Shown here piece after piece: positions 1 through 43,458 of a stretch of 43,458 nucleotides of DNA; position 1 is the first letter of the stretch, and the number at the start of each line of letters is the position of its first letter. A program made the translations under genes and the position numbers. The notes below the pieces were generated by a model. The model searched no databases, had not been told where the DNA came from, and was given only the letters and a program-made list of their open reading frames with translations. This DNA is from Acidaminococcaceae bacterium (GTDB lineage Bacteria; Bacillota; Negativicutes; Acidaminococcales; Acidaminococcaceae), in contig JAQVYX010000006.1 of the NCBI GenBank assembly GCA_029004715.1, positions 1-43,458 of the forward strand, read 5' to 3'.

Positions 1-299
1 GCAATACGCGGTGCGTTACGCATAGGTCTATAAGCAACCCGCTCAATAATAATACCTGCTATGCCAGCCGCAACCATTGCAAAAATCAAGGCCGGTACAA
101 AAGAAAGCCCCAACATTGTCGTGGCCACAAAACCCATGTAGGCACCTAGCATGTAAATATCACCATGAGCAAAATTGATTAATTTGATGATACCATAAAT
201 CATCGTATAGCCTAATGCGATCAAAGCATAAATGCTACCCAAAGATATACCGTTTATTAGTTGCTGGGCAAATTGCTGGGCAAATGATCCCATATCCAT
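1..299 (-). CDS. livH: Branched-chain amino acid ABC transporter permease LivH, N-terminal part (runs off window)
   Basis: Minus-strand reading from ATG at 299 gives MDMGSFAQQFAQQLINGISLGSIYALIALGYTMIYGIIKLINFAHGDIYMLGAYMGF..., the LivH N-terminal signature; RBS-like aggagg upstream; open to the window edge; not in the ORF track. Confidence 0.93.
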   Translation of the reverse strand, partial: MDMGSFAQQFAQQLINGISLGSIYALIALGYTMIYGIIKLINFAHGDIYMLGAYMGFVATTMLGLSFVPALIFAMVAAGIAGIIIERVAYRPMRNAPRI

Positions 300-333
300 A
301 ATAGTAAATTCCTCCTGCCTTAAAAATGAGTAT

Positions 334-359
334 AGTGGGCTGCTTTAATGCAGCCCACT
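334..359. terminator. Hairpin (bidirectional terminator/attenuator) between SBP gene and livH
   Basis: Perfect stem AGTGGGCTGC-TTTAAT-GCAGCCCACT; T-run on + side, weaker T-run on - side. Confidence 0.6.
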
Positions 360-370
360 TTTTAGACTAA

Positions 371-1540
371 TCAAGGATTAATCTTAGTTCTAAATGTTTG
401 TGCGCCCTCTTTGAATTCAATAATAAAGGCACTCTTTACTGGGTTATGTTGATCATCAAAGGTAACACTACCTGCAACACCATTAAATCCAGCAGTTTTA
501 GCCAAAGCATCTTTAATTTTAACAGTATCAGTGGAATTAGCTGTCTTAATAGCATTGACAACCAACATTGCAGAATCATATGCAAGTGCTGCAAACACGT
601 CCGGTTTTTGATTGTATGCTTTTTTATAAGCCGCAACAAAATCCTTATTTAATTTAGAATCATCTTCTGCAGAATACAAGCTCGAGAAGAAGGTGTTATT
701 CAAAGAAGTTTTACCTGCTATTTCAGGAAGTTTAGAACTATCCCAACCATCTCCACCTGCCATAGGAACGGTAATTCCAATGTCGCGTGCCTGTTTTACA
801 ATCATTCCAACTTCTTGATAATAACCGGGAACATAAATCATATCAGGATTGGTTGCTTTGATCTTAGTTAATGTAGCTTTGAAATCAGTATCTTTTTGTA
901 GATAAGATTCTTTTGCTACAATTGTTCCGCCGCCGTTAGCAAAAGCTATTTCAAAAAATTGCGCTAATCCTTTGGAATAATCGGAAGAATTATCAATCAA
1001 AAGTGCTACTTTTTGAGCTTTCAAGGTGTTTTTAGCAAAAGCAGCCATTACCGTACCCTGGAAAGGATCTATAAAACAAGCTCTGAACATAAAGTCTTTA
1101 GTCTTACCATCTTTTCCAACTGTCACTTGAGGATTAGTTCCCATTGGTGAAATAACTAATACCTTGGCTCCTGTGTTGACAGCCGTAGATGCAATAACTG
1201 CTGAAGAAAGATTAGGTCCAATAACTGCCACTACTTTATCTTGAGCTACCAGCTTTTGCATGGCATTAGTTGCTTCAGCAGCTTCAGATTTATTATCAGC
1301 CACCACTAACTCCATTTTTTTGCCAAGAACGCCGCCCTTAGCATTAACCTGATCAAACGCCAATTTAATGGCATTTTGTGCTGATTTGCCATAACTTGCG
1401 CTACCTCCGGTTAATTCAATATCAGCGCCTACTTTAATGGTATCACTTGCTTTTTTACTACTACCGCCACAACCGGCAAAAACACTGGCTGCTAAAAGCC
1501 CGGCACACATCATGGATAAAACTTTTGTCATTCTTTTCAT
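371..1540 (-). CDS. Branched-chain amino acid ABC transporter substrate-binding lipoprotein (LivJ/LivK-like)
   Basis: 389 aa; lipobox LLAASVFAGCG; KVGADIELTGGSASYGKSAQNAIKLAFDQVNAKGGVLGKK typical of periplasmic binding protein type I (Peripla_BP_6). Confidence 0.93.
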   Translation of the reverse strand: MKRMTKVLSMMCAGLLAASVFAGCGGSSKKASDTIKVGADIELTGGSASYGKSAQNAIKLAFDQVNAKGGVLGKKMELVVADNKSEAAEATNAMQKLVAQDKVVAVIGPNLSSAVIASTAVNTGAKVLVISPMGTNPQVTVGKDGKTKDFMFRACFIDPFQGTVMAAFAKNTLKAQKVALLIDNSSDYSKGLAQFFEIAFANGGGTIVAKESYLQKDTDFKATLTKIKATNPDMIYVPGYYQEVGMIVKQARDIGITVPMAGGDGWDSSKLPEIAGKTSLNNTFFSSLYSAEDDSKLNKDFVAAYKKAYNQKPDVFAALAYDSAMLVVNAIKTANSTDTVKIKDALAKTAGFNGVAGSVTFDDQHNPVKSAFIIEFKEGAQTFRTKINP

Positions 1541-1643
1541 TTCTGTTCCCCCTCATTTAGCTCCTAATCTTTATTATCAATCACTACTCTCCTGATATTT
1601 TATCTATAGAGAGTAAAGAGACCAACCTATTTTGAACAAAGAA

Positions 1644-1679
1644 AGCGTCAGATTGAAGTTGTACCCTCAACCCGACGCT
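1644..1679 (-). terminator. Hairpin between the two tandem SBP genes
   Basis: AGCGTCGGGTTGA...TTCAATCTGACGCT on the - strand, about 14-bp stem with G-U pairs, followed by a T-rich stretch. Confidence 0.5.
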
Positions 1680-1700
1680 GGATTGAATAAAAGATGTTAA

Positions 1701-2885
1701 TTACAAGGTTATTTTTTCCTTAAATGTTTGTACCCCATCTTTTAATTCAATAATAACGGCTCCGGATACCGGATTATGATCAGCATCTACGGTAAATTTA
1801 CCTGTAGCTACCGGGAAGTCCTTAATTCTGGAAAGTTCTTGAGCAATCTTAACTCCATCAGTACTGCCTGCACGTTTTATTGCTTCAATAACAACCAAGG
1901 CAGCATCATAGCCATGAATACTGAAATTGTCCGGTTCTGCCTTGTATTTAGCTTTATAAGCTTTTATAAAGTTTTGCACGCCAGGCTCTTTATCCTGAGC
2001 AGAATAAGCACTGCAGAAATACGTATTATTTAATGCTTCTTTGCCAGCAATTTCTGCTAACTTCGGAGAATCCCAACCATCAGAACCCAAAATCGGACAA
2101 GTAAGTCCTACTTCTCGAGCTTGTTTTATAATTTTGGAAACTTCTTCATAATAAGCTGGAACATAAATAGCTTCCGGATTGCTAGCTTTAATTTTGGTCA
2201 ATGTTGCTTTGAAATCTACGTCTTTCGCCAAGAAAGCTTCCTTATCAACAACTTGACCACCATTAGCTTCTAAGGTTTTAGTAAACACAGCCGTCAAACC
2301 TTTAGAATATTCGCTGGAAGAGTCAAACAAAATAGCAACTTTTTTAACCTTCAATGTTTTTTCAGCAAAAACTGCCATTACCTTACCTTGGAAAGGATCA
2401 ATAAAACAAGCACGGAAAACAAAAGGTTTTACTTTACCATCTTTACCCACGGTAATTCCAGGTGCTGTTGCTACCGGCGCCATTAACGGCACTTTATTAG
2501 CAGTAGCAATAGGTGCACTAGCTGCTACGCAACCACTAGTTGCTGGTCCTATAAGTACAACCGCGTGATCCGCTGTAATTAGCTTAGTAGCAATATTACC
2601 TGCTTCAGCAGGTTCAGACTTATTATCACCTTGCACTAGCTTAATCTTTTTACCCAATACGCCACCCTTAGCATTAGCCTGCTCAATGGCTAATTGTACT
2701 CCATTTAATGTAGATTTACCGTAATTGGCAACACCGCCGGTCAATTCAAAATGTGCTCCTATTACGATTTCATCACTCTTGGCCGCATCTTTCTTTGCTC
2801 CGCCACAGCCTGCAAACATTGTGGTCATTAGCATAGCAGCACATGTACACCCAACTGCTTTCTTCCATGCTTTCATTAGAGTCAC
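1701..2885 (-). CDS. Second Liv-type substrate-binding lipoprotein (tandem paralogue)
   Basis: 394 aa; lipobox MLMTTMFAGCG; similar to the 371..1540 product along its whole length (e.g. PFVFRACFIDPFQGKVMAVFAEKTLK vs DFMFRACFIDPFQGTVMAAFAKNTLK). Confidence 0.93.
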   Translation of the reverse strand: MTLMKAWKKAVGCTCAAMLMTTMFAGCGGAKKDAAKSDEIVIGAHFELTGGVANYGKSTLNGVQLAIEQANAKGGVLGKKIKLVQGDNKSEPAEAGNIATKLITADHAVVLIGPATSGCVAASAPIATANKVPLMAPVATAPGITVGKDGKVKPFVFRACFIDPFQGKVMAVFAEKTLKVKKVAILFDSSSEYSKGLTAVFTKTLEANGGQVVDKEAFLAKDVDFKATLTKIKASNPEAIYVPAYYEEVSKIIKQAREVGLTCPILGSDGWDSPKLAEIAGKEALNNTYFCSAYSAQDKEPGVQNFIKAYKAKYKAEPDNFSIHGYDAALVVIEAIKRAGSTDGVKIAQELSRIKDFPVATGKFTVDADHNPVSGAVIIELKDGVQTFKEKITL

Positions 2886-3173
2886 CTTTTCTTTCCCCTA
2901 TTTTCTTTTTTAGCTACAATATATTTTCATCTTGTAACTTCTGCCTAACATTATAAGAAACTATTCACACTCTTGTCAATGTTTTTCTCCAATATTTTGA
3001 ACACCTTCCCTCTTTTTTTGTGAAAACTTGCCAACAACCTTCTCACTTCTAAAGTTGTGTGTATTTAAAGCGGACATGTGTACTATATTTATGTACTTAG
3101 CGTTTTGGCTATGTGCTTTTCATTCTAAGCCTTTTAGGTATATAATGTAGTGAGCATTAGACAGGAGGTCCTT

Positions 3174-3572
3174 ATGAAACTATTCCCACTTTTTTTCATC
3201 GTTCTTGAAGTAATCAATATTTTTTTCTATAAACACTACTATTATTATACCCAATGGATGACGGCACTCCTACGCAATCCTCCCAAGGATAAACTTAGAG
3301 TTGTACTCATTAATAAGATAACCTTACTTTTTATTGCTAATTATATACTACACTTCTTCTTTTTAGCTTACTGTATATATCTTATGTTTAGTGGTAACTG
3401 GCAACCAGGATGCATGCTTTTGCTGCTTGCAACTTTGGAAAGTTTCTCTGTGCAAAAAAACATCGACGGCGTAACAGTTAAACAGGAAAATGGTTTTACC
3501 TATCCCAAAGCTCCTTTTAAGTATTTAATTTCTTCCTTAACTATCTTTATTTTAATAAATCTAGCAAAGTAG
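3174..3572 (+). CDS. Hypothetical membrane protein
   Basis: The ORF track opens at 3150, but ATG 3174 (MKLFPLFFIVLEVINIFFYKHYYYYTQ...) is preceded by acaggaggtcctt. Several hydrophobic segments; no family recognised. Confidence 0.65.
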   Translation: MKLFPLFFIVLEVINIFFYKHYYYYTQWMTALLRNPPKDKLRVVLINKITLLFIANYILHFFFLAYCIYLMFSGNWQPGCMLLLLATLESFSVQKNIDGVTVKQENGFTYPKAPFKYLISSLTIFILINLAK

Positions 3573-3611
3573 CATCCTTACGATTATCATCTTTCTATGC
3601 CAAGGTTGTTT

Positions 3612-3663
3612 ATAAGCAAATAAGTGGCCTCCCGAAAAATCGGGAGGCCACTTATTTGCTTAT
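3612..3663. terminator. Bidirectional intrinsic terminator
   Basis: 24-bp perfect inverted repeat ATAAGCAAATAAGTGGCCTCCCGA with AAAA loop, between convergent genes ending 3572 (+) and 3666 (-). Confidence 0.85.
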
Positions 3664-3665
3664 TA

Positions 3666-5363
3666 TTAGTTAAAATTATATTCTGTAACGATTTTTTCCC
3701 TTCCTGTTACTTGGTCTTGGTAATATTCGTAATAACAAATTCCTAAATATGACCCAGACATATTTATAACATTATCATATCCTACATTTTGCAAAGCCAT
3801 AACCGCATTATAGCTTCTTTGTCCTGAACGACAGTACAAATATACAGGTTGATCATGAGGTATTTCCTCTAATCTTCCGCGTAACTCGCTAAGAGGAATA
3901 TTAACTGCATTTTTTAGATGTCCTTTAGCAAATTCATTTTTTTCTCTCACATCCACAATGTAAGCATTACTTTCCACTAGTTCTCTAGTCTTTGCCACTG
4001 GAACTTGTCTATATCTGCCATACAAAAGATTTAGGCCTACAAGTGCGGCAAAATTAACCACATCTTTTGCTGTGCCAAACAAGGGTGCATAGCAAAGCTC
4101 AAGTTCTTTCAAATCCTCAAGTGTGCCCCCCATAGTAATTATTGCCGCAATGACGTCTATGCGTTTGTCCACATTGCCCTTGCCTATAGCTTGAGCACCG
4201 AGTATTTTACCTGTAGGATATTCATATACCAACTTAAAGTGCATAGGATTGCTATTGGGCATGAGTCCAACCTTGTCCCCGGGAATTATATAAACAAAGT
4301 CACAACATATCCCTGCTGCCTTGGCCGCCTTTTCGCTGAGTCCTGTACACGCTGCTCCTAAATCAAATATCTGCACTACTGATGACCCTATGACGCCATT
4401 ATTGTTGTGTGGTACCCCGTACATATGATCAGCTGCTGCTCTTGCCTGTTTTTGTGCCGGACCGGCCAAGGCTAGCCTTGAAGGTTTATGTGTTAATTTG
4501 TTATATACCTCTATAGCATCGCCTACTGCGTAAATATTTTTGTCATTGGTAAGATAATTATGATCTACCTGTATAGCCCCAGTAACTCCAACATTCAAAC
4601 CGGCATCTTTGGCAAGGCTTGTTTCCGGTGCCACTCCAATTGCCATTATTACGGCTTTGGCCGGAACTTGTTTACCTGACTGCAATTCTACAAAGTCTTC
4701 TGTAATTTTTTTAACGCCGTCACTTAAGATAAGACTTACACCCTTGTCCAGCATTTCTTTATGCAAAATTTGGGCCATATCATAATCAAAAGGAGCCATT
4801 ATTTGATCAAGTGCTTCGATAAGACTAACATTTTTACCGGCAAGACGTAGATTTTCAGCTACCTCCACACCAATGAAACCTCCACCAACCACGGCAACAT
4901 CATTAATTTCATTATCAACAATATAACTGTTAAGTTTTTTAATGTCTACTACATTTCTTACTGAAAAAACATTAGTTCCTGTTATGCCTTCAATACTTCT
5001 TGGCAATATAGCATTCGCTCCCGGAGACAAAACCAGCTTGTCATAGGCTTCTTCGTATTCTTCCCCGGTTAGTAAATTTTTAACCACAATTTTTTTTGCT
5101 TCTCTTTTTATTTTTATAACTTCACTATTAACTCTAGCCTCAATGTCATATTGTGCCTTAAAACGCTTGGGGTCCATCATTATAAGCTTGTCACTATCGT
5201 CAACAATACCGCTTAGATAAAAAGGTAGGGAACAGTTAGAAAATGACACATCCGGCCCCTTCTCAAACATTATAACTTCTGCAGCCGCATCTATTCTTCT
5301 TACTCTTGCAGCAACCGATGCGCCTCCTGCTACTCCACCTATTATTAGAACCTTTTTACTCAT
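3666..5363 (-). CDS. CoA-disulfide reductase-type FAD/NAD(P)-dependent oxidoreductase fused to a C-terminal rhodanese domain
   Basis: KVLIIGGVAGGASVAARVRR (FAD site), SFSNCSLPFYLSG (single active Cys as in CoADR), second Rossmann VAVVGGGFIGVEVAENLR, C-terminal rhodanese YLYCRSGQRSYNAV. Start moved to MSKK (AGGAG 9 nt upstream) from the track start at 5372. Confidence 0.9.
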   Translation of the reverse strand: MSKKVLIIGGVAGGASVAARVRRIDAAAEVIMFEKGPDVSFSNCSLPFYLSGIVDDSDKLIMMDPKRFKAQYDIEARVNSEVIKIKREAKKIVVKNLLTGEEYEEAYDKLVLSPGANAILPRSIEGITGTNVFSVRNVVDIKKLNSYIVDNEINDVAVVGGGFIGVEVAENLRLAGKNVSLIEALDQIMAPFDYDMAQILHKEMLDKGVSLILSDGVKKITEDFVELQSGKQVPAKAVIMAIGVAPETSLAKDAGLNVGVTGAIQVDHNYLTNDKNIYAVGDAIEVYNKLTHKPSRLALAGPAQKQARAAADHMYGVPHNNNGVIGSSVVQIFDLGAACTGLSEKAAKAAGICCDFVYIIPGDKVGLMPNSNPMHFKLVYEYPTGKILGAQAIGKGNVDKRIDVIAAIITMGGTLEDLKELELCYAPLFGTAKDVVNFAALVGLNLLYGRYRQVPVAKTRELVESNAYIVDVREKNEFAKGHLKNAVNIPLSELRGRLEEIPHDQPVYLYCRSGQRSYNAVMALQNVGYDNVINMSGSYLGICYYEYYQDQVTGREKIVTEYNFN

Positions 5364-5487
5364 AACAATCACTCCTTCTTTTATTTCACAATTAATTTAA
5401 CTGAACATATTTAGCCATAGTTTTGTTTCATAGCAAAACAACTTACACTCTTTAAAAATTTCGACGTTATTAGCATATTTTCCTGCT

Positions 5488-6099
5488 TCAAGTAGAAGCT
5501 AAGCTAAATATACCAAACCCAACGATTATAAATCCCGAAATTTTATTTACTAATTTCAACCGTCTCTGACTAAAATTGTGACGTAACACACTTAGTATTC
5601 CGCTTAAACTTAGCCACCAAAGCATGGAGCCAATAAATACCCCAACGACTAAGGAAAATGCTGATATATAATTTACTCCTTTCATACTTAATCCCAATCC
5701 CATAAAAATAGCAGCAAAAGACAAAATTGTTAAGGGATTCGTAATAGTTAAAAACAGTGTAGAAGCATAAGCCTTTAGCAACCCTTCATTTTTTGCCTTT
5801 TCCTCTAAATGGTTAGTCCTTGGTGTAGCTTTAAATGTTTTATACCCTATATAGAGCAAATACAGCCCTCCAACAAAGCGAAGATTAGTTTGATAATCTA
5901 ATAAAAGGACTGATACTGCAGAGACACCAAATACAGCAATAAAACCATATACAGCGTCAGCAGTAGCTGCACCTAACCCTGATATTAAACCGCTTAACAT
6001 TCCATGGGTTAATGTGCGCCTAATACAAAGGACACCAATAGGTCCTACTGGTGCGGCAATAGAGAAGCCTAACACTACCCCTTGGATAAAAAAGTCCAT
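5488..6099 (-). CDS. LysE family amino acid exporter
   Basis: 203 aa; GVVLGFSIAAPVGPIGVLCIRRTLTHGMLSGLISGLGAATADAVYG is a typical LysE/RhtB N-terminus. Confidence 0.9.
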   Translation of the reverse strand: MDFFIQGVVLGFSIAAPVGPIGVLCIRRTLTHGMLSGLISGLGAATADAVYGFIAVFGVSAVSVLLLDYQTNLRFVGGLYLLYIGYKTFKATPRTNHLEEKAKNEGLLKAYASTLFLTITNPLTILSFAAIFMGLGLSMKGVNYISAFSLVVGVFIGSMLWWLSLSGILSVLRHNFSQRRLKLVNKISGFIIVGFGIFSLAST

Positions 6100-6102
6100 T
6101 TG

Positions 6103-6561
6103 CTAACTCCTTTTTATCTCTAAAGGTAATATTGGTGTTTCCTTTACAGTTGAAAGAATTACCATAGTCCTAGTTTTTACACCTGGAAAAGCTTTAAGTT
6201 CCATACTAATAAGCCGTTCTAAATCTTTTGTGCTAGTACAACGTGCCTTAAGAATATAATCAACATCGCCTGCCACATGATAACACTCTAAGATTTCAGG
6301 TAGTTCGTCAATTTTTTTTAATATATTTAAACGTTGCTCAGAATCCTCTATTATTACAGATATCAAGGCTGCTAATCCACAACCTACAGCTTCAGGATTA
6401 ATTATAGCAGAATAACCCTTGATAACCCCGGCTTCCTCCAACTTATGCACTCTATCAGCGGCAGAGGGTGCAGACAAATTTAATAGGGCTCCTAATTCAG
6501 CCCAAGTTGAACGACCTTTAGCCATAAGTTGCTTTAAAAGCTTGTAATCGTTACTATCCAT
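6103..6561 (-). CDS. Lrp/AsnC family transcriptional regulator
   Basis: 152 aa; N-terminal HTH (STWAELGALLNLSAPSAADRVHKLEEAGVIKGYSAIINPEAVG) and RAM-domain-like C-terminus. Confidence 0.92.
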   Translation of the reverse strand: MDSNDYKLLKQLMAKGRSTWAELGALLNLSAPSAADRVHKLEEAGVIKGYSAIINPEAVGCGLAALISVIIEDSEQRLNILKKIDELPEILECYHVAGDVDYILKARCTSTKDLERLISMELKAFPGVKTRTMVILSTVKETPILPLEIKRS

Positions 6562-6669
6562 CTATAATATCCTCCTATTCGTATGTTTTATATATATTAT
6601 ACCAAGTATTGCAATGTAAGTAAAGTTGTCATTTAATTAAAACCATGCTTAAATTACATATGAAGATAA

Positions 6670-6703
6670 AAATCCAGCAAGGCTATATAGCCTTGCTGGA
6701 TTT
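6670..6703. terminator. Terminator palindrome downstream of tRNA-Val
   Basis: Perfect palindrome AAATCCAGCAAGGCTATATAGCCTTGCTGGATTT with T-runs on both sides. Confidence 0.75.
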
Positions 6704-6713
6704 ATTTTTTATA

Positions 6714-6790
6714 TGGTGGGGTTACGCGGATTCGAACCGTGGACCTATTCGATGTGAACGAAGCGCTCTAACCAACTGAGCTATAACCCC
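6714..6790 (-). tRNA. tRNA-Val (anticodon CAC), CCA encoded
   Basis: Minus strand GGGGTTATAGCTCAGTTGGTTAGAGCGCTTCGTTCACATCGAATAGGTCCACGGTTCGAATCCGCGTAACCCCACCA; 7-bp acceptor stem, D-arm, loop TTCACAT, T-arm GTTCGAAT. Confidence 0.92.
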
Positions 6791-6859
6791 TTTAACACGA
6801 AGATAATTATAACTCTTTTCAAGTAAGATGACAAGAGCAAAGCTTAATACCAAGTATAA

Positions 6860-7567
6860 TCAACCGACAAAAGTTGCTATCAGTCCTGCAATAATAATAG
6901 CAGGCAATAAATTTCCTAGTCTAATTTGCGCTATTTTTAACATATTAATACTAATTGCAACAATTAGCAGCCCTCCTGTAGCCGTTACTTCTGCTGTCAC
7001 CGTCTGAGACATATACGGGCCGAGAAATCCAGCTAAAGCAGTAATTGAGCCTTGATAAATAGCCACAGAAAAAGCAGATAACAAAACTCCTACCCCCATA
7101 TTTACTGTGAAAATAATCGCGGCAATACCATCTAAAGTAGCTTTAGCATATAGCGTCGTATGATTACCTGTAAGTCCATCTTGTAGGCTACCAACTATTG
7201 CCATCGCACCAACGCAAAACACCAAACTGGCAGCGACAAAACCCTCACCTATTGCGGTTATTGCCTTGTCATCACTGTTTTGCTTATTCCTTATTATTTT
7301 ACTTCCTACCCAATTACCAAAAGTATTTAATCTATCTTCAATATCAAAGGCCTCTCCTATTATTCCACCTATAACCATACTGGCAATTACTATCATTATA
7401 TTCTGCGTTTTTAATGCCATTTGCATACCGATAACGCCTACACACAATGCTATTCCATGCATAACAGTATTTTGCCATTTTTCAGGCAAACCTTTTCGTA
7501 ATACTAAGCCCACACAACCACCTGCTAAAATAGCCAAGGTATTGACAACCGTTCCCATTCCAATCAT
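6860..7567 (-). CDS. DUF554 family membrane protein (YdfK/YqgA-like)
   Basis: 235 aa; MGTVVNTLAILAGGCVGLVLRKGLPEKWQNTVMHGIALCVGVIGMQMAL is a characteristic DUF554 N-terminus. Confidence 0.88.
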   Translation of the reverse strand: MIGMGTVVNTLAILAGGCVGLVLRKGLPEKWQNTVMHGIALCVGVIGMQMALKTQNIMIVIASMVIGGIIGEAFDIEDRLNTFGNWVGSKIIRNKQNSDDKAITAIGEGFVAASLVFCVGAMAIVGSLQDGLTGNHTTLYAKATLDGIAAIIFTVNMGVGVLLSAFSVAIYQGSITALAGFLGPYMSQTVTAEVTATGGLLIVAISINMLKIAQIRLGNLLPAIIIAGLIATFVG

Positions 7568-7597
7568 GAAATTACCTGACTTTCCTTTTTTTACAGA

Positions 7598-8590
7598 CTA
7601 AACATTAAAACCGCTTTTATGAGTAAATGTAGCTTTTTTAGCTTTATCTTTATTTTGCAACAATTCATATATACGTTCCAAATCATCATGGGAATAGTAT
7701 TCTATTAAAATCTTTCCACCATCAGCCTTACTCTGCAGAACTTTAACTCTTGTGCCTAAATATTCCGTCAAATCGTTTTGAAACGTTTTAGCATAAATAT
7801 CTTGTTCTTTTTTAGTTGTCTTTTTCTCTTTGCCAACTATTTTTTTCTTTTTAGCTCCGTCTAAACCAAGGCTAGTAATTTTTTCTCTAACAACTTTTAC
7901 AGTATTGCCCTCTTTGTATTCGTTAACCACTTCTTCAACAGTACGTGCTGACCAATCATTAGCTACAATTTGCGTTGCCATATCTTCCATGCGCTGTTGA
8001 TCACCAACACCAAGCAAAGGGCGTACCTGCCCCATAGTTAAGTCACCTTTAGCAACAAAGTTGCGGATACTTTCCGGTAAGTTGAGCAGTCTTAAAGAAT
8101 TACTTACCGCCGTTTTGCTCATGCCCATTTTTTTAGCTACTTCCGCTTGCGTTATACCCAATTTATCCATCATACTGCGCAGACCTTCAGCTTCCTCGAG
8201 GGGATTTAAATCACTGCGTTGCATGTTCTCTATTAAAGCCACTTCCATCATAGTTGCATCATCATATTTACGTACAACTACAGGAACAACGTCTAACCCA
8301 ACTTCTTTGGCAGCTCGCCAACGACGCTCACCGGCAACTATTTCGTATTTTTCTCCTACTTTCCTTACAATTAGTGGTTGAATAACCCCACTTTCTTTAA
8401 TCGAACTCACTAATTCTCTTAATTTCCCTGGTTCAAAAGTTTTGCGAGGTTGATAGGGATTAGGAACCAGGTCTTTTATCGCCAGTTCTCCCGTTGTATC
8501 ACCCTTCACAAATGCCTGAACTATATCTTTTTTACCACCAAACACGCTATCGAGTCCCGTTTTACCCAAGCCTCTTGTTTTAGTTGCCAC
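7598..8590 (-). CDS. parB: Chromosome partitioning protein ParB/Spo0J
   Basis: 330 aa; IKDLVPNPYQPRKTF, YEIVAGERRWRAAKE, IENMQRSDLNPLEEAEGLRSMMD, HTH TQAEVAKKMGMSKTAVSNSLRLLNLP. Confidence 0.96.
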   Translation of the reverse strand: MATKTRGLGKTGLDSVFGGKKDIVQAFVKGDTTGELAIKDLVPNPYQPRKTFEPGKLRELVSSIKESGVIQPLIVRKVGEKYEIVAGERRWRAAKEVGLDVVPVVVRKYDDATMMEVALIENMQRSDLNPLEEAEGLRSMMDKLGITQAEVAKKMGMSKTAVSNSLRLLNLPESIRNFVAKGDLTMGQVRPLLGVGDQQRMEDMATQIVANDWSARTVEEVVNEYKEGNTVKVVREKITSLGLDGAKKKKIVGKEKKTTKKEQDIYAKTFQNDLTEYLGTRVKVLQSKADGGKILIEYYSHDDLERIYELLQNKDKAKKATFTHKSGFNV

Positions 8591-9344
8591 GTTTTAGTAC
8601 CTCCTTGGCTAATGCTCTATACATTTCAGCGCCTTTAGACTTAGAATCGTATACGTTAATTGGTTGCCCAAAGCTAGGAGCCTCACCTAAACGCACACTA
8701 CGCGGAATTACCGTCTTATATAACAAGGTAGGAAAGTGTTTTTTAACTTCGTTTACTACATCATTAGTCAAATTTGTACGCGTATCAGACATAGTCATAA
8801 GAATACCTTCTAATTCAAGCTCAGGATTTAGCATTTCTTGGATGCGTTCAGCCGTATTCAGCAACTGAGTAACGCCCTCCAAAGCATAAAACTCACACTG
8901 GATAGGAATTAATATGGAATCTGCTGCCGTTAAAGCATTTATAGTTAATAAACTTAAAGATGGAGGGCAATCAATTATTACGTAGTCATAATTTTTTCTG
9001 ACTTCTTCTAACGCACGCTTTAAGCAACATTCCCTATTAAGTTTGTTGACCAAATCTATCTCTGCACCAGCTAAGTTAATAGTTGCAGGCGCTATCCATA
9101 GATTAGTAAAAGCCGTTTCTACTACGACTTTTTCCAGTGGTACATCCTTGATTAGCACATCATAAACGCATTGCTTAAGATTATCTTTCACAATGCCCAA
9201 CCCACTTGTAGCATTTCCTTGTGGATCATTGTCCAGCAAAAGTACTTTTTTCTTCTTTTCTGCTAAACAAGCTGCCAAATTTATGCTAGTGGTAGTCTTT
9301 CCTACGCCACCTTTTTGGTTGGTTACTGCTATTACTTTGCCCAA
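8580..9344 (-). CDS. parA: Chromosome partitioning ATPase ParA/Soj
   Basis: GKVIAVTNQKGGVGKTTTSINLAACLA (deviant Walker A), VIIDCPPSLSLLTINAL. Probable TTG start at 9344 (aaggagtgacaagcTTGGGC); the track begins at 9392. 11-nt overlap with parB. Confidence 0.96.
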   Translation of the reverse strand: MGKVIAVTNQKGGVGKTTTSINLAACLAEKKKKVLLLDNDPQGNATSGLGIVKDNLKQCVYDVLIKDVPLEKVVVETAFTNLWIAPATINLAGAEIDLVNKLNRECCLKRALEEVRKNYDYVIIDCPPSLSLLTINALTAADSILIPIQCEFYALEGVTQLLNTAERIQEMLNPELELEGILMTMSDTRTNLTNDVVNEVKKHFPTLLYKTVIPRSVRLGEAPSFGQPINVYDSKSKGAEMYRALAKEVLKRGN

Positions 9345-9442
9345 GCTTGTCACTCCTTCATTGTCCCTTATTATAACCCCACTAACAATCATGCTATTAT
9401 TCTAACACAAATAAAGAAAAAAACAATTATTGTATTTTAAAA

Positions 9443-9498
9443 GGTAAAAGTCAAAAGGTCAAGTTTCCACGTGGAAACTTGACCTTTTGACTTTTACC
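9443..9498. repeat. 56-bp perfect palindrome centred on CACGTG (candidate parS-like partition site)
   Basis: GGTAAAAGTCAAAAGGTCAAGTTTCCAC|GTGGAAACTTGACCTTTTGACTTTTACC; both 28-nt arms are exact reverse complements; lies between parA and rsmG. Confidence 0.85.
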
Positions 9499-9627
9499 CA
9501 ACGTTGATAAACACTAGCTATTCAGCCTTTTTCTCCTGTTTTAAAACACTAAATAACTGTTCTTTTATCACTTATTAAGTTCTGTTTTTAACAAAATCAA
9601 TTCTTTTTTCTGCAGTTATCACTCCTT

Positions 9628-10341
9628 TTATAAAGGAGTTTTAGATACTATCCCCGCTTTCCTTGGATATTTTGCCGGTGTATTTTTTTGCTTTTGTACA
9701 ACTAAAATTGCTCTTCCATCGTCTAACCCCGGAAGTTTGACTTGTTCGCAACTAATAAGCTTTCCACCTAAAATGCACATGGCCTTTTCTCCCTGAGCGA
9801 GCTCTTCTTTATATTTAGAACCCTTCATAGCATAAAAATACCCATCTTTTTTTACCAAAGGCAGACAATATTCTGCCAATATGGGAAAAGAAGCAACCGC
9901 CCTAGCTATAGCAATATCGTAATGCTCTCTATGCTGCGCTTTATGGCCTGCATCTTCAGCCCTTATATGTTCACAGATAATCTCCTTTAAATCCAGTTCT
10001 GTAATAACAGCCTCTAAAAATTTAAGTCTCTTAGCTAAAGAATCCATAAGTACCATTTTTAAGCTGGGGCAATAAATTTTTAATGGAATACTGGGAAAAC
10101 CTGCTCCTGTTCCTACATCTACCAAGGTTTTATTGGGGAATCGCTTCGCATCATAAACAAGAAGAGAATCAATCATATGCTTAACAGCGACATCTTCCGG
10201 TTCAGTAATTGTCGTTAAATTCATTATTTTATTAGTTTCTACTAGCATTTCATAATATTTATTAAATTTTTCCACTTGTTCTTGTGTAAAGACAAACCCA
10301 GCTTCTTGCCCTTTGCTAGTCAGTGCTTCAATAAAATTCAT
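9628..10341 (-). CDS. rsmG: 16S rRNA (guanine527-N7)-methyltransferase RsmG (GidB)
   Basis: 237 aa; MNLTTITEPEDVAVKHMIDSLL, LVDVGTGAGFPSIPLKI, IAIARAVASFPILAEYCLPLVKKDGYFYAMKG. Confidence 0.96.
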   Translation of the reverse strand: MNFIEALTSKGQEAGFVFTQEQVEKFNKYYEMLVETNKIMNLTTITEPEDVAVKHMIDSLLVYDAKRFPNKTLVDVGTGAGFPSIPLKIYCPSLKMVLMDSLAKRLKFLEAVITELDLKEIICEHIRAEDAGHKAQHREHYDIAIARAVASFPILAEYCLPLVKKDGYFYAMKGSKYKEELAQGEKAMCILGGKLISCEQVKLPGLDDGRAILVVQKQKNTPAKYPRKAGIVSKTPL

Positions 10342-12215
10342 ATCCCTTGTCCCTTTCGCCTATTTACTTCTAAATACACCATTAATACCCCTATATCCGC
10401 AGGTGATACCCCTGAAATTCGCGAAGCTTGTCCAATAGAAGTCGGTTTTACTTTTTGCATTTTTTCTGCCGATTCGGCAGAAAGTTCCTTAATTTCTCGA
10501 TAATCTATATTTTCAGGGATTAATTTACTTTCTAACTTTAGTGCTCTCGCTACTTCTAACCGCTGCTTAGCTATATAGCCTTCATACTTTATCTGCACTT
10601 CGATTTGTTCCGCTACCACTTTTGGAAGTGGCGGCAGGTCGAAAGCCTCTGCAAGTTTGACATAAGAAACTTCTTCTCTACGTAAAAGTTCTATAAGACT
10701 TGTGCTAGAGCGCAATGCAACTGTTCCCATATTTAATATTTTCTTTTGATTTTCTTCATTAGGAGCTATATTGATTTTAGCCAAATCCGCCAAAGTTCTT
10801 TCCAAAAGAGAACGTTTATCTACAAAAGCACTATAGCGTTCATCATCTACAAGTCCAACAGCACGTCCTTTTTCTGTCAAACGTAAATCCGCATTATCTT
10901 GACGCAAAAGCAAGCGGTATTCAGCTCTAGAGGTCATCATACGATAAGGCTCATGTGTGCCTTTTGTAACCAAATCATCAATTAAAACGCCAATATAAGC
11001 GTCACTACGTCCTAAAATAAACGGTTTATTTCCATTTATTTTTTGCATAGCATTGATACCTGCCATAAGTCCCTGTGCAGCCGCTTCTTCATAGCCGCTC
11101 GTACCATTGGATTGTCCTGCTGAAAATAGTCCTGAAATGCCCTTATGCTCTAAAGCTGCTGTCAATTGTAGCGGGTCTAGACAATCATACTCGATAGCAT
11201 AGCCGGCTCTCATCATTTTGCATTTTTCTAATCCCGGAATAGTCTGCATAAACTTTAATTGTACTTCAGCCGGTAATGATGAAGACATTCCCTGCACATA
11301 TACTTCATTAGTTCGCAATCCTTCCGGTTCTAAAAAAAGTTGATGTCTGTCTTTATCTGCAAAGCGTACTATTTTTGCCTCTATGGAAGGACAATACCTA
11401 GGGCCCACACCTTCAATATTGCCGTTAAACATAGCAGAACGACTAAGGTTATCCCTGATGATTTTATGTGTTTCATTATTTGTATAAGTCAAAAAACAAG
11501 GAACTTGTTTTCTTGTAGTTATTTTACTAATAAAAGAAAAATTCCTTACCTGTGCATCACCGAACTGTGGCACCATTTTGCTGTAATCAATACTTCTAGC
11601 ATCAATGCGTGCCGGAGTCCCTGTTTTGAACCGCATAAGTTCCAAGCCGCATTCTTGCAACGATTGCGTCAGTTTCATGGACGAGCGCAATCCATTTGGC
11701 CCTGAATTATAACTAACTTCCCCATAAACAATTCTACCTCGTAAATAGGTTCCTGTTGCTAAAATTACGCAGCTGGCAGTAAATATTTCTCCGGTTTCTG
11801 CCTCTACGCCCACAACCTGTCCGTTTTCCACTAGCAGCTTATCTATCATAAGCTGCTTTACATCAAGGTTTTCCTGATTTTCTAAAACCTGTTTCATAAT
11901 TATGTGATAAACCGGCTTATCAGCTTGAGCTCTCAGAGCATGTACAGCGTAGCCTTTTCCTGTATTTAAAAGACGCATTTGTATACAAGCTTCGTCAGCT
12001 GCAAGTCCCATTTGCCCACCTAGAGCATCTATTTCACGCACTAAATGACCTTTAGCACTTCCACCTACAGAAGGATTGCATGGCATAAAAGCAATATTAT
12101 CCATAGACAAGGTCGCTAAAAGGGTTTTTCCACCTAATCTAGCTGTAGCCAATGCTGCCTCTACACCAGCATGTCCTGCTCCGATTACTATAACATCGTA
12201 ATTATCTACTATCAC
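10338..12215 (-). CDS. mnmG: tRNA uridine-5-carboxymethylaminomethyl modification enzyme MnmG (GidA)
   Basis: 625 aa; YDVIVIGAGHAGVEAALATARLGGKTLL, MPCNPSVGGSAKGHLVREIDALGG, GLFSAGQSNGTSGYEEAAAQGLMAGINA. Confidence 0.97.
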   Translation of the reverse strand: MIVDNYDVIVIGAGHAGVEAALATARLGGKTLLATLSMDNIAFMPCNPSVGGSAKGHLVREIDALGGQMGLAADEACIQMRLLNTGKGYAVHALRAQADKPVYHIIMKQVLENQENLDVKQLMIDKLLVENGQVVGVEAETGEIFTASCVILATGTYLRGRIVYGEVSYNSGPNGLRSSMKLTQSLQECGLELMRFKTGTPARIDARSIDYSKMVPQFGDAQVRNFSFISKITTRKQVPCFLTYTNNETHKIIRDNLSRSAMFNGNIEGVGPRYCPSIEAKIVRFADKDRHQLFLEPEGLRTNEVYVQGMSSSLPAEVQLKFMQTIPGLEKCKMMRAGYAIEYDCLDPLQLTAALEHKGISGLFSAGQSNGTSGYEEAAAQGLMAGINAMQKINGNKPFILGRSDAYIGVLIDDLVTKGTHEPYRMMTSRAEYRLLLRQDNADLRLTEKGRAVGLVDDERYSAFVDKRSLLERTLADLAKINIAPNEENQKKILNMGTVALRSSTSLIELLRREEVSYVKLAEAFDLPPLPKVVAEQIEVQIKYEGYIAKQRLEVARALKLESKLIPENIDYREIKELSAESAEKMQKVKPTSIGQASRISGVSPADIGVLMVYLEVNRRKGQGI

Positions 12216-12228
12216 AATTTTTCCCTCT

Positions 12229-13605
12229 TTATTTTCCTAAACAAAATCTAGCAAAGATCTCGTTAATTATTTCATCTTGAACTGTTTCACCGGTAATTGC
12301 CCCTAAATTATCAATTGCATTGCGTAAATCAATTACTATGCAGTCATAGGGAATTTGCTTTTCAGTTGCATGCAAAGCATCCTTCAAACTTTTTTTAGTT
12401 GCCAATAATAATTGTTCATGTCGAGCATTCTGAACAAATACACCTTTTTCCACTGAACCTTCGGCACCATAAACAAAATTTTTTAACCATTGTACAAACT
12501 CTTCTACACCTTGAGCTGTTTTTACTGATAAGGTCAAGATATTTTGTGGGCCAAATTTAGCTTCTAAGGCCTTCATGTCAACAAGGCACGGTAAATCCCC
12601 TTTGTTAACGATAATAACATGTTCACGGCCCTCTATGGAGCTGAGAATTTCTTTGTCTTCCATTCGCAATTGTTCTGATCCATCTAATACTACAATAGCC
12701 AACTCAGCGTCGGCTAAAATTGCTTTAGTTTTCTCTACACCTATACTTTCGACAAAATCTTCTGTTTTATGAATACCTGCTGTATCTGTTAATATTAAAG
12801 GTACTCCTTCAATAAGCATTTGCTCTTGAATAACATCTCTAGTAGTTCCAGGTACTTCAGAAACAATTGCTCTTTCTTCTTTTAACAAGCAGTTTAAAAG
12901 ACTTGATTTTCCTACATTAGGACGACCCACGATTGCCGTAAGCAAACCTTCCCGCATAATTTTTCCAGTATGTGCCTTTGCCAAAAGGTTATTAACTGCA
13001 TTTAATCCTATAAAAATACAATCCTGCACCTCTTTAAATGTTAACTCTTCTATATCTTCTTCTGGATAATCAATAATTGCCTCTAAATGTACAATGACAT
13101 CTTTTAGTTCACCTCGTATATGGCGTATTTCGTCGGATAATTGGCCCTTTTGTTGCCGCAATGCCAGTTTTAAAGCCTCTTGACTTCTGGCTTTGATAAT
13201 ATTCATAACCGCTTCTGCCTGGGCTAAATCCATACGTCCATTAAGAAAAGCTCTTTTAGTAAATTCACCTGGTTCTGCAGGTCTTGCCCCCATGGCAAAA
13301 GTAAGACGTAAAATAGTTTGTAAAGACTGAATACCGCCATGACATTGGATTTCAACAACATCTTCACCTGTATAAGAATGTGGTCCAGGCATAAAAACAC
13401 CTAATACCTCGTCCACAATATTTTCTTTAATATCTTTAATATTTCCATACACCATATGCCTAGAGCCATATGACCCTAATAAACGTCCCTTAGGTGTTAT
13501 AAATATTTTATCTGCTATTTCCAAACTTCTCGGTCCACTAATACGAATAATTCCTACTGCTCCCTCACCTAAAGCGGTAGCTACTGCACTAATAGTATCT
13601 TCCAT
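12229..13605 (-). CDS. mnmE: tRNA modification GTPase MnmE (TrmE)
   Basis: MEDTISAVATALGEGAVGIIRISGP, G1 IVGRPNVGKSSLLNCLL, C-terminal FCLGK. MEDT start has an upstream AGGCAGGTG RBS; the track start is 13614. Confidence 0.97.
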   Translation of the reverse strand: MEDTISAVATALGEGAVGIIRISGPRSLEIADKIFITPKGRLLGSYGSRHMVYGNIKDIKENIVDEVLGVFMPGPHSYTGEDVVEIQCHGGIQSLQTILRLTFAMGARPAEPGEFTKRAFLNGRMDLAQAEAVMNIIKARSQEALKLALRQQKGQLSDEIRHIRGELKDVIVHLEAIIDYPEEDIEELTFKEVQDCIFIGLNAVNNLLAKAHTGKIMREGLLTAIVGRPNVGKSSLLNCLLKEERAIVSEVPGTTRDVIQEQMLIEGVPLILTDTAGIHKTEDFVESIGVEKTKAILADAELAIVVLDGSEQLRMEDKEILSSIEGREHVIIVNKGDLPCLVDMKALEAKFGPQNILTLSVKTAQGVEEFVQWLKNFVYGAEGSVEKGVFVQNARHEQLLLATKKSLKDALHATEKQIPYDCIVIDLRNAIDNLGAITGETVQDEIINEIFARFCLGK

Positions 13606-13658
13606 TTTCAACACCTGCCTAACTTATAGGGCAAAATACCCTGCAAAATAAAAAAAAT

Positions 13659-13689
13659 ATCCCCGGCAATCTATTAAATTACCGGAGAT
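13659..13689 (-). terminator. Intrinsic terminator downstream of jag
   Basis: Minus strand ATCTCCGGTAAT-TTAATAG-ATTGCCGGGGAT followed by ATTTTTTTTA. Confidence 0.7.
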
Positions 13690-13717
13690 TTCTGTTACCT
13701 TATTAAATGTATGCTTT

Positions 13718-14443
13718 CTACTTTAAATCAATTACTGCCTTACGATAAGGCTCTTCACCTTCGCTATAGGTAGTTACTTTTTCATCGTTTTGCAATGTCA
13801 TATGAATAAGCTTACGTTCATAAGGATTCATAGGCTCCAGTACAACTTTTTCACCTGTACGTTTAACTTTGTCAGCAAGACGTTGCGCCAATCTAACTAG
13901 CGTTTCTTTACGACGTTCCCTATAATCTTCTACGTCAACAATAAAACGGACACGTTCTTGTGAATGTTTATTTGCCACTAGATTAGTTAAATACTGCAAA
14001 GAATCCAATGTTTGTCCATGTTTTCCAATTAAAACGCCCATACCTGGACCATGTAATTTAAAAACAGTAGAATTTTCTTCTTTGTTAAAAAACTTTTCCA
14101 TAACAACATTTATCTTCATTGCAGCAAAGAGTTTTTGTAAAAACTCTTTTGCCGCTAATTCAGCATCTTCTCTGTTTTCGACAACTTTTATCATATCCAA
14201 AGCCGTTTCTTCTTCAGTTTCAGCAACATAATTTGCATTTTTATCATTTGCTATAACTGTTTCAATAACGTCTTTCTTCGTTACCTTTACTTTGGCAAGC
14301 CGACCGCCAAAAATTCCAAATAAAGAATTCTTTGACTCTTCCAAAACTTCTATTTCAACTTGTTCTTTTGTTGCTTGCAATTCATCTAAAGCGGCTGCTA
14401 CAGCATCATTCACTGTTTTTCCAGTTTTTTCAATAGAAATCAT
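13718..14443 (-). CDS. jag: Jag/KhpB RNA-binding protein (Jag-N, KH, R3H)
   Basis: 241 aa; LEESKNSLFGIFGGRLAKVKV (Jag-N), GMGVLIGKHGQTLDSLQYLTNLV (KH), MNPYERKLIHMTLQNDEKVTTYSEGEEPYRKAVI (R3H). Confidence 0.93.
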   Translation of the reverse strand: MISIEKTGKTVNDAVAAALDELQATKEQVEIEVLEESKNSLFGIFGGRLAKVKVTKKDVIETVIANDKNANYVAETEEETALDMIKVVENREDAELAAKEFLQKLFAAMKINVVMEKFFNKEENSTVFKLHGPGMGVLIGKHGQTLDSLQYLTNLVANKHSQERVRFIVDVEDYRERRKETLVRLAQRLADKVKRTGEKVVLEPMNPYERKLIHMTLQNDEKVTTYSEGEEPYRKAVIDLK

Positions 14444-14461
14444 AGTATTCCTCCTAGAGCC

Positions 14462-15133
14462 TTATTTACCGGCAGCACTAGTTTTTCTCTCCATCAAAAC
14501 TTGCTGGCCAATTTGCATTAGATTCATAATTACCCAGTAAAGAACTAATCCTGCTGGAAACTTGAAGCTGATATAGCCAATAAAAAATGGCATAAAATAC
14601 AGCATAATTTTATTTTGCGCGCTTGATGTATCCGGCATAGACTGTTTAGACTGAATAAAAGTAGTCAGAGCAGAAAGTACAGGAAGTATGAAAAGAGGAT
14701 CTGGTTGTGAAATGTTTTGCATCCACAAAAAATTTGTAGGTCCTACATAGTTGAAATCTCTAATACCATAGAAAATACCTATCATAATAGGCATTTGCAC
14801 CAAAAGGGGAAGGCAACCGGCAAGAGGATTAATACCTTGTTCTTTATACAATTCTGCTAATTTTTGATTCAAAAGGACTTTATCATTTTTATATTTTTCC
14901 TGAATAGCCTTCATTTTGGGTTGCAATTCCATCATTGACTTAGTAGAAGCAATTTGTTTAGCGGTTAAAGGATATAGTATTAACTTAACAATAATCGTCA
15001 TAATAACAATAGCTAAACCATAGCTAGGAAACCCTATGTTCACCGTCAAAGAATATAAAAATGTTACTACTTGTTGAACAATTGAACTCAACGGACTTAG
15101 AAAACTCAAAATATCACTCCTTAACTTTCTCAA
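14462..15133 (-). CDS. yidC: Membrane protein insertase YidC/Oxa1
   Basis: 223 aa; SYGLAIVIMTIIVKLILYPLTAKQIASTKSMMELQPKMKAIQEKYKND, INPLAGCLPLLVQMPIMIGIFYGI. Confidence 0.95.
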   Translation of the reverse strand: MRKLRSDILSFLSPLSSIVQQVVTFLYSLTVNIGFPSYGLAIVIMTIIVKLILYPLTAKQIASTKSMMELQPKMKAIQEKYKNDKVLLNQKLAELYKEQGINPLAGCLPLLVQMPIMIGIFYGIRDFNYVGPTNFLWMQNISQPDPLFILPVLSALTTFIQSKQSMPDTSSAQNKIMLYFMPFFIGYISFKFPAGLVLYWVIMNLMQIGQQVLMERKTSAAGK

Positions 15134-15149
15134 TAGTATAATTAACCCG

Positions 15150-15359
15150 TTATACTACGGGATCATAGCCACCTTTATGGAAGGGATGACACTTAGCAAT
15201 CCTTTTAATTGCCATAATGCCTCCCCGCACAACTCCATACTTTTTCACAGCTTCTAGCGCGTATTGAGAACAAGTAGGATAAAATCTACAGTGAGGAGGA
15301 AAGAGGGGCGAGATAAAAAGTTGATAAAATCTTATCAAACCAATAGCTATTATTTTCAT
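15150..15359 (-). CDS. yidD: Membrane protein insertion efficiency factor YidD
   Basis: 69 aa; [34 protein letters not shown]...[16 protein letters not shown]. Confidence 0.96.
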
Positions 15360-15373
15360 ATTTTTTTCCCTTG

Positions 15374-15739
15374 TTAAAGCAATCCGGCACGCTTCACCAG
15401 ACGCAAAAAAACACGCTCATAAATTTTAATGTCAGCAGTTACCAGTCTCTTCCTAGCAACCCAAACAATATTTACATTTTTCTTGATTTCATGTTTTTTA
15501 ACACGAAAAACTTCTCTCATTAATCGCTTAACATGATTTCTTACAACAGCATTTCCAACCTTCTTCCCTACGGCTAAGCCAATTTTTACACTAGTCGTAT
15601 CAGAAGGTAGAATATAAAGAACAGAAAGAGTATCCACCACTGAGTGTCCATTCTTATAAACTGTTTGAAATAACTTTTTAGACTTGATGCGATGGAATTT
15701 TTCCAATTTAAATCTTTTTGAATTTTTCAAAGCAAACAC
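15374..15739 (-). CDS. rnpA: Ribonuclease P protein component
   Basis: [21 protein letters not shown]...[28 protein letters not shown]. The exact start is uncertain; an in-frame TTG at 15730 is also plausible. Confidence 0.94.
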
Positions 15740-15755
15740 CTGCCCGCATGGTAAA

Positions 15756-15779
15756 ATAGGCCGCAGTGAAGCGGCCTAT
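15756..15779 (-). terminator. Hairpin between rpmH and rnpA (attenuator/terminator)
   Basis: ATAGGCCGC-TTCACT-GCGGCCTAT followed by TTTT on the - strand. Confidence 0.6.
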
Positions 15780-15785
15780 AAATAA

Positions 15786-15920
15786 TTATGCAGACAATCT
15801 CTTTCTGCCTTTTGCACGTCTTCTCTTCAAAACTTGTTGACCGCCAAGAGTCTTCATTCTTAATCTGAAACCGTGCGTTCTTTTTCTCCTAGTGTTATTA
15901 GGTTGAAAAGTACGTTTCAT
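15786..15920 (-). CDS. rpmH: 50S ribosomal protein L34
   Basis: Not in the ORF track. Minus strand reads [44 protein letters not shown], a canonical L34 sequence, with an RBS (ggaggta) upstream. Confidence 0.98.
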
Positions 15921-16124
15921 AATAATACCTCCTTGCCACATGCATAATGCCAAATTCTATCTAATACTTCTTTTGATAGCTATGATGATTATATGATAGG
16001 AGGGTTAACCTGTCAATAATAAAACACTATTTTTACAATTTAACCTATCTTTTCTACTTATTATACACCTTTTTACGTTACTATTACTTTATATTATAAA
16101 AGAATAAAATAATTAGAACCCAAC

Positions 16125-16290
16125 TTGTCCACAGAGTTACCAGTAACATTTATCCATAAAGTTATGCACAACTGTTGATAACTTAATATCTTTTTTTTAA
16201 TTGTTGATAACTAGCCCAATAGCTGGTATGATGGGGGAGTAGAGTATTTTTTATCCACTAAGTTATGCACAGCTTTAATAGTTATGCACA
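16125..16290. promoter_or_regulatory. oriC: Upstream oriC/DnaA-box cluster between rpmH and dnaA
   Basis: Perfect TTATGCACA at 16162-16170, 16263-16271 and 16282-16290. Near matches TTGTCCACA 16125, TTATCCATA 16150, TTATCCACT 16251, and reverse TGTTGATAA at 16173 and 16202. Confidence 0.9.
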
Positions 16291-16374
16291 GCTTCAATCA
16301 CTTTTATTATTTTCGCTTTTTTATAACAAATGATGTATAATAAAAACCAGTAATAATTTTACAAAGGACGGTTT

Positions 16375-17760
16375 ATGATGAATAATGCTAACATTTCCGA
16401 TATTTGGGAAGGCTTACTCAACTATGTTGAATCCTGCACGGAAGATCCGGGATATGCACGTTGGGTAAAAGAAGCCATGCCACAAAGTGTAACTGGCAAT
16501 GTCTTTGAAATTGTAGTTGAAAAACAATTTATCAAAGATTGGATTGATAATAAATATAAAGCAAATATGGAAAAAATTCTCAGTTCTTTATGTGGCAGAG
16601 AAATGAAGTTACTTATTACAAATTTAAATACTAAAGATGAGGAAGATCGTAGTAATATTATTGACAGACCAATTGTACCTATAATTCCACAAGCAGAAAA
16701 ACAAATTTCTATTTCTTCCCCATTTAAAAATAGTATTGATGATCATCTTATAGGTAAATATGTGTTTGAGAATTTTGTCATCGGCAATTCAAATCGTTTT
16801 GCCCATGCTGCTGCTCTTGCTGTTGCAGAATCACCAGCAAGAGTTTATAATCCACTATTTTTATATAGCGATGCCGGTTTAGGTAAAACACATTTAATGC
16901 ACGCAATTGGTAATCGTATTAAACAAAATCATCCGGAAATGAAAATTTTATATATTTCCAGTGAAACCTTTACTAATGAAATGATTAACTGTATTCAAAA
17001 AAATGCGATGGAAAATTTTCGTAATAAATATCGTAACATTGATGTTCTATTAATTGATGATATTCAATTTCTGCGCAAAAAAGAAAGTACTCAAGAAGAA
17101 TTTTTTCATACCTTTAATGCTTTACGAGATGCAAATAAACAAATTATTATATCAAGTGACCGCAAGCCTTCCGAATTAGATACTTTGGAAGAACGTTTGC
17201 GTTCTCGTTTTTCTTGGGGACTTTCAACTGATATTCAACCTCCGGATTTAGAAACAAGAATGGCTATTTTACGTAACATGGCAGCTTCCGATAATATCGA
17301 ATTGCCAAATGATGTGGTTTTACTGATGGCAAGTGCCATTGAAACAAATATTAGAGAGCTAGAAGGCGCCTATACTAAAGTAATTGCTTACACAAATTTC
17401 TCTAATACACCAATTTCTTTAGAAAACGCTCAAAAAGCATTAACTGAATTTAATATTGGTAATATTAATAAAATAATATCAATTCAAGAAATTCAGCAAC
17501 TGGTATCTACTACTTTCAAAATAAAAATGGATGATTTTTTGGCTAAAAAACGCACTAGAAATGTAGCTTTTCCCAGACAGATAGCTATGTATCTTTGCAG
17601 AGAACTGACAGATTATTCGCTACCAAGAATTGGAGATTTTTTTGGTGGAAGAGATCATACAACTGTCATTCATGCTTGTGAAAAAATATCTAAAGACATG
17701 AAAAAAGATCCTAATTTAGAAAAATCAATCAAAGATATTATAACTCAATTAAAAAAATAA
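16375..17760 (+). CDS. dnaA: Chromosomal replication initiator DnaA
   Basis: 461 aa; NPLFLYSDAGLGKTHLMHAIGN, VLLIDDIQFLRKKESTQEEFFHTFN, GGRDHTTVIHACEKI. Confidence 0.98.
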   Translation: MMNNANISDIWEGLLNYVESCTEDPGYARWVKEAMPQSVTGNVFEIVVEKQFIKDWIDNKYKANMEKILSSLCGREMKLLITNLNTKDEEDRSNIIDRPIVPIIPQAEKQISISSPFKNSIDDHLIGKYVFENFVIGNSNRFAHAAALAVAESPARVYNPLFLYSDAGLGKTHLMHAIGNRIKQNHPEMKILYISSETFTNEMINCIQKNAMENFRNKYRNIDVLLIDDIQFLRKKESTQEEFFHTFNALRDANKQIIISSDRKPSELDTLEERLRSRFSWGLSTDIQPPDLETRMAILRNMAASDNIELPNDVVLLMASAIETNIRELEGAYTKVIAYTNFSNTPISLENAQKALTEFNIGNINKIISIQEIQQLVSTTFKIKMDDFLAKKRTRNVAFPRQIAMYLCRELTDYSLPRIGDFFGGRDHTTVIHACEKISKDMKKDPNLEKSIKDIITQLKK

Positions 17761-17761
17761 G

Positions 17762-17960
17762 TTATCCACAGTCTATGGATAACTCTGTTTATAACTTGTG
17801 TCTAAATTTGTTCATAACTCATTTTTTTCTTATCCCTGTTAGTATGTTAATAACTAACTTGATTTTATAAACAAGTTTTAATTTATTTAAAACCAGTACT
17901 CATCGCAGTGTTAAGTACTTTTCCACATATCAACAAAGCCTACTACTACTGCTACTATAT
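17762..17960. promoter_or_regulatory. oriC: Downstream oriC region (dnaA-dnaN) with DnaA boxes and DnaA-trio-like repeat
   Basis: TTATCCACA 17762-17770, TATGGATAA 17774-17782, TTTTCCACA 17919-17927, then CTACTACTACTGCTACTATAT 17940-17960 running into AT-rich DNA. Confidence 0.85.
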
Positions 17961-18002
17961 TTATTAAATATATAAGTAATAGAATTATAAGGAGGACTAC
18001 CA

Positions 18003-19112
18003 ATGAAGTTCGCATGTGAAACGTCAATTTTAGCCAAAAGTATTCAAATAGTAAAAAAAGCTATTTCTTCTAGTCCCAATGCACCTATTTTTTCAGGAAT
18101 ACATTTAATTTTAAAAGGTAATACATTAGAGTTAGTAGCAATGGATTTAAATTTTTATATGAGTGATACTATAAATGTCAATGGAGAAAAAGATGGAGAT
18201 GTTTTAGTTCCTTCTAAATCTTTTTCTGAATTACTGACTAAATTAGATAATGAGGTTATAAGTCTAGAAAAAAATGATAATGAGACAGAAATAATTATAA
18301 TTTCTAACACCGGTAAATATAGTATACCTCTTATGGAAAAAGATGATTTTCCACCTTTTCCTAATTTTGAAGGCGATAGGGTATTAGTTTTTTCTGAAGA
18401 AAAAATAGGAGAATTAATTAGTAAAACAATATATGCTTGTTCTACTGATGAAACAAGACCTCTTTTTACAGGTATATTGTTAGAAAAAAAGAATAAAGAT
18501 GTTACTTTTGTTGGGACTAATACTCATAGATTAGCTATAAAAACAGTAACTTTGGACGAGAATGATAGTGAATTTTCTATGATTATACCTTCTCGTTTAT
18601 TAAGAGAAATTAATACTAATATCGGTAAAGAAGTACCGGAAGATGTAGAAATAAGTTTAAAAAATAAACAAATACAAGTAAAAATAGGGGAAATAAAAAT
18701 AATATCTAGCCTTATCGAAGGATCTTTTCCGGATTATAAGAGGGTAGTTCCTCCTAAATTTGCTACTACTACTGTTTTTAATGCTAAAGCTATGGAAAAA
18801 GCAGTAAAAAGAGTCGCTTTATTTTCTAAAGATGATTATAGTATCGTTAGATTAAATATAGAAGAAGATAAAATAATTTTAACTTCAGGTATTTCTGATT
18901 TAGGTCAGGGCAAAGAAACTGTTGAGTGTACTACTAAAGGTGATGCTCTAAATATTGCTTTTAATTCTAAATATGTCATGGATATTTTAAAATATGCAGG
19001 TTCAGAAGAGGTTGTTATGGAAATGAATAATTCTTTAAGTCCTGTATGTATAAAACCAGTCAGTGAAGAAAATTATATTTATATCGTTACGCCGGTAAGG
19101 GTAATTTTCTAA
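18003..19112 (+). CDS. dnaN: DNA polymerase III beta clamp
   Basis: 369 aa; MKFACETSILAKSIQIVKKAISS...; C-terminus CIKPVSEENYIYIVTPVRV; ggaggact RBS. Confidence 0.97.
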   Translation: MKFACETSILAKSIQIVKKAISSSPNAPIFSGIHLILKGNTLELVAMDLNFYMSDTINVNGEKDGDVLVPSKSFSELLTKLDNEVISLEKNDNETEIIIISNTGKYSIPLMEKDDFPPFPNFEGDRVLVFSEEKIGELISKTIYACSTDETRPLFTGILLEKKNKDVTFVGTNTHRLAIKTVTLDENDSEFSMIIPSRLLREINTNIGKEVPEDVEISLKNKQIQVKIGEIKIISSLIEGSFPDYKRVVPPKFATTTVFNAKAMEKAVKRVALFSKDDYSIVRLNIEEDKIILTSGISDLGQGKETVECTTKGDALNIAFNSKYVMDILKYAGSEEVVMEMNNSLSPVCIKPVSEENYIYIVTPVRVIF

Positions 19113-19116
19113 TAAG

Positions 19117-20250
19117 ATGAAAATTTTAAGTATTAACTTAAAAAATTTCAGAAATTATGCAAGTTTAAATGTTGAATTTAATAGCATAATTAATATTATT
19201 TATGGCAATAATGCTCAAGGTAAGACCAATTTGTTAGAAGCCATTTACTATATGGCGTTTGGCTTTACTTATAGAACTAGAAGTGAAGAAGAATTAATAA
19301 AATTTGGAGCAACAGATTTTAGTACTGATATAAACTTTTCTAATAAATTTTATAAAAATAAAATTATAATAAAAAAATATTTGAAAAATGGTAAGTATAA
19401 AAAAGAATTAACTTTTAATAATAATGTTTTAAAAGCTAAAGAACATTATGGACTATTAAATGTAGTACTTTTTTCTCCTGATGATTTACAAATTGTTAAG
19501 GGAGAACCAGGTTTAAGACGGAAGTTTATAAATCTTGAAATAGCACAAACTGACAAATATTATTATAATTTACTAGTTAAATATAATAAAACTATGCTAC
19601 AAAGAAATAAATTTTTAAAAGATTCTAAAGAAAAGATAAATATTGATTTTACTCAATTATTAGTATGGGATAGTGAATTAGCTAAAATAGCGGCAGAAAT
19701 TATAATAATTAGATTGGAAACTTTAAAGAGAATAAGTGAAATTAGTGCGGATGTTTATAATAAATTGACACTTTCTAAGGAAAATTTAAATTTGTCATAT
19801 ATTTTAAAAACTAGTGATGGTGAAACTTCTAAAATATCTTCTAAAACACAAAAAGAGTGGGAAGAATGGTATTTAAAAGAATTTAAAATGCGCAGAAATT
19901 TAGATGTAATTAGATGTTCAACTAGTATAGGCCCTCATCGTGATGATATTTTAATAAATGTTGATGACAACAATTTACGTGCTTTTGGTTCACAGGGACA
20001 GCAAAGAAGCGCTGCTTTAGCATTAAAATTAGCTGAATTAGAATTTATTAAAGAAGTTAAAGAGGAATATCCTGTACTTTTACTAGATGATGTTATGAGT
20101 GAACTAGATAGTGGAAGACGTAAGCAACTTTTAACTTTTATCGACGGCAAGGTTCAAACTTTTATTACCGTAAATGATAAGGAATTAGTAAAGTACTTGC
20201 CTGATAGTAAATATTTCTATGTGGAAAATGGTAATATGTATGAGGAATAG
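19117..20250 (+). CDS. recF: DNA replication/repair protein RecF
   Basis: 377 aa; MKILSINLKNFRNYASLNVEFN, IYGNNAQGKTNLLEAIYYM, FGSQGQQRSAALALKLAELE, VLLLDDVMSELD. Confidence 0.97.
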   Translation: MKILSINLKNFRNYASLNVEFNSIINIIYGNNAQGKTNLLEAIYYMAFGFTYRTRSEEELIKFGATDFSTDINFSNKFYKNKIIIKKYLKNGKYKKELTFNNNVLKAKEHYGLLNVVLFSPDDLQIVKGEPGLRRKFINLEIAQTDKYYYNLLVKYNKTMLQRNKFLKDSKEKINIDFTQLLVWDSELAKIAAEIIIIRLETLKRISEISADVYNKLTLSKENLNLSYILKTSDGETSKISSKTQKEWEEWYLKEFKMRRNLDVIRCSTSIGPHRDDILINVDDNNLRAFGSQGQQRSAALALKLAELEFIKEVKEEYPVLLLDDVMSELDSGRRKQLLTFIDGKVQTFITVNDKELVKYLPDSKYFYVENGNMYEE

Positions 20251-20252
20251 CT

Positions 20253-21110
20253 ATGAAAGATTTTAACGGTTTAATTTTAAAGATATTAGGTAATAAGAAG
20301 GCTAAGGAAAATTATATTTTGTATTATTTGATAAAAAAATGGCCGGAAATTTGTGGTAATACTATTGCTAAACATTCACAGCCTAAAAAATTAGAGAATA
20401 ATATTCTTTTTATCAATACAGATAATTCTGCTTGGTCTCATAATTTTTTAATGATGCAACGACAGATAATAAATAAGATAAATAGTGTAATACCGTTAGA
20501 AAAAGATAAAAAAAGAACTTTAAAAATTAAGGAAATGAAATTTTATCATGGAAAAATAGAGAATTTTTTTGTGCAGGAAAAGGAAGATGAACCTAAAAAA
20601 GAAATTGAATTAAATTTAGCTGAGGAAAAAAATATAGAGTTTCAAGTTAATAGATTAAAAAACAATGATTTAAAACCTCTTTTTAAAAAAATAATGAAAA
20701 AAGATAAAAAATACAAAAAGACCTTATATTTTTATGATAAACGTTTATGTCCCAGTTGTGGTATACCTTTATTAAAAGGTGAAGAATATTGTGGGCCCTG
20801 TGGAAGAAAAATAAATGCTAAATTAAGAGATAAAATTAGTGAAATATTACATAGTGCTCCTTGGCTTTCATACAACGAGTGTCTTAATTATGTTATTTGT
20901 GATAAAATACTATTTAGTGACGTTAAAGAACGAATGCAAGAATGGTCAATTTCCGAAGCTTTGAAAGAAACAGCAACGGAAAATGAAAAATATTTTGCTG
21001 TTATGTTGAATAAAGAACTTACTCCGGAAAATATTTCTGACGAAATCGTAAAAAAAGCCATTGCTGGTTATAAAAGGAGAAGAACGCGTGTTTTTACATC
21101 TGGGAAATAA
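20253..21110 (+). CDS. DUF721/DciA-like protein with additional zinc-ribbon region
   Basis: N-terminal WPEICGNTIAKHSQPKKLENNILFINTDNSAWSHNFLMMQRQIINKIN is DciA/DUF721-like; CPSCGIPLLKGEEYCGPCGRK is a CxxC...CxxC zinc-ribbon motif. Confidence 0.8.
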   Translation: MKDFNGLILKILGNKKAKENYILYYLIKKWPEICGNTIAKHSQPKKLENNILFINTDNSAWSHNFLMMQRQIINKINSVIPLEKDKKRTLKIKEMKFYHGKIENFFVQEKEDEPKKEIELNLAEEKNIEFQVNRLKNNDLKPLFKKIMKKDKKYKKTLYFYDKRLCPSCGIPLLKGEEYCGPCGRKINAKLRDKISEILHSAPWLSYNECLNYVICDKILFSDVKERMQEWSISEALKETATENEKYFAVMLNKELTPENISDEIVKKAIAGYKRRRTRVFTSGK

Positions 21111-21336
21111 TTATATAATCAAAACTAGTGAAATCATTGGTATTTTCGATATAAGAAAAAAAAGTGCCAATGTATATAAGTTTTTTCTAAAACCTAAGTT
21201 AGAACAAGGAAATGTGGTTAATTTGACTGATAAATATGAACCGGCAAGCTGTATAATTACTAAAGATAAGGTAATATTGTCGGGCATTTCCTCTTTAACT
21301 TTAAAAAACAGACAAGATGATTTTTCTTTGTATTAA
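21088..21336 (+). CDS. remB: Extracellular matrix/RemB-like protein (DUF370 family, YaaB)
   Basis: FLHLGNNYIIKTSEIIGIFDIRKKSANVYKFF... Probable GTG start at 21088 (aaaggagaagaacgcGTG), overlapping the upstream gene; the track start is 21061. Confidence 0.8.
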   Translation: MFLHLGNNYIIKTSEIIGIFDIRKKSANVYKFFLKPKLEQGNVVNLTDKYEPASCIITKDKVILSGISSLTLKNRQDDFSLY

Positions 21337-21351
21337 TAAAATGATAAATAA

Positions 21352-23295
<1,944 letters not shown>

Positions 23296-23313
23296 GTTAA
23301 AGGCTGGTATATA

Positions 23314-24018
23314 ATGGATTTTACGGAAATAGAAATGCCTCAGGGAACTTTAAAAATAAGTATGAAGACTAATAATAAAATCTTATTGGTAGCTGGTGGA
23401 CGTAAGCCTGAAAAAGATTGGCTGGAAGCAATAAGACTACAAAAATATGTTTATGCCATAGATAAAGGGCTAGACTATTGTTTAGAGGCTAATTTTTTCC
23501 CTAATGAACTTTATGGTGACAAAGATAGTGCAAAAGCAGAAAATTGGCTAAAGGCTGAATGTAAGAAAATTGCCTGTAGAACTTTTCCTACAGCCAAAGA
23601 TGATACAGATTTGCAGCTGTTATTAAAGGCTTTGCCCGGCGAACAAACTGTAATTGCTACGGGTATTTGGGGCGGTCGTGCAGATCATTTATATGCTAAT
23701 ATTTTTAGTTTATTAGCTTATAAACAAGAAAAAAATGCTCAAGTAATATTAGCAGATCAAAAAGAAATAATGGTTTTAATGGCTCTAGGGCAGCAAGCAA
23801 TGTTTATTTTTAAAAATAAGCCTTTAGCTATTTCGCTTTTGCCTTTAAATGACATCAATGAAGTATCTATTACTGGAGTAAAATGGCCGTTATTAAATGT
23901 TGTTTTGCATAAAAATAAACCCTATGCTATTAGTAATGAGTTGCTGGAAGATATGGTGACAGTTACTTGTCATAGTGGTTGTATAGGATTTTATGTGAAT
24001 TTTGAAAGTGGGGCATAA
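23314..24018 (+). CDS. Thiamine pyrophosphokinase-like (ThiN family) protein
   Basis: 234 aa; YAIDKGLDYCLEANFFPNELYGDKDSA and TFPTAKDDTDLQLLLK resemble the thiamin diphosphokinase catalytic domain. Confidence 0.72.
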   Translation: MDFTEIEMPQGTLKISMKTNNKILLVAGGRKPEKDWLEAIRLQKYVYAIDKGLDYCLEANFFPNELYGDKDSAKAENWLKAECKKIACRTFPTAKDDTDLQLLLKALPGEQTVIATGIWGGRADHLYANIFSLLAYKQEKNAQVILADQKEIMVLMALGQQAMFIFKNKPLAISLLPLNDINEVSITGVKWPLLNVVLHKNKPYAISNELLEDMVTVTCHSGCIGFYVNFESGA

Positions 24019-24020
24019 TA

Positions 24021-24788
24021 TTGGAACAGATGGACTTAACTACCTTATTTTTTTTGGTAATTGCTGCTTTTATAGCTTCTTTTATTGATTCTACCGTTGG
24101 TGGTGGTGGTCTAATCTCTACGCCTGCTCTTTTAGCTACAGGTATGCCGGTTGCTTTTGCCTTAGGAACTAATAAAGTAGCGGCCATGATGGGTTCTTTT
24201 ACCAGTGTAGTAACTTTTTGGCGAGCTGGTAAAATAAATAAAAGAATGGTTCTGTTTTTAATGCCCCTATCATTTTTTGGCTCGGCTTTAGGTGCATATG
24301 TAGTTTATATGCTTCCTGCAGCTTTCATGAAAAATGTTATTGTTGTTCTTTTAGTAGTCGTTGCCTTTTATACTTATTTTCGTAAGGACTGGGGAGATGT
24401 TTCTCACGTTAAAAAATTTTCCAAAACTATTTTAGCAGGAACTATATTTATTGCCTTAGTATTAGGTTTCTACGATGGTTTTTTTGGGCCGGGAACAGGA
24501 TCGTTTTTGATTTTCGGTTTTTTGTTCTTAGGATATGATTTTGTAACGGCAGCAGGAAACGCTAAAGCTTTAAACTTTGCCAGTGGTGCCGGGGCATTAG
24601 TTTCTTTTGCTTTAGCAGGCACAGTTTATTGGAGCTATGGCTTAGCTATGGGAATAAGTATGATTTTCGGTGCAATTGTTGGTTCAAAAGTAGCTATTGC
24701 TAAAGGAGCCAGTTATGTAAGGCCTCTATACTTAGTGGTAACAACATTATTGGTTGGCAAACAAGTTTATGAGCTTTTATTTAGATAA
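24021..24788 (+). CDS. TSUP (TauE/SafE) family membrane transporter
   Basis: 255 aa; [44 protein letters not shown] and [21 protein letters not shown] are TSUP motifs. TTG start. Confidence 0.93.
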
Positions 24789-24820
24789 ATGAGATTAAAT
24801 ATATAAGGATTGGTGATAGT

Positions 24821-27307
24821 GTGGATGAGAAGCAGATAGCAAGTAAAGTTATACCTGTTTTTGTTGAAGATGAGATGCAAAAATCTTATATTGATTATGC
24901 CATGAGCGTTATCGTGCAGCGTGCGTTGCCTGATGTACGTGATGGTTTAAAACCTGTGCATCGTCGTATTCTGTATGCTATGCAGGAAGCTGGTATGACT
25001 CCTAATAAAGCTTATAAAAAATCGGCACGTATTGTCGGCGATGTTTTAGGTAAATATCATCCTCATGGTGATACTTCTGTTTATGATGCTATTGTACGTT
25101 TAGCTCAGGATTTTTCTACACGTTATCTTTTTGTAGATGGTCATGGCAATTTCGGTTCTGTTGATGGCGACCCTGCGGCTGCTATGCGTTATACAGAAGT
25201 ACGTATGGGAAAAATAGCCGAAGAAATGCTTGAAGATATTGAAAAAGATACAGTAGACTTTGTTCCCAACTATGATGAGTCATTAAAAGAACCAACGGTT
25301 TTACCTGCTAAAGTACCGGCTCTTTTGATTAATGGTTCTTCTGGCATTGCAGTAGGTATGGCAACCAATATACCGCCACATAATTTAGGTGAAGTTATTG
25401 ACGGTCTAATTATGCTTATTGATAATCCTGAAGTAGAAATTGCCGATTTAATGACTGTTATTAAAGGACCGGATTTTCCAACAGGTGCTATGATTTTGGG
25501 CAATGCTGGAATTCAAAGTGCGTATACTACAGGGCGTGGTGTTATTAAGGTTAGGGCACAAGCAACTGTGGAGCCTATGCCCAAAAATAAAAATAAGATT
25601 ATTGTAACTGAGATTCCTTATCAAGTAAATAAATCTCGCTTGATTGAAAATATTGCACATTTGGTTCAGGATAAAGTAATTGAAGGTATAACGGATTTGC
25701 GTGATGAAAGTGATCGTAATGGTATGCGTATCGTTATTGAATTACGTAGTGACGTAGTTCCTGATGTTATTTTGAACCAGCTTTATAAGCATACACAGAT
25801 GCAAGATTCTTTTGGCATTATTATGTTAGCCTTAGTTAATAATCATCCACTTGTTTTAAACTTAAAACAGATTTTGGAATATTATTTAGAACATCAAAAA
25901 GTTGTTATAACTCGTAGAACACGTTATGAATTAGGTAAAGCTCAAGATAGAGTTCATATTTTAGAAGGTTTAAAAATAGCCTTAGATAATTTAGATGCTG
26001 TAATAACAACCATTCGTGCTAGTGCTAATGGTGAAATTGCCAAAGCGGCTTTGATTGAAAAATTCACTTTGAGTCAGAGACAAGCACAAGCTATTTTGGA
26101 TATGCGTCTACAACGCTTAACTGGATTAGAGCGTCAGAAGATTGATGATGAATACAGTGATCTTATGGAAACAATCGCTTATTTGGAGGGCGTATTGGCT
26201 GACGAGGGTAAAGTTTTAAATATTATAAAGGAAGATATGCTGGAAGTTAAGAAACGTTTCGGTGATAAAAGACGTACCGTTTTAGCACGTGATACCAGTG
26301 ATATTGATATGGCAGATTTAATTGCCGAAGAAGATGTGATTATTACAATTAGCCATCAAGGTTATATAAAACGCCAAGCTTTGGCGAATTTCCGCAATCA
26401 AAATAGAGGTGGACGCGGAATTCAAGGTGGAAGTGGTAAGCTTCGAGCTGAAAGTATAAAAACTGTTACTGATGGTGATTTCTCTGAACATTTGTTTATG
26501 GCGACTACTCATCATAATATTTTGTTCTTTACAAATAAGGGCAGAGTATATAGACAAAAGGGTTACGAAATTCCTGAGTCGTCACGTACAGCCAAGGGTT
26601 CTTCCGTTGTTAACTTATTGCCTATTGAGGCTGGCGAGAAAATTACGGCTGTTATAGCGGTAAAAGATATTGATGATGACCACGATAAATTCATGTTTAT
26701 GGCCACTAATAAGGGAACAGTAAAGAAAACAGCTGTAACTGAATTCCATTCAGCTAGACGTACAGGTCTGATTGCTATTAATCTGGACGAAGGCGAAGAA
26801 CTTATCGACGTAAAACTTACCGATGGTAAAAATGATATTATTATAGCTACTCGTAATGGTTTATCAATTCATTTCAGCGAAGAAGATGTTCGGGCTATGG
26901 GAAGAACTGCTCATGGTGTACGTGGCATTACTCTGAAAAAGGACGATTATGTAGTATCTATGGATTGCACCAGTGAAAATGGCGAGGTTTTAACAGCTAC
27001 TGAACAGGGTTTGGGCAAAAAAACTTTGATTAGTGAGTATCGTAAGCAGACACGTGGTGGCAAAGGCGTTATCAACTTGAAGGTTACTAATAAAACAGGA
27101 CTTATTGTCGGTTCTCGTGTTATTGTACCTAATCAGGAAATAATGCTTATTTCTAATGCCGGCGTAATCATTCGCTTGCAAGCTGATGCTATTTCTACTT
27201 TTGGTCGCAATGCCCAAGGCGTAATTTTGATGCATTTGGATAAAGGTGATAAAGTTGCTGCCTTGGCTTTAGTCAATACTGTGGATGAAGAGGAAACAGA
27301 AGAATAA
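24821..27307 (+). CDS. gyrA: DNA gyrase subunit A
   Basis: 828 aa; [59 protein letters not shown]; multiple C-terminal beta-pinwheel repeats. GTG start. Confidence 0.98.
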
Positions 27308-27345
27308 AAAAGGAAAAGTAACATAGTTTGCTGTAGAATGAAGGT

Positions 27346-27382
27346 AACCACCAATTGTTAGATAAAATAACGATTGGTGGTT
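27346..27382 (+). terminator. Hairpin downstream of gyrA
   Basis: AACCACCAATTGTT...AACGATTGGTGGTT inverted repeat (one G-U pair) followed by a T-containing stretch. Confidence 0.55.
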
Positions 27383-27536
27383 TATTTCAAAGTATGACGT
27401 ATGTTTGTTTCTGTGTTATAATGTGTCTAGCAGCCAACAGTGAAAGTTGCTACAAAAGGGAAAGAATTAGAGCTGTCACTTGTGTAAATAATTGGTGTGC
27501 TCTATTTTTACTAACACGGAAAGGAAGTGCATAATC

Positions 27537-27656
27537 ATGGGAGATAAGAATCCTAAGAAGGCCCCAAAGCCAAAGAAAAATGCTAAGCAGGCACATGCAA
27601 ATCATTTACCTGATCCGGAGCCGGAAGTAGTCAAAAAAGAAAAGAAAACTTATTAA
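27537..27656 (+). CDS. Small Lys/Pro-rich protein (39 aa), unknown function
   Basis: ATG 27537 after aaaggaagtgcataatc; MGDKNPKKAPKPKKNAKQAHANHLPDPEPEVVKKEKKTY*; own candidate TATAAT (27417-27422) and terminator (27665-27697). Below the ORF-track length cut-off. Confidence 0.7.
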   Translation: MGDKNPKKAPKPKKNAKQAHANHLPDPEPEVVKKEKKTY

Positions 27657-27664
27657 GATGGAAT

Positions 27665-27697
27665 AAAGAGCACATCCTTTTGTAGGATGTGCTCTTT
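27665..27697 (+). terminator. Intrinsic terminator after the 39-aa ORF
   Basis: AAAGAGCACATCC-TTTTGTA-GGATGTGCTCTTT, perfect 13-bp stem followed by TTTTAT. Confidence 0.85.
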
Positions 27698-27763
27698 TTA
27701 TGGAAATTATTATATAATTATGCTAAAATTAGCAGATAGATTAATTTTGGGGGCTATAATTTT

Positions 27764-29230
27764 ATGGATTTTATAAGAGATATAGATGTAGTAGTTATCG
27801 GCGGAGGAGTTACAGGTACCGCTATTTTACGTGAGTTGTCAAAATACGCTCTAAAGTGCATGTTGATAGAAAAAGAACCGGATTTAGCATTAGGAACTAC
27901 AAAGGCTAATAGTGCTATTATTCATTCTGGTTTTGATGCACCTTTTGGCACACAAAAAGCACTAACCAATGTTAGAGGAAATAGGCTTTATCATGAATTG
28001 CAAAATCAGCTGGGACTAGACATAAAATGGTTAGGATCATTAGTAGTAGCTGTAAATGATGAAGAAATGTTAACTTTAAAAGATTTATTGGTTCGTGGTA
28101 TAAAAAACGGTGTTAAAAATTTGGAGCTTTTGGATCGTGCGGCTACTTTAGCAAAAGAACCTAATTTGAAGCAGGATATTAAAGGGTCTTTGTGGGCACC
28201 TACTGCAGGTGTTTGTTGGCCGTTTGGTATAGCCTTGGCCTTTGCTCGTTGTGCAGTACAAAATGGAGCTGAAGTGCTAACTAATTGTGCAGCAAAAAAG
28301 ATTTTAACTAAGGACGATACGATAGTAGGTGTTGAGACCTCTTTGGGTAATATTAAGGCAAAATATATAATTAATGCTGCTGGTCTTGCTGCCGATAAAA
28401 TTGCTGCTATGGCAGGAGATACGAGTTTCACTATTCATCCTCGTAAAGGGGAATATATTTTATTTGATAAAACCGCTAGTCCTAGCTTGGTTAATGGGAT
28501 AGTTTTTCCTACTCCTACTAAACAATCCAAGGGTATCTTAATTTGCACAACTGTTCATGGTAATACTTTTATTGGTCCTAATGCTCATGATCAAGAAGAT
28601 GTGGAAGATAAGTCGACAACAAGTGTAGGTATGGATGAAATAATTGCTTCATCGCAAAAACTTATAGATAAAGTTCCTTTAGGGGCTGCCATTACAGAGT
28701 TTAGTGGTTTGCGAGCGGTTTCTAATACGGGAGATTTTATTATTAGAGAAGGTACCGTAAAGGGGCTCATTCATGCCGCAGGTATTCAGTCTCCAGGTTT
28801 GTCAGCTGCCCCAGCTATTGCAGAAGAAGTTGTTGAATTAATAGCAGAGTTTGAACCAGAGTGGAGTTTAAAGCGAAATTTTAAAGCTATTGTAACTAGG
28901 AGAAAAGTCTTTTCTGAATTAAAAATAGAGGAACAAAGTAAATTATGCAATGAAAACAAATTATATGGTCGTATTGTTTGTCGTTGTGAAACAGTTACTG
29001 AAGGAGAAATAGTTGACGCTATTCACGAAACTTGTGGTGCCAGAACATTAGATGGAGTAAAGCGTAGAACTCGTGCAGGAATGGGACGTTGCCAAGGTGG
29101 TTTTTGCGGACCTAAAGTTACCCAGATTTTGGCGAGAGAATTAAACATACCGCTTACAGAAGTATTAAAAGAAGGCTCTGCGTCTAAAATGTTTTTTGAA
29201 AAAAAACTCCCTGGGGAGGACACCAAATAA
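27764..29230 (+). CDS. GlpA-like FAD-dependent glycerol-3-phosphate dehydrogenase-type oxidoreductase with C-terminal BFD-like [2Fe-2S] domain
   Basis: 488 aa; VVVIGGGVTGTAILRELSKYALKCMLIEKEPDLALGTTKANSAIIHSGFD; C-terminal CRCETVTEGEIVDAIHETCGARTLDGVKRRTRAGMGRCQGGFC. Confidence 0.85.
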   Translation: MDFIRDIDVVVIGGGVTGTAILRELSKYALKCMLIEKEPDLALGTTKANSAIIHSGFDAPFGTQKALTNVRGNRLYHELQNQLGLDIKWLGSLVVAVNDEEMLTLKDLLVRGIKNGVKNLELLDRAATLAKEPNLKQDIKGSLWAPTAGVCWPFGIALAFARCAVQNGAEVLTNCAAKKILTKDDTIVGVETSLGNIKAKYIINAAGLAADKIAAMAGDTSFTIHPRKGEYILFDKTASPSLVNGIVFPTPTKQSKGILICTTVHGNTFIGPNAHDQEDVEDKSTTSVGMDEIIASSQKLIDKVPLGAAITEFSGLRAVSNTGDFIIREGTVKGLIHAAGIQSPGLSAAPAIAEEVVELIAEFEPEWSLKRNFKAIVTRRKVFSELKIEEQSKLCNENKLYGRIVCRCETVTEGEIVDAIHETCGARTLDGVKRRTRAGMGRCQGGFCGPKVTQILARELNIPLTEVLKEGSASKMFFEKKLPGEDTK

Positions 29231-30498
29231 TGCAAGAATTAACGTATGATATAGTAATTATTGGTGGTGGTCCAGCTGGTTTGTCGGCAGCTTATAGTGC
29301 TTATAAAAATGGCGCGGATGATATTTTAATTATTGAGCGTGATTTTGAATTAGGTGGTATTTTGCAACAGTGTATTCATAACGGTTTTGGTCTACATCAT
29401 TTTAAAGAAGAACTTACAGGCCCTGGGTATGCTCAACGTTGTTTGGAATTAATCGCTAATAAACCAGAGATTACTACCATGGTTGATACTATGGTTTTAG
29501 ACATCAGTACGGAAAAAAAAGTGCTTGCTGTTAGCCCTAAAGAAGGGTTAATGAAAATAACAGGAAAAACTATTATACTCACTATGGGCTGTAGAGAACG
29601 TACTCGTGGTGCTATTAGAATTCCAGGTGAACGTCCTGCAGGTGTTTTTACTGCTGGAGCAGCACAGCGCATGGTTAATATGGTAGGATACTTACCGGGG
29701 CACAAAATTGTTATCTTGGGTAGCGGTGATATTGGACTTATTATGGCTCGTAGGATGAGTTTAGAAGGATGTCAAGTACAGGCAGTTTTAGAAATATGTC
29801 CTTTTTCTAACGGACTAACCCGTAATATTGTTCAATGTTTGCAAGACTATGATATCCCGTTGTTGTTAGCTCATACAATTACTAAAATTCATGGTAAAGA
29901 TAGGGTAACTGGAATAACGGTAGCCAAAGTTGATGCTAAAATGCAACCTATAGCAGGAACTGAGTTTGATATTGAATGTGATACTTTGTTATTATCAGTA
30001 GGACTAATTCCGGAAAATGAATTGTCCCGAGGTTTACACTTAGAAATGCATCCTTTAACTAATGGTCCTATAGTAGATCAACATCGTACTACTAGCATGT
30101 CGGGTGTTTATGCTGCCGGTAATGTAGTACATGTGCATGACTTAGTAGATTTTGTTTCAGAAGAAGCTGAAATAGCCGGTAAATTTGCCGCCTTGGAAGT
30201 AAAGGGAAAATTGCATAATGATCTGCGTAAAATAAAAGTTAAAACTGGAGAAGGTATCCGTACCTGTGTTCCTCAAATATTAGATATTCCTCCGGAGGGC
30301 GAAGCGGTAAAGTTATTTATGCGCGTAGGGGCTCCTGAACGTAAGGTAAAGCTAGAAATTTTAAGCGCAGGGAAAGTAATACAAAACAAGATTTTACCTG
30401 TAGCCAAACCTAGTGAAATGATTGCGGTAGATATTTCTGCAGAAAACACAAAGCTTATGGGCTCTGAATTAATAGTTCGTTTGAGTAGAGGTGTATAA
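29230..30498 (+). CDS. FAD/NAD(P)-dependent oxidoreductase (GlpB-position partner)
   Basis: 422 aa; YDIVIIGGGPAGLSAAYSAYKNGADDILIIERDFELGGILQQCIHNGFGLHHF; start overlaps the upstream stop (TAATG). Confidence 0.87.
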   Translation: MQELTYDIVIIGGGPAGLSAAYSAYKNGADDILIIERDFELGGILQQCIHNGFGLHHFKEELTGPGYAQRCLELIANKPEITTMVDTMVLDISTEKKVLAVSPKEGLMKITGKTIILTMGCRERTRGAIRIPGERPAGVFTAGAAQRMVNMVGYLPGHKIVILGSGDIGLIMARRMSLEGCQVQAVLEICPFSNGLTRNIVQCLQDYDIPLLLAHTITKIHGKDRVTGITVAKVDAKMQPIAGTEFDIECDTLLLSVGLIPENELSRGLHLEMHPLTNGPIVDQHRTTSMSGVYAAGNVVHVHDLVDFVSEEAEIAGKFAALEVKGKLHNDLRKIKVKTGEGIRTCVPQILDIPPEGEAVKLFMRVGAPERKVKLEILSAGKVIQNKILPVAKPSEMIAVDISAENTKLMGSELIVRLSRGV

Positions 30499-30499
30499 A

Positions 30500-30883
30500 A
30501 TGACAGTAGAAAAGCGTACAATGAATTGCATAACTTGCCCAATGGGTTGTGAGATGACAGTTACTATTGATGATGGAATTGTAATTAACGTTGAAGGAAA
30601 TAGTTGCCTTCGTGGTAAAAAATATGCGGAAGTAGAGGTAACGGCTCCTAAACGTATGCTAACTTCAACTGTAAAAATAAAGGGTGGTATATTACCATTG
30701 TTACCGGTAGTATCACAGGCTCCCTTGCCTAAGGAAAAAATTTTGGCATGTGCTAGGGAACTTAGAAAAATAAGCGTAGAAGCACCTATTGTTTTAGGTC
30801 AAGTCATTTGCGGTAATATTTTGGGACTTGGAGTAAACGTAATTGCGGCAAGATCCATGAAGCAAGAAGAACAAAAGGTTTAA
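30500..30883 (+). CDS. DUF1667 domain protein (Cys-rich small partner)
   Basis: MNCITCPMGCEMTVTIDDGIVINVEGNSCLRGKKYAEVEVTAPKRMLTSTVKIKGG is DUF1667-like; CxxCxxxC...C. The track start at 30491 is probably 9 nt early. Confidence 0.88.
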   Translation: MTVEKRTMNCITCPMGCEMTVTIDDGIVINVEGNSCLRGKKYAEVEVTAPKRMLTSTVKIKGGILPLLPVVSQAPLPKEKILACARELRKISVEAPIVLGQVICGNILGLGVNVIAARSMKQEEQKV

Positions 30884-30888
30884 TTTTT

Positions 30889-30910
30889 GCGGAACTTTTA
30901 AAAGTTCCGC
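30889..30910 (+). terminator. Intrinsic terminator downstream of the redox cluster
   Basis: Perfect palindrome GCGGAACTTTTAAAAGTTCCGC followed by TTTATTATT. Confidence 0.8.
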
Positions 30911-30975
30911 TTTATTATTACATAAATTTATAACAAGGCAATAAATTGGTCGGTGGGTGGGGGGAAAATAAAAAT

Positions 30976-31854
30976 ATGAAAAATAAAAATGGTGTTATTT
31001 ACGGTTTGCTCAGCTATTTTTTATGGGGCATATTGCCTATTTACTGGAGCAGCATAAAAGGTGTAGATGCTTTTGAAATTTTAGCTAATCGCATAGTTTG
31101 GGCTTTGATTTTCATGATTATAGTGCTGGTGGTATTAGGAAAATGGGGGGAATTTCTACAAGAGGTTAAAAATATATGCCTCAACCGTAAAAAACTGCTC
31201 ACCGTTATTGGAGCAGGCATTACAATTTTGTTTAATTGGGGAATATTTATTTGGGCAGTTAGCCAAGGACGCATCATTGAAACCAGTATGGGTTATTACA
31301 TAAATCCTTTGGTTAGTGTCTTGTTTGGTGTTGTTTTTTTGGGAGAAAGCTTAGATTTATGGTCAAAAGGAGCTGTAGCTTTAGCAGCCATTGGCGTTGG
31401 TGTTATGATTTTTAATGTAGGAGTTTTCCCTTGGATTTCTTTGAGTTTAGCACTTACCTTTGCTTTTTATGGTCTTCTTAAGAAAACTTTGGTGGTAGAT
31501 ACTAAAACAAGTATTCTTTTGGAAACACTAGTTGTTCTACCGCTGGCCTTGGGATATATTTATTACCTTTCTACTTTTGGTCGTGCGGCTTGGCAGCACT
31601 CGTCTACTACAAACTTGTTGCTTTTGTTTGCATCAGGTCCTGTGACAGCAATACCATTATTACTATTTACAGCTGCGGCTAAACTGTTACCATTAAGTTT
31701 CATAGGATTTTTACAATATCTTGCACCTACTTTAAGTTTGATTATAGGTGTGTTTATATATGGGGAAGCCTTTACTTTTGGTCATTTGCTTTCTTTTGGT
31801 TGGATTTGGGCAGGGCTGCTTGTTTTTACTCTTAACCAATTTCGAAGTAAATAA
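30976..31854 (+). CDS. rarD: EamA family permease RarD
   Basis: MKNKNGVIYGLLSYFLWGILPIYWSSIKGVDAFEILANRIVWALIF is the RarD N-terminus; start placed at MKNKNG rather than the track's 30946. Confidence 0.9.
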   Translation: MKNKNGVIYGLLSYFLWGILPIYWSSIKGVDAFEILANRIVWALIFMIIVLVVLGKWGEFLQEVKNICLNRKKLLTVIGAGITILFNWGIFIWAVSQGRIIETSMGYYINPLVSVLFGVVFLGESLDLWSKGAVALAAIGVGVMIFNVGVFPWISLSLALTFAFYGLLKKTLVVDTKTSILLETLVVLPLALGYIYYLSTFGRAAWQHSSTTNLLLLFASGPVTAIPLLLFTAAAKLLPLSFIGFLQYLAPTLSLIIGVFIYGEAFTFGHLLSFGWIWAGLLVFTLNQFRSK

Positions 31855-31878
31855 CTACATTTTGTGGTGGTTGTATAT

Positions 31879-32044
31879 TGTGTATAATGTCCCCAGACTT
31901 ATCCACAGGCAGTATGTTTTGTGCATAACTTTGGTTGATAATCCTTAATAAATGTAAACAATTCGTAAATTAGCAAAAAACTGCGAAAATCATCCCAATG
32001 TTATCCACAGGATTGGGGATAATGTGGATTAAATTTGTGCATAA
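31879..32044. promoter_or_regulatory. DnaA-box cluster distal to oriC
   Basis: TTATNCACA matches: 31879-31887 (-, TTATACACA), 31899-31907 (+, TTATCCACA), 31920-31928 (-, TTATGCACA), 32001-32009 (+, TTATCCACA), 32036-32044 (-, TTATGCACA); plus TAATCCACA 32023-32031 (-). Confidence 0.85.
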
Positions 32045-32167
32045 CTATTTGAATAGTTATTTTTAAAATACCATATATAGGAATGACACATTTTTTCACT
32101 TGGGTAAAAAGCTATTTGGGGTAAGAAACTTTATAAAGTATAAATATTCTCAAATTCAAGAAAGCAG

Positions 32168-32196
32168 TTGACAAATAGTTACAATTATAGGATAAT
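32168..32196 (+). promoter_or_regulatory. Sigma70-type promoter for the ilv T-box operon
   Basis: TTGACA (32168-32173), 17-nt spacer, GATAAT (32191-32196), just upstream of the T-box leader. Confidence 0.8.
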
Positions 32197-32204
32197 ACTT
32201 TTAA

Positions 32205-32475
32205 TTTCATAGAAATATTAAAAAGTGATGATTGGGACGAAAGACAAAATGTGAACGCACAGAGAGCCGGTGGTTGGTGTAAATCGGTAGGACGCATTTG
32301 TTGAGTAAATCACCCAGGAACTCATCAGCGAAAAGGAATTCCTTAGTAGCATGATGCGTGGCAGACGCGTTAGGTCTGAGCCGATTGTTGGATTGGTGCA
32401 AAGTTATAAAATAGGGTGGTACCGCGTAAACTTTACGCCCCTGTATACGTTATATGTATACAGGGGCGTTTTTAT
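32205..32475 (+). promoter_or_regulatory. T-box leader controlling the ilv operon
   Basis: AGAGAGCCGGTGGTTGGTGTAAATCGGT stem-I distal element; canonical AGGGTGGTACCGCG T-box; terminator ACGCCCCTGTATAC...GTATACAGGGGCGT (32435-32469) then T-run. Candidate specifier in GAACTCATCAGC. Confidence 0.95.
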
Positions 32476-32508
32476 TTATTTTTTTGTTAAAGTAAAGGAG
32501 AGAGCAAA

Positions 32509-32760
32509 ATGTTAGAAACATTATTACTGCAAGGGAAAAATGAAAATACTTTATTACCGAGAGTTTTGCGCATAATAGCACAACAGGGAAAGCAAATAGA
32601 GACACTTACTTGCGAAGTACAAAAAAATCGCCAGCTGATTAATATAGAAATTACACTACAAGATAAAGGTGACTTAGCGTTAACAGCTAAATTGCTACAA
32701 CGTTTAGTGGCTGTAGAGACTGTGGCAAGTGAAAAAGTTAAGCAAACGAGAGCGATGTAA
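32509..32760 (+). CDS. Short acetolactate synthase regulatory subunit (IlvM-like ACT protein)
   Basis: 83 aa ORF (LLPRVLRIIAQQGKQIETLTCEVQKNRQLINIEITLQDKGDLALTAKLLQRLVAVETV) between the T-box and ilvB; length and pattern resemble an IlvM-type ACT domain. Confidence 0.78.
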   Translation: MLETLLLQGKNENTLLPRVLRIIAQQGKQIETLTCEVQKNRQLINIEITLQDKGDLALTAKLLQRLVAVETVASEKVKQTRAM

Positions 32761-32776
32761 TTAGGGGGAAGTTATA

Positions 32777-34462
32777 ATGAAATTAAGTGGAGCTCAAGCA
32801 ATAATAAAAATTTTAGAAGAGCATGGCGTAAATACAGTTTTTGGTTATCCTGGAGGACAGGTTATTCCTTTGTATGATGCTTTGTATGATAGTAAGCTAC
32901 ATAATGTTTTAACAGTACATGAACAGGGAGCTGTTCATGCTGCTGATGCTTATGCTAGAGTTAGCGGGCGAACAGGAGTATGTATTGCTACCTCAGGTCC
33001 AGGGGCAACTAATATAGTTACAGGTCTTGCTACAGCATACTTAGATTCAGTACCTTTAGTAGCTATTACAGGACAAGTAGCAGTAAATCAGCTGGGGAGA
33101 GATTCCTTTCAAGAGATTGACATTGTTGGTGTTACAATTCCTATTACTAAGCATAATGTTTTAGTGCGTGAGGCTAAGGAACTTTTGCCGGCACTGCGCA
33201 CTGCTTTTAAAATTGCTTGCAGTGGACGGCCAGGACCGGTATTGGTTGATATTCCCAGTAGTATTCAAACGGAAGAGTTGGAATGGACAGAACCGGAAAA
33301 TGCCAGTGAGGATCATAAAGAAAAAAATACTAATAAACAGCGTCTTGAGAAACTTTTGGAAGCAGCTTCGGTGACTATTAATAATGCACAAAGGCCTGTG
33401 CTTCTAGTTGGAGGCGGAACAGTATTAGGTAATGCAACCGCAGAAGTTATAGAGTTTGCTCGTAAAACAGGAATGCCTGTAGTTAACACTCTTATGGCTA
33501 TAGGTGCGTTCCCAGGTAGTGATTCACAAGCACTCGGGCTTACCGGAATGCATGGTCATGTTGGTGCTAATCTTGCCGTAACTAATGCTGATGTATTGGT
33601 AGTGGCAGGTAGTAGGTTTAGTGAACGTATTACGGGAGACCGTAATAGATATGTGGGCAAGAAAACTATTATTCAACTGGATATAGATCCTTCGGAAGTA
33701 GATAAAAATATAGTGTCGTCTCTGCCTTTAGTAGGGGATATTAAAGAGACGTTAAAGCTTTTAAATCCTCGCGTTAAAAAACTCGATATCAAACCTTGGT
33801 GGGAATCAATTAAGGCTTGGGAAGAGACTGAAGGACACGAATTAGAGAAAGGAGATAAATTAACAGCTCCATGGATAATGAAGGAACTAAATAGACAATT
33901 TAATAGAAAAGAGACTATTTTTGTAACAGATGTTGGCCAAAATCAAATGTGGGCAGCTCAGCATTTGGTGATAGATAATCCACGCCATTTTGTTACTTCG
34001 GGTGGGTGTGGAACCATGGGTTTTGGTGTCCCTGGTGCTTTAGGCGCTAAGCTTGCCAGTCCTGACGCTCAGGTAATACAAATTGGCGGGGATGGCGGGT
34101 TTAAAATGACGGGGATGGAATTACATACTGCCTGTCGGGAAAAAACACCTTTTCTTAGTATCGTAATTAATAATAGTTGTCTAGGGATGGTACGCCAATG
34201 GCAACAGGTTTTTTACAATAAAAGGTATTCTTCCACTTTATTAAGCGAATTTGACTTTATTGCTTTTGCCCAGTCTTGTGGGGCCGAAGGCGTACAAGTA
34301 AAAACCTGCGAGGAATTCAAAGAAGCCTTAATTTTAGCTGGGAAAGTGCAAAAAGCAGGGAAGCCTTTTCTCATTGAAACGGTAATTAGTCAAGCAGATT
34401 TGGTTTTGCCTATGGTTGCTCCTGGATCTGTAATCAATGAGTTTGTGGATCCGGAAAAATAA
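32777..34462 (+). CDS. ilvB: Acetolactate synthase large (catalytic) subunit
   Basis: 561 aa; MKLSGAQAIIKILEEHGVNTVFGYPGGQVIPLYDALYDS, DSFQEIDIVGVTIPITKHN, ThDP motif GDGGFKMTGMELHTACREKTPFLSIVINNSCLGMVRQWQ. Confidence 0.96.
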   Translation: MKLSGAQAIIKILEEHGVNTVFGYPGGQVIPLYDALYDSKLHNVLTVHEQGAVHAADAYARVSGRTGVCIATSGPGATNIVTGLATAYLDSVPLVAITGQVAVNQLGRDSFQEIDIVGVTIPITKHNVLVREAKELLPALRTAFKIACSGRPGPVLVDIPSSIQTEELEWTEPENASEDHKEKNTNKQRLEKLLEAASVTINNAQRPVLLVGGGTVLGNATAEVIEFARKTGMPVVNTLMAIGAFPGSDSQALGLTGMHGHVGANLAVTNADVLVVAGSRFSERITGDRNRYVGKKTIIQLDIDPSEVDKNIVSSLPLVGDIKETLKLLNPRVKKLDIKPWWESIKAWEETEGHELEKGDKLTAPWIMKELNRQFNRKETIFVTDVGQNQMWAAQHLVIDNPRHFVTSGGCGTMGFGVPGALGAKLASPDAQVIQIGGDGGFKMTGMELHTACREKTPFLSIVINNSCLGMVRQWQQVFYNKRYSSTLLSEFDFIAFAQSCGAEGVQVKTCEEFKEALILAGKVQKAGKPFLIETVISQADLVLPMVAPGSVINEFVDPEK

Positions 34463-34474
34463 AATAGATTAGAG

Positions 34475-34522
34475 GCTAAATGTCCTTTTTGTGGAGCTTT
34501 TTTCACAAAAAGGACATTTAGC
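34475..34522 (+). terminator. Terminator hairpin downstream of ilvB
   Basis: 19-bp perfect arms GCTAAATGTCCTTTTTGTG / CACAAAAAGGACATTTAGC. Confidence 0.7.
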
Positions 34523-34907
34523 TTATGTTATAACTTTTCAGGACCAATAATTTAAGAGAAGAAAATAATTGCGATTACAATAATGGTCTGGCCGAAAAAG
34601 TGCCAATTGATGAAGTGAATTTCTTTGTTTTGTCAGAGTTTAAGCATTATTGAAATTGCGAAATGTGATGTAGTTACATACATTTATTTTAATTTATATA
34701 TAATAAGCCTATGGAAAGGGAAAATTTGTTAATAGATAAAAGGAGTAGAGAATATGAATGCATTATAATGGGCATACGAGTTCTATCTTTTTAATTTTCG
34801 AGTTTGGTTAATGGGATACTGAAAACATATAAATTATGAAAGATTAATCTAATAATATGCTTAGATTTATCCTAATTTTAAAAGTGAAGAGTAGTGAGGT
34901 AAAATAG

Positions 34908-35882
34908 ATGTGGAAAATACTTAATTTTTTTCAGAAGAACTTGATATGGAGTATTCCGGGGTTTATGATTTTGGGGTTGGTATTTGGAAGTGCTTTTTCG
35001 CTTCAATTTCTAAAATTATGGATAATTCCTTTGACCTTTTTTATGGTTTATCCAATGATGGTTTCTATGAATATGAAGGAATTATTCAACAAAGGTGGAA
35101 ACAAGGTTCAGATTGCTACCATAATAATTAACTTTGGAGTTATACCGTTTATAGGATACTTTATTGGGAAATTTATTTTTTCAGACACGCCATTGGCTGC
35201 GGTGGGTTTGTTATTGGCATGTCTGTTACCGACATCAGGAATGACTATTTCATGGACCGGATTTGCGAAAGGGAATGTATCTGAAGCGGTTAAAATGACA
35301 ATAATAGGTTTGATTATTGGAGCCTTAGCTACTCCATTATATTTAAAATTGCTTATGGGTACTGTAATTTCAATTTCATTGAGTAAAATATTTTCACAAA
35401 TAATTTTTATTATATTTATTCCGTTGATAGCTGGATATTTAACCCAATTATTTTTGAAAAACAAGTTTGGGAATGAAATATATGAAAAGAAATATAAGCC
35501 TAGATTTCCATTATTATCTACAGTTGGGGTTTTAGGAGTTGTTTTTGTGTCTATGGCTCTAAAAGCTAAGACTATTTTAGCAGATCCAATGGTTTTATTA
35601 TATTATCTTTTTCCGTTAATTATTTTATACAGTATTAATTTTTTTGTTAGTACCGTAATAGGAAAAATGTTTTTTACTAGAGAGAATGGGATAGCACTTG
35701 TATATGGAACTGTAATGAGAAACCTTTCTATTGCATTAGCAATTGCTATGGGGGTATTTGGTGAACAAGGATCAGAAATTGCACTGATAATTGCTTTAGC
35801 GTATATTATACAAGTACAGTCGGCTGCGTGGTATGTTAAGTTTACGGATCAAATCTTTGGCAAAAGGGAAATTATTGAATAG
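34908..35882 (+). CDS. Bile acid:sodium symporter/ACR3-like (BASS superfamily) transporter
   Basis: 324 aa, about 9-10 hydrophobic segments; LLACLLPTSGMTISWTGFAKGNVSEAVKMTIIGLIIGALATPLYLKLLMG resembles BASS/arsenite-permease families. Confidence 0.8.
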   Translation: MWKILNFFQKNLIWSIPGFMILGLVFGSAFSLQFLKLWIIPLTFFMVYPMMVSMNMKELFNKGGNKVQIATIIINFGVIPFIGYFIGKFIFSDTPLAAVGLLLACLLPTSGMTISWTGFAKGNVSEAVKMTIIGLIIGALATPLYLKLLMGTVISISLSKIFSQIIFIIFIPLIAGYLTQLFLKNKFGNEIYEKKYKPRFPLLSTVGVLGVVFVSMALKAKTILADPMVLLYYLFPLIILYSINFFVSTVIGKMFFTRENGIALVYGTVMRNLSIALAIAMGVFGEQGSEIALIIALAYIIQVQSAAWYVKFTDQIFGKREIIE

Positions 35883-36092
35883 TTTGAAGTTGCCTAATGC
35901 ATATTCTTTCTGTAATAGAACGTTTGAACACATTTGTTACAGAAGGCATATATTGTTTTAGCTATCCCTAAAGATTGGATAAACTTGCAATTTATTAAGT
36001 GAAATGCTATAATAACGAAGCTGTATATATGAGAATATATACTTCTTCTGTTCCCAGAGTGGGAGCCAAAGTCCAAAGAAGGAGGTGATTTC

Positions 36093-36377
36093 GTGCATAC
36101 ATACGAAGTCATGTACATTGTTAAACCAATCGAAGAAGCGGCTTTTGAAGTACTTGTTAAAAAGTTCGATGATTTATTGGCTGCTAATGGTGCTACTGTA
36201 GAAAAAACTGACCGGTGGGGCAAAAAACGCCTAGCCTATGAAATCAAAGATTTTGTAGACGGCATTTATGTTCTCGTAACGTTCCAAGGCGACGGCAAAA
36301 CCGTTAAAGAACTTGACCGTGTTATGAAGATTACAGATGAAATTCTACGCCATATGATTATTAGAAAAGGCGAATAA
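36093..36377 (+). CDS. rpsF: 30S ribosomal protein S6
   Basis: 94 aa; YEVMYIVKPIEEAAFEVLVKKFDDLLAANGATVEKTDRWGKKRLAYEIKDFVDGIYVLVTF; GTG start after aaggaggtgat. Confidence 0.96.
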   Translation: MHTYEVMYIVKPIEEAAFEVLVKKFDDLLAANGATVEKTDRWGKKRLAYEIKDFVDGIYVLVTFQGDGKTVKELDRVMKITDEILRHMIIRKGE

Positions 36378-36395
36378 GCTGGGAGGTAACCTAAG

Positions 36396-36812
36396 ATGAA
36401 TAAAATTATTCTGATGGGCCGCCTAACTCGTGATCCTGAAGTACGCGTAACTCCAAGTGAGAAAACCGTGTGTACGTTTACGTTGGCGGTAGATAGACAG
36501 TTTGCTAATCAAAGCGGTGAAAGAGAGGCAGATTTTATCAACATAGTAGTATGGGGTAAAGCTGCTGAATTGTGCGGGAATAGTCTGGCCAAGGGACAAA
36601 GACTCCTTGTTGAAGGTCGTTTGCAGATACGTAATTACGTAGCTAAAGACGGCAATAAACGCTATGTTACTGAAGTAATTGCTAACAGCGTAGAATTCGT
36701 TGAACGCAAAAACACAAGTAATGCTGGTGGTGGACAAGAACATACTACTTCTAATAGTGGTATGGATGGGTTTGGAAAGGCTGTAGCCTTTGACGAGGAA
36801 ATCCCATTTTAA
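36396..36812 (+). CDS. ssb: Single-stranded DNA-binding protein
   Basis: 138 aa; MNKIILMGRLTRDPEVRVTPSEKTVCTFTLAVDRQF...; acidic C-terminal tail FDEEIPF. Confidence 0.97.
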   Translation: MNKIILMGRLTRDPEVRVTPSEKTVCTFTLAVDRQFANQSGEREADFINIVVWGKAAELCGNSLAKGQRLLVEGRLQIRNYVAKDGNKRYVTEVIANSVEFVERKNTSNAGGGQEHTTSNSGMDGFGKAVAFDEEIPF

Positions 36813-36829
36813 TTTAGGGAGGTTTTGGA

Positions 36830-37063
36830 ATGATTAAACGTGAAAGAGGCAGAAAGCCAAGAAGAAAAGTATGTAGCTTCTGCGTAGATAAAGCTCAAGA
36901 TATCGATTATAAAGAAGTTGGCAAATTACACAAGTTCTTAACTGAACGTGGTAAAATTTTGCCTCGTCGTATTTCCGGTACTTGCGCTAAACACCAAAGA
37001 CAACTTACTATCGCTATTAAACGCGCTAGAAACGTTGCTTTGTTACCATTTACAACTGAGTGA
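36830..37063 (+). CDS. rpsR: 30S ribosomal protein S18
   Basis: 77 aa; [60 protein letters not shown]. Confidence 0.98.
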
Positions 37064-37070
37064 TAATATT

Positions 37071-37106
37071 AAAAGACTTCCCTGCAGAAATGTCGGGAAG
37101 TCTTTT
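37071..37106 (+). terminator. Intrinsic terminator after rpsR
   Basis: AAAAGACTTCCC-12 nt-GGGAAGTCTTTT followed by T. Confidence 0.85.
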
Positions 37107-37256
37107 TCTTTACTTATGCTTGTACTTGCTGTAAACAGTGCTTAACATGGTAAAAGACTTTTCTTTTTCTCTAATTAAGAGTAAAATAGTAGTACGCATT
37201 TGAAATCTATATAATGAAGCAAGTTGAAGTATAGTTAGTCTTGAGGAGGTTTATTT

Positions 37257-38225
37257 TTGATTATACATAAAACATCGGCTTTAGTAGAGTCGGGTATTTT
37301 AGCTGCCATCGCCACCGTTTTTACTATTATTGGTGCCTATGTTCCTATTTTGAGTCTTATTGCCAATTTTGTTTGGCCTTTGCCTATCATATTGTGTGGA
37401 CGTAGACATGGCTTGAAGTGGAGTTTTTTATGCTTGACGGTAGCCGGTATTCTTGCCACTATTTTAGTTAGCCCTATTCATGCACTGTCTGTAGTAGCAG
37501 TTTTTGGTATCATCGGTCTTACTATGGGAGAATGTATGCGTAGGCAGATGTCTCCGCTGAAATTAATGCTTATAAGTTCTATAGGAGCTTTTATTTCTTT
37601 TATTATTAGCATGCTTATTGGTTATTTAATTATGCATATTAATGTTTTAGAGGTTTTCTTAGACAGTATGAATCAGGGCTTTAGTATGTCCGTAGATTTT
37701 TATAAGCAAATGGGTTATGGTCCCGATCAATTAGCACAAATTACCGTGGAAATGGAAACCATGAAAAAAATGGTTCGTATGATTATACCTGTAGCTTTTA
37801 TTATGGTAGCACCATTTACTGTTTTTGTTAATTATTGGGCTGCTCGTAAGATTTTAAGTAAGATGGGAGACTATTATCCCTGGTTTCCTCCGTTTGCTAA
37901 ATGGAGCATGCCACGTTATACGTTGTTTCCTTATGGTTTATCCCTAATTTTATTGATGCAGTTTAATACTAGACAGGAACATCCCATGTATCAGTTTGCT
38001 TTTAATCTTTTTGTATTTTGTAATGTTTTATTGATTGTGCAAGCTTTAGCTTTAATTTATTGGTATATCGATACTAAAGGTAAGCCTCGTTGGTGGTTTT
38101 CCGCCTGTTTTGCAATTATTTTTATTAGTCAATTCATCTCTCAAATAGCAGTATTATTGGGTGCTTATGATTTGGTTTTTGATTTTCGTCATCGTAAGCC
38201 TAAAACCAAGAATGATATACAGTGA
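37257..38225 (+). CDS. DUF2232 (YybS-like) membrane protein
   Basis: 322 aa; ALVESGILAAIATVFTIIGAYVPILSLIANFVWPLPIILCGRRHGLKWSFLCLTVAGILATILVSPIHAL; immediately upstream of gdpP. Confidence 0.85.
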   Translation: MIIHKTSALVESGILAAIATVFTIIGAYVPILSLIANFVWPLPIILCGRRHGLKWSFLCLTVAGILATILVSPIHALSVVAVFGIIGLTMGECMRRQMSPLKLMLISSIGAFISFIISMLIGYLIMHINVLEVFLDSMNQGFSMSVDFYKQMGYGPDQLAQITVEMETMKKMVRMIIPVAFIMVAPFTVFVNYWAARKILSKMGDYYPWFPPFAKWSMPRYTLFPYGLSLILLMQFNTRQEHPMYQFAFNLFVFCNVLLIVQALALIYWYIDTKGKPRWWFSACFAIIFISQFISQIAVLLGAYDLVFDFRHRKPKTKNDIQ

Positions 38226-38239
38226 AATGAGGATTATTT

Positions 38240-40273
38240 ATGGAGAAGATAAGCAAGAAATTTTGGGATGGCCTACGGGTGGGAATTGGTATTCTAGGCT
38301 CAATCGCTGTACTTTATGGCGTATTTCGGGGAGAACTTGTGTTAGCATTTGGAGGGTTTGCGGTTCTTCTGATAGTATATTATTTTAGCCAAAGGAATTC
38401 ACGTATTAAAGACGCTTGGCTTAACCACTATTTAGACACGGTAGTCCGCAATATTGAGCGAGCAAATAACTATGCCGTACAGAGAATTCCTGTGGGCATT
38501 GCAGTGTTCGACAAGGAAGGACGACTACAGTGGAAAAATGAACTTTTTGCTACTTGGGTTGGTGGAAAAGCTGATGAGGGCGATCCCATGAGTAAAGTTT
38601 TACCGCCTCCGGAAAATAATTTTGACACTATTTCTTTAAAAGATGCTGAAAAACAAATTAAAATTGCGGACAGATCTTTCAATATGTTGGTGCGACGCAT
38701 TCAAACTTCCGATGATGGGGAGCAAGATACCGGCGTAGTAGTTTATTTGATGGATATTACAGATAGAGAACGGCAAAAAAAACGGTATGAGGCGGAAAAA
38801 GTTTGTTTCGCTTATATACAGTTTGATAATTTTAGTGATGTTATGAAGGGTCTAAACGAAAGTATCAGAGCTAATCTAGCAGTAGAAGTTAACAAAGCTA
38901 TAGGAGAATGGGCAGAAGAAATGCAGGGTATCTTCCTGCGATATGCCGATGATTTGTATATGGTTAGTATTAGCAGAAAATCCCTAGAAGAGACGGTTGC
39001 ACGTAAATTCGATGTTTTGGATAGAGTGCGTGAGATAAAGGTTGGCAATAAAATACCTCCGACTATTAGCGTTGGTATGGCCAGTGATGAAAGAGGCTTA
39101 TTAGCCCTTAGTAAAAAGGCTCAATCCGGGTTAGATTTAGCCTTGGGAAGAGGTGGAGATCAAGCAGTAGTTTCTATGGGTGGAGATATGTTGTTTTTTG
39201 GAGCTAAAAGCTCTGTACAGGCTAAAAGTACTAGGGTCAGGGCAAGGGTGGTTTCTCAAGCTATCCATGAACTTATGCTAAATGCGGATAAAGTTTTCGT
39301 TATGGGACATGTTAACGAAGATTATGATGCTATTGGTTCTGCTTTAGGCGTGGCTAAAATGGCCATGTCTCTTAATAAAGAAACCTACATTGTTACTAGT
39401 GGACAAGGAACTTCTCTAGGACGTATGGAAGATATCGCAACAGAGGCTGATCAAGCTTATGAAGCGGTTTTGGTTACAGAAGAAAGGGCTTTAGAACATA
39501 TTACACCTGGCAGTATTTTAATCTTGGTTGATCATCACAGGGCCATGTTGTCGGCGTCGCAAAAAGTTTTAGAGGGAATTGAACGACGGGTTATTATTGA
39601 TCATCATCGTCGTAGTGAAGATGCTATAAAAAATGCCATTTTATTTTACATGGAACCGTCGTCTTCTTCCACTAGTGAATTAGTAACTGAAATGTTACAT
39701 TATTTTGATGATACAATGGAATTTACTAAATTAGAAGCATCTGCGTTATATGCAGGTATTTTAGTAGATACGAAGAATTTTGCTGTACAAACAGGTGAAC
39801 GCACTTTTGAAGCAGCAGCTTTTTTAAGGCGTAGCGGAGCTGACCCTAGGGTGGTATCACAATTGTTTAAAGACGATCAAGCTACTGTCATGCAAAGAGC
39901 AAAATTAATTTCACAAGCCCGTATTCCTTATCCAGGACTGGCAATTTCTATTTATAAGCAGGCACCGGAGGGACAAAATACTTCTGTTATTATTGCACAA
40001 ACTGCTGATGAACTTTTGACTATGGATGATGTTAGTGTTAGCGTAGTTATAAGCGAAGGACTGGATGGTTTGGGTATTAGTGCCCGTAGTGACGGGCATG
40101 TTAACGTGCAAATAATGATGGAAGAATTAGGTGGCGGAGGACATCAAACCGTTGCAGGTGTTAAAGTTCGAGGTATAACGGCAGATGAAATGGAAGTTAA
40201 AATTATAGCTATGGCTAAAGAACAATTAGAGGAGCGCGATACAGATGAAAGTAATATTACTACAGGACGTTAA
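38240..40273 (+). CDS. gdpP: c-di-AMP phosphodiesterase GdpP (YybT; PAS-degenerate GGDEF-DHH/DHHA1)
   Basis: 677 aa; VFVMGHVNEDYDAIGSALGVAKMA, LILVDHHRA, VIIDHHRRSEDAI, GGGGHQTVAGVKV (DHHA1). Confidence 0.93.
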   Translation: MEKISKKFWDGLRVGIGILGSIAVLYGVFRGELVLAFGGFAVLLIVYYFSQRNSRIKDAWLNHYLDTVVRNIERANNYAVQRIPVGIAVFDKEGRLQWKNELFATWVGGKADEGDPMSKVLPPPENNFDTISLKDAEKQIKIADRSFNMLVRRIQTSDDGEQDTGVVVYLMDITDRERQKKRYEAEKVCFAYIQFDNFSDVMKGLNESIRANLAVEVNKAIGEWAEEMQGIFLRYADDLYMVSISRKSLEETVARKFDVLDRVREIKVGNKIPPTISVGMASDERGLLALSKKAQSGLDLALGRGGDQAVVSMGGDMLFFGAKSSVQAKSTRVRARVVSQAIHELMLNADKVFVMGHVNEDYDAIGSALGVAKMAMSLNKETYIVTSGQGTSLGRMEDIATEADQAYEAVLVTEERALEHITPGSILILVDHHRAMLSASQKVLEGIERRVIIDHHRRSEDAIKNAILFYMEPSSSSTSELVTEMLHYFDDTMEFTKLEASALYAGILVDTKNFAVQTGERTFEAAAFLRRSGADPRVVSQLFKDDQATVMQRAKLISQARIPYPGLAISIYKQAPEGQNTSVIIAQTADELLTMDDVSVSVVISEGLDGLGISARSDGHVNVQIMMEELGGGGHQTVAGVKVRGITADEMEVKIIAMAKEQLEERDTDESNITTGR

Positions 40274-40694
40274 AAAATTAGGTAAAAAAGGTGACATTGT
40301 AGAAACAGCAGAGGGTTATGGTCGCAACTATTTGTTACCAAGAGCTTTAGCAAAAGAAGCAAGTGCTGCTAATTTGAATTTGGCTAGACAAAGCCAGGAA
40401 GTTGCAGCCCATAGAGCTGCTCAAAAAAGAGATGAAGCTATAGTTTTAGCTGCACAATTGGAAAAAGTTGTGGTGAAGATGAGCGTTAAAGTTGGCGCTA
40501 ATGGCAAAATGTTTGGTTCAATTGCTTCCAAGGATGTTGCGGAAGCCTTAATTGAACAAACACAGTTAGAAGGCGTGGATAGAAGGAAAATAGAACTTAC
40601 TTCTCCTATTAAAAGTGCGGGACGTTATACGGCTGTTGCTAAATTGCATCCGGAGATTTCCGCAACGTTTGTGGTAGAAGTAGAGGAAGCATAA
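40245..40694 (+). CDS. rplI: 50S ribosomal protein L9
   Basis: 149 aa; [39 protein letters not shown]; overlaps the 3' end of gdpP by 29 nt. Confidence 0.97.
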   Translation: [149 protein letters not shown]

Positions 40695-40695
40695 A

Positions 40696-42030
40696 ATGAT
40701 TGATCGTATACCACCTCAAAATATCGAGGCAGAACAAAGTGTTATAGGTGCGATGCTTATTGATAAGGAAGCTATCGCTAAGACCAGTGAGATTTTGCGG
40801 CCGGAAGATTTTTATCGTCAAGATGACAGGGTTATTTATGAAGCTATTTTGGCCCTGTATAATAAAAATGAAGCGGTAGATTTGGTTACGGTTACAGAAC
40901 AGCTAAAAAGTAGCGGTAAATTAGAGGAAATTGGCGGTACGGCCACTATTACTGCTCTTAGTAATGCAGTGCCTACCGCGGCCAATGTTGTGTACCATGC
41001 TAAAATTGTTGAGGAAAAGGCTTTGCGTCGTCAACTTATCAGTGCGGCTACAGAAATAGCTTCTACTGGTTATGAAGATGAAGAAGATATCTCTAATACG
41101 ATTGATGCTGCTGAGCAAAAAATCTTAGCTGTAGCTAACCGCAAGAGTACAGCTGCTTTTATCCCTATTAAAGATGCTGTGACCTCTGCTGTTGGCCGTA
41201 TTGAAATGTTGTACGATTCTAAAGAAGCATTTACGGGTTTGCCTACAGGTTTTACCGATTTTGATAATCTTACATCAGGATTACAAAATTCTGATTTGAT
41301 TATTGTGGCGGCTCGTCCTAGTATGGGTAAATCTACCTTGGTATTAAATATGATGCAAAATATTGCTATTAGAGGCAAAGGGTCAGTAGCCTTTTTTTCC
41401 TTAGAAATGAGTCAGGAACAGTTAACACAAAGAATGCTTTGTGCTGAGGCACATATTGACTCCTCTCGCTTGCGAGTAGGACAGTTAAGTGACAAAGATT
41501 GGCCGGAACTTATGAAGGCTGCTGATCGTCTTAGTCAGGCAAAAATATTTATGGATGACACTCCCGGTATTACCGCTATGGAAATGCGTACCAAGGCCAG
41601 ACGCTTGCAACATGAACATGGATTGGATTTAATCATTGTCGATTATTTGCAGCTGATGCAAGGCAGTGGTAAACGTAGCAGTGATAATAGACAGCAGGAA
41701 ATGTCTGATATTTCCCGCTCTCTGAAAAGTTTGGCCAGAGAGTTAAACGTTCCGGTTATTGCGTTATCACAGCTTAGTCGTAGCGTTGAAAGTCGTACTA
41801 TTAAGCGCCCTATGCTAAGCGATTTGCGTGAATCAGGCGCATTAGAGCAGGATGCAGATATTGTAGCTTTTATTTATCGCGAAGATTATTATAATCCTGA
41901 GACGGAAAAGAAAAATATTACGGAATTTATTATTGCTAAACATCGTAATGGTCCGGTAGGAACTGTGGAACTTTTCTTCCAAAAAGATATTACTTGCTTC
42001 TTGAATTTAAGCAAACATCAAGAAGAATAG
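40696..42030 (+). CDS. dnaB: Replicative DNA helicase DnaB
   Basis: 444 aa; RIPPQNIEAEQSVIGAMLIDKEAI, LIIVAARPSMGKSTLVLNMMQNIA, DLIIVDYLQLMQG, DLRESGALEQDADIVAFIYRED. Confidence 0.97.
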   Translation: MIDRIPPQNIEAEQSVIGAMLIDKEAIAKTSEILRPEDFYRQDDRVIYEAILALYNKNEAVDLVTVTEQLKSSGKLEEIGGTATITALSNAVPTAANVVYHAKIVEEKALRRQLISAATEIASTGYEDEEDISNTIDAAEQKILAVANRKSTAAFIPIKDAVTSAVGRIEMLYDSKEAFTGLPTGFTDFDNLTSGLQNSDLIIVAARPSMGKSTLVLNMMQNIAIRGKGSVAFFSLEMSQEQLTQRMLCAEAHIDSSRLRVGQLSDKDWPELMKAADRLSQAKIFMDDTPGITAMEMRTKARRLQHEHGLDLIIVDYLQLMQGSGKRSSDNRQQEMSDISRSLKSLARELNVPVIALSQLSRSVESRTIKRPMLSDLRESGALEQDADIVAFIYREDYYNPETEKKNITEFIIAKHRNGPVGTVELFFQKDITCFLNLSKHQEE

Positions 42031-42036
42031 AACAGA

Positions 42037-42083
42037 AAAGAACATCAACAATGTTAAAGTTAATAACATTGTTGATGTTCTTT
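42037..42083. terminator. Bidirectional terminator between dnaB and the ROK gene
   Basis: 20-bp perfect arms AAAGAACATCAACAATGTTA / TAACATTGTTGATGTTCTTT between convergent genes. Confidence 0.8.
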
Positions 42084-42114
42084 ATTGTCACTAACAAACA
42101 TCGAACAAAATTTG

Positions 42115-43032
42115 TTAGTCGTTTGCAGCTAACAAGGCGGCACCATAAACGCCGGCATTATCTCCAAGCTGGGAGAGTTTGATTTGGGTATTATTTGCGA
42201 TGGGCTTAGCACATCTTTCACGAATGCCGGTTTTTATAGCATTAAGGACTTGGGGACCGGCTTTAGCAAGACCGCCTCCGACTACTATGATATCGGGGTC
42301 AAACAGTTCAGCAGCCACGGATAAACAGGCCCCTAGAGAGTGCATGGCATCACGAATGATAAAGCAGGCCTTACTATTGCCATCGGCTGCAGCTTGAAAA
42401 ACATTTTCTGCCGTAATGTTGTTGTCTAAAGAAAATCGCATGTATTCAGCGGCTTTGGCAATGGCGCTACCGGAAGCGTAGAGTTCAGCACAACCATGAT
42501 TGCCGCAGGAGCAGAGCCGTCCATTTTGTTCGATTGTAATATGACCAAGTTCTAGTGCATTGCCTGAGCTGCCCGTAAAAAGTTTGTGGTTAATAATTGC
42601 ACCAGCTCCAATGCCAGTGGAAATTGTTACGAAGAGCATGTTGGTCGAACCTTGTCCCGCGCCTAACATATATTCGCCCCAAGTAGCCGCATTAGCGTCA
42701 TTGGTTGTTATTACCGGTAGCCCATAATGTTTTTCGATATTTTCTACAAAAGGAATATTTTCTAAGGGTAAATTGGAACAATGACAAAGCACTTTTTTCT
42801 TTTTATCCCAGTGTCCTGGTATACCAATACAGATTCGCGTTATTTCTTGGGGAGAAAGACCGGACTGTGCCAGTAATTGTTCTATTAGAAAAAACATTTG
42901 CTTACAAACCCTTTCACTGCCTTCTTGGCTGCACGAGGGGACACAAACATTGGAAAGGGCAGCATGTTTATCATTAAGAATAAGTCCTTTCATATTAGTT
43001 CCACCAATATCTATACCCATGTAGTTTGTCAT
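42115..43032 (-). CDS. ROK family sugar kinase/regulator
   Basis: 305 aa; YMGIDIGGTNMKGLILNDKHA, STGIGAGAIINHKLFTGSSGNALELGHITIEQNGRLCSCGNHGCAELYASGSAIAK (ROK zinc motif), DIIVVGGGLAKAG. Confidence 0.93.
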   Translation of the reverse strand: MTNYMGIDIGGTNMKGLILNDKHAALSNVCVPSCSQEGSERVCKQMFFLIEQLLAQSGLSPQEITRICIGIPGHWDKKKKVLCHCSNLPLENIPFVENIEKHYGLPVITTNDANAATWGEYMLGAGQGSTNMLFVTISTGIGAGAIINHKLFTGSSGNALELGHITIEQNGRLCSCGNHGCAELYASGSAIAKAAEYMRFSLDNNITAENVFQAAADGNSKACFIIRDAMHSLGACLSVAAELFDPDIIVVGGGLAKAGPQVLNAIKTGIRERCAKPIANNTQIKLSQLGDNAGVYGAALLAAND

Positions 43033-43041
43033 AAGTTCACC

Positions 43042-43458
43042 TCATTGTTGGAAGATTTTAACACCTTTGACAAAGGTGTTTTTTATGTTAATGTCGTTAT
43101 CAAAAACGACTAAATCAGCCTGTTTGCCTATAGCAATAGAACCAATATGATCATCAAGCTCCAATTCTTTAGCGGGATTTATGGTAGCCATAGCTATTAC
43201 TTTGTTAAGAGGAGCGTTAGTGTTAGTACGGAAATTAGCTATAGCCTTATCCATTGTTAGCACACTGCCGGCAATAGTACCGTCTGCTAATTTTGCCGCT
43301 TGTCCCCGGACAAAAACCTTTTGTCCTCCTAACTCAGAGCTGCCATCTCCCTGTAGGCAAGCACGCATAGAATCGGTAATAAGGATAATATCTTCGGAAC
43401 TTTTCGTTTTATAAACTAAACGTTGCATGGCAGGGTGTACATGTACGTTATCGGCAAT
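43042..43458 (-). CDS. nagA: N-acetylglucosamine-6-phosphate deacetylase, C-terminal part (runs off window)
   Basis: Frame stays open to the window edge and adds IADNVHVHPA before MQRLVYKTKSSEDIILITDSMRACLQGDGSSELGGQKVFV...LTMDKAIANFRTNTN...INPAKELELDDHIGSIAIGKQADLVVFD, a NagA C-terminus. Confidence 0.9.
   Translation of the reverse strand: MADNVHVHPAMQRLVYKTKSSEDIILITDSMRACLQGDGSSELGGQKVFVRGQAAKLADGTIAGSVLTMDKAIANFRTNTNAPLNKVIAMATINPAKELELDDHIGSIAIGKQADLVVFDNDINIKNTFVKGVKIFQQ

Follow-up and report, generated by a model that had tools for sequence, protein, structure and literature searches.

A putative parS with a drifted core, set in a 56-bp palindrome beside parAB, and a ParB carrying Lys173 in an Acidaminococcaceae genome

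The window, the whole 43,458-nt stretch of DNA analyzed here, covers the origin region of an Acidaminococcaceae genome (G000); a second genome of the same genus (G001) serves as its closest comparison. The genes rsmG, parA and parB are all on the minus strand (Table 1), and a long palindrome occupies the parA side of the interval between rsmG and parA. It is thus downstream of rsmG, upstream of parAB and about 7 kb from dnaA, in the position upstream of parA that an earlier sequence-only reading of this DNA had given it. The genes dnaA, dnaN, recF, gyrB and gyrA, named from their translations, are present in the window at about 7 kb and more from the palindrome. Within the parA reading frame, the start codon is more likely the TTG at 9344-9342, behind a GGAG at 9356-9353.

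Table 1. Positions of the palindrome, its parts and the neighboring genes in the window
Feature	Position	Strand	Basis or remark
Extended parS element (putative), perfect 56-bp palindrome	9443..9498	.	28+28 nt arms, 100%, 0 spacer; single copy
Drifted parS core (putative) GTTTCCACGTGGAAAC	9463..9478	.	Only in G000 and G001 among 383 class genomes
Left arm AAAGTCAAAAGGTCA, common to canonical parS sites of relatives	9447..9461	+	Motif class found mostly beside parS cores
Terminator-like hairpin toward parA, tail TTTACCTTTT	9447..9494	-	Terminator scan; RNA fold -45.1 kcal/mol, z -9.5
Probable parA promoter, -35 TTGTTT (9426-9421), extended -10 TG-T-TAGAAT (hexamer 9404-9399)	9399..9426	-	Read from the sequence
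rsmG (gidB), upstream neighbor; transcript could end at the hairpin	9628..10341	-	NCBIfam TIGR00138 over cut-off
parA (soj)	8580..9392	-	ORF; Pfam AAA_31 1e-72
parB (spo0J), only ParB-family chromosome partition gene found in the genome	7598..8590	-	Pfam ParB_N, HTH_ParB, ParB_C; single genome match
Codon of ParB Lys159, equivalent to Caulobacter ParB Arg173 (reads parS guanine 1)	8114..8116	-	Gapless alignment to 6T1F

The arms (9443-9470 and 9471-9498) are complementary at every position and abut directly, which bears out the earlier description of two exact reverse-complement arms without a spacer, and the sequence at their junction, AGTTTCCACGTGGAAACT, is also as given there. Given its base composition, the window should by chance hold about 5e-12 palindromes of this kind; among those without a spacer, the second longest has arms of 17. 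The 2.0-Mb genome contains one copy. A dispersed repeat is ruled out by this, and the genome scan that the sequence-only reading had called for reveals no scattered repeat family.

Few DNA sites in bacteria are as conserved as chromosomal parS. The consensus given in the literature is TGTTNCACGTGAAACA; Pseudomonas has TGTTCCACGTGGAACA and Streptococcus AGTTTCACGTGAAACT (PMC7022226). When the 16-bp core of the palindrome, GTTTCCACGTGGAAAC, is set against the symmetric consensus TGTTNCACGTGNAACA, only the outermost TG/CA is altered, to GT/AC on each side; relative to TGTTTCACGTGAAACA there are 6 mismatches, with the dyad and the CACGTG centre kept. The element lies near the origin and next to parAB, but because the outer TG/CA is replaced and the match to TGTTNCACGTGAAACA fails there, it is classed by orthology as a drifted variant and not as a canonical parS. 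The exact core occurs in 2 of the 383 class genomes, one copy each, both times upstream of parA and both times in this genus. Alignment of the two identifies a 48-bp identical stretch in a diverged spacer, although part of the conservation in G001 is unreadable because its contig starts at the palindrome with mirrored sequence. The first 130 bp of this contig (L010:1-130) form a perfect mirror with the palindrome at its centre, probably an assembly fold-back there.

Canonical parS (TGTTTCACGTGAAACA) is absent from the 43-kb origin window, even allowing 3 mismatches, in an assembly that covers the origin region but is a draft of 198 contigs, so that a canonical site could sit in a gap. Several canonical sites near the origin, the outcome that would have told against the sequence-only reading, were therefore not encountered. 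The sole match within one mismatch in the G000 genome is on contig C22, within an ORF without a clear family; it was rejected as a real parS, since it is inside an ORF and a reversed control pattern scores the same count. G001 has zero matches within one mismatch. At least one such match is present in 52 of the 59 family genomes, a count that takes in the C22 match. Another genome, G008 (genus g8, 96% complete), has zero ParB match and zero parS within one mismatch, a possible case of Par system loss.

Relatives in the family have a canonical parS (TGTTTCACGTGAAACA) upstream of parA, between rsmG or noc and parA, and it often forms the centre of a long perfect palindrome with arms of 18-25. 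Examples of an arm with its half of the core, read up to the centre, are AAAAGGTCAATGTTTCAC in G009, AAAAAAGTCAATGTTTCAC in G014 and AAATAGGTTAATGTTTCAC in G006; G012, G061 and G063 have two or more such extended parS sites. In the neighboring genus, G004 has the core TGTTCCACGTGGAACA within a 50-bp palindrome (half, AAAGGTCGAAAGGTCAATGTTCCAC), and G001, in the same genus as the window, carries the window core at this place. The arms can be matched as well. In 336 kb of par-locus sequence there are 11 occurrences of the arm motif GTCAAAAnGTCA (palindromic copies counted on both strands), and 10 of these are within 45 bp of a parS core. In G009, from a sister genus, the arm AAAGTCAAAAGGTCAA stands beside a canonical core, in the same place as in the window. 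As both the intergenic position and the arm sequence correspond, the window palindrome is considered the orthologue of the canonical parS elements of its relatives, and the comparison of the rsmG-parA region that the earlier reading had proposed thus places canonical parS, in long palindromes, at the orthologous positions.

Long arms are not peculiar to the window element, since many canonical parS sites of the class have them. Of 70 distinct canonical parS contexts from the family, 30 have arms of at least 12 bp, and so do 12 of 33 from the rest of the class, some of these contexts being close relatives; about 0.5% would be expected by chance (four extra pairs, with the pairing probability to the fourth power). 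Across the class (L074-L126, L138-L207), the arms of canonical parS palindromes reach 25. The sequence-only reading had remarked that the arms are far longer than parS needs. A second parS is present inside the parB coding sequence at several loci (L087, L088, L092, L094-L096, L121). In the examples read, this internal site spells V-S-R-E-T just before the TMGQ contact motif, and the few examined are not extended. The window ParB has VAKGD at that place and no internal parS.

Among the 35 informative extended parS palindromes, the 5' arm beyond the core is A-rich in 29 and T-rich in 6 (p ~1e-4 if the sites were independent, which related sites are not), and this polarity is that of a bidirectional terminator. 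On the minus strand of the window, TTTACCTTTTAAAA comes after the stem, and the hairpin is called by a terminator scan; a stable GC-containing hairpin with a U-rich tail is thus present on that strand. The earlier statement that there is no U-tract is partly true, and fails for the minus strand. Matches to RNA families are limited to sub-threshold hairpin hits, mostly to microRNA models and far below gathering scores. The probable parA promoter (TTGTTT with an extended -10, TGTTAGAAT) lies about 17 bp downstream and is kept in the G001 alignment; an automatic promoter scan favored different -35/-10 pairs, within the right arm. Because extended parS arms usually look like bidirectional terminators, the window arms probably also insulate the parA promoter, and the arms are probably an insulator or terminator built around parS. 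Repair-driven self-perfection, via template switching, is a possible alternative origin of these palindromes.

It is very improbable that CACGTG stands at the centre by accident and that the element serves between rsmG and parA only as an intrinsic terminator, acting in both directions, or as an attenuator. Like such terminators, it is a perfect and very stable hairpin with A-rich and T-rich flanks at a gene end, the terminator scan match is directed toward parA, and the A-rich 5' arms of most extended parS palindromes are in keeping with the same role. There are other long hairpins at gene ends in the window (3612-3663, 34475-34522 and 42032-42088, with 19-25 bp stems, two of them perfect), and these are probably ordinary terminators. 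However, the palindrome has a ParB-site-like centre and no loop, terminator polarity is not seen in all extended parS arms, and relatives have parS or near-parS sequences at the centre of their own long palindromes upstream of parA. A terminator loop would not require both species of the genus to have the identical core, and on this explanation the genome would be left without a recognisable parS despite its intact parAB. An operator for some other parAB regulator, or an extruded-cruciform site, in place of a partition site is if anything more improbable still. The palindrome adjoins the probable parA promoter, TTGAC boxes recur in its arms, and the arm motif is found preferentially beside parS, but both position and arms are as in the canonical parS of relatives, and no candidate regulator was identified.

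The window ParB has the domains of a chromosomal ParB, with ParB_N, HTH_ParB and the C-terminal dimerisation domain all over the Pfam cut-off. Its recognition helix aligns without gaps to that of Caulobacter ParB (6T1F), GKSRSHVANT against GMSKTAVSNS, so that Caulobacter Arg173 corresponds to a lysine here (Caulobacter numbering is used below). Position 173 is Arg in 52 of the 54 family ParBs aligned and Lys in two, those of G000 and G001. A degenerate DNA pattern for the Lys-containing helix, which matches the window at 8085-8125, identifies no further ParB in 383 class and 399 phylum genomes. The candidate Lys173 proteins outside the genus are not ParB: L211 is a different, GntR-like HTH by translation, and the rest misfit the helix. 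At the other contact positions the protein mostly agrees with its relatives (Q162, G170, S172, N178, G201 and R204), and positions 179 and 184 are Ser and Asn. Of the Arg173 and Gly201 expected of a chromosomal ParB, the window ParB thus has Gly201, with Lys at 173. Two divergent family ParBs have Ser in the G201 column, which qualifies the published statement on G201 conservation (Jalal et al.). In G004, the ParB retains Arg173 and is the only one of the 54 aligned with Val for the conserved contact Asn178; beside its TGTTCCACGTGGAACA core (L080), it forms a second deviating ParB-parS pair.

In structural and mutational work on ParB, R173 hydrogen-bonds guanine 1 of parS and is called absolutely conserved in extant ParB; in a four-residue scan, Arg173 was common to all the parS-specific variants, and those R173Q variants that lacked a permissive Lys at 179/184 (QTAG, QTAR) bound 0 of 16 tested sites (PMC7383237). 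Since the altered core and Lys173 are limited to the same two genomes, and R173 contacts the guanine that has changed, compensatory co-evolution is suggested, with ParB and parS as a naturally re-tuned pair. The coincidence is one event in two species, and thus has no statistical weight of its own.

An orthologous position, common arms, a single copy, a core and a lysine restricted to one genus and the lack of canonical parS near the origin are best accounted for if the palindrome is the chromosomal parS, probably the only one, whose core has drifted and whose ParB has followed with Lys173. This is likely, though not assured, and it lends support to the earlier idea that this may be the main partition site and that the specificity of ParB is altered. 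Binding by ParB, the altered specificity, the terminator activity and autoregulation are what we infer from these observations. Loading at GTTTCCACGTGGAAAC, ParB would behave as it does at other parS sites: it would be an ordinary CTP clamp, and the partition complex that serves ParA and SMC would form there. The core would have drifted from TGTTNCACGTGNAACA within this genus by the change of the outermost TG/CA to GT/AC, and ParB would have answered by replacing the guanine contact Arg173 with Lys, which may recognise the guanine at its new position, one step further out, or may do no more than accept that the guanine is gone. The paired arms would form a hairpin at which rsmG transcription most likely also stops, setting rsmG apart from the parA promoter, and ParB bound at the palindrome could autoregulate parAB.

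It may also be that the site is an orthologous parS for which specificity has not truly switched, with relaxed or half-site reading centred on TTCCACGTGGAA and a Lys173 that has stopped reading the outer base. Lys for Arg is a conservative change, the remaining bases of the half-site (TTNCAC) are kept, as are most ParB contact residues, and S. pneumoniae tolerates a change of the outermost base, AGTTTCACGTGAAACT (PMC7022226). This explanation is nevertheless unlikely: the altered core is identical in both species and its guanine has been moved, not lost, which suggests selection for a particular sequence, and the known primary-chromosome sites read from a review table keep the guanine (PMC7022226). 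A stronger form of the co-evolution reading is an orthogonal pair, arisen in a Noc-less clade, in which the Lys173 ParB would specifically read the shifted guanine of GTTTCCACGTGGAAAC and no longer canonical parS; the chances of this are about even. Counting against altered specificity are the published parS-specific variants, all with Arg173, and the Ser179 and Asn184 of the window ParB where a permissive Lys might stand.

Like canonical chromosomal parS (TGTTNCACGTGAAACA) with ParAB/Spo0J-Soj, the window site is beside parAB near the origin and has a CACGTG centre, dyad symmetry and the TTNCAC half-site, along with an intact ParA and a three-domain ParB; it differs in the outer GT/AC for TG/CA, ParB Lys173 for Arg, the single site and the 56-bp palindrome. 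Sites of the Pseudomonas/Myxococcus type (TGTTCCACGTGGAACA or ...ACG) share a C at half-site position five, and the G004 core is exactly TGTTCCACGTGGAACA, but the outer TG is retained there. ParB and Noc are a model for the evolution of DNA-binding specificity, and Noc with its NBS is the best-known natural re-tuning of a ParB-type protein. There too, residue 173 is changed together with half-site base 1. However, NBS half-sites are changed at positions 1 and 6, and Noc is a paralogue, encoded beside parAB, with Gln173/Lys179/Lys184/Arg201 and many genomic sites; in the window it is ParB itself that has changed (K173, S179, N184, with G201 kept), the single site is parAB-linked, its CACGTG centre lacks the base-6 change, and Noc is absent.

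In a tree built from ParA and ParB, G000/G001, G004 and genus g12 form one well-supported clade. Noc-level matches are present in the sisters of this clade, G014 and G009, and none is found in G000, G001 or G004. It may be, as a hypothesis, that Noc loss preceded the drift and lifted the need to keep parS distinct from NBS. G004 is attractive as an intermediate, with T to C first and the outer swap later, but the tree has the canonical g12 closer to G000 than G004, and G004 is a long branch, so that the core changes may have come in either order.

Arg173 was invariant among the parS binders of laboratory scans. If the present reading is true, a living lineage with both residue and base changed would represent a path that the screens missed, and could supply an orthogonal ParB-parS pair. 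The coincidence of drift and Noc loss in this clade leads to a testable idea, that the avoidance of cross-talk with NBS is part of what keeps parS constant. In addition, the survey indicates that parS of this class is often embedded in long perfect, terminator-like palindromes; no literature on extended parS palindromes or divergent parS in the class was found. In genus g16 (G068, G032, G026 and G016; for example L098, L110 and L111), there are 26-43 parS matches per genome within one mismatch, on many contigs, and several of them have a common flank, AAAGTCAAAAAGTCAGATTGTTTCACGTGAAACATTT, a pattern that would fit the spread of parS on a dispersed repeat.

Follow-up and report, generated by a model that had tools for sequence, protein, structure and literature searches.

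The window, by which we mean the whole stretch of 43,458 nucleotides that was analysed, belongs to an Acidaminococcaceae (Negativicutes) draft genome of 2.0 Mb in 198 contigs (G000). In the gap that runs from the end of rarD to the T-box leader and the acetolactate synthase genes of an ilv operon, a scan of the window sequence found five perfect TTATNCACA boxes within 166 bp (31879-32044). All five boxes of the original prediction were found, at 31879 (-), 31899 (+), 31920 (-), 32001 (+) and 32036 (-), as was its near match at 32023 (-), and there is a second near match at 32014 (-). Its placement of the cluster between rarD and ilv was borne out (TIGR00688 for rarD; T-box and acetolactate synthase operon on the other side), and the same holds for the start of the ilv promoter at 32168 (TTGACA at 32168-32173), the AT-rich DNA after the boxes (24-28% GC at 32000-32250), the distance of about 14 kb from dnaA (14.1 kb in the window) and the excess of perfect boxes over the rpmH-dnaA gap (five versus three). 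The cluster forms the core of a discrete non-coding element of ∼232 bp (31852-32083), and the original prediction, right about the boxes, overlooked that they are arranged in duplicated modules with NrdR-like palindromes on the flanks. The features of the locus and its surroundings are the following.

30946..31854, + strand: rarD (EamA transporter), the conserved upstream neighbour (TIGR00688, 1.2e-65; synteny)
31852..31867, + strand: NrdR-like palindrome 1, TAACTACATTTTGTGG, which overlaps the stop codon of rarD and lies 47 bp 5' of the first module box
31879..31887, - strand: DnaA box TTATACACA, which reads TTATACATA in the second species of the genus, where the box is not kept
31899..31907, + strand: DnaA box TTATCCACA, the + box of module 1, present in 21/21 aligned rarD-linked loci (as TTATCCACA or a variant with 1-2 mismatches)
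31920..31928, - strand: DnaA box TTATGCACA, the - box of module 1; its distance from the + box is 21 bp, against 12 and 23 bp in most other genera
32001..32009, + strand: DnaA box TTATCCACA, the + box of module 2 (box I position), 102 bp after the + box of module 1
32014..32022, - strand: weak DnaA box TTATCCCCA with one mismatch, box II position, at +13 (+14 in DARS and in several genera)
32023..32031, - strand: weak DnaA box TAATCCACA with one mismatch, at +22 in module 2
32036..32044, - strand: DnaA box TTATGCACA, the final box of module 2, at +35 (+35/36 in several other genera)
32068..32083, + strand: NrdR-like palindrome 2, ATACCATATATAGGAA, 5 mismatches to the consensus
32168..32196, + strand: ilv operon promoter, a separate conserved block (TTGACA at 32168-32173, 17 bp, GATAAT at 32191-32196)
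32219..32445, + strand: T-box leader of the ilv operon, a neighbour outside the element (Rfam RF00230, 100.7 bits)
16125..17927, + strand: bipartite oriC around dnaA, with boxes in the rpmH-dnaA and dnaA-dnaN gaps; the GC skew turns here

The window contains 10 boxes where 2.5 are expected, a number that no shuffle reached, and the genome contains 118 TTATNCACA boxes against 82 for the reversed control pattern. Low GC lifts the TTATNCACA background, which would help boxes to cluster by chance in AT-rich intergenic DNA; however, a Poisson estimate for any of the 118 to have four others within 157 bp of it gives ∼4e-8, and the conservation of the cluster, with fixed spacing and synteny in 14 genera, refutes this explanation and leaves it a negligible probability. 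The genome-wide count proposed as a check returned it as the sole five-box cluster among the 100 of 118 genomic boxes listed, the runners-up having three boxes each (the rpmH-dnaA gap, C3:41094-41320 and C63:311-468). The locus has the sequence hallmark of a DnaA-box cluster (DBC), several high-scoring boxes grouped beyond chance in intergenic DNA off oriC.

Loci of relatives were fetched via RarD and the regions downstream of it compared, with genera labelled by g-numbers and families by f-numbers. Related elements were found downstream of rarD at 21 loci in 13 genera, with ∼73 perfect boxes (tallied by hand) in 21 x 300 bp against 0.4 expected; most rarD-linked loci have 2 to 7 perfect boxes each, and g14 and g2 carry chiefly variant boxes such as TTATCAACA. 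In the genus g12, where RarD gives a match with an E value of only 1e-4 or none, a matching element sits directly downstream of gyrA (G035, G041 and G047), and a box cluster occupies the same gyrA-adjacent place in G012. Conservation in relatives, which the original prediction had named as a check, thus extends to the 13 rarD-linked genera plus g12. No cluster was present at nine rarD loci (L013, L022-L025 and L027-L030) from other families and from the f1 genera g13 and g15, and as the latter two genera are without it the element is not essential family-wide. It is a discrete conserved element, near dnaA, found in most genera of the Acidaminococcaceae, a family of gut bacteria, whatever gene follows.

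The element lies downstream of dnaA, at 14.1 kb in G000, ∼12 kb in G007 and 9.5-9.8 kb in G035, G041 and G047, a distance (9-14 kb) that can be measured only where one contig carries both, many of the genomes being drafts. The G007 distance is found even though the glpA-rarD block is inverted there, and since distances stay short despite this inversion and despite the gyrA site of g12, the near-origin location has been kept through rearrangement. In G034, at a contig start, rarD is immediately preceded by a 5S rRNA gene, from which the distance to dnaA is probably >20 kb.

Several DnaA boxes followed by AT-rich DNA could suggest a second replication origin, and a second origin module was among the roles originally predicted. 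Up to 15 kb the GC skew lies between -0.17 and -0.22, and past 18 kb, the element included, it lies between +0.20 and +0.27; because it turns at dnaA (15-18 kb) the origin must lie there and not at the element. The skew has no change of sign at 32 kb and stays positive throughout 18-42 kb, and the AT-rich stretch corresponds largely to the region of the ilv promoter and is in part poorly conserved. A second origin was ruled out on the skew, and we consider it extremely improbable.

The elements of the family have a common layout, in which an NrdR-like palindrome is followed 45-47 bp on by module 1, ∼103 bp further on by module 2, and then by a second palindrome. Module 1 of the aligned elements is TTATCCACA-N3-TGTGNATAA-N2-TGTTGATAA, with boxes +, -, - at 0, 12 and 23, and the commonest form of module 2 has boxes +, -, -, - at 0, 14, 26 and 35. 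The + boxes of the two modules are 101-104 bp apart in most genera and 92 bp apart in g6, one helical turn less. The genus of the window is a variant, with a + box and then a - box at 21 in module 1 and with - boxes at +13, +22 and +35 (13/9/13) in module 2. The module-1 spacing pair (12,11) occurs in 9/13 genera and the module-2 pair (14,12) in 4/13 rarD-linked genera, the mean over 289 possible pairs being 0.40, and at the oriC gaps of the same family the two pairs are seen in 0-1 genera. In exact form the module-1 pattern turned up in 12 family genomes, and 379 genomes gave no match to its reversed control. The tandem minus boxes of the element fit the preference of E. coli DnaA for box pairs 2 or 3 bp apart (PMC11317965).

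In f7, another family of the Negativicutes, module-1 geometry is conserved in the oriC of the rpmH-dnaA gap (L262, L265 and L268-L272). As it also occurs there, this geometry is by itself no DARS signature, and we dropped the (12,11) module as DARS-specific. The TTATCCACA-N3-TGTGNATAA-N2-TGTTGATAA pattern is missing from the rpmH-dnaA gap in Acidaminococcaceae, as would be expected if the element were a relic or displaced half of oriC, that is, a former module of the dnaA promoter region now acting as an accessory origin part 10-25 kb away. We find this improbable, as a full bipartite box set remains at dnaA, where the skew turns, and as module 2 and the flanking palindromes are without counterpart in the f7 oriC examined.

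The parallel originally drawn with datA, DARS and the B. subtilis clusters is well supported, by the lack of any comparable cluster among the 100 of 118 boxes listed, by conservation in the family and, in several relatives, by a module 2 with the geometry of the DARS core. DARS1 and DARS2 share a three-box core in which box I is opposite to boxes II and III, with identical spacing (PMC5742627). In the MG1655 genome both cores, TTATCCACT-N5-TGTGGATAA-N3-TGTGTATTA for DARS1 and TTATTCACC-N5-TGTGGATAG-N3-TGTGAAGAA for DARS2, have a + box and then - boxes at +14 and +26. The exact DARS order and spacing is present in 5/14 genera, in module 2 of g8, g10, g16 and g17 and in the gyrA-linked element of g12; module 2 of G016 reads TTTTCCACA-N5-TGTGGATAA-N3-TGTGAATAA, and the g12 element of G047 reads TTATCCACA-ATTCC-TGTGGATAA-N3-TGTGGGTA, with an ATTCC spacer that is shared with E. 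coli DARS. Module-2 spacings in the remaining genera are 13-15/9-12. We rejected the window element itself as a DARS given its 13/9/13 spacing, the spacings of 14 and 12 being found only in relatives. A search for the DARS-core pattern with up to three mismatches gave matches in 31/59 family genomes and 56/321 others in the class, with ∼10 control matches over 380, some of the matches outside the family lying at oriC and those of g13 inside it not being this element. The g13 matches (TTTAATACACAGCC...) were set aside, as they differ in sequence and in G036 lie 8 kb away on the other side of dnaA.

Like the DARS sites, the element is a non-coding DnaA locus outside oriC, but it has two modules instead of one core and also a fourth box, where DARS have mapped IHF/Fis sites its flanks carry NrdR-like palindromes, and it is close to the origin whereas DARS are far from it. 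A 2014 paper restricts the DARS2 core to E. coli-related gamma-proteobacteria (PMC4245941), and according to a 2026 review DARS and datA are absent from B. subtilis (PMC13220808), an organism with six DBCs outside oriC whose joint deletion leads to early initiation (PMC13220808, PMC5295017). The element shares with these DBCs the grouping of several DnaA boxes in intergenic DNA away from oriC and the occurrence in the Bacillota, and differs from them in its rarD/gyrA location, its paired head-to-head modules of fixed spacing and its NrdR-like flanks, which are undescribed for B. subtilis in the literature examined. E. coli datA is likewise intergenic, with about five DnaA boxes whose spacing matters (PMC4585315), but it requires an IHF site between boxes 2 and 3.

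Relative to box 1, palindrome 1 (16 bp) begins at -45 to -47 in the loci where it was measured, and palindrome 2 lies at +161 to +173 in most. We scored both against the NrdR consensus, ACACWATATMTWGTGT. Palindrome 1 has 5 mismatches in the window and 0-1 in g14, g9, g3 and g6, and palindrome 2 has 5 in the window, 3 in G001 and 1 in g5. Summed over the 21 loci, the mismatches amount to 74 for palindrome 1 and 86 for palindrome 2, versus 168 (sd 6) and 124 (sd 4) in Markov shuffles, with one locus (L019) in the wrong register, an error that can only have weakened the result. Perfect NrdR-consensus palindromes occur in g14 and g6, and the genome of the window encodes NrdR (TIGR00244, 196.7 bits, G000:C1:18305-18742).

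The nrdD promoters of the family carry NrdR-box pairs spaced 31/32 bp, and the g12 element has its own NrdR-like pair 31 bp apart, so that the element resembles the NrdR operators of RNR genes both in this pair and in the match of its palindromes to the consensus. The rarD-type elements differ from them in that the palindromes stand ∼216 bp apart around DnaA boxes, with no RNR gene adjoining. NrdR reportedly needs two boxes with spacers of 15-17 or 24-27 bp (PMC12051234). The rarD-type elements have single NrdR-like boxes at that longer distance and no pair whose centres are separated by a whole number of helical turns (31-32 or about 42 bp), an operator pair being found only in the g12 copy. 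We therefore rejected the flanks of rarD-type elements as canonical NrdR operators, and NrdR binding there is uncertain given the distance between the palindromes and the published spacers; we hypothesize, from the palindromes, that NrdR may bind these elements. Several two-mismatch NrdR-like palindromes also exist elsewhere in G000 beyond the known nrd promoters (L119, L125 and others).

In G000, G001 and G004 the element is followed by ilv, in many genera by an uronate-epimerase-like gene, and in G007 it lies between convergent rarD and tRNA genes. DnaA control of ilv, also among the original proposals, does not survive this comparison: most genera have another gene next to the element and one has a convergent tRNA, and since the downstream genes differ among genera the element is not an ilv operator. 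Four of the five boxes are kept in the second species of the genus, the exception being that at 31879, and within-genus identity is 91-95% for the modules and the ilv promoter (the modules by themselves at 91-94%) and 75% for the middle of the element, versus only 61% for the 74 bp between the element and the ilv promoter, a poorly conserved gap that likewise argues against an operator. A wider possibility is that DnaA and NrdR jointly control some nearby promoter, be it that of ilv, of the epimerase-like gene or of a transcript from the rarD side. DnaA is a transcription factor that binds the E. coli nrdA, nrdD, purH and polA promoters (PMC11317965), the NrdR-like flanks suggest a regulon, the g12 element is directly upstream of a gene start and TTGACA is found 5' of the first palindrome in many genera. 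Joint promoter control is nevertheless unlikely in our judgment, given that the element is constant while the downstream gene changes (and in G007 is followed by a convergent gene), that no nrd gene was seen beside it and that, in the window's genus, conservation between it and the ilv promoter is poor.

We propose instead, with a probability of roughly 0.6, that the cluster forms the heart of a non-coding locus which lies close to the origin and controls DnaA, a locus of the DBC/datA/DARS kind that is possibly coupled to NrdR. Such an element would probably tune the start of chromosome copying, perhaps in step with the supply of DNA building blocks. DnaA oligomers would nucleate on each head-to-head box pair, and the fixed spacing could bring both modules and the flanking protein into one looped complex. 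Being near the origin, the locus would be copied very soon after initiation, and its duplication would change how much DnaA is free or active immediately after firing, which is how we propose that it may set initiation timing.

Titration would be the minimal mechanism for this proposed control locus, as for the B. subtilis clusters, and exchange of DnaA-ADP to DnaA-ATP is a serious alternative for the genera with DARS-core geometry. DARS act by promoting ADP release from DnaA, and datA acts by stimulating DnaA-ATP hydrolysis. The sequence is compatible with both titration and nucleotide exchange, and the element may have either role. YabA (PF06156) was not found in the draft genome G000, which does not decide the mechanism. 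NrdR senses dATP/ATP, and E. coli DARS2 uses IHF and Fis. The boldest step would be to see NrdR as the regulatory partner that replaces these two proteins, and NrdR-like flanks in such a role would link dNTP supply to initiation directly. In the furthest version, a DARS-type reactivating or titrating core would be gated by NrdR on both flanks as a composite DnaA/NrdR checkpoint, with initiation coupled directly to dATP/ATP and no transcribed target; we regard this version as doubtful, and if it is true, the literature examined contains no earlier case of a DARS-like site outside Proteobacteria or of NrdR acting non-transcriptionally. According to the 2026 review it is not known if B. subtilis possesses regulators that balance DnaA-ATP and DnaA-ADP (PMC13220808), and the element, with its DARS-core geometry in several genera, makes control of the DnaA nucleotide state by a DNA site directly testable outside Proteobacteria.

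One of the three-box clusters of G000 (C63:311-468; L112 and L273) is just 3' of tsaD (gcp). This second DnaA-box cluster recurs in most Acidaminococcaceae genera and in the families f3 and f18, and by position it is also found in Bacillus, Paenibacillus, Macrococcus, Desulforamulus, Desulfotruncus and Syntrophomonas (loci L278-L319). At the tsaD loci outside Negativicutes we counted 54 boxes in 17 x 500 bp downstream versus 7 in ∼43 kb of gene and upstream sequence. Strong DnaA binding was reported at the same place, 3' of tsaD/gcp, in B. subtilis (PMC4447404), and this was the only paper that a literature search for the pairing of a DnaA cluster with tsaD found. The tsaD-3' cluster looks like an old, phylum-wide extra-origin DnaA site, its position being shared from Bacillus and Paenibacillus to Negativicutes, which suggests an ancient presence of DnaA sites outside the origin in this phylum.

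The cluster at G000:C3:41094-41320 (L111) has three perfect boxes and one TTATCAACA in 280 bp and is intergenic, upstream of a predicted membrane transporter. G012 contains a second core of exact DARS geometry, TTATCCACA-N5-TGTGGATAA-N3-TGTGTATAA (G012:C10:55662-55768; L115), on a contig other than that of its gyrA-linked cluster. In the genus g12 another dnaA-like reading frame precedes dnaA by 1.6-1.8 kb (G035:C1:109-1179 and 2757-4136; G041:C31; G047:C4), and an identity of ∼60% over residues 102-461 suggests a tandem dnaA paralogue.
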